This document shows, piece after piece, positions 1 through 64,000 of a stretch of 64,000 nucleotides of DNA. The stretch's first letter is position 1. Every line of letters begins with the position of its first letter. The DNA lies in NCBI RefSeq assembly GCF_000158095.2, contig NZ_CM011002.1, positions 2,761,203-2,825,202 of the forward strand, given 5' to 3'. Made by a program: the position numbers and the translations under genes. This stretch comes from Roseibium alexandrii DFL-11. Its GTDB lineage: Bacteria; Pseudomonadota; Alphaproteobacteria; Rhizobiales; Stappiaceae. The notes beneath the pieces were generated by a model, which saw only the letters and a list, made by a program, of their open reading frames with translations, was not told where the DNA came from and did not search any database.

Positions 1-862
1 CAAGCAACACCTCAAATGCCGGTAGCAATCCTTCACGCGAAGGCATCAATAGGCTGATCTGCGGGGTCCCCGCCGTCCAACCCGGCAAGATGCGCACAAG
101 CGATCCGGCTTCCACCTCTGGTCGACATACGTAGGAAGGCAGGGCGACGAGCCCCAAGGACAAAGCCGCCGCGTTTTTAAGCGTCGACATATCATCGCTT
201 GCAAACCGCACCCGGCACGGGACAGATGCGCTTTGCCCGTCTCCATCGGTTAGCAGCCATTGGTGCGTCGCTCCGGGTCGACCCAGAATTAGAGCTGGGT
301 GATTTGCCAACCCGGCCGGATCATCGGACGGATCCAGGATGCCCTGGTAGTCCGGGGAACAGAACATGTGCCATTCCACACGCGCCAAACGCACTTGGAT
401 GAGGCTCGAGTCGGGCAGAGTGTCCATATGTCCACGGATCGCCATATCTATCCCGCCTTTGATCAAATCCTCCATCCGGTTCGAGGCGCGCTGAACAACG
501 GTCACCCCGGGATATTCCTGGAGAAAACGCGGTAAGATCTGGTCCAAACCAAACTGCGCCATCCCCACGGAACAGGACATGGTCACGGTGCCCTCGATCC
601 TGTTGGTTTTGCGGCGAACGGCGGTCTCGGCGATCTCGAACTGTGCGAGGGCCTTTTGCGCGTGGCGGTAGTATTCTTCACCGATATCTGTCGTCGTGAC
701 GATGCGCGATGTGCGCTGCAAGAGGCGCACGCCAAGGTCCTCTTCAAGCTGCCGCACACGGCGGCTGAGCCGGGACTTGGGAATGTTCAACAACCGTGCC
801 GCGGCGGAAAAGCCGCCCTTTTCAACAACCTGAACAAAGTAGAACGCGTCGTTAAGGTCCAT
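1..862 (-). CDS. LysR family transcriptional regulator (3' end cut by window edge)
   Basis: The frame is open from an ATG at 862 down to base 2, about 287 residues, so only the last few codons are missing. The N-terminus carries a LysR winged helix-turn-helix (roughly residues 5-62; AAARLLNIPKSRLSRRVRQL is typical), followed by a substrate-binding domain that starts with GTVTMSCSV. It diverges from the pirin gene, with 110 bp between the starts, so by family habit it probably regulates the pirin/hydrolase/reductase cassette and itself. Overlapping inverted repeats lie just upstream of its start. The inducer is unknown; an electrophile or quinone-type compound would fit the neighbours, but that is inference. 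Confidence 0.93.
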   Translation of the reverse strand, partial: MDLNDAFYFVQVVEKGGFSAAARLLNIPKSRLSRRVRQLEEDLGVRLLQRTSRIVTTTDIGEEYYRHAQKALAQFEIAETAVRRKTNRIEGTVTMSCSVGMAQFGLDQILPRFLQEYPGVTVVQRASNRMEDLIKGGIDMAIRGHMDTLPDSSLIQVRLARVEWHMFCSPDYQGILDPSDDPAGLANHPALILGRPGATHQWLLTDGDGQSASVPCRVRFASDDMSTLKNAAALSLGLVALPSYVCRPEVEAGSLVRILPGWTAGTPQISLLMPSREGLLPAFEVLL

Positions 863-878
863 GCCGTGCTTTATCCTG

Positions 879-908
879 CGTTCCATCAGTGGAACGATAT
901 GTTCTGAT
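879..908. promoter_or_regulatory. candidate LysR operator in the divergent intergenic region
   Basis: CGTTCC-N6-GGAACG (879-896) is a perfect 6-bp-arm palindrome. It overlaps a second one, GAAC-GATAT-GTTC (892-904). The resulting GTTCC/GGAAC/GTTC series lies 17 bp upstream of the LysR start and about 65-90 bp upstream of the pirin start. Position and symmetry fit an autoregulated divergent LysR promoter; binding is inferred. Confidence 0.5.
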
Positions 909-972
909 AATGACCGATTTTCTGCTGATTGTCTCTCTCATATCCTCAATGCAACAGAAGAGAGAGACTGAC

Positions 973-1839
973 ATGACAACGCAGCTTATCGACACACTCG
1001 CGGGCGCCCCTTGCGAAACACATGCACAAAGCGACGGCCGAAAGCTCACCATTGGCGATGGCTTCGTGGCCCAAAGCTACCAACATACGGACTTCCAGGG
1101 GCTGATGGACCCGGTGATCATGGTCGACCACTTCGTCGCGACAAAGCCCACATTCGGGCCGCACGCGCACGCAGGCCTGTCTGCCGTGACCGTGATGTTT
1201 GAAGACAGCGAAGGTGCGTTCCACAACCGCGACTCTCTTGGCAATGACCTCGAGCTGGCGCCGGGTGATCTCTATTGGTTCAAGGCCGCGCGCGGCGCCC
1301 TGCATGACGAAGCGCCGCGGCCCGATGCCAGGACCCACGCATTGCAGGTCTTCGTGAACTTACCCGCAGAGAACCGGCACGACGCGCCTTTTGCATTTCA
1401 CCTCCCAGCCAAGGACATCCCAAAGCTTACAGGCGACCGCTCCACCGCGCGGCTGATACTTGGGAGAGGCAACGGTGTCACGGGCCGGGTCGCGCCGGAC
1501 GTTCCGCTTACGCTCCTGGATATCAACATGCAGGCCGGCGGTCAGTTCACGCACAGCGGCAACAGCGACCAACACGCCTGGATCTTGGCCATTACTGGCA
1601 CCTCCACCGTGACCTGGAACGCAGGGTCTGCCGATCTGAAACCTGGCAAAGCCATCGCATTTGCAGGTGCCGCGGACATCTCATTTACCTCCGAAGAGGG
1701 TGCCCATGCCGTCCTGTTTCGGGGGCATCCCTTACGCCAAGCCTTTGTTCAAAGGGGGCCATTCGCCATGGACAAAGCAGCAGAGCTTGACGCTGTCGAG
1801 GCTGATTACCGAGCCGGTCGCCTTGGATCAATTGACTGA
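973..1839 (+). CDS. pirin family protein
   Basis: 288 residues, bicupin fold. The metal ligands of pirins are present: H64 and H66 in PHAHAG, and H111 and E113 in LHDEAP. NRDSLGND and the GDLYWF/ARGALH blocks are also family hallmarks. The ATG at 973 is chosen because a GA-rich ribosome site (AGAGAGA) precedes it; an upstream in-frame extension to 889 would run through the promoter. Pirin-like proteins bind iron, and some oxidise flavonols such as quercetin; the physiological role here is unknown. It is the first gene of a plus-strand run (hydrolase, NmrA reductase, DUF1772) divergent from a LysR gene. Confidence 0.9.
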   Translation: MTTQLIDTLAGAPCETHAQSDGRKLTIGDGFVAQSYQHTDFQGLMDPVIMVDHFVATKPTFGPHAHAGLSAVTVMFEDSEGAFHNRDSLGNDLELAPGDLYWFKAARGALHDEAPRPDARTHALQVFVNLPAENRHDAPFAFHLPAKDIPKLTGDRSTARLILGRGNGVTGRVAPDVPLTLLDINMQAGGQFTHSGNSDQHAWILAITGTSTVTWNAGSADLKPGKAIAFAGAADISFTSEEGAHAVLFRGHPLRQAFVQRGPFAMDKAAELDAVEADYRAGRLGSID

Positions 1840-1879
1840 ACTCAACACCGTCCGACGACACCCTTGAAAGGAGAAAACC

Positions 1880-2494
1880 ATGATGAACCTGACCAATCCA
1901 GCCCCCCTGACCAGTGACAATGCCGCCGTTGTTTTTGTTGACAATCAGGTCGGGCTGATGACCGGTATCCGCGACTATTCGATCGCCGATCTCAAACACA
2001 ACATCGTCGGCTTGGCCAAAGCCGCAAAGGCGCTCGGCCTGCCGATCGTCACGACCACGACCTCGTCAGAGACATTATGGGGACCTGCCATTCCAGAACT
2101 ACTGGAAGCTTTGCCAGACCAGACCTTTATCGACCGAACAACTGTCAACGCTTGGGACGATCCACGGGTGGAAGAGGCCATTCGCGCAACCGGGCGAAGC
2201 AAATTGATCTTCGCCGGGCTTTCTCTGGAAGTCTGCGCTGCGTTTCCCGCGATGAGGGCCGTGCGCGAAGGGTTTGAAGCCTACATCGCCGTCGATGCCA
2301 GCGGGACCTTTAACATGACAAAGCGTGAGACAGCTTTGCACCGGCTGACACAAGCCGGAGTTGTCATCGCGGATGGGGCCAGTCTGATGATCGAAATTCT
2401 TGCAGATAACGGGAATGAGCAGGCCGGCGACGTCTATAGCGCCTTGGGTATGGATTGGTCGATCCTGGTCGGTCAAGTTCGGGCGCATGCATAG
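1880..2494 (+). CDS. isochorismatase-family (YcaC-like) cysteine hydrolase
   Basis: 204 residues. D21 (in FVDNQ) and C119 (in LSLEVCAAFPA) match the catalytic Asp and Cys of the isochorismatase superfamily. R86 in DRTTVNAW sits where many members have the catalytic Lys; YcaC-type members, as I recall, also deviate here. NAWDDP and DASGTFN are YcaC-like blocks. The ATG at 1880 follows GAAAGGAG with good spacing. It lies 40 bp behind the pirin gene, so cotranscription is likely. The substrate is unknown; YcaC proteins themselves have no agreed substrate. Confidence 0.9.
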   Translation: MMNLTNPAPLTSDNAAVVFVDNQVGLMTGIRDYSIADLKHNIVGLAKAAKALGLPIVTTTTSSETLWGPAIPELLEALPDQTFIDRTTVNAWDDPRVEEAIRATGRSKLIFAGLSLEVCAAFPAMRAVREGFEAYIAVDASGTFNMTKRETALHRLTQAGVVIADGASLMIEILADNGNEQAGDVYSALGMDWSILVGQVRAHA

Positions 2495-2721
2495 CGATGC
2501 GCTGCGACACTCACACGAGCAAACGCAGGCAACCTTTTGGCAACCTCAGTCTGCACAAGGGATCACAGGTTCTTTTTTCCTGATCTATCTCCCTTCGCTT
2601 GTTTGCCTCCTCGTACCGGGACTGACGGCCGCTGAACTTCCCTGGTCTCAGCAGCCTTCCGACCCACTCCATTCTAATTCAACACAATCAATGAGCTCGC
2701 GGCTCACCATTGGAGACGACT

Positions 2722-3549
2722 ATGACCAACCAACCCATTCTCGTCATTGGCGCCACGGGAAAAACCGGATCGCGCGTTGTTACCAAGCTTGAAGCCAGGG
2801 GCCTGCCCGTTCTCCGTGGCACGCGCGGGTCGGTCCCCCGCTTCGATTGGGAAGACCAGAGCACCTGGGCCCCGATCCTGACCGGCGTATCCAAAGCCTA
2901 TGTCACCTACTTCCCCGATCTCGCCTTTCCGGGCGCGGTGGAAAAGCTGGAGGCTTTTGCCAAGGTTGCGCTGGAGACCGGTATGCAACACATCGTATTG
3001 CTGTCCGGCCGGGGAGAACACTTCGCGAGCATGGGCGAGGAAGTGATCCGCAACTCCGGAATTCCCTTTACCATTGTGCGTTCGGCCTGGTTTGCGCAGA
3101 ACTTCTCCGAAGGCTATCTGCGCGACCCGATCCTTGGTGGCGTGCTGCCGATGCCTGGCGGCGACGTTGCCGAACCGATCATCGATATCGACGACATTGC
3201 CGATGTGGTTGTCGCCGCTCTGACCGAAGAGGGGCATTTGGGTGAGCGGTACGAGGTAACTGGCCCACGTGTGGTGACCTTTGCCGAAATGGCTGATATC
3301 CTTTCCACCACAATGGGCCGTCCGATCCAACACATCCCCATTGCGTTCGAGGACTTCCACGCCAATGTCGCAGCCTCCGGCGGGTACTTTGTGGCCGACG
3401 TCTTTACACAGATCGCGCGGGAAACGCTTGACGGGCGCAACGCCTATACTGCGGACGGAGTCGAACGCGCCTTGGGTCGCAACCCGCGTAACTTCGCGGA
3501 GTTTGCCGCGACCGCCATGGAAGATGGCGCCTGGTCTACGGCCACCTGA
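2722..3549 (+). CDS. NmrA-like NAD(P)-binding reductase (atypical SDR)
   Basis: 275 residues. It opens with the Rossmann motif IGATGKTG (residues 9-16), and TIVRSAWFAQNF near the middle is typical of the NmrA/quinone-oxidoreductase-2 branch of atypical SDRs. The classical YxxxK catalytic pair is absent, as usual in that branch. The ATG at 2722 is preferred over an in-frame TTG at 2710 because GGAG lies 7 bases ahead of it. It is separated from the hydrolase gene by 227 bp, so it may have its own promoter. Likely a redox sensor or quinone/azo-type reductase; substrate not predictable. Confidence 0.85.
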   Translation: MTNQPILVIGATGKTGSRVVTKLEARGLPVLRGTRGSVPRFDWEDQSTWAPILTGVSKAYVTYFPDLAFPGAVEKLEAFAKVALETGMQHIVLLSGRGEHFASMGEEVIRNSGIPFTIVRSAWFAQNFSEGYLRDPILGGVLPMPGGDVAEPIIDIDDIADVVVAALTEEGHLGERYEVTGPRVVTFAEMADILSTTMGRPIQHIPIAFEDFHANVAASGGYFVADVFTQIARETLDGRNAYTADGVERALGRNPRNFAEFAATAMEDGAWSTAT

Positions 3550-3565
3550 TCCACCCCAGAGAAAA

Positions 3566-3591
3566 CGGCAGGAGGCGTAGCGCTCCTGCCG
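3566..3591 (+). terminator. intercistronic hairpin
   Basis: CGGCAGGAG pairs perfectly with CTCCTGCCG (9 bp, 8-base loop). No T-tract follows, so it is more likely an mRNA-processing or attenuating hairpin between the NmrA and DUF1772 genes than a full terminator. Confidence 0.5.
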
Positions 3592-3602
3592 CGCTATCCG
3601 CA

Positions 3603-4127
3603 ATGAAGAGTAAGCCCATGTCGCCTGTTTTCTTCTTTCTTATCCAATTCACAATCCTCGCCTATGCCCTTGTGGGCGGCGTTTTCCTCGCCTTCTCCGA
3701 TTTCATCATGCGCTCCCTTGCGCTGACCCGCGGCTCTGGCGGTGTCGAGGCTATGCAAGTGATCAACCGAGAAGTGTTTCGCTGGGTCTTCATGACGTTG
3801 TTTCTTGGAACGACCGCAGTTTCACTGGTCATCGCAGGCTACGGCGCCTTGGGGCTTTCGGGCCCCGCCGGAACGCTGATCATGCTGGCCGGGCTAGTCT
3901 ATCTTGTCGGCTGCTTCTGCGTGACCGTTTTCTTCAATGTCCCGATGAACAAGGCTTTGGCGGGTATGAACCTGTCATCCGACAGCACGCGTGACTACTG
4001 GCGCCAGACCTATCTGCCACGATGGACGTTCTGGAACTCGGTGCGCACCATCGCCTGTGCCATATCGGCCGCGATGCTTCTCTTTGGGCTGCCCTGGATG
4101 ATCCAGATCCAAACACAACCGGCGTGA
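3603..4127 (+). CDS. DUF1772 family membrane protein
   Basis: 174 residues with four predicted membrane helices (about 8-32, 58-83, 88-110, 143-165). The pattern of TVFFNVPMNKAL followed by W and R residues matches DUF1772, a family related to fungal anthrone oxygenases. An in-frame ATG at 3618, behind AGAG, is an alternative start. It is the last gene of the LysR-adjacent cassette. Other bacterial DUF1772 genes also sit beside SDR/NmrA genes, but no reaction has been shown for them that I can cite. Inner membrane location is expected. Confidence 0.82.
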   Translation: MKSKPMSPVFFFLIQFTILAYALVGGVFLAFSDFIMRSLALTRGSGGVEAMQVINREVFRWVFMTLFLGTTAVSLVIAGYGALGLSGPAGTLIMLAGLVYLVGCFCVTVFFNVPMNKALAGMNLSSDSTRDYWRQTYLPRWTFWNSVRTIACAISAAMLLFGLPWMIQIQTQPA

Positions 4128-4151
4128 TGCGGGTTCAAAGATGGACGGGAC

Positions 4152-4188
4152 GCGCCGTTTAGAACGGCGCACCGATTGCTTTTTGCTT
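4152..4188 (+). terminator. probable rho-independent terminator after the DUF1772 gene
   Basis: GCGCCGTT and AACGGCGC form a perfect 8-bp stem with a TAG loop (4152-4170). A short T-run (CTTTTTG) comes 9 bases after the stem. It lies in the gap between convergent genes. Confidence 0.5.
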
Positions 4189-4303
4189 CATGTTAAATTG
4201 TCGCAAGTTTCGCAAGGCGGCCCAGCGCCGCGACCTTGAGAATGGGCACCTAGGGCTCACACCGGTTATTCCACCGGCAAGAAAACCATCGGTTCCTTGA
4301 CGC

Positions 4304-5050
4304 TCAAAACAAATCCAACTGCCCACCGCCTGTTGCCGCCTTCTTCTGAGTTCGGCTCGTCTTTTCCGGAGCGTCTGCCTGCTCAAGCGGAACCTCGACT
4401 TGCAGATCCGGGTCATCATTCACGACTTTATTGACCCGCGTGGAGACAGGAACAGCTTTCAGATAATCGTCTTCGATTGGCAGCATCAGCTGTTTCACAT
4501 CCCGAACGGGCACATTGCCGGTGTCTAGCCATGTTTCGAAACTCTCCGGCCTCAAGATCACCGGCATACGATGGTGGATTTCGGACATCATCCGGTTGGA
4601 TTGCGTGGTCAGCATCGCCCCGGAATCCATGTCGCCGCCGTCCGGGTCGGACCACGTTTCCCAAAGGCCCGCAAAGGCCATCAGCCTACCTTCTGCGGGC
4701 GAAATATAGAAAGGCTGCTTGCCCTCTGGCGTCCGCCGCCACTCGTAAAAACCCGAGGCTGGAAACAGACACCGATGGTGTTTCATGGCCGAGCGGAACG
4801 ATGGTTTTTCGGCTGCCGTCTCTGCGCGCGCATTGATCAGAAGCGTGAAACTTGCCGGATCCTTCACCCAGGATGGTATCAGGCCCCAGCGGACAAGTTG
4901 AAACCGCCGCTGGCCATGCGCATTGATCACTGTCGCCACCGGCTGGGTCGGCGCGATGTTGTAGCGTGCCGGAAAATTCGGTTGATCGATGTAGCCAAAA
5001 AGCGCCCGTACATCGTCCGGTGTGGCTGTCAGGCTGTAACGTCCGCACAT
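4304..5050 (-). CDS. yedK: SRAP-domain DNA-protein crosslinking protein (YedK/HMCES family) with a clamp-binding tail
   Basis: 248 residues. The initiator Met is followed by Cys2 in MCGRY, the nucleophile that forms a thiazolidine crosslink with abasic sites in single-stranded DNA. The other active-site residues are visible at N73 (INARAET), E103 (GFYEWRR) and H160 (HHRMPVIL). The SRAP fold covers residues 1 to about 215. A basic, flexible tail follows and ends in QLDLF, identical to the consensus beta-sliding-clamp motif. No LexA box (GTTC-N7-GTTC) lies in the 118 bp upstream, so damage induction is not evident. It protects abasic sites at replication forks, and the tail suggests it is brought there by DnaN. 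Confidence 0.95.
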   Translation of the reverse strand: MCGRYSLTATPDDVRALFGYIDQPNFPARYNIAPTQPVATVINAHGQRRFQLVRWGLIPSWVKDPASFTLLINARAETAAEKPSFRSAMKHHRCLFPASGFYEWRRTPEGKQPFYISPAEGRLMAFAGLWETWSDPDGGDMDSGAMLTTQSNRMMSEIHHRMPVILRPESFETWLDTGNVPVRDVKQLMLPIEDDYLKAVPVSTRVNKVVNDDPDLQVEVPLEQADAPEKTSRTQKKAATGGGQLDLF

Positions 5051-5168
5051 GTCTGGTTGTCCTTATTCACATGTCCGTTTGCGAATTATCGAGAAATGAC
5101 GTGAAGTTAGGCAATTTGAAACGATAAAGCGCTAGCTTTTTTGAAAGTAACACAATCGGGGGTCGGGT

Positions 5169-5681
5169 ATGGAATGTGTGGATCCAGTTTTGGGCGCCGG
5201 TGAGCTGGCCGCCGAACGGCTGGAGCAGGCCAATATCAATTCCCAGACCGGCCTGGCAACCGACTACCTAAACCATTTCAATGAAGTGATGATGCTGCTC
5301 GAAATGCTGCCGGCAATGCCGGATTGTGCCGCTGACGTTCTGGAATGGCAGCCGCTCGACTATGAAGGGCACTTTGAGAATTCATCCTTCAAAGACAAGA
5401 AACTGGCAATTCTCGCCTATCATGCTGCACCGTCTCATCTTCGTGAGCACCTAGAAGCCTGCGCCTCCGACATCAATGTGCTTGTGGCTCAAATCCAGGA
5501 TCAGCTCCGGGAAACCGAAGATCCATCTGTGATCGCTGCGGATATCGCCGGATTTGCGACCAACGAAATCAAGCCGCTGATCTCGACAGCGAGTGGTGTG
5601 ATCCACGGTCACGTCAAACCGGAAGCCGAGCAGCCGGAAGGCGATGCCGCCCAGGCAGAGATCGACGCCCTGTTTGCCTGA
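5169..5681 (+). CDS. conserved hypothetical protein with FliM-like C-terminal peptide
   Basis: 170 residues, acidic and mostly helical, no signal peptide or membrane segment. A conserved-looking core runs over residues 32-85 (YLNHFNEVMMLLEMLPAMP and LEWQPLDYEGHF). I do not recognise a named family. The last nine residues, QAEIDALFA, closely resemble the N-terminal CheY-binding peptide of FliM (SQAEIDALL in E. coli). The ATG at 5169 follows a G-rich ribosome site. The gene stands alone, 28 bp before a Nudix gene. A role with a response regulator is only suggested by the tail; no flagellar or chemotaxis genes are in the window. Confidence 0.8.
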   Translation: MECVDPVLGAGELAAERLEQANINSQTGLATDYLNHFNEVMMLLEMLPAMPDCAADVLEWQPLDYEGHFENSSFKDKKLAILAYHAAPSHLREHLEACASDINVLVAQIQDQLRETEDPSVIAADIAGFATNEIKPLISTASGVIHGHVKPEAEQPEGDAAQAEIDALFA

Positions 5682-5709
5682 TCAACCTTTTATGTGACAG
5701 AGTTCGGGT

Positions 5710-6138
5710 ATGTCCCGGCCCTTTCCTTCCGTCCCCGTTCTCAGCGTCAGTGTGCTCTGCCACAAGGATGGCTCCGCGCTTCTGATCAAACGCGGTAAAC
5801 CGCCTTACAAGGATCACTGGAGCCTGCCCGGCGGTAAGGTGGAGTTTGGCGAAACACTTGCAGAGGCTGCGGCGCGGGAGTTACTCGAAGAGACAGAGCT
5901 GACGGCAGAGCTTGACGGCCCTGTCGAGGTTTTCGATTCCATCCAACGCGATGAGAATGGGGACATCCTCTCTCATTTCGTTTTGGCGGTATTTGTTGCG
6001 AAAAACCCGTCCGGGACCGTGATGGCCGGTGATGATGCCACTGCAGCCGAATGGGTGGCCCTAAAAGACCTGGACGGCCGCATCACGACGCCTGGAACAC
6101 CGGCGCGGATCCGGCGCCTGCTCTCCAAGCTCGCCTGA
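5710..6138 (+). CDS. Nudix hydrolase (ADP-ribose pyrophosphatase-like)
   Basis: 142 residues. The Nudix box runs from G42 to L64: G42, E48, R56-E57-L58 and E60-E61 are in place. The usual Gly near the end is Glu (EETEL), a tolerated variation. Blocks such as LLIKRGKPPYKDHWSLPGG fit the ADP-ribose/NADH-type subgroup, and the short form lacks any regulatory domain. It lies 28 bp after the FliM-tail gene and may be cotranscribed with it. The likely role is clearance of nucleoside diphosphate derivatives; the exact substrate is open. Confidence 0.9.
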   Translation: MSRPFPSVPVLSVSVLCHKDGSALLIKRGKPPYKDHWSLPGGKVEFGETLAEAAARELLEETELTAELDGPVEVFDSIQRDENGDILSHFVLAVFVAKNPSGTVMAGDDATAAEWVALKDLDGRITTPGTPARIRRLLSKLA

Positions 6139-6207
6139 GAAGTGAATTCCTGGGGTCAACGCACCATAGCTGTTGCAGGACGAGCGACCCCGGCGCATGA
6201 TCGCCGA

Positions 6208-6621
6208 ATGTTCGGGAACGCGATACAACCTGTGTCTTCCGCCGCCGCCTTGATGGCGGCGTTTCTCGTCGTATCTGCACCTCTGACCGCGTCTGCTCAG
6301 GACACACCCGGTGTCAGCGCTCCGCCCTATGAACCGCAGCTGATGCGGCTGTCTGAAATCTTCGGAGCGTTGCATTACCTGCGTCCGCTCTGCGGAGAAG
6401 AAGACACGCCGACCTGGCGGGATCGTATGGAGGAATTCCTCGACGCAGAAACCCGGGATGAGAACCGGCGGCGGCGCTTCATCGAGCGGTTCAATCAGGG
6501 TTATCGCGGTTTTTCAGTTGCTTATCAGGACTGCACGGATGCCGCCCGTCTCGCCATGGCACAGTATTTGGGTCAAGGCGAAACGATCATCTCCGACGTG
6601 ACCAGCCGGTACGGGCGCTGA
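6208..6621 (+). CDS. TIGR02301-family secreted protein
   Basis: 137 residues from ATG 6208. The start is set here because a signal peptide follows at once (hydrophobic residues about 12-27, cleavage near ASAQD). An in-frame GTG at 6142 would bury it behind 22 unlikely residues, although the ribosome site for 6208 is weak. APPYEPQLMRLSEIFGALHY and LRPLCGEEDTPTWRDRM, together with the YQDC cysteine, match the TIGR02301 family of Rhizobiales periplasmic proteins. The two cysteines may form a disulfide. Function unknown. Confidence 0.85.
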   Translation: MFGNAIQPVSSAAALMAAFLVVSAPLTASAQDTPGVSAPPYEPQLMRLSEIFGALHYLRPLCGEEDTPTWRDRMEEFLDAETRDENRRRRFIERFNQGYRGFSVAYQDCTDAARLAMAQYLGQGETIISDVTSRYGR

Positions 6622-6812
6622 ACCCGGCAGTTTTTTCCATTTCGTTATCAGTTCGTAAACTTTTTGCATCAAATTTGTGGGTGGCCGTTAAGTTTGTGTT
6701 CACGGTTGCTTATCAGCGCGATTCACCGTGCTAGGATCAGTTCATGAGATTCGGGGATGGGACACGCTGGGGTTGATACCATGCGCGTCGGGAAAGACCG
6801 GTAAGGGAACGA

Positions 6813-7085
6813 ATGATCAACGACGATTACGCCGAAGCGGCAATGGAAGCCGAATTTGCCGAAGACGAGGATATTCGGCGCGCTGCATTGGGTTTCATTT
6901 CAGAAGCCTGGTCAGAAGCTATTGCCAATGGTGTCGACGCAGATGCTGTCGCACATGCCGCAATGTTCACCGCCCTCGCCGACCTCGTTGCGGCCTATGG
7001 CGAAGATGCTGTTGCCAAACTGGCAGAAGGTTTGCCGGACCGTATTCAGCGTGGCGACTACACGGTCAACCGGGTTCTGCAGTAG
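6813..7085 (+). CDS. small conserved hypothetical protein
   Basis: 90 residues, strongly acidic and Ala-rich, predicted all-helical and cytosolic. The ATG follows AAGGGAA at good spacing, and a clear terminator sits 28 bp after the stop, so this is a real single-gene unit. The 190 bp before it are AT-richer than the surroundings and probably hold its promoter. I do not recognise a domain. It may be a small protein conserved in related Rhizobiales. Confidence 0.75.
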   Translation: MINDDYAEAAMEAEFAEDEDIRRAALGFISEAWSEAIANGVDADAVAHAAMFTALADLVAAYGEDAVAKLAEGLPDRIQRGDYTVNRVLQ

Positions 7086-7113
7086 CATCAGCTTAGCAAA
7101 TACCGATATCTGG

Positions 7114-7138
7114 AAAGGCCGGTTCATCCGGCCTTTTT
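7114..7138 (+). terminator. rho-independent terminator
   Basis: AAAGGCCGG and CCGGCCTTT form a perfect 9-bp stem with a 5-base loop, running into TTTTT. It ends the small gene at 6813-7085. Confidence 0.88.
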
Positions 7139-7165
7139 AAGTCTCGTTTTGCGCAAAGCCTAGGG

Positions 7166-7804
7166 TCAGCGGATCAGATCGTAGGCAAGCTTTAGGTAGA
7201 TCAGGCCGCCAAAGATCATCAGAATTGCGCCTGCTATATGATTGGCCCTGTCAAGCCAGGCATCGTCGATGCGGGATCTGAAATGGGTCACCGTAGCGGA
7301 GATGAATACCCACCAGGAACACGCGCCGGCCGTGACGCCAGCGACCATCATCAGTGATCCGAAGTAGTTGTCGTGGTCCGGACGCCAGTCCCCCAGACTG
7401 CCGAAAATCGCGATAAACGCGAGAATTGTTCCAGGGTTTGTGATGGCCATGAAGAAGGCCGCCGTTGCATCGCCCCAGAACCCGTGTTCCTTGCCGTCAT
7501 CTCCGCCATTCAAATGCGGATGGCTGTTCCAGATTTTCAAACCGAAAATGATCAGAAGCGCCCCGCCAACGATCTCAATCAGATCGAATTGGCCTTCGAT
7601 GAACCGCGTGACGGCGGAGACGCCAAATATCGCGGCGGTCGCGTAGAGCGTGTCTGCGACAACAGCCCCAAGCCCAACGAACACCCCATGGCGAAACCCA
7701 CTGCGCACGGCATGCTGGATGGCCATGATGTTGACGGGTCCGACCGGCGCCGTCGTAATGATACCAATGAAGAAGCCGATAACGGCATATTCCAGAAAGG
7801 TCAC
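7166..7804 (-). CDS. LysE/RhtB family amino-acid exporter
   Basis: 212 residues with about six membrane helices. The N-terminal signature (GFFIGIITTAPVGPVNIMAIQ) and the glycine-rich first repeat are typical of LysE/RhtB translocators, and ITNPGTILAF near residue 117 is the matching second half. It acts in the inner membrane as a proton-driven exporter of amino acids or related metabolites; the substrate cannot be told from sequence. It converges on the terminator at 7114 and stands alone. Confidence 0.9.
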   Translation of the reverse strand: MTFLEYAVIGFFIGIITTAPVGPVNIMAIQHAVRSGFRHGVFVGLGAVVADTLYATAAIFGVSAVTRFIEGQFDLIEIVGGALLIIFGLKIWNSHPHLNGGDDGKEHGFWGDATAAFFMAITNPGTILAFIAIFGSLGDWRPDHDNYFGSLMMVAGVTAGACSWWVFISATVTHFRSRIDDAWLDRANHIAGAILMIFGGLIYLKLAYDLIR

Positions 7805-7975
7805 AGGCCAGCCTTAGGTGTGTTGTCATCGCCCGAGCGGAAGGGAATACCTTCGATAGCGCTGCAGCCCATGCACCACAAGCATATCAACGCCGTTTCT
7901 TATTGTTTTCACATTGCCATGAACTGATTAAAGAAGAACGGCTGGCGGCAAAGCGATTCTAAAGGAGAAAGACCC

Positions 7976-8656
7976 ATGAAATTGCACACCCTCGGGGCAT
8001 GCATTGCCTTTCTCTTGTGGGTTGGGCACGCTCCAGCCAAAACAGTCACTGTCGAGACGATAGAAGTGTCGCCCGCCCAAGGTGAAGACAGTCCTGCGGC
8101 CTCCCCAGAAACGATCCCACTGGGAGATCTGCCGGGCACATTGGAAAGTGCTGATGAGGTGATTGTTGACGTCCCGGACGTCCTCCAGGATCGCCCGCAA
8201 ATCCTTTACAACAAGTCTTATTTGCCCAAACCCGTCGCCCGCATGCATTCCCAGATGATGGAGGCCGCTCTGTCCGGCGATATCAACCGGATGCGCATCA
8301 TTCTGGAAAGCAACGAGGTGATGCCAACACTGTCGTTCGGAGAAATTGAAGATCCGATTGATTTCCTGAAAGAGAGTTCCGGCGACGGAGAAGGCTTTGA
8401 AATCCTCGCGATCCTGGCCGATGTGCTGGATGCCGGTTTCGTGCATGTGGACGCCGGCACTCCGCAGGAAATGTATGTCTGGCCGTACTTCTCCCGTTAT
8501 CCGATCCAGGATCTAACGCCGGAGCAAAAGGTTGAGCTGTTCCGCATCGTGACATCCGGGGACTTTGCAGAAATGGAGCAGTACGGTGCGTGGAATTTCT
8601 ACCGGGTCGGCATTGGCCCGGATGGCACGCTGCATTACTTTGTCGCCGGCGATTGA
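7976..8656 (+). CDS. conserved secreted hypothetical protein
   Basis: 226 residues. A signal peptide (hydrophobic residues 5-17, cleavage near APAK) is followed by an acidic, Pro-rich linker to about residue 75, then a conserved globular part (NKSYLPKPVARMHSQMMEAA onward) that ends in HYFVAGD. The ATG follows AAAGGAGAAAG, a strong ribosome site. The globular part has the look of a Rhizobiales-wide periplasmic protein, but I know no assigned function. It converges with btaB, ending 10 bp away. Confidence 0.82.
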   Translation: MKLHTLGACIAFLLWVGHAPAKTVTVETIEVSPAQGEDSPAASPETIPLGDLPGTLESADEVIVDVPDVLQDRPQILYNKSYLPKPVARMHSQMMEAALSGDINRMRIILESNEVMPTLSFGEIEDPIDFLKESSGDGEGFEILAILADVLDAGFVHVDAGTPQEMYVWPYFSRYPIQDLTPEQKVELFRIVTSGDFAEMEQYGAWNFYRVGIGPDGTLHYFVAGD

Positions 8657-8666
8657 TCCGGATGGA

Positions 8667-9320
8667 TCACGGTTTGCGGAGTTCTGCCATAACGGCATAG
8701 CCGCGATAGATCGGCTTGTAGGAACATGTGGCGCCGTTGCCCTGCGCCAATTTCTGCAGTTCCTCGTGCAGATCCGCGCGCGGTGTTACATGGAAAGAGG
8801 CCAGCCATTTCATTAGAAGCGCTTTGAACCACACCGGCAGCCCCTCCTGCTGGCCGAAGTCGACGATGTGAATACGCCCTTGAGGAGCCAGGTGCGCCAA
8901 TCCAGCCGCCAGAGCCTCACGCCAAATCGGCATCATGGAAAGGGTGTAAGAGAAAAATACCCGTTCGAACTGGGTGATACCCAAAGGCTTTGGCGCCGCC
9001 GGGTCTGAAGCATCTCCGCGAACAAGGATGATCCGGTCTGAGAGGCCTGCTTTTTCGATATTCGCGCGCGCCGTCTCCAGCATCTGTTCAGAAATGTCGA
9101 GGCCATAAAACCGCGCCTTCGGATAGCGCTTTGCGGCGGCTATCAGGTTGCGGCCGGTTCCGCAGCCGAGCTCAAGAACGGCACTGCCGACCGGCGGCGC
9201 CAGATCCCGGATAAGCCGGTCCCGGCCGAGCAAATAATATTTGCGCGTCAGATCATAAATGTGGCGCTGGTTGCGGTAGACCGCATCCATCAGGCTAGCG
9301 GTGTCAGCAGTATGGCTCAT
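8667..9320 (-). CDS. btaB: BtaB-like SAM-dependent N-methyltransferase (betaine lipid synthesis)
   Basis: 217 residues with a class I methyltransferase fold. Motif I is LELGCGTG (residues 49-56), and the acidic SAM-ribose contact is in YGLDIS. The N-terminus (MDAVYRNQRHIYDLTRKYYL) is what BtaB proteins show. BtaB trimethylates diacylglyceryl-homoserine to the phosphorus-free betaine lipid DGTS. It lies 18 bp downstream of btaA on the same strand, so they form an operon. The assignment rests on motif plus neighbour; the fold alone would be generic. Confidence 0.9.
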   Translation of the reverse strand: MSHTADTASLMDAVYRNQRHIYDLTRKYYLLGRDRLIRDLAPPVGSAVLELGCGTGRNLIAAAKRYPKARFYGLDISEQMLETARANIEKAGLSDRIILVRGDASDPAAPKPLGITQFERVFFSYTLSMMPIWREALAAGLAHLAPQGRIHIVDFGQQEGLPVWFKALLMKWLASFHVTPRADLHEELQKLAQGNGATCSYKPIYRGYAVMAELRKP

Positions 9321-9338
9321 GACGTTTACCGCTCTCGC

Positions 9339-10601
9339 CTATCCTTTGAAGACGTAGAGGTGGAAACCGCCATAGATCGAGGATCGATCCTGGCGGCCGA
9401 GCTCAAGGCTCTCCTCAGCTTCATAGGTCCAGCGGTCCAGGATCTCGTCAGCAACACGGCCCGGCAAAAGGCTCGGTTCGGCAGCCGTCCGGAAGATCAC
9501 CCGCGCGCCCGGACGCGCCGTCCGCGTGATCTCGCTCCAAAGCGCATTGAGCTGGTGATCCGTCATCCAGTCCTGCGCATCAAGCAACACATAAGCGTCC
9601 AGCATATCCTCGCCAACGCTTTGCAGATGCTCGGTGAAGTTCCGGTTGAGGACCCGGACGCGGCCTGCGCGGTCGCGGATGTCTTCAAAATGATCACGCT
9701 TCAGATACGGCGGCAGAGGTCCGGATTTGCCCGTCGTTCCGCCATCTTGCGGCGCATACCCCCGGCCAAAGGCCTGCCACGCGAAGTAGTTGTCTGACAT
9801 GGAGAAATCGCACGCAAGTTTCTCCAGCCGTTCTTTCAGAACCGCAGACATGTTGCCGTCCGCATTGCCGGATACCAGCGCATCATATTGCGCCGGCGGA
9901 ATGCCCAAACCATAAAGAGACATCTTTTTCGATGTCGCCCAGCGGACCAGGCGCTTGTCAAACAGTGGTGCCAGAGCCGTGTCGAAGAAGCTGCGCTGCT
10001 CTTCAAGAGACTTGGCCCGGACCATGTGCTTGGGATCAATTCCATACAGGCGGGCGACCAGATGCCCTGCGCCAATACAGTAGCCCAGAAGACCATGATG
10101 ATAGAGGTCACGCGAGAACAGCGTTATGCGCTTGCGGCCCCAGTTGGCCAGGTCCCGGCCTTCCCAGTAGTGAATGGTTTCCGGATCGAGGTTGGCTTTG
10201 AGGAAACGCTCATACGCGGCAACGTTGGCCTTCTCATCCGCCTCACCGAAGAACCGGTAGAATGTCTCGTAGTTCGGGAAGTGCTTTGCCGCAGCGAGTT
10301 TCAAACGGCCGAGGGCGACGTGTGCCCGGTTCAAATCAACTGCGGTGATCTCTGCCGGGCTGGCTGTCAGGTAAGACATCACGTTGCAGCCACCAGACGC
10401 AATCGTCACCATCCGGCTTTCCGGGGTCAGACGGAGCGCCCGCATGTCTACATCCGGGTCTTCCCAGATTTGCGGATAGACCAGGCCCTTGAATGCGAAT
10501 GTAAAGAGCCGTTCCAGCATTCCATCCCGGGACGCGGCATCGGAGCGGTGCACCGCGTTTTTCAGACGTTTTTTGGATGCAGTTAACGTGCTCTGAGGCA
10601 T
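9339..10601 (-). CDS. btaA: BtaA: SAM:diacylglycerol 3-amino-3-carboxypropyltransferase
   Basis: 420 residues, DUF3419 family. The SAM-site blocks TIASGGCN (66-73) and AVDLNRAH (87-94) are clear, and FKGLVYPQIWEDPDVD near residue 40 is a BtaA signature. The enzyme moves the aminocarboxypropyl group of SAM onto diacylglycerol, the first step to the betaine lipid DGTS. Bacteria use this lipid to replace phospholipids when phosphate is scarce. btaB follows directly. A Pho box lies 52 bp upstream of the start. Confidence 0.94.
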   Translation of the reverse strand: MPQSTLTASKKRLKNAVHRSDAASRDGMLERLFTFAFKGLVYPQIWEDPDVDMRALRLTPESRMVTIASGGCNVMSYLTASPAEITAVDLNRAHVALGRLKLAAAKHFPNYETFYRFFGEADEKANVAAYERFLKANLDPETIHYWEGRDLANWGRKRITLFSRDLYHHGLLGYCIGAGHLVARLYGIDPKHMVRAKSLEEQRSFFDTALAPLFDKRLVRWATSKKMSLYGLGIPPAQYDALVSGNADGNMSAVLKERLEKLACDFSMSDNYFAWQAFGRGYAPQDGGTTGKSGPLPPYLKRDHFEDIRDRAGRVRVLNRNFTEHLQSVGEDMLDAYVLLDAQDWMTDHQLNALWSEITRTARPGARVIFRTAAEPSLLPGRVADEILDRWTYEAEESLELGRQDRSSIYGGFHLYVFKG

Positions 10602-10652
10602 CTCGCTCTCCCGGATCGCTGGTCGAAAGTTCCCTTGCGATACGGGAGAGTG

Positions 10653-10670
10653 ACGACAGTTTGGTGACGT
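10653..10670 (-). promoter_or_regulatory. candidate Pho box upstream of btaA
   Basis: Read on the minus strand, ACGTCAC-CAAA-CTGTCGT has the 7-4-7 layout of PhoB boxes (CTGTCAT repeats). The second repeat matches 6 of 7, and the first matches in its GTCA core. It lies 52 bp ahead of the btaA start, in line with phosphate control of betaine lipid synthesis in other alphaproteobacteria. Confidence 0.7.
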
Positions 10671-10745
10671 TCACGCCAGAATTGTGAGGTTATCCGGATA
10701 ATAGTCTTGCGCCGGAAATCCGGCGCAAGTCCGCTCTTTGAAGAG

Positions 10746-12014
10746 TTAGCGCGTGATGACGACGAAGTCTGTGCCAAGCCCCGTATTGCGCTGGAAGCTG
10801 CGGTCCGTCACGGTCAGAGATGTCCCCGGCGTCAACATTTTCGAAAGGTCTTCGGCCACCTTCTGCGGGATCTCGAGGCGATCCAGAATTTCGTATGATG
10901 CGCCGCCGCGTTCGCCCTCTGCAGAGACGGCAATCCACTCGACAGACGGGTCGCCCTGTTTGAAATCAAGAGCGGTGAAGACATGGGTGCCAATGTCCTC
11001 ACCGGTTCCCTTGATTGTAACGGGCGCGCTGTAAACATCGCGGAATTTACGGCGAACCCGGAGCTTGGCATTGTGCGGCTTTTCATACCCGGCCTCGCGA
11101 TAAATCCGCGCCACCAGACTGTCGGTGATGTTTCCGGTGATCGGCAGGTCCGCACCTTCCTGATAAAGCTCGATCGCTGCCCGGGTCTTGCGCCCGACCA
11201 CGCCATCGACCGGCCCGGCATTGTATCCAAGTTCGTTCAAAAGCCGCTGCAAAATCTTGTTTTTGCTCGGCGGCTTTTGCGGTGTGATGATCATCCGAAG
11301 CGGTCGATCGAAGTGAGGGTTTTCCGGTTCCGCTGCCGCTATAGGCGTCTGCAGGACGGCAGGCTGGATCGCACCGCGCAGCGCCGGATCCATGGCAATG
11401 TTCTGTGCGGACAAGCTTGCCACCTTGGTGGAGGGCGATAACGGCTGCGGCAGAGCGCTGTGCGTGACAGGCATTGGTGTTGCAGCTGCGCGCGTTACGA
11501 CGACGTGATTGCCGCGCGCTGTCATGCCGAAAATAGACTTGGCAAAGCTGCGCGGCAGACGGATGCAGCCGTGAGACGCCGGATATCCGGGAAGTTTGCC
11601 CTGATGAAGTGCAATCCCAGACCACGTCAGGCGCTGCATGAACGGCATCGGGGCGTTGTCATAAAGATTGGAGAAGTGCTTCCGCCGTTTTTCCAGAATG
11701 GAAAACACGCCCGTTGGGGTGCTGTTGCCACGTTTTCCGGAAGATATCGGCGATGTCTCTATCAATTCCGACCCGCGATAAACATCAATACGCTGCTCAT
11801 CGAGAGAAACAAGAAAATGCAACGGGTCCTGTTTTTGGACTTCGTCTGGCGCGCCCTCAACCGCTTCGCTGGCAAGGCTTGTTGAGCCTGCTGACAGGGT
11901 TAGAAAAGCCGCACAAGCGAGCTGCGAAAACATGCGGCTAGCGCCGCGCGATTTCGAAGGTCTTTCACCGTACTTCGTTACAAACATTCCCGAGCTCCCC
12001 AACGCAATACCCAT
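10746..12014 (-). CDS. L,D-transpeptidase (YkuD) with peptidoglycan-binding domain
   Basis: 422 residues. A hydrophobic export segment (residues 28-47) is followed by the YkuD domain (about 64-175), with H137 and the signature S147-H148-G149-C150-I-R152 holding the catalytic Cys150. A PG_binding_1 repeat lies near 255-305 (LLNELGYNAGPVDGVVGRKT). The C-terminal 110 residues are less familiar. Starts at 11987 or 11933 would also keep the signal. It acts in the periplasm, forming 3-3 crosslinks or attaching proteins to peptidoglycan. It is alone on its transcript and about 145 bp upstream of btaA. Confidence 0.92.
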   Translation of the reverse strand: MGIALGSSGMFVTKYGERPSKSRGASRMFSQLACAAFLTLSAGSTSLASEAVEGAPDEVQKQDPLHFLVSLDEQRIDVYRGSELIETSPISSGKRGNSTPTGVFSILEKRRKHFSNLYDNAPMPFMQRLTWSGIALHQGKLPGYPASHGCIRLPRSFAKSIFGMTARGNHVVVTRAAATPMPVTHSALPQPLSPSTKVASLSAQNIAMDPALRGAIQPAVLQTPIAAAEPENPHFDRPLRMIITPQKPPSKNKILQRLLNELGYNAGPVDGVVGRKTRAAIELYQEGADLPITGNITDSLVARIYREAGYEKPHNAKLRVRRKFRDVYSAPVTIKGTGEDIGTHVFTALDFKQGDPSVEWIAVSAEGERGGASYEILDRLEIPQKVAEDLSKMLTPGTSLTVTDRSFQRNTGLGTDFVVITR

Positions 12015-12353
12015 AAGCCCTCAGAAAACCTTACAAGTGAGCCGTGTATTTTGGGTTAGGACATAAGGTTACCAAATGGTTTCCAAGCGTCCAGCCCCTC
12101 TAAGCGCACCTTTCCTCGCACACTAGCGGGGGGCTGGCTGTTATTCACATCACAAATTCGAAGAGTTTCCGGGTGTGTTTTTCAGGACACATTCCTTGTG
12201 GCTGACGTCGCACCCCATTTTCCGGGATTTCGCTGAAGACTAATGGATGCAGTGTCATGCCGGGATCGCGGGTCGATACCTTGTCTGTGTACACGAAAGG
12301 GCTTATCTGCCGTCCAAGGCCTCGTCTGCCAGAACTTCAAGGAGCGTTTCACC
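12015..12353. other. intergenic region between divergent L,D-transpeptidase and ygfZ genes
   Basis: 339 bp holding the two divergent promoters. No convincing gene, RNA or inverted repeat is visible. An open frame reaching back to 12243 from ygfZ lacks a ribosome site and is treated as leader. Confidence 0.6.
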
Positions 12354-13244
12354 GTGTCATCCCCCAACATCGCACCGCTTCATGATCGTGCCCTGATCCG
12401 CGTCTCCGGCCCGGATGCCGAACACTTTCTGCAGAACCTCGTGACTGCCGACATCGATGAGCTCGCGGATCCGGGCTCGACGCTTTCCGCGCTTCTGACA
12501 CCCCAAGGCAAGATCCTCTTCGATTTCCTCATCTACAAACAGAACAGCGGCTACCTGATTGATGCGCCCAAAGAAACATCCGCGGATCTTTTGAAGCGCC
12601 TCACATTCTACCGTTTGCGGGCAAAGGTGGACCTGGAGGCTGCCGGTGAAGATGTCTGCGTGTTTGCTCTTTGGGGGGGAGACCTTTCAGACACCAACGG
12701 CGCCGAACTTGTGGTGATAGATCCCCGTCTCGCAGCGCTCGGCCAGCGGGTCGTCGGCCCTACAGGTTTTGCTGATGCGTCTGCGGCAACGGTCAAGGAT
12801 CTTGAAGCCTATGACGCCCATCGTGTTGCCCTCGGAGTTCCGGAGGGTCTGAAGGATTTCGCATACTCCGACATTTTCCCGCACGATGCGGATATGGATC
12901 AGCTCGGCGGCGTTTCCTTCAAAAAGGGCTGCTATGTCGGACAGGAAGTCGTCTCGCGCGTCCACCACCGGGGCACGGCCCGCAAACGGTTTATCCAAAT
13001 CGAGGCAGCGGGCGCGCTTCCGGAAAAGGGTACTTCCGTCATCGCGAACGACAAAAGCGTCGGCGAACTCGGCTCGTCCACAATGATCGACGGCCAAGCC
13101 TTTGGCGTTGCCCTGCTGCGCCTTGACAAGGTGCACCAAGCCATTGAAAACGGCGTCCCGCTGACCTGCGGAGATGTGGCCATCACCGTCAAGCTGCCCG
13201 ACTGGGCAGAGTTCGGCTGGCCGGATGCCAAGGCAGCAGAGTAA
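12354..13244 (+). CDS. ygfZ: YgfZ/GcvT-family folate-binding Fe-S maintenance protein
   Basis: 296 residues from a GTG at 12354, chosen because AAGGAG lies 9 bases ahead. The family signature K-G-C-Y-x-G-Q-E is at residues 191-198, and the N-terminus (HDRALIRVSGPDAEHFLQNL) is typical. YgfZ binds tetrahydrofolate and supports the repair or assembly of certain Fe-S enzymes. Candidate clients in this window include NadA, the radical SAM protein and ETF-QO, but that link is inference. The HD hydrolase gene follows after 25 bp. Confidence 0.93.
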   Translation: MSSPNIAPLHDRALIRVSGPDAEHFLQNLVTADIDELADPGSTLSALLTPQGKILFDFLIYKQNSGYLIDAPKETSADLLKRLTFYRLRAKVDLEAAGEDVCVFALWGGDLSDTNGAELVVIDPRLAALGQRVVGPTGFADASAATVKDLEAYDAHRVALGVPEGLKDFAYSDIFPHDADMDQLGGVSFKKGCYVGQEVVSRVHHRGTARKRFIQIEAAGALPEKGTSVIANDKSVGELGSSTMIDGQAFGVALLRLDKVHQAIENGVPLTCGDVAITVKLPDWAEFGWPDAKAAE

Positions 13245-13269
13245 CGTTCCACCCACCGACAGGGGTCCA

Positions 13270-13932
13270 ATGTCTGCTTCCCGTTCCGATGAGCCGCCCC
13301 GCGCCTGGCAACGCATGTTGTCCGGCCGCCGGCTGAACCTCCTGGACCCTTCGCCGCTCGACGTTGAGATTTCCGACATTGCCCACGGCCTTGCCCGTGT
13401 CGCCCGCTGGAACGGTCAGACCTACGGCGATCACGCCTTCTCCGTCGCAGAGCATTCACTGATCGTTGAAGATATCGCCCTTAGCCTGAAGCCCGATATC
13501 TCGCCGGACTGGCGGCTTGCAATCCTTCTCCACGATGCCCCAGAGTATGTGATCGGAGACATGATTTCACCGTTCAAAACAGTAATCGGTGAAGCCTACA
13601 AGGCGGTTGAACACCGTCTACAAGGCGCCATTCACCTGCGCTTCGGCCTGCCTGCGGAAATGCCGCAAACAATCAAGAAACTCTGCAAGCGGGCGGACAT
13701 CATCTGCGCCTATTTTGAAGCTGTCGAACTTGCCGGCTTCGAAGACAAGGAAGCTGCCAAAATCTTCGGCCGCCCCCGTGGCTATCCCGCCGATGAGGAT
13801 GGCAAGTTGCGGTATGGTCTGAAGCCTTTGCCCGTCGCGAAAGCAGAAATCTTGTTTATGGAGCGGTTCGAACTGATCGAAGCCCTACGGGAAGCTGGGA
13901 AAAAACCGAAAACCGGACGCGCCAGCAGGTGA
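13270..13932 (+). CDS. HD-domain hydrolase (YfbR-like)
   Basis: 220 residues from ATG 13270. The metal and catalytic residues of the HD fold are visible: H62 (FSVAEHS), H88-D89 (LLHDAPEY), E92 and D97. YfbR-type proteins are 5'-deoxynucleotidases, and this branch (preceded by MLSGRRLNLLDPSP) is common next to ygfZ in Rhizobiales. The tail after residue 205 is basic. Substrate is probably a nucleotide, unproven. It lies 25 bp after ygfZ, likely cotranscribed. Confidence 0.88.
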   Translation: MSASRSDEPPRAWQRMLSGRRLNLLDPSPLDVEISDIAHGLARVARWNGQTYGDHAFSVAEHSLIVEDIALSLKPDISPDWRLAILLHDAPEYVIGDMISPFKTVIGEAYKAVEHRLQGAIHLRFGLPAEMPQTIKKLCKRADIICAYFEAVELAGFEDKEAAKIFGRPRGYPADEDGKLRYGLKPLPVAKAEILFMERFELIEALREAGKKPKTGRASR

Positions 13933-14002
13933 CCTGACCGGCGAATAGCCCTACCTTCACATTACGCCCCAACGGCACTGATTTTTCGTTCTGGAACCCC
14001 GA

Positions 14003-14512
14003 ATGCTGCACGTGTGCTCCCTATCCCGGCTGAGCGAAACGGTTGAAAAAACCGGCGCCAAGTCACTCGTTACCCTGATCAATGCCGAGATGCCGGTGCC
14101 GACACCGCCAAGCATTTCTGCAGAGCGTCACTTGAACCTCTCGTTCAATGACATCCCGGCGCCGGTCAAGGGGCTGACCCCTCCAGGTGAAAGCCATGTT
14201 GAGCAGCTTCTGGCGTTTGTCCGGGCGTGGGACCGGACATCGCCTTTGGTCATTCATTGCTGGGCCGGGATCAGCCGCTCCACTGCGGGCGCCTATGTGA
14301 CGGCTTGCGCGCTCAATCCGGAGGCAGACGAATACACCATGGCCGCAACGCTGCGCCGCCATTCGCCCTCCGCAACGCCCAACCCTCGAATTGTTGCGAT
14401 GGCGGATAGAATCCTCAATCGTGATGGCCGGATGATCGACGCCATCCGGGGCATCGGGCGCGGAGCCAACGCTTTTGAGGGTGCCCCCTTCGAGATGCCC
14501 ATATTCGATTAA
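14003..14512 (+). CDS. protein tyrosine phosphatase family protein
   Basis: 169 residues. The P-loop HCWAGISRST gives the Cys-X5-Arg signature (C86 and R92), and D50 in FNDIP is a plausible general acid. This makes it a small dual-specificity/cyclin-dependent-kinase-phosphatase-like enzyme acting in the cytosol. It sits 12 bp before the NAD regulator gene, and tyrosine-phosphatase-like genes beside that regulator suggest cotranscription. The substrate could be a protein or a small phosphate ester. Confidence 0.87.
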   Translation: MLHVCSLSRLSETVEKTGAKSLVTLINAEMPVPTPPSISAERHLNLSFNDIPAPVKGLTPPGESHVEQLLAFVRAWDRTSPLVIHCWAGISRSTAGAYVTACALNPEADEYTMAATLRRHSPSATPNPRIVAMADRILNRDGRMIDAIRGIGRGANAFEGAPFEMPIFD

Positions 14513-14524
14513 CGAGGAGCCTTC

Positions 14525-15508
14525 ATGCCGCACCGGCACGCCAGCATTGAAATTGGTCTGAATGCGGTCATCGTGTCGGTCGCGGGTGGCATGCCGCAAA
14601 TCGTGCATGTGGAAGAACCGGAAAAGGATATGGCGGACAGCCTGCCCTTTGGTCCTTTCGACCCTCTCCATCACCGGACCTTCGAGATCGGGCTGCGCGC
14701 CTGGGTGGAAAACCAGACCGCGCTGCGGCTGGGCTACATCGAGCAGCTCTACACGTTTGGAGACCGGGGACGGCACAGGGTGTCGGGAGATGAGGGCCCT
14801 CATGTGGTGTCTGTCGGATATCTCGCTTTGACGCGTCAGACCCCGGATTCAGAAGAGACGCTGTCCCGCCATCACTCCGCATGGCGGTCCTGGTACGATT
14901 ACTTCCCTTGGGAAGACTGGCGGGCCGGACGGCCGGACTTGCTGGATACCGACATGCTGCCAGCTCTGAAGAGCTGGGCCGAAGAGCCACCGGCGGAAGG
15001 CGAGCCCCCCCGCGCTCTTGCCCGGAGTGAACGCGTCCACCTCGCCTTTGGCACCGGTGGAACCGACTGGGACGAAGAACGGGCTCTGGAACGTTTTGAG
15101 CTCCTCTACGAGGCGGGCCTTGTCGCCGAGGCCAAAAGGGATGGACGTCCGGCGGCCCTGAAGCGCGATGAGATCCCGCCGTTTGGCATTTCCATGGAGT
15201 TTGACCACCGCCGTGTTCTTGCCACCGCGATATCAAGGCTGCGCGGCAAACTCAAATACCGGCCGGTGATCTTTGAGCTCATGCCCTCGGCTTTCACCCT
15301 CACCGATCTTCAAAACTCGGTGGAAGCCATTTCAGGCCGCCACCTCCACAAACAGAACTTCCGGCGACTGGTTGAAAACGCCGACCTTGTGGAACCGACA
15401 GGTGCGACGTCAACGGCGACTGGCGGGCGGCCGGCGGCCCTCTTCCGGTTCAAGCATCAGCTCTTGAGCGAACGGCCAGCGCCTGGCCTACGCGTCGGCG
15501 GCCGGTAG
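14525..15508 (+). CDS. nadQ: NAD biosynthesis regulator (COG4111/NadQ type; Nudix-like plus winged helix)
   Basis: 327 residues. The first half (to about 190) has a degenerate Nudix-like layout with no usable Nudix box. The C-terminal part (about 245-318) is a winged helix with GRHLHKQNFRRLVENADLVE, close to the DNA-binding domain of NrtR. This build matches the family annotated as NAD regulator in alphaproteobacteria (NadQ), which controls nadABC. The nadA-nadB-nadC set 5-9 kb away, with a palindrome inside the nadA promoter, supports the assignment. The effector is likely NAD or a derivative. The name rests on recall of the family, not a search. Confidence 0.75.
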   Translation: MPHRHASIEIGLNAVIVSVAGGMPQIVHVEEPEKDMADSLPFGPFDPLHHRTFEIGLRAWVENQTALRLGYIEQLYTFGDRGRHRVSGDEGPHVVSVGYLALTRQTPDSEETLSRHHSAWRSWYDYFPWEDWRAGRPDLLDTDMLPALKSWAEEPPAEGEPPRALARSERVHLAFGTGGTDWDEERALERFELLYEAGLVAEAKRDGRPAALKRDEIPPFGISMEFDHRRVLATAISRLRGKLKYRPVIFELMPSAFTLTDLQNSVEAISGRHLHKQNFRRLVENADLVEPTGATSTATGGRPAALFRFKHQLLSERPAPGLRVGGR

Positions 15509-15759
15509 AACCCCCGAGAGCATCTACCCCTGCAACAAGGCCGCAGGCTGTCATTTCATCCTGATTTTTCTCAGCGCCATTAACCATAAGCTGCTGATTA
15601 TTTACGCAGATCTCAAGAAATTCTGCCAATTTCAAGCTTATTAACGGTCTTTCAAGGTTAAGCAGACATCTTGTCTTTCAGAGCGGACGTTTACACAACG
15701 TTAGCGATGATTGATCCGGCGTATTCGGACAGCGTGTATTGAGTTGGAGTTGGCTGCGT

Positions 15760-16986
15760 ATGTCTGGCCTTAAGTCCCGCGAAGTAAAGCGGTTTTCTAC
15801 TCGCAAAAACCAAGGTTCCCGCAGGATGGGTGCGCGTCTTCGACAGATGTCGCGTGTGCTTCTTGCAAGTCCGTTGCTGTTCTTCGGTCTCCAGGGCCAG
15901 GTCGGCAATCAGGACATTTTTGCCCTGATCAATGCAAAACATCAGGAAACGCCGCGCTGGATGCTGGCGCTGGAACCGGCAAACTTCACATCCCGCATTG
16001 CTCCGATGCTGGACCTTGCGACCCCGACCGTTCCGGACCACACAACAGCGCCACTTCTGACACTCACCTCTGCCGATAAAGATTTCGATGCAAAGCCCGT
16101 CCTTGGACTGGAGGACGTTGCCCGCAGCGTTCTGCCTGATACGCTTCCCGACGGCATCAAGACGAACGTGTCCTCCAAGGGAAACCGGAAAATCACCATG
16201 GCACCGGACCGGCACATGGTGGATCAGGCCGCCGGCAATCTCTTTGCGATGTCCAGTCTCATTTCGACCGAGAAAAAGCATGCAGACCTGCCGCGGGTGG
16301 CCTTCGTCAAGCCCGAACCATTGGATGAAAAATCCAGTTCCGATGAGTTCGAACCCGGTGCTCCGATCGATCTTCAAAAGGTCATGATGGCCCGCAATGC
16401 AGCTGCAGCCAGTTTCTCCCTCGTGTCGGCCTATGCGCCAGATTCGGTGAAAGAAACCAAAGAGCCGTTTGATGCACTCTTCGGCGCTGCAAAGTACGAG
16501 CAGGAATTGCCTCCACCGGAAGATCCCGACAACCCGCATTGGTGGGCCCAGGTCCCGCTTCCCCTTTCTGTCGGCACCCGCAAAGAACAAAAGTGTCTCG
16601 CAGAAGCCATCTACTTTGAGGCACGCGGCGAGTCTGAAGAGGGTCAAATCGCAGTTGCACAGGTGGTCTTGAACCGGGTCAAGAACCCGTCTTATCCGGA
16701 TTCCATCTGCGGTGTCGTTTATCAGAACAAGCACAAGCGCAACCGCTGCCAGTTCTCCTTTGCCTGTGATGGCATCCGCGACCGGATCGCAAGTCCCCGC
16801 GCCTGGAAAATCGCCGAGCGTATTGCCCGGGACGTCACCGACGGCAAGGAGTTCCTGAAGTTGGTCGACGCATCGACCCACTACCATGCCGACTACGTCA
16901 ATCCGCGGTGGGCGAAATCCATGGCCAAGCGCGGCAAGATCGGCCTTCACATCTTTTACAAGACTTACGCTGGCGGCTGGAACTAG
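15760..16986 (+). CDS. SleB-type cell wall hydrolase
   Basis: 408 residues from ATG 15760. A basic N-terminus precedes one hydrophobic segment (residues about 28-45), so the protein is exported or anchored. Then comes a long, poorly conserved, Pro/Ser/Asp-rich region to about 255. The hydrolase_2 (SleB) domain fills residues 270-405, with the signature EAIYFEARGE at 282-291, VVLNRVKNP, and CQFSFACDG. SleB proteins cleave peptidoglycan glycan strands. In non-sporing alphaproteobacteria they serve cell-wall remodelling. The 250 bp upstream are AT-rich and probably carry the promoter. Confidence 0.9.
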   Translation: MSGLKSREVKRFSTRKNQGSRRMGARLRQMSRVLLASPLLFFGLQGQVGNQDIFALINAKHQETPRWMLALEPANFTSRIAPMLDLATPTVPDHTTAPLLTLTSADKDFDAKPVLGLEDVARSVLPDTLPDGIKTNVSSKGNRKITMAPDRHMVDQAAGNLFAMSSLISTEKKHADLPRVAFVKPEPLDEKSSSDEFEPGAPIDLQKVMMARNAAAASFSLVSAYAPDSVKETKEPFDALFGAAKYEQELPPPEDPDNPHWWAQVPLPLSVGTRKEQKCLAEAIYFEARGESEEGQIAVAQVVLNRVKNPSYPDSICGVVYQNKHKRNRCQFSFACDGIRDRIASPRAWKIAERIARDVTDGKEFLKLVDASTHYHADYVNPRWAKSMAKRGKIGLHIFYKTYAGGWN

Positions 16987-17087
16987 AGCAAATCGCGTTT
17001 AAACGGATTCAGGTTTCGCTGTCACTCGGCTTTGCCTCGTACTCGAAATCTGAAGCAGCCTGTATTCAGTTAAACACGACTCGCTAG
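16984..17087. repeat. large imperfect extragenic inverted repeat
   Basis: A left arm (16984-17013, with GCGTTTAAACGGATTCAGG) and a right arm (17059-17087, with CCTGTATTCAGTTAAACACG) pair with a few mismatches around a 45-base middle. It lies between convergent genes and starts two bases before the SleB stop codon ends. It looks like a repeated extragenic palindrome and could end transcription from both sides. Confidence 0.55.
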
Positions 17088-17125
17088 AATCCAGCCCTCC
17101 TCCGGCACCTCCCCCTTTTCAGCAA

Positions 17126-18163
17126 TCATTGTTGCCGGGGCCGGCCTTTTGCCTGCCGGTCTTCGATCGGGCTCTTGCCGTGCAAGCTCTTGTAGCGCTT
17201 TGCAAAATGTGAAGCATTGGCAAACCCGCAAGCCACCGCGATTTCAATGATCGGCATCGCGGTCCGGCAGACCAGCCGCTGAGCAATGTCGAGACGGATC
17301 TTGCTGTAATAGGCGAGCGGGGAACACTCGAAATAGTGCTGAAAATCCCGCTGGAGCTGCCGCGGGCTGACATTAAGCCGCGCCGCCAGCTGATTCTGGG
17401 ACAGGGTTTCACCAACGTTTTCGGTCATCAGTTCAATGCACCGGCGCAGACGCGGTGGGATCAGGTAGAGCTCGTCCCGCATCAAGGTATTCTGTCGTTC
17501 ACTGCCCGATCTCATATCCTGATGCAGCGCGATGCTTGCCACATCGCTGGCCACCGCTCCGCCATGCAGATCGGCTATGTAGCCAATCATCAGATCCAGC
17601 GCCGTAGTCCCGCCAGCACATGTCAAATAGTGATCGTCGGTCTGGATCAGGCTGTCGATGAGTTTGGCCTTCGGGAAGCGCTCCTTGAAGAGATCAGCGT
17701 ATTCCCAATGGATCGTGCATTGCCGCCCCTCCAGTAACCCAAGATCCGCAAGCACATAGGCACCGGTGCAAATGCCCGCGATCCTGGTTTTCTGATGGGC
17801 AAAACGCCGGATCCGGTTTTTGTGCGCAGGGCTCAGGCTGTTCAATTCGACATCATCGCTGCTGCAAATCGCCAGAAGATCCGACGACTTAACATCATCC
17901 AATGCGCAATCCGCCCGCATAATCCCACCGGAACTTGCCAGGGCGTCGTTTCCATCCAGCGTGCAGCAAACATACTCGAACGCCTTGCGCTTCATGATCT
18001 TGTTGGCAATGCGCAAGGGTTCGATGGCGGATGAAAAGGACAGCAGCGAGAAATTGTCCAGAAGCAGGAAACAGATGCTGGTGACCCCGGATGCCGCCGG
18101 TGCAGCACCGCTCAATTCGGCTGTTTGGAGTATCGCTTCGCGATTATCATCAAGTTGCGGCAT
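17126..18163 (-). CDS. GlxA family transcriptional regulator (DJ-1/PfpI plus AraC)
   Basis: 345 residues. The N-terminal DJ-1/PfpI-like domain (about 28-200) includes GICTGAYVLADLGLL, the nucleophile-elbow region. The C-terminal AraC helix-turn-helix pair (about 235-335) has LAARLNVSPRQLQRDF and the second-helix ACGFANASHFAKRYK. Members such as GbdR, CdhR and ArgR control the use of quaternary amines and amino acids. No target operon is adjacent: the upstream neighbour is the YqhA gene on the same strand. The regulated pathway is therefore unknown. Confidence 0.9.
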   Translation of the reverse strand: MPQLDDNREAILQTAELSGAAPAASGVTSICFLLLDNFSLLSFSSAIEPLRIANKIMKRKAFEYVCCTLDGNDALASSGGIMRADCALDDVKSSDLLAICSSDDVELNSLSPAHKNRIRRFAHQKTRIAGICTGAYVLADLGLLEGRQCTIHWEYADLFKERFPKAKLIDSLIQTDDHYLTCAGGTTALDLMIGYIADLHGGAVASDVASIALHQDMRSGSERQNTLMRDELYLIPPRLRRCIELMTENVGETLSQNQLAARLNVSPRQLQRDFQHYFECSPLAYYSKIRLDIAQRLVCRTAMPIIEIAVACGFANASHFAKRYKSLHGKSPIEDRQAKGRPRQQ

Positions 18164-18199
18164 TTCAATACCAGTGTCTCAAGGGTTAGCGCTTCTGCA

Positions 18200-18700
18200 C
18201 TATCTCTCGTTTGATTCAAAGACATTGGTCACAACATAGGTCGCCAGCAAGATCAAATGAAAGCCAAACAAGGCGGCCACTTGTAGCGCGGTTGCCTGAG
18301 AGTACTCCAAAAGCTCGCTGAGAACATGGATCGACGAGATGATTATGATCGTGGAGACGATCCGATGTTTCATGCGCCGGTAGGCCATTTGGCCCTGCAA
18401 AATATAATCTTCTCCATGCGCCGAGGCCCGGATCCGATAGCTGTTGTAGGTGTTGGTTGCCACCATAATCACCAGGTTCGCAATGAACACCATGTCCAGA
18501 AGATTGAGGATCAGCAGGATGGTTTTCTTGCGATCCATAAATTCAAAGGTCCGGACCGCAACCAGTATATCGACAACGAACGTGACCAGAAACAACATCA
18601 TGCCTATGGCAAGCCCGATCAGAAGCGGGATCTGAGCCCATCTGGTCAAGCGCGTGACCACATCCATTTCTTTTTCGGTGTTGTCCGCGCTGTCGCTCAT
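18200..18700 (-). CDS. YqhA/UPF0114-like membrane protein
   Basis: 166 residues with four predicted helices (about 24-48, 60-85, 110-128, 136-158). ILNLLDMVFIANLVIMV matches the central helix of the YqhA (UPF0114) family, and the spacing of helices agrees. The function of the family is not established. It lies 36 bp before the GlxA-type regulator gene on the same strand, so the two may share a transcript. Confidence 0.75.
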   Translation of the reverse strand: MSDSADNTEKEMDVVTRLTRWAQIPLLIGLAIGMMLFLVTFVVDILVAVRTFEFMDRKKTILLILNLLDMVFIANLVIMVATNTYNSYRIRASAHGEDYILQGQMAYRRMKHRIVSTIIIISSIHVLSELLEYSQATALQVAALFGFHLILLATYVVTNVFESNER

Positions 18701-19032
18701 TCATTCCTTCCTGTCAGTTGAAACCAACGCTTCTGAACAAAGGCCCTCTGCGGATCATTCAGCGCACTTTCGCGAGGCAGCGCATTGCTCAAGATCAAGC
18801 AGGGTCATTGAAAGTACCAGGCGACTTCCGCCAATACAGATCCGGCCTGACACCGATGATCTCACAGTCTCAGGCGCGCAGAGCCGCGCTCAATCAAGAC
18901 AAAATGCTTTCGTATTTTATCTGATTTTTCAAAGACAAGAGAATCAGCCATAACCGCGGCGGGTTAGCCAGAACCCGCATGTCAGGTGCGACCCACTCCG
19001 GGGCACCCGAAAGACCAAATAAAGGATCACAC
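18701..19032. other. intergenic region between divergent YqhA and hupE-like genes
   Basis: 332 bp. No gene-like frame with a ribosome site, no strong hairpin and no clear operator was seen. It must hold the two divergent promoters. A frame that extends the HupE gene back to 18979 has no ribosome site. Confidence 0.6.
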
Positions 19033-19626
19033 ATGAGTATTCGTTTTGCCGCCGCCGCGCTTCTTGTGGCCGTTTCGACCTCTCCTGCATTCGCCCACCT
19101 GGACCCGGCAGAGCATGGCTCCTTTGCCGCCGGCTTCACGCACCCGGTGTTCGGCCTTGATCATGTTCTAGCGATGATCGCCGTCGGTTTGTGGGCCGCG
19201 CTTGTCGGTGGCCGCGCGATCTGGTTGCTGCCGACTGTATTTGTCGGCGCAATGCTGTCCGGCTTTGCACTCTCGCTCGCCGGCGTTCCAATTCCCTATG
19301 TGGAACCGGTCATCCTCGCTTCGGTGATTATTCTTGGTTTGATCGTAGCGGCAGCCGTCAACCTGCCGAACTGGCTCAGCGTTGCCCTGGTTGCAGTCTT
19401 TGGTCTGTGCCACGGATATGCGCATGGCGGCGAAATGGGAAATGCCGGCTGGCTCGGTTACGCAGCAGGTTTCGCACTCGCAACGGTCATCCTTCACGCC
19501 GCCGGTGTGCTGATCGGCCATGGTGCGAACGTGGCAGCCGGACGGGATGGCCCGGTCGCCAAAACGATCATCCGCGCGATTGGCGCTGCAACAGCCGCTG
19601 GCGGTGTTCTGCTTGTGGTGAGCTAA
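19033..19626 (+). CDS. HupE/UreJ family protein
   Basis: 197 residues from ATG 19033, behind AAAGGATC. A signal-like first helix ending in SPAFAHLDP is followed by six further helices. The family motif HPVFGLDHVLAMIAVGLWA and a His-rich loop (GLCHGYAHGGEMG) are metal-binding candidates. HupE and UreJ proteins carry nickel (or cobalt) for hydrogenase or urease; neither enzyme is in this window, so this copy may serve another metalloenzyme. It converges with nadC 6 bp away. Confidence 0.9.
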   Translation: MSIRFAAAALLVAVSTSPAFAHLDPAEHGSFAAGFTHPVFGLDHVLAMIAVGLWAALVGGRAIWLLPTVFVGAMLSGFALSLAGVPIPYVEPVILASVIILGLIVAAAVNLPNWLSVALVAVFGLCHGYAHGGEMGNAGWLGYAAGFALATVILHAAGVLIGHGANVAAGRDGPVAKTIIRAIGAATAAGGVLLVVS

Positions 19627-19632
19627 GACTGT

Positions 19633-20493
19633 TTAGCTGATTTCGATATCAAGCCCGAGATCGAGAACCGGGGCCGAATGGGTAATCCAACCTGACGAGA
19701 TCAGGTCGACCCCGGCCTCGGCAACCGCCTGGACTGTGTCCAGTTCAATACCGCCGGAGGCTTCCAGAAGCGCCTTTCCACCCGTGATTTCGACGGCTTT
19801 TTCAAGCGTTTTGGGCGGCATGTTGTCGAGCATAATCACATCGGGCCCTGCTCCAAGAGCCTGATGAAGTTGCTCCAGCGTATCCACTTCAATTTCGATC
19901 TTTACCAGATGTCCGGCGTAAGCCTTGGCCGCAGACACAGCGTCTACCACACCGCCGGCAACGGCAATATGATTGTCCTTGATCAGGATCGCATCATCCA
20001 GACCGAAGCGGTGATTGGACCCGCCCCCGCATTTCACCGCGTATTTCTCAAACCCGCGCAGACCCGGAGTGGTTTTGCGAGTGCAGACAATCGATGCCTT
20101 TGTGTGGGCAATCCGGTCGGCGAAGAGGGATGTTGCACTGGCAATCCCTGAAAGATGGCCGAGGAAATTCAGGGCCACGCGCTCTGCCGAAAGGAGCGCT
20201 CGAGCCGGCCCGGTAATCCGGGCGACAACATCACCGGGTTCAAGCCGATCGCCATCTTGTTTGTCAGCTGCGAAAGACAGGCTGGCATCCGACTGTCGGA
20301 ACGCGCTTTCTGCAAGCGCGATCCCCGACAACACCCCCGGTTTGCGCGCTGCGATGACGGCCTCGGCGCGGGAGGTCACCGGGATGGTTGCCTGGCTGGT
20401 GATGTCCCCGGCCCGGCCCCAGTCTTCCAAAAGGGCCGCCTTAACGGCATCGTCCACCATCAGGCGCGGTAGGTCCGGCAGCTGTCTCGGCAT
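19633..20493 (-). CDS. nadC: nicotinate-nucleotide diphosphorylase (carboxylating), quinolinate phosphoribosyltransferase
   Basis: 286 residues, the usual size. [33 protein letters not shown] and [16 protein letters not shown] are diagnostic, carrying the Arg/Lys/His residues that bind quinolinate and PRPP. The C-terminal barrel ends with SGGI and [12 protein letters not shown]. It turns quinolinate into nicotinate mononucleotide, the third de novo NAD step. It starts 14 bp after nadB, completing nadA-nadB-nadC on the minus strand. Confidence 0.97.
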
Positions 20494-20507
20494 GGAAATA
20501 CTCGCAA

Positions 20508-22112
20508 TCAGATCACTGTTTCGAGGTTTTCGGCAACAAGCGCGTTGACCTCTTTCAAAGTCGCGTAAGACCGCTTGGCCATCGCAGGGTTTTCATCCGG
20601 GAAATCGGTGCGGAAATGGCCCCCCCGGCTTTCTTCGCGCATGAGGGCCGCCGCGGCAATCAGCTTGCCGGTCACCATCATGTTCTGAATAGACTGGCGC
20701 ACGCAGACGCTTTCGGCCTTTTGAATATCCGCCAGCGCCTTTCTCAGGCCTTCCCGGCTGCGCAGGACACCGACATTCTCAGACAGCGTGTTCCGCAGGA
20801 CCGTAATCGCATCGCGCTCTTCGATGTTCCGCTGGCTCGGCAGGCCGGGCGCTGCGTCCATCTCGTCCCAAAAGGCGCTGCGCGGCGTCGGCATCAGGCC
20901 TTGGATATCTTCCGCAATGCGAGCGGCAAACACCACGGCTTCCAAAAGGGAGTTGGAAGCCAGTCGGTTGGCCCCATGCGCGCCGGTGCTGGCAACTTCC
21001 CCCGCAGCCCAAAGGTTGTCGAGGGACGTCCGGCCATTGGCGTCGGTCAGGACGCCGCCCATGTGGTAATGCTCTGCCGGTGCGACCGGCAGGAGATCTT
21101 TGACCGGATCAAGGCCCGCGCTTTGCGCGGCGGCGAATACGGTCGGAAAGTCGTCCTTGAAACGGGCGCCAATCGCGTCCCGGCAATCCAGATAGGCACC
21201 GCGGCCTTCGAGGATCTCCCGGTGAATGGCTCTGGCGACGATGTCACGAGGTGCGAGTTCCAGATCGGCATGGATGCCTTCCATGAAGCGTTCTCCCGCC
21301 TTGTTGACAAGGATCGCGCCTTCGCCGCGCAAGGCCTCAGTTGCCAGCGGAGCGGGATCAGAGCCAACATCCAGGGCCGTTGGGTGGAACTGAACGAATT
21401 CGGCATCCGAAATGACCGCACCAGCGCGGGCCGCCATCGCCAATCCATGACCATTTGCTTCGCCGGGATTGGTCGTCATGGCATAAAGGTGGCCAATGCC
21501 GCCAGACGCCAGAACAACCGCTTTTGCGGGAAAAGCCATCCGTTCCAAACCACCGCGGCGCCGCGCCAGAACGCCGGTCACATACCGGCCTTCGCCGATG
21601 AAACTTTCGCCTATGTAGCCTTCAAGCACCCGGATTGACGGAGTTCGGCGAACAGCTGTAATCAGCGCGTCCATGATCGCCTTGCCGGCCATATCGCCGC
21701 GAACACGGACGACCCGGCTGTGCGAGTGGGCAGCTTCCCGGGACAGTTGGAGGCGGCCTTCCAGATCCTGATCAAACGGCACACCGTAGGACAGAAGGTC
21801 CCGAACGCGTTCGCTGCCCTCACGGGTCATCTGGTCGACGATGTTTTCTTCGCAAATGCCACAACCGGCAGCCAGCGTGTCATCGCGGTGCTTTTCGACT
21901 GAATCCTTTTCAGAAATCGCAGCGGCAATACCGCCTTGGGCCCAGGCGGACGAAGCGCCCTGCCCGATCGGTGCATTGGAGATGATCGTCACAGGCCGTG
22001 GGCTCAACTTCAGTGCACAGAAGAGGCCGGCCAATCCGCCGCCCAAAATGACAACGTCATCGACATCCTTGCCCGGATAGGCAGGTACAAAATCATCGGT
22101 CGAGATCGCCAT
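20508..22112 (-). CDS. nadB: L-aspartate oxidase
   Basis: 534 residues from ATG 22112, which has GGAAGG ahead of it; a TTG nine codons upstream has no such site. The FAD-binding motif [12 protein letters not shown] is at about residues 21-32. [35 protein letters not shown] and the C-terminal [13 protein letters not shown] mark the succinate-dehydrogenase flavoprotein family and the aspartate oxidase branch. It oxidises L-aspartate to iminoaspartate for NadA. A hairpin with a T-run separates it from nadA, so its level may be set apart from nadA. Confidence 0.97.
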
Positions 22113-22144
22113 GAGACCTTCCTGGATGGAACTGGGCAATGCCC

Positions 22145-22174
22145 AAAAAGAGCTTCCGGGCCCAAGCCCGGAAG
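22145..22174 (-). terminator. terminator or attenuator between nadA and nadB
   Basis: CTTCCGGGC and GCCCGGAAG (22153-22174) form a perfect 9-bp stem with a 4-base loop. On the minus strand the stem is followed by CTCTTTTTGGG, so transcripts leaving nadA meet an intrinsic-type terminator before nadB. Confidence 0.7.
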
Positions 22175-22211
22175 TTATTCATTTGAAGATGTGTGACCTA
22201 ACCTTGGGCGG

Positions 22212-23294
22212 TCAGATTTTCAAGTTGATCATCCGCTCAACAGCCACCCGCGCCTTGTCGGCAATCACCGGATCGACGACCACCTCATCCTTCATCTCCA
22301 GAAGGGTGTCGAGGATCTTGTCCAAAGTGATCCGCTTCATGTGCGGACACAGATTGCATGGACGGATGAAGTTCACTTCCGGGGTCTCGCTGGCGACGTT
22401 GTCTGCCATGGAGCACTCGGTGATCATCATCACCTTTTCCGGTTGTTTGGTCTTCACCCAGTCGATCATGTGCGCCGTGGAGCCGGCAAAGTCAGCTTCC
22501 GCGACCACCTCGGGTGGGCATTCCGGGTGCGCGATGATCTTCACCTTCGGTTCGATCTTGCGGTAGTCGCGCAATTCCTGTGCGGTGAAACGTTCGTGGA
22601 CCTCACAGGCACCATCCCAGGTCAGCACTTCCACATCGGTTTTGTTGCCAACGTTCGCCGCTAGATATTTGTCCGGGATCAGGAACACCTTGTCGACACC
22701 GAAGCTCTCAACAACTTGCAGCGCATTGGACGATGTGCAGCAGATATCGCATTCGGCCTTCACGTCGGCAGACGTGTTCACATAGGTGATGATCGGGACG
22801 CCCGGGTTGCGCTCACGCAAGGCCCGCACATCCGCCCCTGTGATGGACTCAGCCAAGGAACAGCCGGCCTTCATGTCCGGAATCAACACGGTCTTTTCCG
22901 GGCTCAGGATCTTGGAAGTTTCCGCCATGAAGTGCACGCCGCACTGCACGATAACATCCGCATCGGTGCGGGTCGCCTCGATCGCAAGCTGCAAGCTGTC
23001 ACCCACGATGTCGGCCACGCCATGAAAGATGTCCGGCGTCATGTAGTTGTGCGCCAGAATGACCGCATTCCGCTCTTTTTTCAGCTTGTTGATCGCGTGG
23101 ATTGTCGGGGCCAGGGCCGGCCACTCGATCTCCGGAATGATGTGTTTCACCTTCTGGTAGATCGGGGCGGTCGCTTCCGCAACTTCAGCTGTGTAGCTCA
23201 GATCCGGACGGTTCAATTTGCCATAGCGATCCAGGGCCGAAAGGCCGTCTTTGATCGGAGTTCCGACCGGCGCGGTTGTTTGGGCAATGGTCAT
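22212..23294 (-). CDS. nadA: quinolinate synthase
   Basis: 360 residues from ATG 23294, chosen because GGGAGG stands 5 bases ahead; the longer frame runs through the promoter and operator. 4Fe-4S ligands are expected at C118 (QCGVHFMAE), one Cys in [10 protein letters not shown] (182-186), and one in [10 protein letters not shown] near the C-terminus. [11 protein letters not shown] and AHPECPPEV are further NadA blocks. It condenses iminoaspartate with dihydroxyacetone phosphate to quinolinate. It is the first gene of nadA-nadB-nadC, with a palindromic operator in its promoter. Confidence 0.97.
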
Positions 23295-23346
23295 GGCGAC
23301 CTCCCTCATCTTGGCTCGAACACCGGTGTTTTTGGCCCGATGCACA

Positions 23347-23377
23347 CTTATACTCATTTTGAGCATATTTAGATCAA
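23347..23377 (-). promoter_or_regulatory. nadA promoter with palindromic NAD-regulator operator
   Basis: The 17-bp palindrome ATACTCA-TTT-TGAGCAT (23350-23366) has one mismatch. On the minus strand it lies between a -35-like TTGATC (23372-23377) and a -10-like TATAAG (23347-23352), 56 bp ahead of the nadA start. A regulator bound here would block RNA polymerase. The NadQ-type gene at 14525 is the natural candidate. Confidence 0.7.
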
Positions 23378-23705
23378 AAGAAAACGGGCTTGTGCCCATC
23401 TCTTTTGCTCGTTCGGAGTTTATATAAGAGGCTTTCACGGCAAAATCTATTACTTTCTGGCAAATAACTCAAAATCAGTTCGCAAGCGATTGATATTCCT
23501 TCACAAAATAAATTTTTTTCAACGCCGGCTAACCAAAGGGCACTTTGAGGCCTACAGGAATTCACCGGCACTTCGGGACGGTCCGGCCTTCCGTTGACCT
23601 CAACTGGCAATTCATTCTCAAGATTGATGGACACATCACAAATACACGTTTGGCCGTTTTGCCGGACGGGAGTATCTTATCGTCAATTCACGATGAGAGG
23701 TTCTG
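23378..23705. other. intergenic region upstream of the MFS gene
   Basis: About 330 bp of AT-rich DNA between the nadA promoter and the MFS start. It must contain the MFS promoter. AACT-N7-AGTT is present near 23466-23480, too weak to call an operator. No gene seen. Confidence 0.5.
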
Positions 23706-24941
23706 ATGTCAACTGCATCCACATCCCGGCGCGATGGCCCCAACATTCCCTTGGTTATCGCCTGCGGTTGTCTGATCGCGCTGATTTCCTTCGGGCCCCG
23801 CTCTGCTATGGGTCTCTTCTTCCAGCCGATGACGGACGCCCGTGACTGGAGCCGTGAGATCTTCGCACTTGCCATTGCCATCCAGAACCTGATGTGGGGG
23901 ATTGGTCAGCCGATTGCGGGGATGTTCGCCGACCGCTTCGGCACCTGGAAAGCCATGGCGATTGGCGCGACGCTTTATGCAGCTGGCCTCTTCCTGATGG
24001 TCGATGCCCAAAGCGCGGTAGCGCTGCATGTTTCGGCAGGTGTCCTCATTGGACTGGGTGTCGCCTTCTCATCGTTTTCGCTTGTGCTCGCCTCATTTGG
24101 CCGCACGGTCTCCACCGAGCAGCGTTCTATCGCCTTCGGCATCGGCACGGCGTCCGGGTCTCTCGGGCAGTTCCTGTTTGCTCCGCTCGGCGGCGCGCTG
24201 ATTGCCGGCATCGGCTGGCAGCAAACCCTGATCGTCTTCATGGGCCTGATCGCCCTGATCCCGCTCTTGGCGATCGCGCTGAAAGGAAAGGCCGCACCCC
24301 CGTCTTCCGATCAGGCTGTTGCGGACCAGAGCCTCACAAGCGCGATGGCCGAGGCGTTCGGCACCCGCGGGTTCATTTTGCTGACCATTGGCTTTTTCGT
24401 CTGCGGCTTCCACGTGGCGTTCATCACCGTCCACCTGCCCCCCTACATAGCCGATCTCGGTCTCGACCCGTCATGGGGCGCGACCTCGATCGCGCTGATC
24501 GGCCTGTTCAACATCGTCGGCTCCCTCGCCTCTGGATATATTGGCGGGCGCTATCCCAAACCGATCCTGCTCTCGCTGATCTATCTTGCAAGGGCCGTGG
24601 TGATCTTCGGCTTCATCATGCTGCCGGTGAGCCCGGTCTCCGTGCTGGTCTTCTCCGCACTGATGGGCCTGTTATGGCTGTCCACCATTCCCCCGACCTC
24701 CGGTCTGGTCGCGGTCATGTTCGGCCCGCGCTACATGGCAACGCTGTTCGGCTTCGTGTTCCTGTCCCACCAGATCGGCTCGTTCCTCGGCGTTTGGCTC
24801 GGCGGAAAGTTCTATGATGAAACCGGCTCTTACGACGCCATCTGGTGGATGGGCATTGCCCTTGGCATTGCAGCCGCCATCATCCACTGGCCAATCCAAG
24901 AAAAACCCGTCGACCGCCTCGCCCAACAGGCGGCGGAGTGA
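23706..24941 (+). CDS. MFS transporter (monocarboxylate/oxalate-formate type)
   Basis: 411 residues, twelve membrane helices. The loop between helices 2 and 3 reads GMFADRFGTWKAM, the MFS motif A, and SFGPRSAMGLFFQPM near the N-terminus resembles the oxalate:formate antiporter group. A cytosolic loop of about 25 residues separates the halves. The ATG at 23706 follows GAGAGG. It diverges from nadA, and nothing in the sequence ties it to NAD precursors. The substrate is likely a small carboxylate. Confidence 0.9.
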   Translation: MSTASTSRRDGPNIPLVIACGCLIALISFGPRSAMGLFFQPMTDARDWSREIFALAIAIQNLMWGIGQPIAGMFADRFGTWKAMAIGATLYAAGLFLMVDAQSAVALHVSAGVLIGLGVAFSSFSLVLASFGRTVSTEQRSIAFGIGTASGSLGQFLFAPLGGALIAGIGWQQTLIVFMGLIALIPLLAIALKGKAAPPSSDQAVADQSLTSAMAEAFGTRGFILLTIGFFVCGFHVAFITVHLPPYIADLGLDPSWGATSIALIGLFNIVGSLASGYIGGRYPKPILLSLIYLARAVVIFGFIMLPVSPVSVLVFSALMGLLWLSTIPPTSGLVAVMFGPRYMATLFGFVFLSHQIGSFLGVWLGGKFYDETGSYDAIWWMGIALGIAAAIIHWPIQEKPVDRLAQQAAE

Positions 24942-24988
24942 TGCAAGGCCTGGCCTAAATATTCTGCGTCATTACCCGGCGAGAAGAG

Positions 24989-25160
24989 CCTGTCCCCGAC
25001 ATGATCGGGGAGGTAATCCATTCCGTGACCGCCCCACAAGCACTGCTGATCGCATGGAGGAGGAGCGGGATGGATCCTCGGGTCAAGAGCCCGAGGATGA
25101 CGTGGGAAGGAAGCGCGCTAGCTGTCATCCCGGACGCAGCGAAGCGGAGATCCGGGACCT
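24989..25160. repeat. cluster of REP-like hairpins (family A)
   Basis: Three palindromes in a row between convergent genes: CCCCGA-CATGA-TCGGGG near 25000, CCTCGGG-TCAAGAG-CCCGAGG near 25076-25100, and the element with GTCATCCCGGACGCAGC...GAGATCCGGGACC at 25123-25160. The same kinds of element recur at 29309, 52931, 53607 and 57047. Confidence 0.8.
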
Positions 25161-25217
25161 ATTCGTTTGCAGAACTTCTTTTGGAACCCTGGGCTTCAAA
25201 GCCCTCGCCCCCACTCC

Positions 25218-25658
25218 TTACCCCTTCAGGCTTTCCCGGGTCTTGCCGATCATGAGTGCGGCCTCGGCAGCTTCGCGGCCTTTTTCGACGAAGTGGTCCT
25301 TATAAATGCCGATGTGGTGGTCGGTCGGCTGGAAGTGATGCGGGGTCAGGGACACCGACAGGACCGGAACGTTGCTGTCCAGGCCCGCCTGCATCAGGCC
25401 GCTGACAACTGCTTGCGCCACAAAGTCATGCCGGTAAATCCCGCCATCGACCACCAGAGCGGCCGCGGCAACGGCAGCATATTTGCCGCTGTTCGCCAGA
25501 TCGCGCGCGAGCAACGGCATTTCGAAAGCACCGGGCACGGTGAAGACATCGACCTGATCTGCCGGGATCACCTCGCAAAACCCATCCAGAGCGCGATCCA
25601 CGATGTCGGCGTGCCAGTTTGCCTTGATGAAGGCATAGCGGGTTGGGGCTGCAGTCAC
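25218..25658 (-). CDS. ribH: 6,7-dimethyl-8-ribityllumazine synthase, type II (RibH2)
   Basis: 146 residues from GTG 25658, with GGAG ahead of it. Family blocks are FIKANWHADIVD (substrate-site Trp/His), VPGAFEMPLLA, DGGIYRHDFVA and LTPHHFQ. The HDFVA and PHHF patterns place it with the decameric type II enzymes of Brucella and Mesorhizobium, not the icosahedral type I. It makes lumazine for riboflavin. No FMN riboswitch is visible upstream, and it stands last behind glyS, away from other rib genes, as is usual for RibH2. Confidence 0.93.
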   Translation of the reverse strand: MTAAPTRYAFIKANWHADIVDRALDGFCEVIPADQVDVFTVPGAFEMPLLARDLANSGKYAAVAAAALVVDGGIYRHDFVAQAVVSGLMQAGLDSNVPVLSVSLTPHHFQPTDHHIGIYKDHFVEKGREAAEAALMIGKTRESLKG

Positions 25659-25724
25659 GGCTTTCTCCAATAAGCAACAAATTTGGTGGAACGAGCCTCA
25701 TCAGGTGAGGCCCGAATTTGTGAG

Positions 25725-27812
25725 TTAACCGGCGACTTTCGAGAAATCGGCAACCACGTGGGTGGCGTCGCGGATTTCGGCGAGCAGCTGCAGGCGGTTC
25801 ATCCGAAGTGCCGGATCGTCGGCGTTGACCAGAATGTCCTCAAAGAACCTGTCGACCGGTGCACGCAGTTTGGACAGCGCCTCCATGGCCCCTTCAAAGT
25901 TTTCCGATTTCACAGCCTCGGCGGCCTCCGCACGTGCCGTGTCGATGGCAACTGCCAGATCAATCTCGGCCTGCTCGGACAGGTGATCGGCGTGCGGCTT
26001 GCCGGTAACCGGTGTGCCGTCCTTTTTCTCTTCCGCCTTCAGGATGTTCACCGCACGCTTGTAGCCGGCCGCGAGATTGGTGCCGTCGTCGGAAGAGACG
26101 AATTTCTGCAAGGCTTCAACGCGTTTCACGACCATCAGGAGATCATCCTGACCATCCAGCGCGAACACGGCGTCAATCAGATCATGCCGCATGCCCTCGT
26201 CCTTCAGGTGGACTTTCAGGCGGTCGGCGAAGAAGGAGAGGAGATCGGCAACCAGTGCCGCTTCATCGTCAGCGATAGCAGACTGCGCTTTCAGTGCGGA
26301 CAGGATCAGCTCGCCCAATTTCAGGCGCAGATTGTTCTCCAGAACGATCCGAATGACGCCCAGAGCAGCGCGGCGCAGGGCATAAGGATCCTTGGAGCCG
26401 GTCGGTTTTTCGTCAATCGCCCAGAACCCGGTAAGAAGATCGAGCTTTTCAGCCAGCGCCACGGCAATCGCGACCGGATCGGCCGGTACGCTGTCGCTCG
26501 GCCCTTGCGGCTTGTAATGCTCTTCGATCGCCGTTGCCACAGAGGCGTCTTCTCCCTGCGCGGTGGCGTAGTAGCGGCCCATCAGACCCTGCAGTTCCGG
26601 GAATTCGAAGACCATGGCAGAGACCAAATCGGCCTTGGCAAGTTCCGCACCGCGTTTGGCCTTGGCTTCGTCTGCCCCGACCAGCGGAGCAAGCTCTGCG
26701 GAGAGCGCGATCAGGCGCTGGACCCGTTCGCCAACGCTGCCGAGCTTTTCGTGGAATTTCACGTCATTGAGCTTCGGCAGATTGTCGGTGAGATTCGTTT
26801 TCAGATCGCTGGTCCAGAAGAACTGCGCATCCGACAGGCGCGCGCGGATCACCTTCTCGTTGCCCGCGATGATCAGCTTGCCGTCATCGGGTGCAACGAT
26901 GTTGGAGATCAGAACAAACTTGTTGGCGAGCTTGCCGGTTTTCGGGTCCTTCAACACGAAGCACTTCTGATTGACCTTGATGGTCAGCTGGATGCACTCG
27001 TCCGGGATTTCCAGAAACGCCTCGTCAAAGGACCCGGTTAGAACAACCGGCCATTCGACCAGACCGGCGACTTCTTCCAGAAGTCCCGGATCTTCGACAA
27101 GTTCAAGACCAAGCGCCAGTGCGCGGTCCTTGGCATCTGCCAAAATGATGTCCTTGCGGCGGTCCGCATCCAAGACGACCTTGTGCTTTTCAAGGGCCGG
27201 TGCGTAGTCGTCGAACCGGCGGACATCGAAGGCGACATCGGCAAGGAACCGGTGACCGCGGGTGGTCTTGCCGGACTTGATCCCGTCAAACTCGAAAGGC
27301 ACGACATCCGGCTCTTCGGTTTCCGGACCGAATGTGGCGATGATAGAATGGAGCGGGCGCACCCAACGGGTTGATGTGGTGCCCCATTTCATTGACTTTG
27401 GCCACGGGAAGTTGCGCAGGATCCCCGGCATGAATTCGGCAATGATGTCGATGGCGGACCGGCCCGGCTTCTCGATCACGGCCACATAAAAGTCGCCCTT
27501 CTTCGGGTCCGTCTGGATTGTTGCATCGTCAATGGAGGCAAGCCCAGCCCCGCGCAAAAACCCTTCAACGGCCTTTTCCGGCGCACCGACGCGCGGACCT
27601 TTACGCTCTTCACGGGTCGCGGCAGAACCGGCTGGCACACCAGCAACATGCAAGGCCAGGCGGCGCGGCGTTGCAAAAGCTTTTGCTCCCTCATAGGGCA
27701 AACCGGCATCCACCAAGGCATTGGTCACAAGCGTTTTCAGGTCTTCGGCCGCCTTGCGCTGCATACGGGCCGGGATTTCTTCGCTGAACAGCTCAAGCAG
27801 AAGATCGGGCAT
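25725..27812 (-). CDS. glyS: glycine-tRNA ligase beta subunit
   Basis: 695 residues from ATG 27812; the N-terminus [18 protein letters not shown] is the family standard, so the longer frame is dropped. [18 protein letters not shown] and the C-terminal DALR-like anticodon domain (after about 580, [12 protein letters not shown]) are visible. With GlyQ it forms the bacterial alpha2-beta2 glycyl-tRNA synthetase. It is 4.4 kb from glyQ, with lemA, DUF2207 and gltS between. Length agrees with the family. Confidence 0.97.
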
Positions 27813-27950
27813 AGGGTCAAAAGCCTTCGGGTCTGGGTGGAAACCACCGGAAATGCGTTGGCCGTCCGTTACCAAGTCAGCCGCGGCTTGTCACCCCCTT
27901 TGGCAAGCACAAGCGAGCGAAGGCACTTCAAAGACACTTGAGACCGCGCG

Positions 27951-29171
27951 CTATCCTCCCAAAAACAGGACAATGATTGCGGCATTGGCGAGGTCGACGA
28001 AGAAGGCGGAGACGAGCGGCAGGATCAGGAAGGCCTGCATGGCCGGGCCATATTGCTTGGTCACCGCCGTCATGTTGGCAATGGCTGTCGGGGTCGCGCC
28101 CAGCGCAAAACCGGCAAACCCGGCGCCCAGCACCGAAGCGTTGTAGTCCCGCCCCATCACGGGAAAGAGTATAAAGATAATGAACACCCCTGCCCCGACA
28201 ATCTGAGCTGCCAGGATCAGCATCATCGGTCCGGCGAGCCCGGCAATGGTCCAGAGCTGCAGGCTCATCAGCGACATTGTCAGGAAGATCCCGAGCGCAA
28301 GATCGGAGATGACGGCGAGCGACCGCGACCGTGCCGGCCAGATCATCTTCTTGAAGATGAGAGGTACGGTGTTGGACAGGATGATGCCGCAGAACAGGCA
28401 ACAGACGAACACTGGCAGATCCAGATTGAAGCCATACACCAGCGCTTCCTGCAGAGCGACGCCAAGACCGATCGCGATGTTCAGAACAAGGATCGCCCGC
28501 ATCAGGCCGGTGTGGGTTACGCTCGTATCGGCTTCCTCATCGGTCTCGATCCCGATCACCGGGCCTTCATCCGGGCGGTTCGGGTCAGGCTTGCCGCCTT
28601 TCACCTGGATCAGATAGTTGCCGATCGGGCCGCCCAGCAAACTGGCCGCAATCAGGCCGAGAGTTGCCGTTGCCGCACCGATTTCAACAGCACCGACAAC
28701 GCCATATTGCTCCACCAGACGCGGGCCCCAGGCAATCGCCGTTCCGTGACCGCCCACCAGCGAAATCGTCCCGCCCAGAAGACCAAAGCCGACAGGCAAT
28801 CCCATGGCGACAGCAATCCCGGTGCCGATCACATTCTGGAACAGCATGTAGCCGACCGTCAGCATCAACAGGATCAAGAGTGGCTTGCCGCCCTTGGCAA
28901 GATCCGAGAAGCGGGCGTTGAGGCCGATAGCGGTAAAAAAGCAATAGAGAAGGTAATCGCGCGCACCGAGCGAAAAGCTGATTTCCTTGTCGAAAACCCC
29001 GTAGGCGACAAGGGCGAGTGTCGCGACCATCAGACCGCCGGAGACCGGCTCCGGAATGTTGTAGTGGCGCAGGAATGCGAACTGCTTGTTCAGGCGAACG
29101 CCCAGAAAATAAACAAGAATCGCAATATTGAAGCTGAGAAATTCATCCAGCGTCAGCACTTCGCCGTTCAT
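27951..29171 (-). CDS. gltS: sodium/glutamate symporter
   Basis: 406 residues. The GltS pattern is clear: two related halves of about five helices, NIPEPVSGGL in the first re-entrant region, GGHGTAIAWGP in the middle and a matching GFALGATPTAIANM in the second half. A charged cytosolic loop (about 190-220) divides them. It takes up glutamate with sodium in the inner membrane. It sits between DUF2207 and glyS on the same strand, but a 379-bp gap with REP elements lies before it, so it probably has its own promoter. Confidence 0.94.
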   Translation of the reverse strand: MNGEVLTLDEFLSFNIAILVYFLGVRLNKQFAFLRHYNIPEPVSGGLMVATLALVAYGVFDKEISFSLGARDYLLYCFFTAIGLNARFSDLAKGGKPLLILLMLTVGYMLFQNVIGTGIAVAMGLPVGFGLLGGTISLVGGHGTAIAWGPRLVEQYGVVGAVEIGAATATLGLIAASLLGGPIGNYLIQVKGGKPDPNRPDEGPVIGIETDEEADTSVTHTGLMRAILVLNIAIGLGVALQEALVYGFNLDLPVFVCCLFCGIILSNTVPLIFKKMIWPARSRSLAVISDLALGIFLTMSLMSLQLWTIAGLAGPMMLILAAQIVGAGVFIIFILFPVMGRDYNASVLGAGFAGFALGATPTAIANMTAVTKQYGPAMQAFLILPLVSAFFVDLANAAIIVLFLGG

Positions 29172-29550
29172 ATCAAACCTGCCCCTTTTTAGCCCGAAGC
29201 GACCCTAGCGAAGAATGACGAGGTTTACCAGATCAGCGCCGAGCCAGCGCGGACGGCTACCAATCTTCCCCGCTCGCTATTCTGAAGATTATTAGAAGCA
29301 TCGGAGCTGCCCCGGACATGATCCGGGGCCACGTCGCCCGGTCCCGGCTCAGGGCCGGGACGGCGGCATCGGACCAGCCCCGCATAAAGGTAACCTCTCC
29401 CGCGGGGAGAGGTCAGACTTCTGACAAAGCCCCTTCTACCCTCCGGCGTCATGTTCGGACTTGTTCCGAACATCCATTACACAGTGAAAAAACTGGAACC
29501 TCGGCACAAGGCCGAGGACGACTGCTGAGAGCCATGAGGTCTGAGGCTGC
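29172..29550. repeat. REP-rich intergenic region (family A)
   Basis: 379 bp with no gene. It holds CCCCGGA-CATGA-TCCGGGG (about 29309-29328), GTCCCGGCTC-AGGGCCGGGAC (29341-29361) and CCTCGG-CACAAGG-CCGAGG (about 29501-29519). These match the palindromes at 24989, 52931, 53607 and 57098. Promoter motifs for gltS could not be picked out. Confidence 0.75.
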
Positions 29551-31512
29551 CTACCAGCCGCCGCCGCCGCCACCGCCTCCGCCGCCGCCGGAAGACCCGC
29601 CACCGGACGAGCCGGAACTGGAGCTGGAAGACACCGGCAGGGAAGACTGGAACGATCCGGCCATGGCACTTGCCGTTGCGCCAACGCTGCGCGAGATGTC
29701 CCGGCTGTCGAAGTCGCGGCCGCTGTACCACCTCGGGCGGTATTCACGCGACTGTCCTGCATTGGCTGCACTCGAAAGCCAGGTTTCAAAATGCGTAGAC
29801 CAGGGCTTTTCAACGCCCAGCGAAACCGCATAGGGCAGCAGCTTTTCAAAATGAAGAACACTCATGTCCGGCGCATCCGTCATGTTCAGACGGTCTTTTT
29901 CGGCAACCGACAAATAAAGCTTCAGGCCCTCGATCTCGTCCATGACCACCCGGCCATGGGTGGTCGGGATGTCGATGACATTGGCATAGACAATGAACAT
30001 CAGGACAATCCCGATCACAAATGCGGGCAGCAGGGGAATTTCCGGCGGGATTTGAAGGATAAACGCGGTGAGGTGCATGACAAGGTAGACCGCGCCAGCA
30101 AAGATCACCGCGAAGACTAGCCAGAATGCCAGCGCCTTGGAGCTGCGCCCTGTCGTTTTGTCAAACAGGCTTTGAACCAGAATTGTCAGGCCGACGGAGC
30201 CCGCAATTCCAAAGATGGTGAAGAAGCCGAACAAAAAGGACTGCTCGAACTGCGCATCGCTCAAGTTGCCGAAATAAAACAGCGAGAAGATCGTCACAAC
30301 ACTGACCCCAAGACCGGGCAGCAGATAATACCCATTGTGCTTGAAATAGACCCCGCTGTATTCGCGGTTGATCGCTGAAACGAATTTGTCTCCCAGCGCG
30401 CTGATCGCCTTACCGTTTTTGTCATTCAAGGCGAGCGGTGTTCCCCGCCCCCGAATGTAACTCTCGATAACGGCCTCGCCCTTCGGCAGCGGCTCATCGT
30501 TTGTCGGTGTGCTCTCCTCGGGAATCTCCAGAACAAGATCCTTGTCGTCTTTTGAGAGTTTGAGGCGCCCCTTGGTGGCAAGGCTCAAACAGGCCGCGGC
30601 CAACGCAACCCAGCGCTGCCCTTCGATCCCGCGATTGGTGATGTAGTTGGCCATCGCCGGAGAAACGCCATCCGGTCCCTTGAAGCGCGGGAAGATGACA
30701 CCGCGGGCTGGATCCCGGCCAACGCGCCACCAGGAAATCAAGTAATAAAGAACAAGGATCAGAACCGCGGGCGCGCCGATCGCAAAGACCCGCTGGTCCT
30801 GGAGCCACATGTCCCATTTTTCAGACTCGCTGGGCTCCGCGACAAAGCCCTTCGGGAATCCGACCGCGACCGTCAGGCCCTCGTAAGCGCCGAGCGGCTG
30901 CGTGGTCTCGAAGACCACCTGCCCCGTTGCCGGGTCGACGGAGGCCTCATAATCGGTCGCATCAGAGCCGAATGGGCCGGTGTAGGCAGCATATTGCGTA
31001 GCGTCGGCCCCGGCAGGCAAGCGGACCCTTGCAACGGCTTCATCGATCGGGAAGATCCACTCGTTGCCGGTCGCGTTCCAATAGACTTCATCATAGCCGT
31101 CAAAAAAACGAACTTGGCGCCACATGCGGTATTTGATCGTGTAGGTGTAAACGCCGGGATCCAGATACACATCTTCGCGGCCAATGTAGATGCGGACACC
31201 GCGCCCGTTGTCCCGCGTGAACTTGTTTTCGCGCTGCCCGTCCCGCAAGACCTCCAGCAGCTCAAATGGCACATCATGCTCCCAGCCGTTGGCGTCTTTT
31301 GCGCGCAAGGGAACGTCGCGGAAGATGCCTCGCTTGATCTCATCGCCTTCGGCCCGGACCCGGATGGTTTCCGTCACGATCAGGGATCCGTCCTCCTGAA
31401 CGTCGATGTCGGAGACGTACGTGAGGATGCGTTCTTCCGAGACCGCACCGCTGACTGTTACGAGCCACAAGACAGCCGCCAGGACCGCCATCAGACCTTG
31501 ATGGAACCGCAT
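29551..31512 (-). CDS. DUF2207 domain membrane protein with polyglycine tail
   Basis: 653 residues from ATG 31512, behind GGGAGA. A signal peptide (to about residue 26) is followed by an exported DUF2207 beta domain (about 27-235), then three to four membrane helices (about 240-262, 405-430, 440-465, 485-540) and a cytosolic part. The C-terminus is a Ser-rich then Gly-only run ending in Trp. Families with such Gly/Ser tails act at the envelope; function is unknown. It begins 23 bp after lemA, and LemA-DUF2207 pairing recurs in bacteria. The Gly run is coded by a GCC-type triplet repeat that could slip. Confidence 0.88.
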
Positions 31513-31534
31513 GATCGGATCTCCCAGAAACTTC

Positions 31535-32092
31535 TTAAAATTCAACCTTCGGAACAGCGCGCTCCGCTGCGTCCTCGATCTCGAAATACTCTGCTTTTTG
31601 AAAACCGAACTGGCCCGCGATCAGGTTGGACGGGAAGCTTTCTACGGCAACGTTGAGGCCACGCACTGCGCCATTGTAATAACGCCGGGCCATCTGGATG
31701 GCGTTTTCAATTTCATCAAGGGAATTGTGCAGATCCGAGAAATTCTGGCTGGCCTTGAGGTCCGGATACTCCTCGGCGACGGCAAACAAACGGCCCAATG
31801 CCTGGGTGAGCGCGCCTTCCACCTTTGCCCGGCCAGCAATGTCGCTTCCCGAAACAGCGGCGGCATCCGTGCGCAGCCGGGTGACATTTTCCAGCGCCTC
31901 CTTTTCATGGGACGCGTAGGCCTTCACCGTCTCAACGAGATTCGGGATCAGGTTGGCACGGCGCTTCAGCTGGACATCAATCCCGCTCCAGCCTTCCTCG
32001 ACCATCTGCCGCTTTTTCACCAGCGCGTTGTAAAAAAGGATCGCGAAAACCGAGAGCGCGATCAAAAGAGCGAGAACAAACCAAGTGGTCAT
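31535..32092 (-). CDS. lemA: LemA family protein
   Basis: 185 residues from ATG 32092, with GGAGG ahead. One N-terminal helix (about 3-22) anchors a long helical bundle. [40 protein letters not shown] and [20 protein letters not shown] are the hallmark stretches. The protein sits in the inner membrane with its bundle facing the periplasm, and its function is unsettled. It precedes the DUF2207 gene by 23 bp and follows glyQ by 160 bp. Confidence 0.95.
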
Positions 32093-32251
32093 CAAAACCT
32101 CCGAACCATTTGCAGCGGAGGCTAGCCGGACTTGCACCAGATGTCATCGGCCGGTGGCCGGGAAGACGGTCAAAACCGGAAAAGTGTAATCCAGACCACA
32201 CTTTTCCCGGTCCATTGTGGTTTTTCCCAAGCTGGTTACTGGAGCCCGGCG

Positions 32252-33217
32252 TTATTCAGCGGCCTGATTGTGATAGCCGACGCCGCCGGCTTCCGTTTCC
32301 AGGAACGCTGCGCCGCAGGCCTTTGCAAGCTCGCGAACGCGCAGGATGTAGCTCTGGCGCTCAGTCACGGAGATCACGCCGCGGGCATCCAGAAGGTTGA
32401 AGGCATGAGAGGCCTTGATGCACTGGTCATAGGCCGGCAGCACCACCTGATGAACCGACAGGCCGTTGTCGTCGCGGGCCTTGGCACCAGCATCCAGGAT
32501 GGCGCGGCATTCGGCTTCCGCATCCTTGAAGTGCTGGAACAGGGTTTCGGTGTTGGCGTGCTCGAAATTGTAGCGGGAGTATTCCTGCTCGGCCTGCAGA
32601 AATACATCGCCATAGGTGACCTTGTCCGCCCCTTCCATGCCGTTGTAGTTCAGGTCATAGACGTTATCGACGCCCTGAATGTACATCGCCAGACGCTCCA
32701 GCCCGTAAGTCAGTTCGCCGGACACCGGCGAACACTCAAAGCCCGCGACCTGCTGGAAGTAGGTGAACTGCGACACTTCCATGCCGTCGCACCAGCATTC
32801 CCAACCGAGACCCCAGGCCCCCAGCGTCGGGCTTTCCCAATCGTCTTCCACGAAGCGGATGTCGTGCACCTTCGGGTCGAGCCCGATGGCGTAGAGCGAA
32901 TTGAGATAAAGCTCTTGAAGGTTGGACGGAGACGGTTTCAACAGCACCTGGAACTGATAGTAATGCTGCAGGCGGTTCGGGTTCTCGCCATAGCGGCCAT
33001 CGGTCGGGCGACGGGACGGCTGCACGTAGGCTGCCTTCCATGGACGTGGCCCCAGCGAGCGCAAAGTCGTTGCCGGGTGGAATGTGCCGGCGCCAACTTC
33101 CATGTCATAGGGCTGCAGAACCACGCAGCCCTGATCGGCCCAGAAACGTTGCAGCGTCAGGATCAGGCCTTGGAAGGAATTTTCAGGGCGCATATGCGCC
33201 GGAACGTCGCTCGACAT
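32252..33217 (-). CDS. glyQ: glycine-tRNA ligase alpha subunit
   Basis: 321 residues. Class II motifs are visible: [20 protein letters not shown] at the N-terminus, [20 protein letters not shown] (motif 2 loop) and [12 protein letters not shown] (motif 3). It activates glycine; GlyS supplies tRNA binding. A start at 33193 is possible, but AGGAA before 33217 supports the longer form. The 190-bp leader folds into a nested hairpin (CTCTCC...GGAGAG enclosing CCTGT...ACAGG) near 33262-33312, which may matter for regulation. Confidence 0.97.
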
Positions 33218-33407
33218 GTTTTCGTGTTCCTGAGAACGGAGGCTTGGCTAAATCCGGCAAGGGCTCTCCTCGCCTGTTGGCGCGACAGGTGCCACGGAGG
33301 ACGGGAGAGGTCAAGGGTGGGAAGTAAACGCCACTCACGAGTTGAGGACCGTTTTCCGGAATTGAGCGCTCTTCCAAACCAAAATGGACAATTTTTGCCA
33401 GAAGAAA

Positions 33408-34004
33408 TCAACACTCACCTTCGCTCAAGAGACGCTTAGCTGAGTGGCCCGCAGCAACGCGCACTTCCTTCGCCAGCGTTGAATCTGGTAGCGCGCGGGA
33501 AAGAACCATCCCGCCGACGCACAGCGCAGCGATCGCTTGAGCCCACTGCCTGTTGGTGCTGTCGTCGTAGGACATGTTTGTCTCAAACAGAGAGACCATA
33601 GCCTCCAGCAGGGTTTGAAAAGACTGCTGTGCCTCTATCCCACCTCTCGCAATATCCGAAGGCAACGCGATCATCGGGCACTGCCCATCCAGATCATTTA
33701 GGTGTTCCGGCGACAGATACGCGTCGATCATTTGGTGGGCCATTTCGGGCCGCAGGTTGGTGACATCGACACCGGCATCTTCCCGCCACTCTGCGCCGCG
33801 CCCCATTAGAAAGCTCATCACTGCCTCGCTGAAGAGCTCTTCCTTGTTCTTGAAATGATTGTAAAAACCGCCGCGGGTCAGTCCGGCTTCCTGCATCACC
33901 ATGTCGATCGACACGCCGTTGAAGCCATGCCGATTGAACAGGACACGCGCGGTCTCCACGATCTTCTTTCGCGTTTTATCCTTGTGTTCAGCGCTATAGG
34001 GCAT
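33408..34004 (-). CDS. TetR/AcrR family regulator
   Basis: 198 residues. The helix-turn-helix (about 12-58) reads VSIDMVMQEAGLTRGGFYNHF, classic for TetR, and a helical ligand domain fills the rest. The start has GGAGGAAGC ahead. It diverges from a YCII/DGPF gene and the MAPEG gene beyond, which are its likely targets. No clean palindrome could be picked in the 109-bp gap. The closest relatives I recall respond to electrophiles or aromatic compounds, but the ligand is unknown. Confidence 0.92.
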   Translation of the reverse strand: MPYSAEHKDKTRKKIVETARVLFNRHGFNGVSIDMVMQEAGLTRGGFYNHFKNKEELFSEAVMSFLMGRGAEWREDAGVDVTNLRPEMAHQMIDAYLSPEHLNDLDGQCPMIALPSDIARGGIEAQQSFQTLLEAMVSLFETNMSYDDSTNRQWAQAIAALCVGGMVLSRALPDSTLAKEVRVAAGHSAKRLLSEGEC

Positions 34005-34113
34005 CGCTTCCTCCGATACGACGTGTACTTAGCACCGCCTCTAAAAATGTTCTTTATCATATTTTGATTTGTGCCAATCCTTCTCTCCTTGATTGAAACA
34101 AGGAAAATTCAAC

Positions 34114-34431
34114 ATGCCCAAATTTTTGCTGATTTATCACGGGAAGCCTGACATCCAGAGCCGGGAGGATGGTGTCAATCACATGCAGGCGTGGAAAGCC
34201 TGGAGCGCCTCCATCGCTGAGGCTGTCATTGATCCAGGCCTTCCGGTCGGGCCGTCGAAAACGATCACGCCAGATGGTGTCGAGGATCACGGGGGAGCCA
34301 ATCCAGCAAGCGGCATGACCGTTCTACAAGCCGACACAATGGAAGATGCGATTGCCTTGGCCAAAGGCTGTCCTCATCTCTGCGGGACCGGCACGATTGA
34401 GATCGCAGAAGCTTTGGACATGGAGATGTGA
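34114..34431 (+). CDS. YCII-related/DGPF domain protein
   Basis: 105 residues from ATG 34114, with AAGGAA ahead; a TTG at 34093 is less likely. MPKFLLIYHGKP at the N-terminus, the IDPGLPVGPSKTI loop and the alternating beta-alpha pattern fit the YCII ferredoxin-like fold. Such proteins are small, cytosolic and of mostly unknown role, sometimes sigma-factor or stress associated. It is divergent from the TetR gene and is probably its target. Confidence 0.8.
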   Translation: MPKFLLIYHGKPDIQSREDGVNHMQAWKAWSASIAEAVIDPGLPVGPSKTITPDGVEDHGGANPASGMTVLQADTMEDAIALAKGCPHLCGTGTIEIAEALDMEM

Positions 34432-34627
34432 GCCAGCAAGATCTGGCCCCTGACAAAGACATGGGTCTCGTGCGGAGACCAGCTGGAAACCAAACAGCTC
34501 GCCCCTTCGATCTGTAAGACGCTCCGATCGAAGCCGTCCATGAATCAAGTATCAATTGATCGGCGGTGTTCGCTTTGTTGACATCAACGGAGCCCGCATC
34601 GCCGACGGAGATCAAAAGTGACAATCA

Positions 34628-35014
34628 ATGACCCAAATCCTGCTGCCCGTCACAATTACCTTTACCAGCCTGCTCGCTATTTCTCTCATCCCGCTGACCG
34701 GCTGGATCGGTCTGCGCCGCGACAAAATCGGTGGTGTCTTTCGAGGAGACGGCGATGATGCAACGCTCTTCAAACGGATCCGGATACACGGAAACCTGAT
34801 GGAGAATGCGCCAGTCTTCATCCTGGTTCTGGGAGCATCCGAAATGGTTGGGCTTGGACAAACGTGGCTGTGGCTGGCTGTTGCCGTTTTTCTCATTGGG
34901 CGTGTCTTGCACTTCATTCTCTTTGACAGCCGCACACGGGGCTTCGCCATGCTTGTCACTCTGCTGCCGGGGATGCTGATGGGCTTTTGGCTTTTGCTGC
35001 GGATCTGGCGATGA
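34628..35014 (+). CDS. MAPEG family membrane protein
   Basis: 128 residues with four helices (about 6-26, 56-76, 78-98, 105-126). The loop FKRIRIHGNLMENAPVFI carries the R-x-x-x-N-x-x-E glutathione-binding pattern of MAPEG proteins. These are membrane glutathione transferases or peroxidases, and bacterial ones are mostly uncharacterised. It lies 196 bp after the YCII gene and could share control by the TetR regulator. Confidence 0.88.
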   Translation: MTQILLPVTITFTSLLAISLIPLTGWIGLRRDKIGGVFRGDGDDATLFKRIRIHGNLMENAPVFILVLGASEMVGLGQTWLWLAVAVFLIGRVLHFILFDSRTRGFAMLVTLLPGMLMGFWLLLRIWR

Positions 35015-35138
35015 ACAGGACCTTACGAAAACACCTTCGCCTTCTCTAAGAAGAGAATGTAAGCTTACCAATCCTACAAAAATGCACCGTTGCCCGGCCG
35101 TCACAGTGTTCTAAGTGTCCAAAGACAGGAGACAGATC

Positions 35139-35729
35139 ATGGACGCAAGTTCGGCAGGTACGGAAACGCGAACTTCGAAAACCTTCGGCGCAGGGCGGGA
35201 TCTCAGTGTTTACATGACGCTGGTGGATGACCGGCTGAACATTTTATCCGTGTTCGACGATCTGCGCTACGACCGCTCCGACGCCGATATCATGAGCCCG
35301 GGCATGCGCACCCACGCCGTTCAACAACTCAAGCGCCACGGGTTCAAGCAGACGTCCGGATCTGTCCTGCACAATAAGGCCGATGATGTGTTCTGCTATA
35401 TCCCGAAGCCCCAGGTGCTTGGGGCCTCCCCGTTCGACGTACTGCGCTACACGCCGAAGCGGGAGCGGGACTATTACATCCTCACGCCCACACAAACGGC
35501 CTGCCAGATCATCGACACCTATTCCTTCGATGAAGCCCTGGAGAAGGTGTCGGCGCTTATTCAGAAGCAGCCGATCAATCTCTACCGGCTGATGGATTAT
35601 CTGGAGCGCAAACCGGTTCACGAGACGATCCGCGAGGCGCTCGGGCACTTCAAGTTCATCCAGCGCAAGGCCGTGCAATCTGAACCGCTGAAACGCCGGA
35701 AAGCGTTGGGGTCTGGCCTTTTCGGCTAG
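35139..35729 (+). CDS. conserved hypothetical protein
   Basis: 196 residues from ATG 35139, behind AGGAGACAG. No signal or membrane segment; rich in basic residues, ending in RRKALGSGLFG. A block from about 55 to 150 (MRTHAVQQLKRHGFKQTSGS, YIPKPQVLGASPFDVLRYTP, TQTACQIID) looks well conserved, but I know no named domain. A YxLTPTQTACQI helix followed by LIQKQPINLYRLMDYLE suggests a nucleic-acid or protein-binding helical core. Alone on the plus strand. Function not assigned. Confidence 0.78.
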   Translation: MDASSAGTETRTSKTFGAGRDLSVYMTLVDDRLNILSVFDDLRYDRSDADIMSPGMRTHAVQQLKRHGFKQTSGSVLHNKADDVFCYIPKPQVLGASPFDVLRYTPKRERDYYILTPTQTACQIIDTYSFDEALEKVSALIQKQPINLYRLMDYLERKPVHETIREALGHFKFIQRKAVQSEPLKRRKALGSGLFG

Positions 35730-35762
35730 GAGTCGGCAACGGGTGTTGTCCCGGCTGGCCCG

Positions 35763-35996
35763 TCAATGCAGGCTCAGCAAGACTTCTATGTCCCGCAGCG
35801 TGAGCGGCGATAGCAGCGCCCTGTCTTCATTGCTGAGATTTGTGCCTTCGTCGACTTGCTGTTTGATCTGCAGTGCGATCTGGCTTGTCGGCTGGTAGTA
35901 CAGATCCGGGTTCGATCTGCTCAAGTCTTCAAGCAAACGCGTTATGAGTTTCTTTCGCTTTTCAGCGTCCAAATCGCCGTGCTTTTCCTGCAACAT
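35763..35996 (-). CDS. small conserved hypothetical protein
   Basis: 77 residues from ATG 35996, with AAGGA nine bases ahead. Helical and charged, no membrane segment. LSNEDRALLSPLTLRDIEVLL near the C-terminus looks like a helix-hairpin. It converges with the gene ending at 35729, 33 bp away. No family recognised; it could be a small regulator, but nothing in the sequence shows it. Confidence 0.6.
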   Translation of the reverse strand: MLQEKHGDLDAEKRKKLITRLLEDLSRSNPDLYYQPTSQIALQIKQQVDEGTNLSNEDRALLSPLTLRDIEVLLSLH

Positions 35997-36104
35997 GGCT
36001 CTCAATCCTTTTTGAGTTCAATATCTTGTGTCAGGAAAAATAGCGCACGGCGCTTTGTGGTCGAGCCACCGCCTCAAGGTTTCTGAACGACACTGAAAAC
36101 CGTT

Positions 36105-36290
36105 TTAGCTCTGGGGCCGGTATTTTCCGCTGACGGGATCCAGAACAAGCTTTTCACCGCGCCCGGCCGGATCGGCCTTTGCAGCTGCCTTGGAGATCTG
36201 CGCTTCGACATTCGCCATCTTGCGCTTGATCCGCTGGACGATCCAATATCCGCCAACCGCCAATGCCGCGGCCCCAATCAACTCGGTCAT
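36105..36290 (-). CDS. small single-helix membrane protein
   Basis: 61 residues. One N-terminal helix (about 4-21) is followed by a basic amphipathic stretch and a conserved-looking end, KLVLDPVSGKYRPQS. It lies 47 bp downstream of the S49 peptidase gene on the same strand and is probably cotranscribed. The LDPVSGKYRP ending resembles small proteins found behind this peptidase in other Rhizobiales. Function unknown. Confidence 0.7.
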   Translation of the reverse strand: MTELIGAAALAVGGYWIVQRIKRKMANVEAQISKAAAKADPAGRGEKLVLDPVSGKYRPQS

Positions 36291-36337
36291 CTTATATCCC
36301 CTGTTACTGACCTAGCTCACACCCTCAATACGTTTTT

Positions 36338-37195
36338 TTAAAGACCAAAGCGCTGCCACATGAGCCGCTCCTCGGCAGCCGAAATCAGTTCATTGCCAAG
36401 GCCCGCGGTCAGGGCCCCGGCTTCCAAATTGACGCCGACACCGCCCTTGCGCCCAAACAGTCCGCGCGGGGCGGAAATCAACTTGGCTTCCGCCTTGTCT
36501 CCGTAGCGTTTCTTCAAAACACCGCGCAAATCGCCAAGGGAATCCACAAGCCCGAGATTAACCGCGCTGGTTCCGGTCCAGAACTTGCCCGTGAACAGAT
36601 CTGGTTCATCCGACAGGACGTCCGCCCGGCGGGACTTCACCATGTCGATGAAGGTGTCGTGGATCTCCTGCTGCAGGGTTTTCAGGTATTCAATGTCTTC
36701 CGGCACTTCCGGCTGGAACGGATCGAGCGTGACCTTCTTCTCACCGGCCGTATAGACCCGGCGCTCAACACCAATTTTTCCAATCAACTCCGTGAAGCCA
36801 AACCCGGCTGCGACAACGCCAATCGAGCCGACAACGGAGGACGGATCGACGATGATCTCATCGCCCGCCAGCGCAATCATGTAACCGCCACTGGCCGCAA
36901 CATCCTCAACAAAGACCAGAACGTCCTTTTCGTTCTCCTTCGCCAAATCCCGGATCCGCTGGAAAATCAGCCGCGATTGCACCGGCGAGCCCCCTGGAGA
37001 ATTCACGATGAGCGCCACAGCCGGCGCTTTTTTCATGGAAAAGGCGCGCTCCAGCGGCAGGGCTGCGGTTGCCAACGACAGACCCGGCCGCAACGGGCTG
37101 GACATGCCGATGGGCCCCTGCAGGCGCACGACTGGAATGATGGGGGCGTCATTTTTCAAAAATCCGGGCAAAAACCGGCGCAAGGAAGACAGCAC
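36338..37195 (-). CDS. S49 family (SppA/SohB-like) serine peptidase
   Basis: 285 residues. The nucleophile is S102 in VEDVAASGGYMIALA, and the partner Lys is probably K154 in TAGEKKVTLDPF. ALIVNSPGGSPVQS (about 62-75) and VDPSSVVGSIGVV are further SppA blocks. There is no clear signal peptide, only a weak hydrophobic start, so it may be a cytosolic or membrane-associated signal-peptide peptidase. It is shorter than E. coli SppA and matches the single-domain form. A small membrane protein gene follows by 47 bp. Confidence 0.92.
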   Translation of the reverse strand: MLSSLRRFLPGFLKNDAPIIPVVRLQGPIGMSSPLRPGLSLATAALPLERAFSMKKAPAVALIVNSPGGSPVQSRLIFQRIRDLAKENEKDVLVFVEDVAASGGYMIALAGDEIIVDPSSVVGSIGVVAAGFGFTELIGKIGVERRVYTAGEKKVTLDPFQPEVPEDIEYLKTLQQEIHDTFIDMVKSRRADVLSDEPDLFTGKFWTGTSAVNLGLVDSLGDLRGVLKKRYGDKAEAKLISAPRGLFGRKGGVGVNLEAGALTAGLGNELISAAEERLMWQRFGL

Positions 37196-37285
37196 GAAGA
37201 GGTAATCCTGAATAGTTTGTTGTTTCAGGAGATATAGGTGCTGGTTCGAAAGATACCACTGCGGTTTCGCAACAAGGCAGCGGGA

Positions 37286-37921
37286 TCATCGGGCCGGAAT
37301 AATGTGCGGCTGTTTCGCCAGGGTCTTTTTGCGGCTTCCGTTGGCACCGGCTTTTTCGGCGAGGCTTGGCGGCCGGATCGTCTTGGCCGCCATAAACTCG
37401 GTTTTTCCGCTGAACTGCCAATTCATTTTGACACCCGCATAACCATTGGCGCGCCAGACGATGCTACCGCCAACAGGCAGATCCATGCCCGGGATCCGCA
37501 AAGCAATGGTGTCCGGCAATTGGTCCAGCTGATTACAGAAAAAGCGGCATCCAGACAGGCTGGCATCCACGATCTGACAACTCACCGGAGGCATTCCGTG
37601 TCCAGGAATAACCGAGGCCGCGATGGAAACAGTGCGGCGCTGTTCCTTGCGCTTTTCCCGTTTCGTAACGTCTTCGAACAAGAATGACACCCGGACGTCT
37701 TCTTCCAGGATATCCCGGATCTTGCCCTTGACCATCTTGTCCAGACCGGACAGGCGCAGGCCGATCAGTTTGTTTTTTTCCGAGTGGGAGGTGTCCCGGA
37801 TCCGGCAACCGGATCGGGTAATATCTGTGGCGACCGCCTCCTCGCAATCCAAGGTCTCGAAGTCGAGAACCAGGACCATGATGTTGGAGCCGCCGGAATA
37901 TCGGTCAAAGATTTCCTTCAC
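37286..37921 (-). CDS. tandem PilZ domain protein
   Basis: 211 residues. The C-terminal PilZ domain (about 89-165) has the c-di-GMP motif: RR in KEQRRTVSIAAS and D-A-S-L-S-G in the next strand, then GSIVWRANGYAGVKMNW. The first half repeats this plan without the Arg motif: TDITRSGCRI then GKIRDILEEDVRVSFLFED. It therefore seems to be a degenerate PilZ fused to a working one, like YcgR. The tail is basic. It likely senses c-di-GMP in the cytosol; the output partner is not visible. Confidence 0.82.
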   Translation of the reverse strand: MKEIFDRYSGGSNIMVLVLDFETLDCEEAVATDITRSGCRIRDTSHSEKNKLIGLRLSGLDKMVKGKIRDILEEDVRVSFLFEDVTKREKRKEQRRTVSIAASVIPGHGMPPVSCQIVDASLSGCRFFCNQLDQLPDTIALRIPGMDLPVGGSIVWRANGYAGVKMNWQFSGKTEFMAAKTIRPPSLAEKAGANGSRKKTLAKQPHIIPAR

Positions 37922-38179
37922 ATCCAGTCTCCCGCTGACAGTGGTTAAAGACCACTTCCAGTTGGGGAAAGACCATAGCCCTCAAAGCGCAAAAATATTG
38001 TTAATTCTACCGGTGACCCTAGGATGTATTTGTTGATATTTTTACATTATACTTACAAAAGAAACGTTTTTCCGTTTTATTACAGATCTTTACAACAAAC
38101 TCGCTCAGCTTTCCCTGCCATCCAGAATGCAAATATTTGAGCTTGTATTTGAAAAGCGGCTGCATTTTCTTAAATAAAT

Positions 38180-38193
38180 TGACCGAACGGTCA
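38180..38193. promoter_or_regulatory. orphan palindrome TGACCG-AA-CGGTCA in a gene-free gap
   Basis: A perfect 6-bp-arm palindrome in the AT-rich 309-bp gap (37922-38230) between the PilZ gene and the udg 3' end. This type of site is known for TetR regulators such as NemR. It lies about 260 bp upstream of the PilZ gene start. The rest of the gap is AT-rich with no gene seen. Confidence 0.45.
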
Positions 38194-38230
38194 GTTGCAA
38201 CCAGTGCACTGCGCCGCCTCAGTTCGTCGG

Positions 38231-39154
38231 TCAGCCGAGCTCGGACAGCTTGGATTTCACGCTTAGAAAATCGCGCCAGGACAGCCGTTTTTCCAGCGGG
38301 CTGCGCAGCAGATAGGCCGGATGGTACGTGGCAAGGGCCGCGACCTGACGCCCAGCGACCGGATAGGTCATCCAGCGGCCGCGCATTTTCCGGATACCGT
38401 CCTGCACGCCAAGAAGCGTCTTCGCAGAGGCTGCGCCTAGAAACACAACCACATCCGGGTTCACCAATTCGATCTGGCGCTGGATGAACGGGCGGCAGAT
38501 CTCCGTCTCCTGCGGTGTCGGCGTCCGGTTTCCGGGCGGCCTCCAGGGCACCGTGTTGGCGATATAGACCCGGGATCTGTCGAGGCCGATCGCCGTGAGC
38601 ATCCGGTCAAGCAGCTGGCCGGAGCGGCCAACGAACGGTTTGCCTTGCAGGTCCTCATCGCGGCCCGGCGCTTCGCCAATCAACATAACCCTCGCATCCG
38701 GGTTGCCATCGGCAAATACGAGTGATTTGGCCGTGCGTTTCAAGTTGCAGCCGTCGAAAGCCTCAAGACAGGCCCGCAGATCAGCCAGAGACCCGGTGCT
38801 GGAGGCCAACTCTCGCGCCGTGGAAATGACCGCCTGATCCGGGATTGCTCCGTGATCGGTGGGACTGCGGGTACCGGCTCCAACGGCCGGCGCAGCCTGG
38901 GTTGGTCTAGGCTGAGAGGGGGATTGATTCTGCGGAGAGACCTGCCGCACCTGTTGGGATACGTTTTGCCCCGGAGCAGCAACTGGCTGAGCTGCAGCCT
39001 GCGGTGTGGCACTCTGTTGGCGTGCTTTTGCCTGGACTTCGGAGAGCTGAAACCAGTCAACGACGTCTTCACCCAGCGATGCATCAACGCCGGATGCCAG
39101 ATAGAAATCCAGCAGGGCTTCCAGATGCCGCATATCAGACGGGCTGTGTTGCAA
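38231..39154 (-). CDS. udg: uracil-DNA glycosylase (family 4-like)
   Basis: 307 residues. The glycosylase domain covers about 115-300. Motif A is GEAPGRDEDLQGKPFVGRSG, and motif B is HPAYLLRSP. Cys residues in RACLEAFDGCNL and EICRPF could ligate a 4Fe-4S cluster, though the spacing is not the full family 4 set that I recall. The first 110 residues are a Gln/Pro/Ala-rich linker with no fold visible, common in this alphaproteobacterial form. It removes uracil from DNA. Divergent from ETF-QO. Confidence 0.88.
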   Translation of the reverse strand: MQHSPSDMRHLEALLDFYLASGVDASLGEDVVDWFQLSEVQAKARQQSATPQAAAQPVAAPGQNVSQQVRQVSPQNQSPSQPRPTQAAPAVGAGTRSPTDHGAIPDQAVISTARELASSTGSLADLRACLEAFDGCNLKRTAKSLVFADGNPDARVMLIGEAPGRDEDLQGKPFVGRSGQLLDRMLTAIGLDRSRVYIANTVPWRPPGNRTPTPQETEICRPFIQRQIELVNPDVVVFLGAASAKTLLGVQDGIRKMRGRWMTYPVAGRQVAALATYHPAYLLRSPLEKRLSWRDFLSVKSKLSELG

Positions 39155-39344
39155 ACGAACTCTCCAACAGGGCCGAGCGCCCAGAGACTGACCGCAAATG
39201 CAGTCATCAGATGAACCGGTAAACTAAGCTAAGAGGTCATGCCTGCCAAGGCGGCAGCACACAGCCGCAGTGATCCTACCACACCCTTTGCGTAAAGAGC
39301 TGCGCACACAAACACGAAGGCACCACATCGACCGGCAGACATAA

Positions 39345-39380
39345 TTACGTTTACGTAAGCGTCACTTTTACACTTGACGC
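39345..39380. promoter_or_regulatory. palindromic sites upstream of ETF-QO
   Basis: TTACGT-TT-ACGTAA (39345-39358) is a perfect palindrome. A second inverted repeat, GCGTCA-N10-TGACGC (39359-39380), directly adjoins it. Both lie about 150-185 bp ahead of the ETF-QO start, in the 375-bp gap shared with udg. The first resembles LiuR-type (MerR family) sites of acyl-CoA degradation genes. No regulator gene is nearby. Confidence 0.5.
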
Positions 39381-39529
39381 CCGAGCCGAGCTTTGGTCTA
39401 TCTGGCCCCAAATAGGAGCATTCAGCAACCGGCTTCGCATTTTCATATGCAAAATGTCGCGAATTGCCTGTCATTGAACGGCAAATCGCGCGAAACCGGC
39501 ATTGCGAACCTTGCGGAGGGAGACATTTC

Positions 39530-41206
39530 ATGAGCGAACAGGACGCGCTCGGCGAACGCGAAAGCATGGACGTGGATGTGGTGATCGTCGGCGCTGGCCC
39601 GGCAGGTCTGGCCGCCGCGATCCGTTTGAAACAAATCGCCAATGAAAAAGGCGAAGACATAAGCATCGTGGTCTTGGAGAAAGGCTCCGAGGTTGGCGCG
39701 CACATCTTGTCTGGCGCGGTGATCGATCCGGTTGCCCTCGACAAGCTGCTGCCGGAGTGGCGCGCGGAAGACACGCCGCTGAAAACCCCTGTCACAGACG
39801 ATCAGTTTATTGTGCTTGGCCCGGCGGGCTCCATGCGCCTGCCAAACATGTTCATGCCAAAGCTCATGAACAACCATGGCAATTACATCGTGTCGCTTGG
39901 CAATGTCTGCCGCTGGCTCGCGGAAAAGGCAGAAGCGCTCGGCGTCGAGATCTATCCGGGCTTTGCTGCAGCCGAGATCCTTTATGACGACAACGGCAAT
40001 GTCACGGGCGTTGCGACCGGCGACATGGGCATCGGCCGTGATGGCAAGCCGAACGCAATGTTCACCCGCGGCATGGAGCTGCGCGGCAAATACACCCTGA
40101 TCGGCGAAGGCGCACGCGGATCTCTTGCCAAAGAGCTGATCGAAAAGTTCGAGCTCGACAAGGACAGCGATGTTCCGAAGTTCGGCATCGGCATCAAGGA
40201 ACTCTGGCAGATAGACCCGGCAAAGCACAACCAGGGCCTGGTCCAGCATTCCTTCGGCTGGCCCCTGGACGGCAAGACCGGCGGCGGCTCCTTCCTGTAT
40301 CACCTGGAAGACAATCAGGTGGCCGTCGGCTTCGTGGTGCACCTCAACTATGAAAACCCATGGCTGTCGCCGTTCGATGAGTTCCAACGGTTCAAAACCC
40401 ATCCGGCCGTCCGCGAGACGTTCGAAGGCGGCAAGCGCCTGGCCTACGGAGCGCGCGCCATTACAGAAGGCGGTTATCAGTCCGTGCCGAAACTGTCCTT
40501 CCCGGGCGGTTTGCTGATGGGCTGCTCCGCCGGCTTCGTCAACGTGCCGCGGATCAAGGGATCGCACAACGCCATGCTGTCGGGCATGCTGGCGGCGGAA
40601 GAAGTCATGGCCGCGATTGGCCGCGGCGAGGCCAACACCGAGCTGGCCGCCTATGATCAGGCGTGGCGCGACAGCGAGATTGGCAAGGATCTGTGGAGGG
40701 TCCGCAATGCCAAACCTCTCTGGTCGAAATTCGGCACGGTTCTGGGCGTTGCACTCGGCGGTCTCGACATGTGGACCAACGAGCTGTTCGGCTTCTCCTT
40801 CTTCGGAACCATGAAGCATGGCAAGCGGGACTCTGAGACCCTGAAGCCCGCCAAGGATTGCAAGAAGATCGATTATCCGAAGCCGGATGGAGTGATTTCC
40901 TTCGACAAGTTGTCATCGGTCTTCCTGTCGAACACGAACCATGAGGAAGATCAGCCGATCCACCTCAAGGTCGCCGACGAAACACTGCAAAAGATGTCCG
41001 AACACGACATCTTTGCCGGCCCCTCCAATCGCTACTGCCCGGCCGGGGTTTACGAGTGGGTGGAAGAAGGCGAAGACGCGCCGCGCTTCCAGATCAACTC
41101 GCAGAACTGCGTGCACTGCAAGACCTGCGACATCAAGGATCCGAACCGCAACATCACGTGGACGGTGCCGGAAGGGGCTGGCGGTCCGAACTACCCGAAC
41201 ATGTGA
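39530..41206 (+). CDS. electron transfer flavoprotein-ubiquinone oxidoreductase
   Basis: 558 residues from ATG 39530, behind GGAGGG. FAD motif VVIVGAGPAGLAAAI is at about 17-31. The C-terminal 4Fe-4S site shows RYCPAGVYEW and the cluster-binding QNCVHCKTCDIKDP. GGLLMGCSAGFVNVPRIKGSHNA is another family block. The enzyme passes electrons from ETF to ubiquinone during fatty acid and amino acid breakdown, on the inner face of the membrane. Its promoter carries palindromic sites at 39345-39380. A terminator follows. Confidence 0.97.
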   Translation: MSEQDALGERESMDVDVVIVGAGPAGLAAAIRLKQIANEKGEDISIVVLEKGSEVGAHILSGAVIDPVALDKLLPEWRAEDTPLKTPVTDDQFIVLGPAGSMRLPNMFMPKLMNNHGNYIVSLGNVCRWLAEKAEALGVEIYPGFAAAEILYDDNGNVTGVATGDMGIGRDGKPNAMFTRGMELRGKYTLIGEGARGSLAKELIEKFELDKDSDVPKFGIGIKELWQIDPAKHNQGLVQHSFGWPLDGKTGGGSFLYHLEDNQVAVGFVVHLNYENPWLSPFDEFQRFKTHPAVRETFEGGKRLAYGARAITEGGYQSVPKLSFPGGLLMGCSAGFVNVPRIKGSHNAMLSGMLAAEEVMAAIGRGEANTELAAYDQAWRDSEIGKDLWRVRNAKPLWSKFGTVLGVALGGLDMWTNELFGFSFFGTMKHGKRDSETLKPAKDCKKIDYPKPDGVISFDKLSSVFLSNTNHEEDQPIHLKVADETLQKMSEHDIFAGPSNRYCPAGVYEWVEEGEDAPRFQINSQNCVHCKTCDIKDPNRNITWTVPEGAGGPNYPNM

Positions 41207-41234
41207 TCTGCCGCTCGCGGCGAAAACAATAGTA

Positions 41235-41276
41235 GAAAGCCTGGACGTCCAACTGGACGCCCCGGCTTTTTCTTTA
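41235..41276 (+). terminator. probable terminator after ETF-QO
   Basis: AAAGCC and GGCTTT enclose an inner hairpin (TGGACGTCCA); the structure runs into TTTTTC. It lies 30 bp after the ETF-QO stop. Confidence 0.6.
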
Positions 41277-41295
41277 GTCAACGTTTTGAGGCTGC

Positions 41296-42066
41296 TCAGA
41301 ACTTGCCGTTGTCGTGGGCCATCTCTGCCAGGATCGGGGACACGACGTCCCAATGCTCGACGATCTTGCCTGCCTCGACCCGCCACAGATCAAAAAACGC
41401 CCAGGGCTCACCGCCCATGACGGCATCGGAGGCAACAAACACGAAGTTGCCCTCGGCAACAACGATCTGAGGCTCAAACTTCGTGATCACCTGGCCCTGG
41501 GCCGCAAACTCTTCCATAGCCTTCATAAGACCGTTGAGCCCGTCACCGATGAGCGGATTGTGCTGAATGTAAACCGCCGGATCCATGTACTGGGTAACGT
41601 TCTTCGGCGCCGCACCGCCAAGAACGTCCCGCACGAAGCCGACAACCAGTTCCTTGTTTTCCTGCGTTCGGTCATGGTCAGTCACCTCGACTGGGCCATC
41701 GGTCATTGACCGTCCGGAGACAGTTTCCTCGGGCGGTGCCTGTAGATTGTCCCAATGCTCGGCGACAACACCATCTTCAACCCGAAAAACATCAAAAGCG
41801 ATCAGGCTCGGCGCCCCAAACACATCTGCATTTTCATAGGTGTTGTGAAAGACGACGTAGTCGCCTTCCGAGATCACACGATGTGTTGTGACGGTCAAAC
41901 CGGCGTCTTTCACAATAGGGATCGCGCTCAGCAATCCGTCCGCGCCGGTCGGGATCGCGGGATTGTGTTGAATGTAATCGGGCGCCAGCAACGGCTTGGC
42001 AGCCTCCGGATCATGATCCACGAAAGCTGCAGTCAAAAGAGCAAGTACCAATTCTTTGGGCGACAT
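41296..42066 (-). CDS. tandem SnoaL-like (NTF2 superfamily) protein
   Basis: 256 residues from ATG 42066, with GAGGA ahead. Two related halves are visible: the first has DYIQHNPAIPTGADGLLSAI and ends near VVAEHWDNLQ; the second has AVYIQHNPLIGDGLNGLMKA and ends near IVEHWDVV. This is a duplicated SnoaL-type fold, seen in predicted SnoaL aldol-condensation-like enzymes. It is divergent from an HxlR regulator, its likely controller. Cytosolic. Substrate unknown. Confidence 0.87.
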   Translation of the reverse strand: MSPKELVLALLTAAFVDHDPEAAKPLLAPDYIQHNPAIPTGADGLLSAIPIVKDAGLTVTTHRVISEGDYVVFHNTYENADVFGAPSLIAFDVFRVEDGVVAEHWDNLQAPPEETVSGRSMTDGPVEVTDHDRTQENKELVVGFVRDVLGGAAPKNVTQYMDPAVYIQHNPLIGDGLNGLMKAMEEFAAQGQVITKFEPQIVVAEGNFVFVASDAVMGGEPWAFFDLWRVEAGKIVEHWDVVSPILAEMAHDNGKF

Positions 42067-42146
42067 GTTTGTATCCTCTGCTTGTGCCGTCACCATAGTA
42101 GGTATTCATTCCGCACCAACAGTCAATTACGCACTAATTTGTCACA

Positions 42147-42166
42147 AGGTATGCTCCAGGATACCT
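42147..42166. promoter_or_regulatory. candidate HxlR operator
   Basis: AGGTAT-N8-ATACCT is a perfect 6-bp-arm inverted repeat between the divergent SnoaL and HxlR genes. A further AGGTAT half-site stands at 42102. HxlR regulators bind such dyads, usually with autoregulation. Confidence 0.5.
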
Positions 42167-42244
42167 GTTGTTTTACCGTTTGTTCTGACACATAATTCTG
42201 GTTTGATATCTGCAACTGGTACCCTAAGCATACTGAGACATCCC

Positions 42245-42622
42245 ATGCTCCCGATTGGTGTTGAAACCAAGGCTGAAGCCTCGAACTGCCCGATCCGATC
42301 CGTTCTGTCCAATGTCACCGGCAAATGGCGCATGATCATTGTTCTGGCGCTGGAAGACGGACCGATGCGTTTTGGCGAGATCAAACGCTGCATCGGAGAT
42401 GTCACGCAGCGAGTGCTGACGGAAAATCTGCGCGGACTGCAGCGGGACGGCTATCTCACACGCACGGTCGATCCAGGCCCGCCGGTCGCTGTGTCCTATG
42501 AACTCACCCCGCTCGGCCAAAGCCTGGTTGCCACCTTGAAGCCTCTGGTGTTTTGGTCCGGCGAGCAGATGGAGCAGGTTAAAACAGCCCGCTTGGAGTA
42601 TGATCGGGCTCATCCGAAATAA
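42245..42622 (+). CDS. HxlR family transcriptional regulator
   Basis: 125 residues from ATG 42245. The HxlR winged-helix signature is clear: CPIRSVLSNVTGKWRMIIVL, then FGEIKRCIGDVTQRVLTENL and a wing with DGYLTRTVDPGPPVAVSYEL. A single Cys (C18) precedes the helix-turn-helix, a place where HxlR/HypR-type proteins sense thiol stress. It is divergent from the tandem SnoaL gene, with an inverted repeat between. Confidence 0.94.
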   Translation: MLPIGVETKAEASNCPIRSVLSNVTGKWRMIIVLALEDGPMRFGEIKRCIGDVTQRVLTENLRGLQRDGYLTRTVDPGPPVAVSYELTPLGQSLVATLKPLVFWSGEQMEQVKTARLEYDRAHPK

Positions 42623-43491
42623 GCCCGTCTTACGAACGGAAATTACTGGAGGGGCCGCGCAGACTTGAAACGCGCCCTAAACCTGCCACGTGGCATCAGT
42701 CCTTATTGGTGCTGGACACCAGCTGAGGATTGATGCCCCTAAAACCAGAGTGGGATACACATAAACAAAAGTTATGGCTTAAAAGATCCATCAAATACAA
42801 AGACTTACCATTAAACCCAACGTTGCTGGCGCGCATCCTTCCGGAGGCAAAACACACAACACAACCGTGGACTGCATGATTCTCAAGGATTCGGCGCGTT
42901 CACGAGCAACTACAGCCGAATTATCGATTTTCAATCCACAGCCGCAGGGGAAGATTTGACGATATAAGCATTTTCTATGGGGTGATAGATAAAGAAAATA
43001 TAATGAACAATTCATTGATGTTTAAGGTTTTCCCGACTTTCCGCGTCCGGGCCCTTCGTTCAGGACTTACACAACACAACCTGCGAATTCTCCTACACAC
43101 CTCGCCTAACTATCTGCTTTTCCTTAGTTTTTTTCAAAAAAAACCAAGGACAGCAAAGCCCAGGTTGTATTTGCACTTTGCAATTGATTAACCTAAATTC
43201 ACTTGCATCGGAAAGATAACAACAAAGTCTTAGAAGATTAGAGTGGGCTTGCACCTGCGAACACCGGGTTACGCTTTGCGTATACACGCAAAGGCAGAGA
43301 TGGTGTCTTGTGGACCAGGAGCAGAGGGCAAAAATTAGAGACGCGGCGGTCTCGCACTTTTGGCTCGATGTGACAAATGACTACTCAGCGCGGTTTGACT
43401 GCACTGACCCCATCGACCACAGGACATCGCACCGGGAAGGCCACTTCCCGGTGCTTTTATTTTCAGCGTCTGATACTTGCAAAATGCTGGA
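42623..43491. other. 869-bp region without a convincing gene
   Basis: AT-richer than the neighbours. It holds two hairpins (GTTTTTTT-C-AAAAAAAAC near 43127-43144 flanked by CCTT/AAGG; CTTTGCGT-ATAC-ACGCAAAG at 43274-43293) and a strong plus-strand terminator at 43429-43463. Open frames of 68-74 codons lack good ribosome sites or overlap the terminator. A small RNA ending at 43463 is possible. Confidence 0.55.
43429..43463 (+). terminator. strong rho-independent terminator of an unseen plus-strand transcript
   Basis: GCACCGGGAAG and CTTCCCGGTGC form an 11-bp perfect stem with a 4-base loop, then TTTTATTTT. The T-run lies on the plus strand, so it does not serve the minus-strand helicase gene that ends at 43492. 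No annotated plus gene lies within 800 bp upstream. Confidence 0.85.
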
Positions 43492-44784
43492 TTATGCCGC
43501 GTTCTTGCGCGCCTGAGGGCGGCGGCGGCGGTTCTTGGCAAACCGGCGGCCATTGTCGTTGTCGCCAGCTCCGGCAGCCTTTTGGAAGCGCGGCTTGCCA
43601 CCGCCACCGGACTTGTTGTTTTTCCCGCGCTTGGCGGACTTCGCAGCGGAGAGCGGAGGAGCCTCGCCGCTGGCAACCTCAATGTCGATGCCGATCAGCT
43701 TTTCGATCTGGCGGAAAAGACCGATTTCTTCCGGAGCGCAGAGTGCAACGGCATCGCCGTCTGCACCTGCACGGGCTGTCCGGCCGATCCGGTGCACATA
43801 GGCTTCTGCGACTTCCGGCAATTCGAAGTTATAGACGTGACTGACGCCCGGAATGTCGATACCGCGCGCTGCAACGTCCGTTGCGACCAAAACCTTGATA
43901 GCGCCGGAGCGAAGTTCCTTAATGGCGCGCTCGCGCTGGTTCTGGCTCTTGTTTCCATGGATCGATCCGGCAGCAATGCCCGCTTGCGCCATTTTGCGCA
44001 TCAGGCGCTCCGCACCGTGTTTCGTCCGGCAGAATACCAGCGACATGTCGTCAGGCTGGTCCGACAGCACATCGATCAGGAAACCGGTCTTAGCTTTTGA
44101 ATCCATGAAATGGACTTTCTGACGGACCTTGTCGGCCGTACGGCCGACCGGAGAGACTTCCACCCGCGCTGGGTCTGTCAGATAGGATTGAGCCAGTTCG
44201 TTGATCTGCTTCGGCATGGTGGCAGAAAAGAGTAGCGTCTGGCGATCTTTGGCCACCAAACCTGCAATCTTGCGGAGGGCATGGATAAAGCCGAGGTCAA
44301 GCATCTGATCGGCTTCATCGAGGACCAGATAGGACGCTGAACCAAGGTCAACCGCATTCCGGTCGACAAGGTCAAGCAACCGGCCCGGTGTTGCCACCAG
44401 AATATCGGTCCCCTTCGACATCCGCTTCACCTGGCCATTTATGGACACACCGCCAACCACCGAGGTCACCCGCAAAGGGGTAGTCTTGAGGAAGGAAATC
44501 AGGTTTTTGGCGATCTGGTTCACCAGTTCGCGGGTCGGAGCCAGTATAAGGGCACGGGTTCCTTTGGGTGCCGCCCGTCGCGGCTCGGCCAGAAGACGCT
44601 CGATGAGGGGCAGTCCGAATGCGGCGGTTTTGCCGGTCCCGGTCTGCGCCAGGCCCATCAGGTCCTGTCCGTCAAGAATAAGCGGGATTGCTTTCTGCTG
44701 AATGGGGGTCGGAGCCTCATAGCCATTGTCTTTGATGGCGCTTAGCAGCGAGCTGGAAAGCCCCAGGCTTTCAAAGTTGGTCAA
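43492..44784 (-). CDS. DEAD-box RNA helicase (RhlE-like)
   Basis: 430 residues. Motifs in order: Q motif (GYEAPTPIQQ), I AQTGTGKT (46-53), Ia PTRELV, Ib TPGR, II DEAD, III SAT, IV-V (VLVATDVAARGID), VI HRIGRTARAG. The C-terminal 60 residues are Lys/Arg/Gly-rich and likely bind RNA, as in RhlE. It unwinds RNA in ribosome assembly or cold stress. Its 5' side is a 369-bp gap that may hold a regulated leader, though no structure stands out. Confidence 0.96.
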   Translation of the reverse strand: MTNFESLGLSSSLLSAIKDNGYEAPTPIQQKAIPLILDGQDLMGLAQTGTGKTAAFGLPLIERLLAEPRRAAPKGTRALILAPTRELVNQIAKNLISFLKTTPLRVTSVVGGVSINGQVKRMSKGTDILVATPGRLLDLVDRNAVDLGSASYLVLDEADQMLDLGFIHALRKIAGLVAKDRQTLLFSATMPKQINELAQSYLTDPARVEVSPVGRTADKVRQKVHFMDSKAKTGFLIDVLSDQPDDMSLVFCRTKHGAERLMRKMAQAGIAAGSIHGNKSQNQRERAIKELRSGAIKVLVATDVAARGIDIPGVSHVYNFELPEVAEAYVHRIGRTARAGADGDAVALCAPEEIGLFRQIEKLIGIDIEVASGEAPPLSAAKSAKRGKNNKSGGGGKPRFQKAAGAGDNDNGRRFAKNRRRRPQARKNAA

Positions 44785-45153
44785 ATCAAATATCCTTTGT
44801 CAGGCGGACGAGGTCGCGCCTGCGTGACCGCCTGTTGATCGCGGTCCTGTTGCGGTTGCGGCTGCAGAGGCCATCTCGCCATCTGCACAAGCCGTCAGCC
44901 CCCGCGTGAACTGGGTACTGGGAATATGTCCGGCTAATTTGGACATGAGCCTGTCATGCCTGGCACATTTAAGCGGAGCATCTGCTCCCGGCCGCTCAGG
45001 CCTGTGCTTGCTGCTCACGCGGCAGCGGCAATGACGAGCGGTGTATCTGCCTTTCTGATGGTTTTGTCAAGCAGAGGCTCCTTCATGCCACGAAAAATCA
45101 AGAACTTCTGTTTGTTCCAATCAACGATCAAAGCGATGGATCGGTAGTCACGG
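44785..45153. other. intergenic region upstream of the DEAD-box gene
   Basis: 369 bp between two minus-strand genes. No gene, strong hairpin or repeat was seen. It must carry the helicase promoter and possibly a long 5' leader. Confidence 0.5.
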
Positions 45154-46317
45154 CTACGGGCGCAGCCGGATCAATTTGCCGTCATCGCTATCGGTCAGCA
45201 CATAGATGAACCCGTCCGGCCCCTGACGCACGTCCCGGATACGCTCTCTCAGGTCTGTCAGAAGTTGTTCTTCAGACACCACATCTTCGCCATCGAGGGT
45301 GAGCTTGGCCAAATGCTGTCCGCGCAGGGCGCCAACCAGCAGATCACCCGACCAGTCTGGGTATTTATCGCTGGTCACAAAGGCCATTCCAGAGGGGGCA
45401 ATCGACGGATCCCAATAGAAGATCGGCTGCTCCATACCGGCCTTTTCGGTTCCCTCACCGATCTTGCCACCGGCATAGTGACGGCCATAGGAGATAACCG
45501 GCCAGCCATAGTTCTTGCCAGCCTCCGGGATGTTGATCTCATCCCCGCCTCTCGCGCCATGCTCCACGGTCCACAAAGCCCCAGTTTCAGGGTGAACGGC
45601 CGCGCTTTGCGGGTTCCTGTGGCCGATTGACCAGATCTCGGGTTGGTAGGCAGGATTGTCCAGGAAAGGATTGCCCGGAGCAGGATCGCCATCGGGGGTC
45701 AGACGCAGCACAGAACCCGTGTGATCGGATGTGTCTTGAGACCGCGGTCCATCCCCGCGATCACCAAGCGTCATGTAGATGTTGCCATCGCCGTCAAATG
45801 CCAGGCGGGAGCCGAAGTGGCGTCCGCCAAAGGCCTTGTTGTTGCCAGCAAAGATCGTGTCCCCTTCGACGAGCGCGTAACCTGCGCCATTCGACCCGTC
45901 GAGCGTTGCCTTGAAGAGTGATGTTCCGGCACCTTCCGGCGACCCTTGGGAAAAGGTGAGATAGACCGTCTGATCTGCCTCAAAGGACGGGCTCAGCACA
46001 ACGTCCAAAAGACCGCCCTGCCCTTGCGCAAATACATCCGGAGTACCAGCAACTACATCCTGACGGCCATCTTCGTGAACGACCTTCAATACACCGTCAC
46101 GCTCGGTGACCAAATACCCACCGTCCGGTAGAAAGGCGACGCTCCACGGATAAGACAATCCAGAGGCGACGGTTTCAGCAGTGACAGCAGACTGCGCATG
46201 CGCACTTTGATTAGGGCTGCCAGCAAGGCCGAGAAAGGTGATCCCTGCGACCAACACCGTCCAAGCGTATCTCAACAATCCGTGCCGTGATCCCTGACGC
46301 CAATATGCGTGTTGCAC
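45154..46317 (-). CDS. PQQ-dependent aldose sugar dehydrogenase (YliI/GSDH family)
   Basis: 387 residues from GTG 46317, with GGGAGG ahead; an ATG eight codons upstream has no ribosome site. A hydrophobic export segment (about 17-36) ends at SAHAQSA, so it is periplasmic. Blocks of the soluble glucose-dehydrogenase fold follow: SGLSYPWSVAFLPDGGYLVTER, GHRNPQSAAVHP, TVEHGARGGDEIN and DPSIAPSGMAFV. It oxidises aldoses with PQQ. PQQ synthesis genes are not in the window. Stands alone. Confidence 0.92.
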   Translation of the reverse strand: MQHAYWRQGSRHGLLRYAWTVLVAGITFLGLAGSPNQSAHAQSAVTAETVASGLSYPWSVAFLPDGGYLVTERDGVLKVVHEDGRQDVVAGTPDVFAQGQGGLLDVVLSPSFEADQTVYLTFSQGSPEGAGTSLFKATLDGSNGAGYALVEGDTIFAGNNKAFGGRHFGSRLAFDGDGNIYMTLGDRGDGPRSQDTSDHTGSVLRLTPDGDPAPGNPFLDNPAYQPEIWSIGHRNPQSAAVHPETGALWTVEHGARGGDEINIPEAGKNYGWPVISYGRHYAGGKIGEGTEKAGMEQPIFYWDPSIAPSGMAFVTSDKYPDWSGDLLVGALRGQHLAKLTLDGEDVVSEEQLLTDLRERIRDVRQGPDGFIYVLTDSDDGKLIRLRP

Positions 46318-46452
46318 ATCACCCTCCCAAAAACCATCCATCCGATCTCGCTGCCTTTGGTGCCGGCGCGATTTCCAGATTTACAGATAGGGAATGATTT
46401 TGGCAGAAACAGACCCGATGCGATGATAAATGTGCTGGTGCGGATTGATGCC

Positions 46453-46806
46453 TCACCTGGTCTCTTTTGAAACCCACGAAGTGTTTGGGGCCTGCCCCTT
46501 CTCCAACCGCGCTGCGATCGTGCGTTTTTCATAGGCCACGTTCCAGTCGATCAGCACCCGCCAGACCTGCTCGGCCTGATCGGCTTCCAGCCCCAGATCT
46601 TCGGCACGGTTTTTAAGAGCTGCCACCATCGTTTCGATCCGGTCGTGGTCAAAGGCCTCGTCAGGACGCTGTTTCAACTCCGCCATGCGCCGGACATAGC
46701 CTTGGCGCTGCGCAAAGAGCTTCAAGAGATCCTGATCCAGCGCATCGATGGCTGTTCGGATGTCTGCCTTGGTATGGCAGTCTGCGGGGCGTTTGATGTC
46801 GGTCAT
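46453..46806 (-). CDS. chorismate mutase (AroQ type)
   Basis: 117 residues from ATG 46806. The AroQ helical pattern is visible: IRTAIDALDQDLLKLFAQRQ, then RRMAELKQRPDEAFDHDRIE. The catalytic Arg (near 12-18), Lys and Gln positions fit the monofunctional alphaproteobacterial form. It turns chorismate into prephenate for Phe and Tyr. The maeB gene lies 88 bp upstream on the same strand. The last 20 residues are basic and not part of the fold. Confidence 0.9.
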   Translation of the reverse strand: MTDIKRPADCHTKADIRTAIDALDQDLLKLFAQRQGYVRRMAELKQRPDEAFDHDRIETMVAALKNRAEDLGLEADQAEQVWRVLIDWNVAYEKRTIAARLEKGQAPNTSWVSKETR

Positions 46807-46893
46807 GCGCTCTTGTTTCGCAAACACGAAAAACCTGCCAGCGGTCACAAGGACGCACCGGCCGGAAATGCTGAGGTGTTCCAGGCAGTTTCG

Positions 46894-49197
46894 TTATGCG
46901 GACTGTTCTGGTGCCCTTGTTTGCGCTTCAACGCTCGCAAGCGCGGACATGTTGACGACGCCACGGGACGTCACCGACGGTGTCAGGATGTGAGCCGGTT
47001 TTGCCGTCCCCAGCAGGATCGGGCCAACATGCAGTGCATCGGTTGCGACCTTCAAGAGATTGTGCGCAATGTTCGCTGAATCAAGGTTCGGGAACAGCAG
47101 AAGGTTTGCTTCGCCTTTCAACTTGCCGTTCGGCATGACGCGCTCGCGCAAGGCGACGCTCAAGGCCGAGTCCCCGTGCATTTCACCATCTGCCTCCAGT
47201 TCGGGATGCCGCTCCCAGATCAGGTCCAGCGCTTCGCGCATCTTGCGGGACGAGGCGGTATCTCGCGAGCCGAAGTTCGACATGGAGAGCAGCGCGACCT
47301 TCGGCTCGATGCCAAAGCGGCGGATCTCTTGCGCAGCGAGGTTCGCCATCTCGGAGATTTCCTCGGCCGTCGGATCTTCCGTCACGAACGTGTCGGACAG
47401 GAACATCGCCCCGCGGCTGTTGATGAGGAGTGACATGGCCGAGAGATCGCGGGCCGTATCGCACACCCCGATCACCTGTCGGATGTCACGCATATGTTTG
47501 GTGAAACGGCCTTCCAAACCGCAGATCAGCGCATCCGCTTCGCCCCGGCGCACCGCGAGGGCCGAGATGACGGTGGCATTGGTCCGCACAACGGTCCGCG
47601 CTGCTGTGGGCGGCAGTCCCTTTCGGCCGACACACTCCAGATACTCGTCGACATAGTCACGGTACCGTGGATCATCCTGCGGGTTGACGAATTCGAAATC
47701 GACGTCCGGACGGATCTTCAGCCCGAAGCGCTCGCAGCGGGCAGTCAGAACGTCAGGCCGCCCCACCAGCACCGGCTTGGCAATACCATCTTCCAGAAGA
47801 ACTTGCGCGGCGCGCAACACGCGCTCGTCCTCACCTTCCGCGTAGATGATCTTTTGCGGATCCTTAGCAGCGTTCTGGATAATCGGCTTCATGATGAGGC
47901 CGGAGCGGAAGACAAACCGGTTCAGACGGTCCTTGTATGCATCGAAATCTTCAATCGGACGGGTTGCGACCCCGGTGTCCATGGCTGCCTGCGCCACGGC
48001 TGGCGCGATCCGCAGGATGAGACGCTGATCGAACGGCGACGGGATCAGGTAGTTCGGACCAAAGGTCTCGGTCTTGCCGCCATAGGCCCGCGCGGCGACA
48101 TCGGACGGCTCTTCCTGGGCCAAACCGGCGATCGCTTCAACAGCCGCGCGTTTCATTTCCTCGTTGATGGACGTTGCACCGACATCCAACGCACCGCGGA
48201 AGATATAGGGGAAACACAGGACGTTGTTGACCTGATTCGGATAATCTGAGCGGCCTGTGCACATGACAACGTCATCACGGACAGCCTTGGCATCTTCCGG
48301 CATGATCTCCGGGTTCGGGTTGGCCAACGCCAGGATCAATGGCCCTTTGCCCATCCTTTCGACCATGTCGGGCTTCAAAACACCGGAGGCCGACAGCCCG
48401 AGGAACACGTCCGCACCGTCGATGACTTCACCAAGCGTGCGCTTGTCCGTCTCTTGAGCAAAGACCGCTTTCCACTGGTCCATCAGAGACTGGCGGCCGT
48501 TATAGACAACGCCTTCAATATCCGTGACCCAGATGTTCTCGCGCTTGGCACCGAGCGATACCAGCATGTTCAGGCAAGCCAGAGACGCCGCGCCGGCACC
48601 TGAGGCGACAATCTTGGCCTCTTCGATCTTCTTGCCCGCCAAATGCAGGCCATTGCGGACTGCAGCGCCAACTATGATGGCCGTGCCATGTTGGTCGTCA
48701 TGGAAAACCGGGATTTTCATGCGGTCGCGCAGGGCGGCTTCGATCATGAAGCATTCCGGCGCCTTGATATCTTCCAGATTGATGCCGCCAAAGGTCGGCT
48801 CGAGAGCGGCCACCGCATCGACGAATTTGTCAACGTTCAGCTGATCGACCTCGATATCGAAAACATCGATCCCGGCGAATTTCTTGAAAAGAACGGCCTT
48901 TCCTTCCATGACCGGTTTGGAGGCAAGCGGGCCAATATTGCCGAGACCGAGGACAGCCGTACCGTTGGAGATCACGGCCACCAGGTTGCCGCGCGCGGTG
49001 TAATTGGCGGCCTTGGACGGATCGTCGGCAATCTCCAGACAAGGCGCGGCAACGCCCGGTGAATAGGCCAACGCCAGGTCGCGCTGGTTGCCGAGCGGTT
49101 TGGTCGCCTGGATTTCCAGTTTTCCGGGCCTGGGATGCTCGTGGAAGAACAGGGCGGCTTCGGTCAAGTCACTTTCGGTTTTGTTCTTATCGCTCAT
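46894..49197 (-). CDS. maeB: NADP-dependent malic enzyme with phosphotransacetylase-like domain
   Basis: 767 residues. The malic domain comes first ([16 protein letters not shown]; catalytic [19 protein letters not shown] region), then the NADP-binding domain ([16 protein letters not shown]). The C-terminal 330 residues are a phosphotransacetylase-like regulatory domain ([16 protein letters not shown] onward). This is the MaeB hybrid type, which in E. coli answers to acetyl-CoA. It makes pyruvate and NADPH from malate. It precedes the chorismate mutase gene on the same strand. Confidence 0.96.
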
Positions 49198-49305
49198 GAC
49201 GTTCTTGTCTCCCTACCACGTTCCCCTAGGTCGTCGATCTGGCGCGTCTGTTGAAGCCGGAGGACCGATCCTGACCTTCGAAATTTCATGAATTGTCTTC
49301 GACCT

Positions 49306-49950
49306 TTACCCGGCGCGATGTAAAATGAGAACCCGTAACAGCCCAAACAGCACGGCAGCGTTCAAAATATGCCACAAGAAATGCGTGCCGAGCGCCAGTT
49401 GACTGCATACCGGACCGTCCAGCGTCCGGAAAGTCAGCGAAACGGTAAACAGTATCCCGATGAGAAGCACTTGTTTGGCAAGCGCTTTGTCGTGCTGGTA
49501 AAAGAACCCGCCAACAACGAAAATTGCCAGAAGCGCGGGCAAGTATCCGGCAGACGATCCGATCAGTGGTGCCCAAACCTCGCCCACCATCGGTGAGAGC
49601 ACGAAAAAGCCGATCACGATCGACACGCTGATCACCCAATGGAGGTTGAGGAAGCGCCGGAGCGCGAACAGCAAGAACCCATGGATGAAGACAACGATCG
49701 GAATCACATCAGCGAGAAGCGCCCACCGGGTCGCAAAGGTGTGGAACAGAAAAGACCCGATCCCGGTCGCAAGCACGACACAAATCAGAAACAGCGCGAC
49801 CCAGTCGTCGGGCGTCTTGCGCCGCCACAAGAGATAAGCGGCCAGGGCTGCGACAACAAAGGCGGCGTTGGTGATGGCGTTGACCGGTTCTGACCAGAAT
49901 TCTGGACCGACGCGTTCACAATAGTTGTTGAGCTGATCCGTCAAATCCAT
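49306..49950 (-). CDS. ceramidase-domain membrane protein
   Basis: 214 residues with about seven helices. The CREST/alkaline ceramidase residues stand in order: YCERVG, SEPVNAITNAAF, GIGSFLFHTFATRWALLADV (Ser, His, Asp of the zinc site) and GTHFLWHILNA. Bacterial members have the fold but few tested activities; a sphingolipid amide hydrolase is possible, if the host makes sphingolipids. It is downstream of nothing obvious on its strand and lies about 100 bp from maeB. Confidence 0.88.
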   Translation of the reverse strand: MDLTDQLNNYCERVGPEFWSEPVNAITNAAFVVAALAAYLLWRRKTPDDWVALFLICVVLATGIGSFLFHTFATRWALLADVIPIVVFIHGFLLFALRRFLNLHWVISVSIVIGFFVLSPMVGEVWAPLIGSSAGYLPALLAIFVVGGFFYQHDKALAKQVLLIGILFTVSLTFRTLDGPVCSQLALGTHFLWHILNAAVLFGLLRVLILHRAG

Positions 49951-50194
49951 CCTGCGCTGTACCTTTGCTGTTTTGATTCTGAACCTTATTACAGCGCGGG
50001 TGTGACAGTCTTCGCAATCAAGGTGCCGTGATTCGTTTAAACATCGTGCATCGGCTTAGTGCGTAGACCACAGCTTGAGAATGACTACCGGCCCTATCGC
50101 TAGGAACCGCAATCAGTACTGCCTCATGTCTCGCTATGAAACCTTGACCGGAGATTGTATTTAGTTATCGTTCAATTTTTAGGGGAGCTATTTC

Positions 50195-50485
50195 ATGACC
50201 AGAACTGTTCGCACAGAAACCCGCAAACGAGGATTCTTCGGTAAGCTTTTCAAACTGGCTTTCATCCTGTTCAACCTAGCTATGGCCTTTTGGCTGGTCG
50301 GCTATTGGATGCTGTTGGGAGAGATGGATGTCAGTGCAGCTGGCGCTGAGGCTGGGCGGGCGATCGGCGGTACGATTGGAACAGGTTTATTGTTTGGCCT
50401 ATGGGTTGCAGGCGACATCATCCTCGGCCTTTTGGTTCTGCTGACGCGCGGCTCCAAAGTTATTGTGGAGGAGGCTATTCAATGA
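50195..50485 (+). CDS. small two-helix membrane protein
   Basis: 96 residues, ATG behind AGGGGAGC. A basic start (RKRGFFGKLFKL) is followed by helices at about 20-42 and 63-84. The second half is Gly-rich. It ends in the start codon of the next gene (ATGA overlap), so translation is coupled. No named family recognised, though small proteins with this two-helix plan are common in alphaproteobacteria. Confidence 0.75.
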   Translation: MTRTVRTETRKRGFFGKLFKLAFILFNLAMAFWLVGYWMLLGEMDVSAAGAEAGRAIGGTIGTGLLFGLWVAGDIILGLLVLLTRGSKVIVEEAIQ

Positions 50486-50811
50486 AATGGCTGATTATCG
50501 CCGGAACCACCTTGGTTGTCGGCTGGAGTAGCCAAACTTTGGCTTGGAGCGACAGCGAACGCTACAAGGTTGCGTCCCATCTCGGCTCCGTACTCGGCTC
50601 TGAGGCTGCTTGCGGGATCACGATTAAGCAAGCGGCAATATCCGCTTATATCGAAGAAGCCGTCCCTGCTGACGACATTGAGTTCACTTCAGACCTTAAC
50701 TCAAATACAGACCTCATGCGCTATGAACTCGAAGAGATGCCAGAAACCCAGAAGAATGCACATTGCGTGCAAATACGGCGAGTTTCAAAGGCCTTCGGTT
50801 TTATCGACTGA
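50482..50811 (+). CDS. secreted hypothetical protein
   Basis: 109 residues from ATG 50482, overlapping the previous stop by 4 bases. A signal peptide (about 1-22, ending SQTLAWS) is followed by an acidic domain with two Cys (about C44 and C96), which could form a disulfide. No family recognised. It is probably made with the two-helix protein and may act with it at the membrane. Confidence 0.72.
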   Translation: MKWLIIAGTTLVVGWSSQTLAWSDSERYKVASHLGSVLGSEAACGITIKQAAISAYIEEAVPADDIEFTSDLNSNTDLMRYELEEMPETQKNAHCVQIRRVSKAFGFID

Positions 50812-50875
50812 GTAAGGGCTGGGATCTTATCGGAGGTGTTGGCTATACCAGCTCCGCTTCGCCCGAAACACATCC

Positions 50876-52102
50876 TCAAACAGCCGGAACGAACACCTTC
50901 GCAACCAAGGCGCCGAGGCGGGAAATGCCCTCGGTGATTTTCTCCGGCGTTGTTGCTGAAAAGCTTAGGCGCAAAGTGTTGCCACCGCTTCCGTCTGCGA
51001 AAAACGCCTTGCCCGGAACAAAGGCAATCTTGGCCGTTTCGACAGCCTCTTTCAGGAGCCCTGCCGCATCGGTGCCTTCCGGCAGCTCGACCCAAACGAA
51101 CATGCCGCCCTCAGGCCGGGTCCATCGGGTCCCCTCCGGCATATGGTTTTCAAGTGCGGCCAGCATGGCATCCCGGCGCTCACGATAGGCAGAGCGCACC
51201 TTGTCGACTTGCGCGTCAAAGACAGTTTCGGCAACGCGCGCCATGGCTTCCTGATTGAGGCTTGAGGAGTGCAGATCGCCTGCCTGCTTCAAGAGCACCA
51301 GACGGGAGATGACATCTTTTGCTGCACAGACCCAGCCAAGCCGAAGCCCCGGAGACAGCGTTTTTGAAAAGCTTCCGCAATAGAGCGTCCGGGTGTTTTC
51401 AATACCGCCAGACCGGGCACAATCGAGCGCCAGAACGGGGGCGACTGGTGTTCCGTCATAACGCAGGCTCTGATACGCGCCATCCTCGATAACGGCGCAG
51501 TCCAACTCGTCAGCAAGCCCAAGCAACCGCTGGCGGCCCGCTTCATCGAGTGTTTCCCCCGTCGGGTTGGCAAAGTCCGGCGACAGATACGCAAACTTTA
51601 CCTTGCCGCCCCTCTCCTCAGCGGTTTTTCGGTAATCTACTGCGGACCGGTTGGTCATCGGGTCCAGCCGGTCGAAATTCGGCTCATAGGCATTGAAAGC
51701 CTGAAGGGCCCCAAGGTAGGTCGGCCAGCCAACCAGGGCGGTGTCGTTCGCAGACAAGAACAGTTTTCCGAGGAAGTCGAGTGCCTGCTGCGAGCCTGAG
51801 GTGATCAGGATATTTTCCGGGCCGCATGAAACGCCAAGTTTTGCCATTTCACCGGTGAGCCACCGGCGCAGCCGCAAACTGCCCTCGCTGACCGAATATT
51901 GCAGACCGGCAGCGGCCCCACCGCCGCTGAGGGCATCCGCATAGGCCGTTCGGAAAGCGTCCGCCGGAAACAGCGCCGGGTCGGGTATGCCGCCGGCAAA
52001 GGAAATGATGTCGGGCTGGTCCAGGAGTTTCAGGAGTTCGCGGATTTCAGATGCACTCATGCGCTTTGCGCGCGTCGCCAATACGGCGTCCCAGGTCATC
52101 AT
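50876..52102 (-). CDS. PLP-dependent aminotransferase (2-aminoadipate/MocR-like fold type I)
   Basis: 408 residues. The PLP lysine is in CGSFSKTLSPGLRLGW; the aspartate that holds the pyridine nitrogen is in VIEDGAYQSLRYD. ISFAGGIPDPALFP and LQYSVSEGSLRLRRWL match the LysN/2-aminoadipate aminotransferase group, and no regulator domain is attached. Possible substrates are 2-aminoadipate or branched and aromatic amino acids. A saccharopine/lysine dehydrogenase-like gene 1.8 kb away makes a lysine route plausible. Confidence 0.9.
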   Translation of the reverse strand: MMTWDAVLATRAKRMSASEIRELLKLLDQPDIISFAGGIPDPALFPADAFRTAYADALSGGGAAAGLQYSVSEGSLRLRRWLTGEMAKLGVSCGPENILITSGSQQALDFLGKLFLSANDTALVGWPTYLGALQAFNAYEPNFDRLDPMTNRSAVDYRKTAEERGGKVKFAYLSPDFANPTGETLDEAGRQRLLGLADELDCAVIEDGAYQSLRYDGTPVAPVLALDCARSGGIENTRTLYCGSFSKTLSPGLRLGWVCAAKDVISRLVLLKQAGDLHSSSLNQEAMARVAETVFDAQVDKVRSAYRERRDAMLAALENHMPEGTRWTRPEGGMFVWVELPEGTDAAGLLKEAVETAKIAFVPGKAFFADGSGGNTLRLSFSATTPEKITEGISRLGALVAKVFVPAV

Positions 52103-52299
52103 GCTTGGCTCATTCGGTTTCTTGTAAGTTCGATTAAATAAGTCAATAATACTGACCTAATTTGAATGCAAGTGTCTTATTCTTGTTATTTTTTGTAATT
52201 TTATTTCAACGCCACCGGTCTGAGACGGTCTAACCGTTGGCATCTCCTCTGGTTTCGCACAGGGCAATCACCTATGTCTGGATCAAACAGGAGCCCAAA

Positions 52300-52857
52300 A
52301 TGTCCCGTCTTGATGAAAGCCGCCCGTTCATTCCGCTGAATATTGCTGTCCTGACCGTCTCCGACACGCGGAAACCGGAGGACGACAGGTCCGGAAACAC
52401 ATTGGTGGACCGGCTGGAAAAGGCAGGGCACACACTGGCAGACCGCAAGATCGTTGCAGACGACGTGCCCGCGATCCAGGCGATTGCCAAGGACTGGATT
52501 TCAACGGACGGCATCGACGTGATCATCTCCACCGGCGGTACGGGCTTTACAGGCCGGGACGTCACGCCGGAAGCGATGGAACCGCTCTTTGAGAAGAAAA
52601 TGGACGGGTTCTCGGAGGTCTTTCACCGGATTTCCTATGACAAGATCGGCACGTCCACCATCCAGTCCCGGGCAACCGGCGGCGTTGCAGGCGCTACCTA
52701 CATCTTTGTCCTGCCAGGCTCCCCTGGCGCCTGCAAGGACGCCTGGGACGGCATCTTGAAGTGGCAGCTCGACTACCGCCACATGCCCTGCAATTTCGTG
52801 GAAATCATGCCACGGCTGGACGAGCACCTGAAGCGCGGCAAACTTCAGGAAGCCTGA
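52300..52857 (+). CDS. moaB: molybdenum cofactor biosynthesis protein B
   Basis: 185 residues from ATG 52300, with CAGGAG ahead. The MoaB/MogA signature ISTGGTGFTGRDVTPEA is clear, as is LPGSPGACKDAWDGIL at the C-terminal side. It takes part in adenylylation of molybdopterin. No other moa or moe genes are near. It is divergent from the aminotransferase gene. Confidence 0.95.
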   Translation: MSRLDESRPFIPLNIAVLTVSDTRKPEDDRSGNTLVDRLEKAGHTLADRKIVADDVPAIQAIAKDWISTDGIDVIISTGGTGFTGRDVTPEAMEPLFEKKMDGFSEVFHRISYDKIGTSTIQSRATGGVAGATYIFVLPGSPGACKDAWDGILKWQLDYRHMPCNFVEIMPRLDEHLKRGKLQEA

Positions 52858-52930
52858 GGCCTGCCAATGAAGTGCCGTTCTCAAGGCGAAGCCGGGAAGG
52901 TCCATGATCAGAGGACGTGACCGCCCAGAG

Positions 52931-52953
52931 TTCCCGGCTCAAGGCCGGGACGG
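52931..52953. repeat. REP-like palindrome (family A)
   Basis: TCCCGGCTC-AAGGCCGGGA: a 7-bp stem, the same element as at 29341 and 57098. Confidence 0.7.
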
Positions 52954-52996
52954 CAACCGTGGTTGTGCGTTCAACACTTGCCCATCTCCACGACAC

Positions 52997-53096
52997 GCCG
53001 CCCCTGCGCAGGTAGGGGCCCAGTAACCACTTGTTCCGGCACTCGAAACAAAACCGCAAAGCCCCAGAATACTGGATCCCTGCCTGCGCAGGGATG
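52997..53096. repeat. interspersed palindromic element, family B, copy 1
   Basis: Left arm GCCGCCCCTGCGCAGGTAGG (52997-53016) continues into GGCCCAGTAACC; right arm TACTGGATCCCTGCCTGCGC then AGGGAT ends near 53095. The arms are inverted copies of each other. Copies 2 and 3 are at 54970 and 59911. Confidence 0.85.
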
Positions 53097-53130
53097 GCTG
53101 AGCTGAGTTACCTTGGGGCTGTAAGACTTT

Positions 53131-53556
53131 TTAGCGCTTGCCGGCCGAGGCCAAACGGATATGGCTTTGGGTTTCCGCCACCTCCGGCAAGGCCCGGATT
53201 TGGTCCAGTGTCTGATCCAGGAGCTTGAGTGAGCGGACACGTAGCTCGGCGACCAGATCGAACGCACCGCTGAGCGTGTGAATGTCGGTGATCGCATCGA
53301 TCCGCCGAAGGGCTGCTTGCGTTGCGCGGCCATCGTCCGCCTTGAGCCGGATCAATGTGAAGGCGCTGATCTGGTGATCTTCTTCCGACTGTCCGAGCTC
53401 AACGGTGAACCGGTGTATGACCTTCTGATGCACGAGCCGGTCGATGCGGTTCTGCACCGTCCCCCGCGACACCTGAAGTGCTGCCGCCAGATCTGTAACC
53501 GAGGCCCGCGCGTCGCGGGTTAGAAGGTGTAACAGCCGGTGATCCAGGTCATCCAT
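53131..53556 (-). CDS. Lrp/AsnC family regulator
   Basis: 141 residues. The helix-turn-helix is at about 16-40 (SVTDLAAALQVSRGTVQNRI), and a RAM ligand domain follows (FTLIRLKAD... LSGAFDLVAELRV). It starts 318 bp from the saccharopine/lysine dehydrogenase gene on the other strand, the usual layout for a regulator and its amino acid degradation target. Lrp-type proteins bind as octamers; phased repeats in the gap fit that. Confidence 0.93.
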   Translation of the reverse strand: MDDLDHRLLHLLTRDARASVTDLAAALQVSRGTVQNRIDRLVHQKVIHRFTVELGQSEEDHQISAFTLIRLKADDGRATQAALRRIDAITDIHTLSGAFDLVAELRVRSLKLLDQTLDQIRALPEVAETQSHIRLASAGKR

Positions 53557-53606
53557 GGTTTCTTCTCATTTATTGTCTTTGGCCAACATCCACAGCCCAT
53601 CCATAT

Positions 53607-53683
53607 GCTGTCCCGGACGCCGTGCAACGGAGATCCGGGACCAGGGCCGAAACGAAACCGACCCCGGCTCGGGGGCCGGGGCG
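53607..53683. repeat. REP-like palindromes (family A)
   Basis: GTCCCGGACGCCGTGC...GAGATCCGGGACC (53609-53642) followed by CCCCGGCTC-GGGGGCCGGGG (53661-53680). They lie in the Lrp/dehydrogenase gap, on the Lrp side. Confidence 0.7.
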
Positions 53684-53703
53684 GCGCCTCGGCATTATGT
53701 ATC

Positions 53704-53748
53704 ATTTTGCTATAAAACTCCCGTTTTGTAAGAATTATTGACATTTTG
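53704..53748. promoter_or_regulatory. phased TTTTG repeats, candidate Lrp binding region
   Basis: ATTTTG (53704), GTTTTG (53723) and ATTTTG (53743) recur every 19-20 bp, two helical turns apart, in the AT-rich heart of the divergent gap. TTGACA at 53738-53743 overlaps the third copy and may be a -35 box for the dehydrogenase gene. Confidence 0.5.
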
Positions 53749-53874
53749 ATTGACGCGGACTCACGGCTTAATGCGGGCAACCGGCTTCCCGGCGGGAAGC
53801 GGAATGTCGATTGCTGTGGTGACTGAACCGGCACAGGCCGGAGACAACCTAGTCATCAGCCTGGGAGGGAATTC

Positions 53875-54933
53875 ATGAAGAAAATAGCAGTGCTCGGATT
53901 GGGGAAAGTCGGAGCTTTGGCAGCCCGCTTGTTACATGACAGCGGCTTCGAGGTTTATGCCTACGACCAGCATTCGCCCCGGGAAGAACTGCCGTTTTCA
54001 GTGCAGTCTGCAGACTTGAAGGCCTACGATGGCCTGCTGCAGATGTTCAAGGGCGTCGATGCCGTCCTCTCCTGCTTGCCCTATCAACTCAATGTCGGTG
54101 TTGCCACGGCAGCCCACGCGACCGGGATCCACTATTTTGATCTGACGGAAGATGTGCCGACCACCAAGGCGATCATCGAGATGAGCGAAACCGCCAAGGG
54201 TCTCATGGCGCCGCAATGCGGTCTGGCGCCCGGGTTTGTTGGCATTGTTGGCGCAAAACAGATCGGCGATTTCGATGACTGCCGGTCCTGCCGGATGCGT
54301 GTCGGCGCGCTGCCGCAAAACCCGACCGGGCTGATGGGTTATGCCTTCAACTGGTCACCGGACGGGGTCGTCAACGAATACCTCAACGACTGCGAGGTGA
54401 TCGAGGATGGCGTGCGCAAATGGGTCTCGCCAATGGAGTGGCTTGAAACCGTCTATATTGACGGCATGAAACTGGAAGCCTTCACCACCTCAGGCGGGCT
54501 TGGCACCATGTGCGAGACCTATTTGGGCAAGGTCGCCAATATCGACTACAAGACCATGCGCTATCCCGGTCATGCCGAACTGATGAACTTCTTCTTCCAC
54601 GAGCTCCTCATGCGCGAGCGCCGTCAGGAAGCCGGGGAAATCCTGGTTCACGCCAAGCCGCCAACCGACAATGATGTAGTCTATGTACATGTGGCGTCCG
54701 AAGGCACCATTGACGGCCGCCCGCGCCGGGAGGAATTTGTCCGGGCTTACAAGCCGATCGAGATCGGCGGCCAGATGCGCACGGCAATTGCCTGGACCAC
54801 TTCGGCTTCCGTTGTCGCTGTCATCGAGATGGTGCGGGACGGCGCGTTGCCGGCAACCGGCTTCCTAAAACAGGAAGACATTCCGCTGGACGGGTTTTTG
54901 AAAACCCGGACCGGTTCGCTCTACGCAGCGTAA
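53875..54933 (+). CDS. saccharopine/lysine dehydrogenase family protein
   Basis: 352 residues, ATG behind GGGAGGGAATTC. The Rossmann motif VLGLGKVGALAARLL is at about 5-19. DAVLSCLPYQLNVGVATAA and QCGLAPGFVGIVGAKQ match the saccharopine dehydrogenase-like family that includes lysine 6-dehydrogenase. That enzyme turns lysine into piperideine-6-carboxylate with NAD. Divergent from an Lrp gene. The substrate could also be another amino acid; a lysine role is the best guess. Confidence 0.82.
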   Translation: MKKIAVLGLGKVGALAARLLHDSGFEVYAYDQHSPREELPFSVQSADLKAYDGLLQMFKGVDAVLSCLPYQLNVGVATAAHATGIHYFDLTEDVPTTKAIIEMSETAKGLMAPQCGLAPGFVGIVGAKQIGDFDDCRSCRMRVGALPQNPTGLMGYAFNWSPDGVVNEYLNDCEVIEDGVRKWVSPMEWLETVYIDGMKLEAFTTSGGLGTMCETYLGKVANIDYKTMRYPGHAELMNFFFHELLMRERRQEAGEILVHAKPPTDNDVVYVHVASEGTIDGRPRREEFVRAYKPIEIGGQMRTAIAWTTSASVVAVIEMVRDGALPATGFLKQEDIPLDGFLKTRTGSLYAA

Positions 54934-54969
54934 GTCTTTTCCCGAAGAGAAAAGCCCTTCGTCCACTTG

Positions 54970-55064
54970 GCCGCCCCTGCGCAGGCAGGGGCCCAGTAAC
55001 ATGCGGGGCCATCTCCGGAACAACGAAATCCTCGGTGTACTGGATCCTTGCCTTCGCAGGGATG
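54970..55064. repeat. interspersed palindromic element, family B, copy 2
   Basis: Left arm CCGCCCCTGCGCAGGCAGGG (54971-54990) continues into GCCCAGTAAC; right arm TACTGGATCCTTGCCTTCGC then AGGGATG. Sits between convergent genes. Confidence 0.85.
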
Positions 55065-55078
55065 CCTTCTTCGTTTGC

Positions 55079-55771
55079 TTACCCGTGCAGCTTGACCGCG
55101 AGACTTGCCGGAACACGAAGGGCGCCAACGGCAAAACGTGCCAGGGCCTGACGCAGGCCGGTGGCATAGCCAGCTGCTCCCGGTTCACCCGCGCATACGG
55201 CTGCCGCGCGTAAAAACACCATACGGTTGCGGCCGATGCGTTTTGCAAGGTCCAGATCTTCCATTTCCGGCAATGGCCGGTGGCCACCAAGCTTTTCATA
55301 AAACTGGCGGGAGATCAGAAGGCCCTGGTTGCCATAAGGCATACCGAGCAGCTGGCTGCGCACTGAAGCGGCCTTTTCAGACAAACGCGGACCAAGCCCA
55401 AAAGCCTCGTAGCGCAACCGGAAGGCTGCCGCCGTCTTCGGACCTTTTGGGGTTCGTCCCGCCCGTTCTATGAAGGCTTGGGCTTCATGATGCCAGCCGC
55501 TTTCCAGAAGGGTTTCAGGCTGCAGGAACAAAAGCCAGTCGCCGCGTTTGGCAACGCTTGCGCCATGCGCGAGGCGCTCGCTGCGCGGCCCTTTGCGCGT
55601 CACGAACGTGCAGCCAGCCGCATCAGCAACCATCGCCGTGTTATCGGTCGACCCACCGTCCACAACGACAACTTCCCGAACAACACCTTCGGCGGCTGCC
55701 GGAACCAAGGCAGCCAACGCGTGCACAAGGTCGAGTTCTGCGTTTTCTGTCGGAATTATGACACTAATCAT
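55079..55771 (-). CDS. glycosyltransferase family 2 protein
   Basis: 230 residues. ISVIIPTENAELDLVHALAAL and EVVVVDGGSTDNTA are the GT2 nucleotide-sugar site, with the acidic triad thought to lie in DGGS and the later EMEDLDL (the catalytic ED). No membrane segment. Its target sugar or lipid is unknown; it is not in a polysaccharide cluster. Copies of this type (TIGR04283-like) appear alone in many genomes. Confidence 0.85.
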   Translation of the reverse strand: MISVIIPTENAELDLVHALAALVPAAAEGVVREVVVVDGGSTDNTAMVADAAGCTFVTRKGPRSERLAHGASVAKRGDWLLFLQPETLLESGWHHEAQAFIERAGRTPKGPKTAAAFRLRYEAFGLGPRLSEKAASVRSQLLGMPYGNQGLLISRQFYEKLGGHRPLPEMEDLDLAKRIGRNRMVFLRAAAVCAGEPGAAGYATGLRQALARFAVGALRVPASLAVKLHG

Positions 55772-55878
55772 GACCCTTTCTATGACATGAAATTATCGAA
55801 AGTGCGAGAGAAGGGGCTTGTCCGGCGCCGGATTTTGGATAATGTTCTTGTATTGTTCTCATAAAGAGTCGGCAGTCT

Positions 55879-57012
55879 ATGACACTTGCACCCCCAATCC
55901 CTCCTGTTTCTGCTCAACCGGCGCCCGATGCGGCGGATCTGAGCCATATGGCGGCCGACCGGCGCCGGGGACGTGCGGCCGCGACAAACCTCTCGGGACG
56001 GTTCGAGCCCCTTTCTAAAGAGGCCTTCGACGACGGCTGGGACAGTCTCGACGAATTGCCACCGCTCAAGACGGAAGTGCAGGAAGAACGCGCGCGGACG
56101 ATCATTACGCGCAATGAGTCTCCGGACATTTCCTTCGACCGCTCGATAAACCCGTATCGTGGTTGCGAGCATGGCTGTATCTATTGTTTTGCCCGGCCAA
56201 GCCACGCCTTCATGGGCCTGTCGCCGGGCCTCGATTTTGAAACCCGGCTTTTTGCCAAACCCAACGCCGCAGCGCTCCTTGAGCGGGAGCTCTCGAAGCC
56301 GGGGTACCAGCCCAAGGTCATCGCCATCGGTACCAACACCGACCCCTACCAGCCGATGGAGCGCAGCTACAAGCTTATGCCGGAGATCCTCGAGGTTCTG
56401 GAGAACTGCGGCCACCCGGTCGCAATCGTTACCAAATCGGCGCTCGTGACCCGGGACATCGACATTTTGTCGCGGATGGCCGAGCGCAATCTGGTCAAGG
56501 TAGCTTTGTCGATTACGACGCTCGACAAAAAGTTGTGCCGCGCCATGGAACCCCGCGCATCCGCGCCACACAAGCGTCTTGCAGCGGTCAGAACACTGAG
56601 CGATGCAGGCATTCCTACCTCCGTCATGATGGCCCCCATCATACCTGCGCTAACGGACAGTGAAATTGAGAACCTTTTGGAAGCAGCCGCTGAGCACGGG
56701 GCCAGCGAAGCAGCCTTTATTCTGCTGCGTCTGCCTCTGGAGGTGTCTGAGCTCTTTCGCGATTGGCTTTTGCGGGAACGCCCGGACCGCTACCGCCACG
56801 TGATGAACCTGATCCGCTCCATGCGCGGCGGCAAGGATTACGATGCCAAATGGGGCGAGCGCATGCGCGGGCGCGGCCCCTATGCCGACCAGATCGCCAA
56901 ACGCTTCTCGTTGGCGGCCAAACGGCTGAGTCTGAATTTGCGCAAGAGAAAGCTGTCCACCGAGCATTTTATCCAGCCGCAAAAAGGCGGCGTGCAACTG
57001 GATTTGTTCTGA
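55879..57012 (+). CDS. PA0069-type radical SAM protein with clamp-binding C-terminus
   Basis: 377 residues. The radical SAM cluster motif is CEHGCIYC (C-x3-C-x2-C), within SINPYRGCEHGCIYCFARPS. YQPKVIAIGTNTDPYQPMER and KVALSITTLDKKLCRAMEPR follow, as in the PA0069 and spore-photoproduct-lyase-like group. The last residues are GGVQLDLF, ending exactly in QLDLF. The family has no proven reaction; a DNA-repair role was suggested by its likeness to SplB. rnhB lies 156 bp downstream on the same strand. Confidence 0.9.
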   Translation: MTLAPPIPPVSAQPAPDAADLSHMAADRRRGRAAATNLSGRFEPLSKEAFDDGWDSLDELPPLKTEVQEERARTIITRNESPDISFDRSINPYRGCEHGCIYCFARPSHAFMGLSPGLDFETRLFAKPNAAALLERELSKPGYQPKVIAIGTNTDPYQPMERSYKLMPEILEVLENCGHPVAIVTKSALVTRDIDILSRMAERNLVKVALSITTLDKKLCRAMEPRASAPHKRLAAVRTLSDAGIPTSVMMAPIIPALTDSEIENLLEAAAEHGASEAAFILLRLPLEVSELFRDWLLRERPDRYRHVMNLIRSMRGGKDYDAKWGERMRGRGPYADQIAKRFSLAAKRLSLNLRKRKLSTEHFIQPQKGGVQLDLF

Positions 57013-57046
57013 GCGCAGTAAAGAGACCGCATTTGCCCTCCAAACG

Positions 57047-57121
57047 CCGTCCCGAACGCAGCAAGGCGGAGATTCGGGACCTGCTGGCGTGCGCTGTGGT
57101 CCCGGCTCAAGGCCGGGACGG
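57047..57121. repeat. REP-like palindromes (family A)
   Basis: GTCCCGAACGCAGC...GAGATTCGGGACC (57049-57081) then GGTCCCGGCTC-AAGGCCGGGACGG (57098-57121). They fill the gap between the radical SAM gene and rnhB. Confidence 0.75.
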
Positions 57122-57168
57122 CACCAACATGTCTTGCGCCTTGTTTTGCCAGACGGCATTTTGGCCCA

Positions 57169-57825
57169 ATGACCAAAACACCGTCCCTCTTCGACCTCGC
57201 GTTTCCGGACAACCCCGACCTGAAAATCGAGAAAAAACACGCCAAATCCTATGACGGCCTTTTGTGCGGGGTCGATGAAGCCGGCCGCGGGCCATGGGCG
57301 GGTCCTGTGGTGACGGCGGCGGTTATCCTGGACTATGCGAATGTGCCGGCCGGACTGAACGACTCAAAAAAGCTGACTGAGGCCAAACGGGAATCCCTGT
57401 TCGGCGAGATCCTCAAAACCAGCTGGGTGTGCGCGGCAAGCGCTTCACCTGCTACCGTTGACAAGCTGAACATCCGGACGGCGACGCTGAGCGCCATGGT
57501 GCGGGCAGTGAACGGCCTGCCCAGAGTTCCGCAATACGTTCTCATCGATGGCCGCGATGTACCACCCGGTCTCGCCCAACCCGGGCAGGCGCTGATCAAG
57601 GGCGATGGCCGCTGCCTGTGTGTCGCCGCAGCCTCTATCGTTGCCAAGGTGCTGCGGGACCGAATGATGGTCGCCTTGGAGCCCGAATTTCCCGGCTACG
57701 GCTTTGCCCAGCACAAGGGATACGGGGTACCAGCACACCAAGCGGCCTTGGATACCCTGGGGCCGACAGCGCATCACCGGATGAGCTTTAAACCAGTCCG
57801 GCTTGCCGCCGACACTACACTCTAG
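57169..57825 (+). CDS. rnhB: ribonuclease HII
   Basis: 218 residues. The DEDD active site is seen as GVDEAGRGPWAGPVV (D and E), LIDGRD and the later catalytic D in VLRDRMM. It cuts RNA in RNA-DNA hybrids and single ribonucleotides in DNA. The N-terminus TPSLFDLAFPDNPDL precedes the fold as a short arm. It converges with the DUF3179 gene, with only 4 bases between the stops. Confidence 0.95.
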   Translation: MTKTPSLFDLAFPDNPDLKIEKKHAKSYDGLLCGVDEAGRGPWAGPVVTAAVILDYANVPAGLNDSKKLTEAKRESLFGEILKTSWVCAASASPATVDKLNIRTATLSAMVRAVNGLPRVPQYVLIDGRDVPPGLAQPGQALIKGDGRCLCVAAASIVAKVLRDRMMVALEPEFPGYGFAQHKGYGVPAHQAALDTLGPTAHHRMSFKPVRLAADTTL

Positions 57826-57829
57826 CGCT

Positions 57830-59215
57830 TCACCCGTCCCAAAGATCTGTTTTGGGGTAAAACTGCGACCAGGCGAACCAGAACGCCTCATGGCTGCCGA
57901 GATCCGCTCCGTCCTCGCCAACGGCCCGGATACCACCAGCATCCAGTTCCAGACGAACGTTCTCAACGCGGATCTCAGTCCCCTGTTTGAGTGTGGCAAA
58001 GGCCTTGCTGCGCTGAAAAGCAACTGGCTGTCCGGACGCCGTGACAATCCCGATGATGTCCTCATGCACGGGCAGCCGGGGATCGACATCGCCAATTGGG
58101 AAAATCGGTCCGTTGGCGTCCCGGCCATTGCGGAAGTCGAAGTCACGGCCAAGCGCGAGCGCTTCCACCAAAACGGTTGTTTCCGGATGCGCCCTCTTCC
58201 AGGTGCCCCAATCGGTCGTCACGACGCTGACCTGTTTTAGCTTCAGGTTCTTCTCCGCGAGCGGACCAGTCACCGCAGTGCCGAGGAACGTGTCGAAGAC
58301 CGAGTAGGTGTTGACGTCATACATCACCTTATTGGACCGAATGAGCAGCCCGGAGGTTCTCAAAATCGGCCGCTCAATTCCCTCCGGCAGTTCATCCGTC
58401 AGGTAGGCCTGCGCAGCGCCACATAAGGTGCAGTATGGAATTCCCAGGGTTCGGCCGCCGAGGGTGTCATTCACCATCTCCCGCACTTCCATGATACGCC
58501 GTGGATAGGCCCGATAGTCCCCATTTACCCCTATCCCGAAAACAATATCGCTGTCCTTGAGCCAGGTTGCGTCTTCAGCGCTGCTAACCTCCGGATTGTC
58601 CACAGCGGGAATGCAGTTGCACTGATTGTCGGTCTGGTCATACGGGCGGTCATCGATCAAGACCCCACCCCAGGATACCAACCGCCAATCAATTTCGCCC
58701 TCGACAAAGATCCTGTCCCAGCCGGGTACTATCGTTGTGAAGATCTCGCGCTTGGAAGCGAGATAGTCGGGCGGTGCGGGAATACCCCAGGCCATGAGAT
58801 GATCAGTCACCTCGCCCCAACTGTTGCGCAGCGGTATCTCTTTGCCCAGCAGTTCGGACGCGGCTTCGCTCAAAGCCTGGTTCAGTTGCGGGCCAGTCGC
58901 AAACCGCATCAAATCACTGATGATCCAGACAAGGCGCGGGTCTTTGGATGCAGCGACTTCGGCAAGCGCCAGGCTTTGGTCCCGTCCCCAACCCGCATGG
59001 GTCACCGGGTCGACAAGCGCCATTTTCACGGTGCGTTTAAGATCATCGGACAGCGGGCCGTCTGGTATCGCGGGAGGAGTACCGAATTTTTCAATCACGT
59101 AGTCTGGAAGGGCCGAGCGCTCTTGAGCTTGGGCAAGTCCACCGCCGACAAGAGCCAACAGCGGTATGAGCGCAGCGATAAGGATATGTACAACAGCTCG
59201 ATGAGACGACTTCAT
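57830..59215 (-). CDS. DUF3179 domain secreted protein
   Basis: 461 residues from ATG 59215, with AGGAAAGG ahead. A signal peptide (about 5-29, ending AQAQERS) leads into an alpha-helical region and then DUF3179: AYPRRIMEVREMVNDTLGGR, IPYCTLCGAAQAYL and the later GRDFDFRNGRDANGPIFP. Two Cys in YCTLCG could bind metal or form a disulfide. Periplasmic, function unknown. Confidence 0.9.
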   Translation of the reverse strand: MKSSHRAVVHILIAALIPLLALVGGGLAQAQERSALPDYVIEKFGTPPAIPDGPLSDDLKRTVKMALVDPVTHAGWGRDQSLALAEVAASKDPRLVWIISDLMRFATGPQLNQALSEAASELLGKEIPLRNSWGEVTDHLMAWGIPAPPDYLASKREIFTTIVPGWDRIFVEGEIDWRLVSWGGVLIDDRPYDQTDNQCNCIPAVDNPEVSSAEDATWLKDSDIVFGIGVNGDYRAYPRRIMEVREMVNDTLGGRTLGIPYCTLCGAAQAYLTDELPEGIERPILRTSGLLIRSNKVMYDVNTYSVFDTFLGTAVTGPLAEKNLKLKQVSVVTTDWGTWKRAHPETTVLVEALALGRDFDFRNGRDANGPIFPIGDVDPRLPVHEDIIGIVTASGQPVAFQRSKAFATLKQGTEIRVENVRLELDAGGIRAVGEDGADLGSHEAFWFAWSQFYPKTDLWDG

Positions 59216-59411
59216 GGCGGCGCCTTTCCTGAAAACACCTAACACCCGGCCAACTGGACCGCGGTGGCATTGCATGAACGGCGCCTTGCTTGGTATCACC
59301 TTTAGTGAATTGCCCCAGGCGACGTGATCCGCTGAGGATGGCTTGAGTAGCCGCTCCTTTCGAATCACGACGCATCAGAAATTTTTGAGATCACAATCCG
59401 GCGAGAGGAAA

Positions 59412-59873
59412 ATGGACGTCGAAATCACAGTCGCAGACAAAAGCGATGCGAAACAAATCCTTGAACTTCAGAAAATCGCCTTTCACAAAGAAGCAGCGCT
59501 AAATGGCGATATGCAGATCGCCCCAATGGTTGAGGCCCTTGCCGATACAGAGTCGGCATTCACCACGCATGTTTTTCTTATCGCCCGGAAAGGGGCTGAC
59601 ATCATCGGATCGGTTCGGGTCCGCGCTGAGGACGACACCTGCCATATAGGCCGGCTTTTTGTAGCTCCCGAACATCAAGGACGGGGCATCGGCCGGCAGC
59701 TCTTCATCGCAGCGGAAGAGAAGTTTCCCTCCGCCGGTTCCTACCGGCTGATTACCGGCAAGCTGAGCTCCGGCAACATCCGGCTATATGAAAGCCTCGG
59801 CTATCAGGTGACCGGCGAGATGATGGAGAACGGCCGGACACCGTTGGTGGTCATGGAGAAGGACCGGGCTTAG
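59412..59873 (+). CDS. GNAT family N-acetyltransferase
   Basis: 153 residues from ATG 59412, behind GAGAGGAAA. The acetyl-CoA loop is in RLFVAPEHQGRGIGRQLF (Q/R-x-x-G-x-G/A motif), and the C-terminal strand has YESLGYQVTGEMM. The substrate is unknown. It stands alone between the DUF3179 gene and a family B repeat. Confidence 0.92.
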   Translation: MDVEITVADKSDAKQILELQKIAFHKEAALNGDMQIAPMVEALADTESAFTTHVFLIARKGADIIGSVRVRAEDDTCHIGRLFVAPEHQGRGIGRQLFIAAEEKFPSAGSYRLITGKLSSGNIRLYESLGYQVTGEMMENGRTPLVVMEKDRA

Positions 59874-59910
59874 CGCCCTCAGATGGTTCAGACACCCACC
59901 CCACACACTC

Positions 59911-60010
59911 AGCCGCCCCTGCGAAAGCAGGGGCCCGGTAGCCATATCTGCCCACAAGGGAAACAAACCGCACCGGCTCCGATTACTGGATCCCTGCCTG
60001 CCCAGGGGTG
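59911..60010. repeat. interspersed palindromic element, family B, copy 3
   Basis: Left arm GCCGCCCCTGCGAAAGCAGG (59912-59931) continues into GGCCCGGTAGCC; right arm TTACTGGATCCCTGCCTGCC then CAGGGG. Between the GNAT gene and the atp terminator. Confidence 0.85.
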
Positions 60011-60052
60011 CGGCGGAAAACGCCGACTTTCTGTATTCCGGCCGGATACAGA

Positions 60053-60082
60053 CAAAAAAAGCGGCCCGCTAAGGCCGCTTTT
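60053..60082 (-). terminator. terminator of the F0 ATP synthase operon
   Basis: AAAAGCGGCC and GGCCGCTTTT form a 10-bp stem with a 6-base loop (60057-60082). On the minus strand it runs into TTTTTTT. It lies 28 bp after the atpF stop. Confidence 0.9.
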
Positions 60083-60110
60083 CAGAACTGTTTCCGGATC
60101 ATGCTGAAGC

Positions 60111-60590
60111 TCAGTTCAGCTGATCCTTCACCTGAGTGATGCTCTTGGCGAGAATGTCGTCTGCCACCTTGTCCTTGACTTTGGCGGAGAGGATTTCCTC
60201 GGCTGCCGCGACAGCGATGTCGGCAGCCTTGGCCCGGACTTCGGCGATTGCCTGGGTCTCGGCCTGAGCGATTTTCTCTTCCGCAGCCTTGGAGCGGCGT
60301 GCGATCATCTCTTCAAGTGCCTGGTTCGTCTCAACGGTCAGGCGCTCGGCTTCTGCGTTGGCTTCCGCAACGATCGCTTCGGCTTCGCTTTCAGCTTCGT
60401 GGCGCTTGCGCTGATACTCAGACAGAAGTTCCTGGGCTTCTTCACGCATCTTGCGTGCTTCTTCCAGTTCCTTCTTGATATCGTCAGCGCGCTTGTCCAG
60501 CGCTCCGCCGATCATGCCCGGTACCTTGAGGTAGGCAATCAGGACGAAGAAGAGAACGAGACCGACCAGGGCCCAAAATGATGCATCCAT
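60111..60590 (-). CDS. atpF: F0F1 ATP synthase subunit b
   Basis: 159 residues. One N-terminal membrane helix (about 5-25) is followed by a long Glu/Lys/Arg/Ala-rich coiled coil (about 30-135), the peripheral stalk. Last gene of the operon; 10 bp after the b' gene. The partner b' gives the mixed b/b' stalk found in alphaproteobacteria and chloroplasts. Confidence 0.96.
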   Translation of the reverse strand: MDASFWALVGLVLFFVLIAYLKVPGMIGGALDKRADDIKKELEEARKMREEAQELLSEYQRKRHEAESEAEAIVAEANAEAERLTVETNQALEEMIARRSKAAEEKIAQAETQAIAEVRAKAADIAVAAAEEILSAKVKDKVADDILAKSITQVKDQLN

Positions 60591-60600
60591 GACGGTCTCC

Positions 60601-61146
60601 TCAGTTCATCGCCGACTTGAGCGCTTTGGTCAGATCAGTTTTTGTCGGAGCCTTGCCCATCAGCTGCTCAACTAGCGCAGAGGTGGTGTCTCCGGCAATG
60701 TCACCAATCTGGGACAGCGCCTCGGTCTTGATACCGGCGATATGAGCTTCAGCTGCTTTCAGCTTCTCGGCAATATCCGCTTCGGCTTTTTCCCGGCGGG
60801 CTTCCTGATCTGCCTTCAACTTGGCGCGGGTATCGCTTGCGATCCCGTGTGCCTTGTTGCGCGCTTCAGCAAGTGCCTGTTCATAGGCCGCGATCGCCGC
60901 GTCTGTTTCGTCTTTGAGGCGGTTGGCCTCGCCGAGATCCCCAGCAATGCGGTCCTTGCGGTCTTCCAGGATGCCTGCAATCCGAGGCACAGCGACGTTC
61001 TTCATGATCCAGTAGAAAAAGCCAAAAGTGATGGCCAGCCACAGGAGCTGTGAAGAATAGGTCGTTGCATCGAACGGCGGGAAGCCGGCACCGTGCTCTT
61101 CAGCCGGAATTCCGATTTCCGTATTATGTTCGGCGTTGCCTGCCAT
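60601..61146 (-). CDS. atpF': F0F1 ATP synthase subunit b'
   Basis: 181 residues. An N-terminal extension (to about 30) precedes one helix (about 31-50, LLWLAITFGFFYWIM) and a coiled coil with ILEDRKDRIAGDLGEANRLK. The b' form pairs with b in the stator. 79 bp after atpE. Confidence 0.95.
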   Translation of the reverse strand: MAGNAEHNTEIGIPAEEHGAGFPPFDATTYSSQLLWLAITFGFFYWIMKNVAVPRIAGILEDRKDRIAGDLGEANRLKDETDAAIAAYEQALAEARNKAHGIASDTRAKLKADQEARREKAEADIAEKLKAAEAHIAGIKTEALSQIGDIAGDTTSALVEQLMGKAPTKTDLTKALKSAMN

Positions 61147-61225
61147 GTCCTATCTCCAAAATCCGGTTGGGCGGCGCAGACGCCGCCCCCGGAGTCGCGT
61201 CAAAACTCTCTGAAACGAAAGAGAA

Positions 61226-61453
61226 TTAGACAGCGAAGAGCAGGAGAAGAGCGATGAGCAGGGAGAAGATGCCCAGAGCTTCGGTAACGGCGAAGCCGAA
61301 AACCAGACGGCCGAACTGGCCATCAGCTGCAGTCGGGTTGCGCAGAGCGCCGTTCAGATAGTTACCGAAGATGGTGCCGAGTGCGATCGCTGCACCGCCC
61401 ATGCCGAGGCATGCGATACCAGCGCCGATGTATTTTGCTGCTTCTGCTTCCAT
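61226..61453 (-). CDS. atpE: F0F1 ATP synthase subunit c
   Basis: 75 residues from ATG 61453, with AGGAG ahead; the longer frame is leader. Two helices with a polar loop ([15 protein letters not shown]). The proton-binding acid is E56 in [10 protein letters not shown], as usual in alphaproteobacteria (Glu, not Asp). Forms the rotor ring. Confidence 0.97.
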
Positions 61454-61537
61454 GACACGTGCTCCTAAGTAGTGTTTGCAGATTTCAGATTTCTTCAGGC
61501 AGCGGCTGGACTTCAGCCACCGCATGAGACGTTTCGC

Positions 61538-62287
61538 TTAGTGTGACGGATGAAGGGCGTCGTTGAGGTACATGCAGGTCAGGACCGTGAAGACGTAGGC
61601 CTGCAGGAACGAGACGAGGAACTCCAGCGCGGTGATCGCGACTGTCATACTCAGCGGAAGGATTGCGCCGACGATGCCCACGCTGCCAGCGGCGCTCATG
61701 GACACGATAAACCCAGCGAAAACTTTAAGGGTGATGTGACCGGCCAGCATGTTTGCGAACAGACGGACGGACAGGCTGATCGGACGCGAGAGGAAGGAAA
61801 CAACCTCGATCGGCGCAACGATCAAAAGCAACACCGGCGGGACGCCTGATGGTGCGAACAGGTGGAAGAACTTGGTTCCGTGCTTCATGATGCCGTAGAT
61901 CGTGACAGTCAGAAACACGAGCATCGCAAGCGCAAAGGTCACGATGATGTGGCTGGTGACCGTGAAGAAGTACGGGAACATGCCGAAAAGGTTTGCCACA
62001 AGGACGAACATGAAGAGCGAGAACACAAGCGGGAAGAACCGCATGCCTTCCGTGCCCGCCGAGCTTCGCAGCATGCCCGCAACAAACTCATAAGCCATTT
62101 CCGAGACCGACTGCACGCGGCTCGGCACAAGGCCACGGCCAGACGTGGAGAAGATCAGGAAGGCAGAAGCTGCTGCTACGGTCGCAACCATAAACAGCGA
62201 AGAGTTGGTGAAAGAGAAATCCATTCCGCCGACTTCAATCGGAAACAGGGTCTGGATTTTGAACTGCGAGATCGGATCGTTCGCCAC
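61538..62287 (-). CDS. atpB: F0F1 ATP synthase subunit a
   Basis: 249 residues, GTG start. Five to six helices. The essential Arg is in [16 protein letters not shown], and the C-terminal helix has [21 protein letters not shown]. It forms the proton half-channels facing the c ring. 84 bp before atpE; second gene of the operon. Confidence 0.97.
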
Positions 62288-62352
62288 CGGTCAGCCTTCT
62301 TCGCTCAAATCATTTCAATTCGTGGGTGCGGATTGCGCCCAGATGCACAACT

Positions 62353-62742
62353 TCAGTTGGACCCGTCGTCGTCAGAACTCTCGCGTTTGTACCGTTGACC
62401 TGGCTCGGCGATACGCCCTGCAGCCCTCATCACGTTCAAAACGCCCGCCGCGAAGCCAATTAGCAGGAACACGATCAACCCAAAGGGCTTTGTCCCAAAC
62501 CATTGGTCAACAAACCAACCCAAACCGCCTCCAACGACCACAGCGGAAATGAACTCCGAAGAGAGCTTCATTGCCTGTGCGTAGCCGGAGTTATCGCTTT
62601 TCTTGGCCGCGCGCTCTGCTTCTTCAGCTTTGCGCTGGCCGTCCAGCTTCCGGTTCAGACGGTTCCGCCGTTCCGACAGATCCACCTCAGAGGCACCCTT
62701 GTCCGGATCATCAGAATTGCCGTTTTGCGAAGAGCCACTCAT
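62353..62742 (-). CDS. atpI: ATP synthase assembly protein I
   Basis: 129 residues from ATG 62742, with GGGGAA ahead. A polar, charged first half is followed by two helices (about 66-85 and 92-112) of the AtpZ/AtpI type (SSEFISAVVVGGGLGWFVDQ). It helps place the c ring. First gene of the F0 operon; F1 genes are elsewhere, as usual in alphaproteobacteria. Confidence 0.93.
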   Translation of the reverse strand: MSGSSQNGNSDDPDKGASEVDLSERRNRLNRKLDGQRKAEEAERAAKKSDNSGYAQAMKLSSEFISAVVVGGGLGWFVDQWFGTKPFGLIVFLLIGFAAGVLNVMRAAGRIAEPGQRYKRESSDDDGSN

Positions 62743-62948
62743 GTTGTTCCCCGCCCCCGTCAAGCCGTGAGACCCAGCCTTTGGACACCCCTCAAGCCGC
62801 GCGCACCATAGTCGGGGGCCCTTGCCCTGTCAAGAACACTAAGATTTCCGCTATTTATCTGATTTATAACAAAAAATCGCCCCTCTTCACATTTTCCATG
62901 ACCTAAGTCTTACGGGAAACTTACGAAGGAGTGCGGTTCGGCTGACAA

Positions 62949-64000
62949 TTAGGCACTTTCACGGAATCGTTCCGCGGTCTCCAAATCCACCGAAACAAGC
63001 TGCGAGACACCCCGTTCCGCCATTGTGACACCGAACAAACGGTTCATGCGGGCCATGGTGATCGGGTTGTGGGTAATCACCACAAAGCGGGTATCTGTGT
63101 TGCGCGCCATCTCATCCAGGAGGTCGCAATAGCGCTCCACATTGGCGTCATCGAGCGGTGCGTCGACCTCATCAAGCACGCAAATCGGCGCGGGATTTGT
63201 CAGAAAAACCGCAAAAATCAATGACATGGCGGTAAGCGCTTGTTCGCCGCCGGACAGCAAGGTCATTGTTTGCGGCTTCTTGCCGGGCGGCCGTGCGATG
63301 ATCTCAAGCCCGGCATCCAGCGGATCGTCCGAATCGACCAGCTGCAGTTCCGCCGTACCGCCGCCAAAGAGGTGCGTGAACAACCTCTGAAAGTGACCAT
63401 TGACCACCTCGAAGGAGGCCAGCAAGCGTTCCCGCGCCTCGCGGTTCAGATTTGAGATCCCGGTCCGCAAGCGACGAATTGCCTCAATCAAATCGTCCCG
63501 TTCGGAGGTGAGTGTCGTCTTTTGCTCATCCATTTCGCGCAGTTCTTCTTCTGCGCGCAGGTTGACCCCGCCCAAACGCTCGCGTTCGGCCTTGAGACGG
63601 TCCAGCTTTTTCTCCATCGCCTCCGGATCCGGCAAAGGCGCCCCGTCCTTCAGACCGGCAATTTCCGGCAGAGCCACGACCGGGACTTCCAGGTCCTCGT
63701 CAATCCGCCGCTCCAGGGTGTCTTTCCGCTCCCGAGCAGCATCGAGGCGCTCTTCTGCGCGAATCTTTTGTTCACGCGCCCCGGCCAGGCCTTCCATGGC
63801 CAGCTTTGCGGCCCGATCGACATCAGCCAGATCCAGCTCGGCCTGGCTAAGCTGATCGTCCTTTTCCTTCTTGGCGTCTTCCGCCTTTGCAATCGCGGAA
63901 AACAGCTCCCGCCGTTTGATCTCGATATCTTCGGGCGCCTCGATCAGCTCGGCCCGTTCCTCTTCCGCCTCATCGCGCCGTTCGCTCAAAACTGCGATTT
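62949..64000 (-). CDS. smc: chromosome segregation protein SMC (C-terminal part)
   Basis: About 350 residues, open through the window edge, so the N-terminal two-thirds lie outside. A Glu/Arg-rich coiled coil comes first, then the C-terminal ATPase lobe: signature [14 protein letters not shown], Walker [20 protein letters not shown] and D-loop, and [20 protein letters not shown]. It pairs with the N-lobe to form the condensin head. The stop is 206 bp from the atpI start. Confidence 0.96.

Follow-up and report, generated by a model that had tools for sequence, protein, structure and literature searches.

A PA0069-family radical SAM protein with a conserved beta-clamp-type C-terminus and a conserved LexA box: a candidate clamp-docked enzyme of the SOS response

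In the available text of PMC3323433, PMC8565304 and PMC7739468, genes named splB, COG1533 or radical SAM have already been placed in SOS regulons, LexA control being predicted or reported in alpha- and betaproteobacteria, Bacteroidetes, Gram-positives and Balneolota. The accessible portion of PMC3765255 links SplB-like radical SAM genes to ImuB-C, and that of PMC9380542 describes the Streptomyces gene vnz_31145 as a LexA-bound, MMC-induced radical SAM gene, which does not imply that it belongs to the PA0069 family. SOS regulons thus hold conserved radical SAM genes ('splB') for which we found no lesion or mechanism in the literature consulted. Part of these genes very likely represent the PA0069 family, the two being equated by description and not by locus tags. 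The words 'clamp' and 'DnaN' are absent from the accessible text of PMC8565304, and the accessible parts of PMC3323433 and PMC7739468 contain no clamp link. Among the openly licensed PMC literature we found neither a function nor a clamp link for the NF033668 (PA0069) and NF038135 (Rv2578c) families; the matches listed from these papers held no clamp link for PA0069, Rv2578c, splB/SPL (spore photoproduct lyase) or radical SAM, and the one listed paper in which 'radical SAM' and 'sliding clamp' occur together deals with an antibiotic directed at DnaN. A clamp link is therefore likely to be new for the PA0069 family, and only likely, because this search covered openly licensed and not subscription papers. 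The clamp consensus itself is given as QL[S/D]LF in the available text of PMC9690074 and PMC13254535, the latter also offering the revised forms QΦx[L/M][F/L] and QΦx[L/M]x[F/L], with Φ (phi) being L, I, V or A.

The window, i.e. the whole 64-kb stretch of DNA analysed, carries at 55879-57012 (+) a gene for a radical SAM protein of 377 residues, with the stop codon at 57010-57012 and a translated C-terminus reading ...STEHFIQPQKGGVQLDLF*. As the first-pass annotation had proposed, the protein is of the PA0069 type: NF033668 scored 570 bits against a cut-off of 360, and the profile was covered from position 1 to 348 of 348, the last one included, which makes the protein a full-length member. 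With NF038135 it reached 247 against a cut-off of 430, and the actinobacterial relatives mentioned below are linked to that family without NF038135 scores of their own. The only Pfam domain found was PF04055 (66.8 bits), placing the protein in the radical SAM superfamily together with its CX3CX2C motif; PF00875, the light-driven DNA photolyase domain, was absent. The nearest named protein relatives come from Roseibium, and several homologues of 354 aa make a later start at codon 24 possible. The 4Fe-4S cluster motif CEHGCIYC (residues 96-103) is encoded at 56164-56187 (+); its cysteines 96, 100 and 103 are invariant in 58 of 58 rows of an alignment (A2) in which no further cysteine column reaches 40%. 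The last five residues, encoded at 56995-57009 (+) directly before the stop, are QLDLF, as had been annotated, and a short linker, PQKGGV (residues 367-372; 56977-56994, +), connects the folded body to this motif. A LexA-type box, GTTCTTGTATTGTTC, lies at 55844-55858 (+), 20 bp upstream of the ATG. RNase HII was also correctly located: rnhB (PF01351; 57169-57825, +) starts 156 bp downstream on the same strand.

The AlphaFold model, based on 58 sequences, has a mean pLDDT of 86, a pTM of 0.82 and a confident core. Its best structural matches in VIA-align are entries of spore photoproduct lyase (4fhc, 4fhf and others), which lead the next ones by about 4-5 Z units, cover most of residues 39-356 and stop at 357, short of the tail; the entries ranking after them include lipoyl synthase, viperin and peptide maturases. 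The resemblance to this lyase noted earlier is thus upheld at the level of the modelled fold, SPL being the closest solved one. A profile search against PDB placed NifB on top (E 1e-4) and SPL at only E 0.05, and phmmer against PDB returned nothing useful. The last long helix spans residues 334-349, with residues 371-377 beyond it, and in the model QLDLF is accessible at the chain end, outside the folded core. The 'disordered Gly/Lys-rich stretch' assumed to precede it was overstated: it amounts to roughly PQKGGV, residues 361-370 still have a pLDDT of 87, and the value drops to 61 only at 371-377, so the flexible part is short rather than a long disordered stretch.

Of 299 Pseudomonadota genomes, 111 contain a protein scoring above the NF033668 cut-off, and 110 of these orthologues were used (G114 was left out). 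The survey of C-termini suggested by the first-pass annotation gave a clear answer, since a clamp-type motif is present within the last 25 residues in 107 of the 110 and exactly C-terminal in 92; 72 of the 107 are strict (Q[LM]xL[FL]) and 35 broader. The three remaining orthologues have QMDLF (L059) or QGDLF (L045) before longer tails, or only a looser QLTLPGL (L032). The same motif test applied to neighbouring gene proxies, i.e. the longest non-overlapping frames of at least 150 aa, found it in 21 of 1003, two of them strict and one exactly C-terminal. Among RlmN frames, representing another radical SAM family, 0 of 30 had the motif; these frames were picked by length and several are probably not RlmN. 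A search with a seven-sequence alignment as the query confirmed 583 wider relatives, of which the best 80 were used, belonging to Gemmatimonadota, Acidobacteriota, Actinomycetota, Chloroflexota, Armatimonadota, Balneolota, Rhodothermota, Verrucomicrobiota, Melainabacteria and Pseudomonadota. The motif is present in 73 of these 80; three carry near forms (QLPLAW in L132, QLALTNL in L152, QLDFG in L168) and four (L133, L144, L140, L199) are plainly without it. In a seven-sequence alignment from four phyla (A1) the motif Q is the sole invariant column after the barrel, and Q373 and L376 each reach 90% conservation or more across the 58 aligned rows.

Little can be concluded from close relatives on their own: all 120 homologues listed retain QLxLF, 114 at the very end, and the linker is conserved there too. 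A scan of the genome (5.46 Mb) with a DNA pattern for Q[LIMF]xLF plus stop, TGG being also admitted, gave 26 matches against 29 for the reversed pattern; 15 of the 26 had a true stop, and by eye the SRAP and PA0069 genes were the only gene-like ones. A quick midpoint-rooted tree was built from 124 rows, taking in the wider relatives (best 80 of 583), roughly one orthologue in four and 16 relatives from a plasmid collection. A branch with support 94 divides it into 115 members, of which 106 carry the motif, and 9 members with a single motif bearer, a split that is not certain because long branches meet there. The haloarchaeal plasmid relative L117 was counted as a motif bearer through a loose pattern, probably by chance. 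We also considered that archaeal relatives might have swapped the clamp motif for a PCNA box and rejected it, none being visible by eye in four haloarchaeal plasmid relatives (L117, L118, L121, L126).

The window's QLDLF matches QL[S/D]LF. Across the family the fit is looser: the published consensus as quoted covers 54 of 110 orthologues and 42 of the best 80 of 583 wider relatives, rising to 82 of 110 and 51 of 80 when M, our own addition, is allowed at phi, and the background gives 6 of 1003 with or without M, so the contrast persists even for the narrower form. The misses, 56 of 110 orthologues and 28 of 110 even with M (e.g. QGELF, QGSLF, QQQLF, QLSLI), count against the clamp reading. Where the motif could be located (180 members), its second residue is L or M in 136; S (71), A (27) and D (16) are the commonest third residues, and the fifth is F (121) or L (42). 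The search pattern itself dictates Q and, in part, positions 4-5. Variants of six residues (QMALDL, QMGLDF, QMSLGW, QLSLSL, QLSLRI) also occur.

Within the window, GTTCTTGTATTGTTC alone is an exact match to the alpha-type box (GTTCN7GTTC or GAACN7GAAC). A single match means nothing, because the whole genome holds 107+85 matches to GTTCN7GTTC (reversed-pattern control: 138+129); the evidence lies in conservation. Of 71 alphaproteobacterial loci, 67 have an exact GTTCN7GTTC upstream of the gene and the other four a box with one mismatch; CTGTN8ACAG was present upstream in 28 of 37 other anchored Pseudomonadota loci. Control stretches contained either box type in 1/71 and 0/37 cases within the gene body and in 0/70 and 1/37 downstream, both matches being alpha-type. 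Two loci not anchored by the script (L043, L084) each have a box by eye. One non-alpha locus (L054) has the upstream palindrome TTAGTAATAATACTAAT, which we take to be of the kind bound by Xanthomonas LexA, and eight further non-alpha loci among the 37 anchored had no recognisable exact box. For the best 80 of 583 wider relatives the counts cover 12 actinobacterial loci, where GAACN4GTTC was found within one mismatch in 11 (5 exact) and in 1 of 12 controls. That the box type differs between host groups speaks for regulation having been retained. Judged by sequence, the PA0069 promoter carries the conserved LexA box expected of an SOS regulon member, as in the published 'splB'/COG1533 cases; LexA would bind there and its cleavage would induce the gene, and we regard SOS control as nearly certain.

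The adjacency to rnhB did not extend to the family, and we place that gene outside the system. It is found near the PA0069 gene in 32 of 110 loci (30 of the 110 having flanks of roughly 1.5 kb, most of the rest roughly 4 kb), all 32 alphaproteobacterial and three convergent, and in 16 of the best 80 of 583 relatives; the motif and the SOS box occur elsewhere without it. The functional link to rnhB that the first-pass annotation drew on was thus unsupported, and an operon partnership typical of the family was rejected. Scanning 55700-57300 for terminators gave two sites, both on the minus strand, against 1.9 expected, so co-transcription in the window may still occur. Clustering of neighbourhoods covered 154 of 190 loci (36 without a picked focal gene were left out; clusters in at least four loci were listed): recurrent neighbours reflected mostly alphaproteobacterial synteny, outside which no recurrent DNA-repair operon was seen. 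A family 2 glycosyltransferase gene (55079-55771, -) lies divergent from the PA0069 gene; relatives of it recur at 28 of those 154 loci, and in 26 cases they too lie upstream in divergent orientation. Looser recurrent alphaproteobacterial neighbours (L035, L051, L078, L151 and similar) include a family-4 uracil-DNA glycosylase and rnhB; moaB-like and DNA methyltransferase-like genes recur by eye, and L151 has a MutY-like gene.

As raw counts over 299 genomes, ignoring phylogeny and genome size, PA0069 and DnaE2 occur together in 93, PA0069 only in 18, DnaE2 only in 21 and neither in 167 (odds ratio 41), the corresponding numbers for photolyase being 89, 22, 58 and 130. A role as photolyase replacement was rejected on this co-occurrence. 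Anti-phage defence was rejected as well, with no PADLOC match, and so was phage carriage, as 0 of 11 phage records with a match reach 80% query coverage. Of 16 matches in viral contigs, the three closest (IMG/VR contigs L263-L265) are close relatives of PA0069 located near the ends of their contigs and may be host sequence from the border of a prophage. In Legionella adelaidensis (L123) a plasmid-borne PA0069 gene with the ending QLDLFAGIV lies divergent from a PolX DNA polymerase gene. Haloarchaeal and Nostoc plasmids (L117, L118, L121, L122) carry distant relatives, without a clear clamp motif, beside a second radical SAM gene or TcmP, the three-Cys-motif partner protein.

One of the two strict background hits proved to be a TIGR03916 protein (L104:2115-3356, +; 566 bits) encoded beside a PA0069 gene, the two genes being divergent with one LexA-type box, GAACATATAGGGAAC, between them. 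The model, rSAM_link_UDG, is titled 'putative DNA modification/repair radical SAM protein'. Members above the cut-off were found in 18 of 120 genomes, and the window's genome had no match. All 18 (L336-L353) have a clamp-type ending, 12 strict and 6 broad, and 14 of 18 loci have an upstream LexA box, compared with 0 of 18 in both control stretches. This family, presumably COG4277, can be aligned with PA0069 only at the cluster motif. The ending is shared with SRAP, as had been pointed out: the SRAP protein of the window (4304-5050, -) also terminates in QLDLF. In a rough count with frames picked by length, 10 of 27 SRAP loci have the motif, and alphaproteobacterial SRAP endings elsewhere are QLSLL, QASLF, QGSLF, QGELF and similar.

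A C-terminal QxxLF could also serve as a structural latch or oligomerisation element of the barrel instead of a clamp ligand. Upstream positions such as P367 are conserved too (58-row consensus), and some structural role of the tail is possible because residues 361-370 are modelled confidently and 38 of 56 rows place the motif Q 51 residues from Tyr321 (range 43-105). Against a latch, the motif itself forms the low-confidence end of the model, and 42 of 180 members have 1-19 extra residues after it, which argues against a buried terminal residue; six-residue forms (QMALDL, QMGLDF, QMSLGW, QLSLRI) appear, as in the published clamp code, and the same ending recurs in some SRAP proteins and in a radical SAM family that cannot be aligned with PA0069. 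We thus consider the latch unlikely. A chance or inherited sequence without function would find some support in the closest homologues, where the linker, with only 14 versions among 114, falls little short of the motif in conservation, but the ending is kept over several phyla at about 27-37% identity. Chance is very unlikely, given the motif in 107 of 110 orthologues against 21 of 1003 in the background. Docking of the PA0069 tail on DnaN would explain these data and is, in our opinion, highly likely.

If the tail docks there, the target might still be a protein (DnaN, a polymerase, a DNA-crosslinked protein) or a nucleotide, with a role in SOS control or tolerance and not in direct repair. 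Radical SAM enzymes often modify proteins or nucleotides, and those ranking after SPL in the structural comparison include lipoyl synthase, viperin and peptide maturases; the family has no conserved counterpart of the SPL catalytic cysteine, and SOS genes are not all DNA-lesion enzymes. The DnaE2 counts would fit a tolerance role too, yet they ignore phylogeny and genome size, and the Z-score lead and coverage of SPL speak against a protein or nucleotide target, which we hold to be rather improbable. DNA as the substrate is quite probable. A DnaN-recruited radical enzyme working on DNA, as first proposed, stays the best reading because of the conserved motif outside the fold, the SPL fold and the LexA box; only the part resting on rnhB fell away. 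Neither finding that had been named as refuting turned up: orthologues do carry the motif, and it is outside the modelled core. DNA damage would lead to LexA cleavage and to synthesis of the enzyme, whose QLDLF peptide would dock in the hydrophobic pocket of the DnaN beta clamp; the docked enzyme would be held at replication forks, gaps or repair tracts, where its 5'-deoxyadenosyl radical could reverse or process a DNA base lesion. Since SOS control, clamp docking and a DNA substrate are correlated, the joint statement of an SOS-induced, SPL-like, clamp-docked enzyme acting on a DNA lesion is still fairly probable, all these gradings being our judgement and not computed values. A real clamp-docking tail would place the action on DNA at the clamp, point to residues whose change should abolish recruitment and make the function testable in laboratory strains. 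Whether PA0069/Rv2578c-type and TIGR03916 proteins form a class of SOS-induced radical SAM DNA-repair enzymes riding the replication clamp, with SRAP as a further clamp-tagged protein, we consider evenly balanced. Such a class would comprise at least these two unalignable families, both with DnaN-docking ends, and would supply forks and gaps directly with radical-based reversal of lesions or processing of bases; SRAP would be an additional clamp-tagged SOS-associated protein in some alphaproteobacteria.

Compared with known systems, the PA0069 protein resembles SPL (SplB; 4fhc, 4fhf) in its modelled fold, at an identity of just 14-16%. SPL repairs 5-thyminyl-5,6-dihydrothymine and, according to PDB titles on C140 mutants and one abstract, needs a catalytic cysteine, the H-atom donor, whereas the PA0069 family has no conserved fourth one, and because of this its chemistry is probably not SPL's own. 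Unlike SPL, it is SOS-boxed and occurs in many bacteria taken to be non-sporing. Its actinobacterial relatives usually share the tail (QLRLL in Nonomuraea, QLSFI and QLSLM in Streptomyces) and the SOS box as well. TIGR03916 is likewise an SOS-boxed radical SAM family with a clamp-type tail, but differs in its unalignable sequence. We know of no radical SAM protein described as a clamp client. The SOS protein ImuB needs its clamp motif, QLPLWG, for recruitment (PMC10421592, available text), and RecB has QVEMEF (PMC13254535, available text). ImuB, Pol III and RecB are polymerase-like or nuclease-helicase clients, whereas the PA0069 protein is a radical SAM enzyme, and if its docking is real, radical chemistry would join the activities delivered by the clamp.
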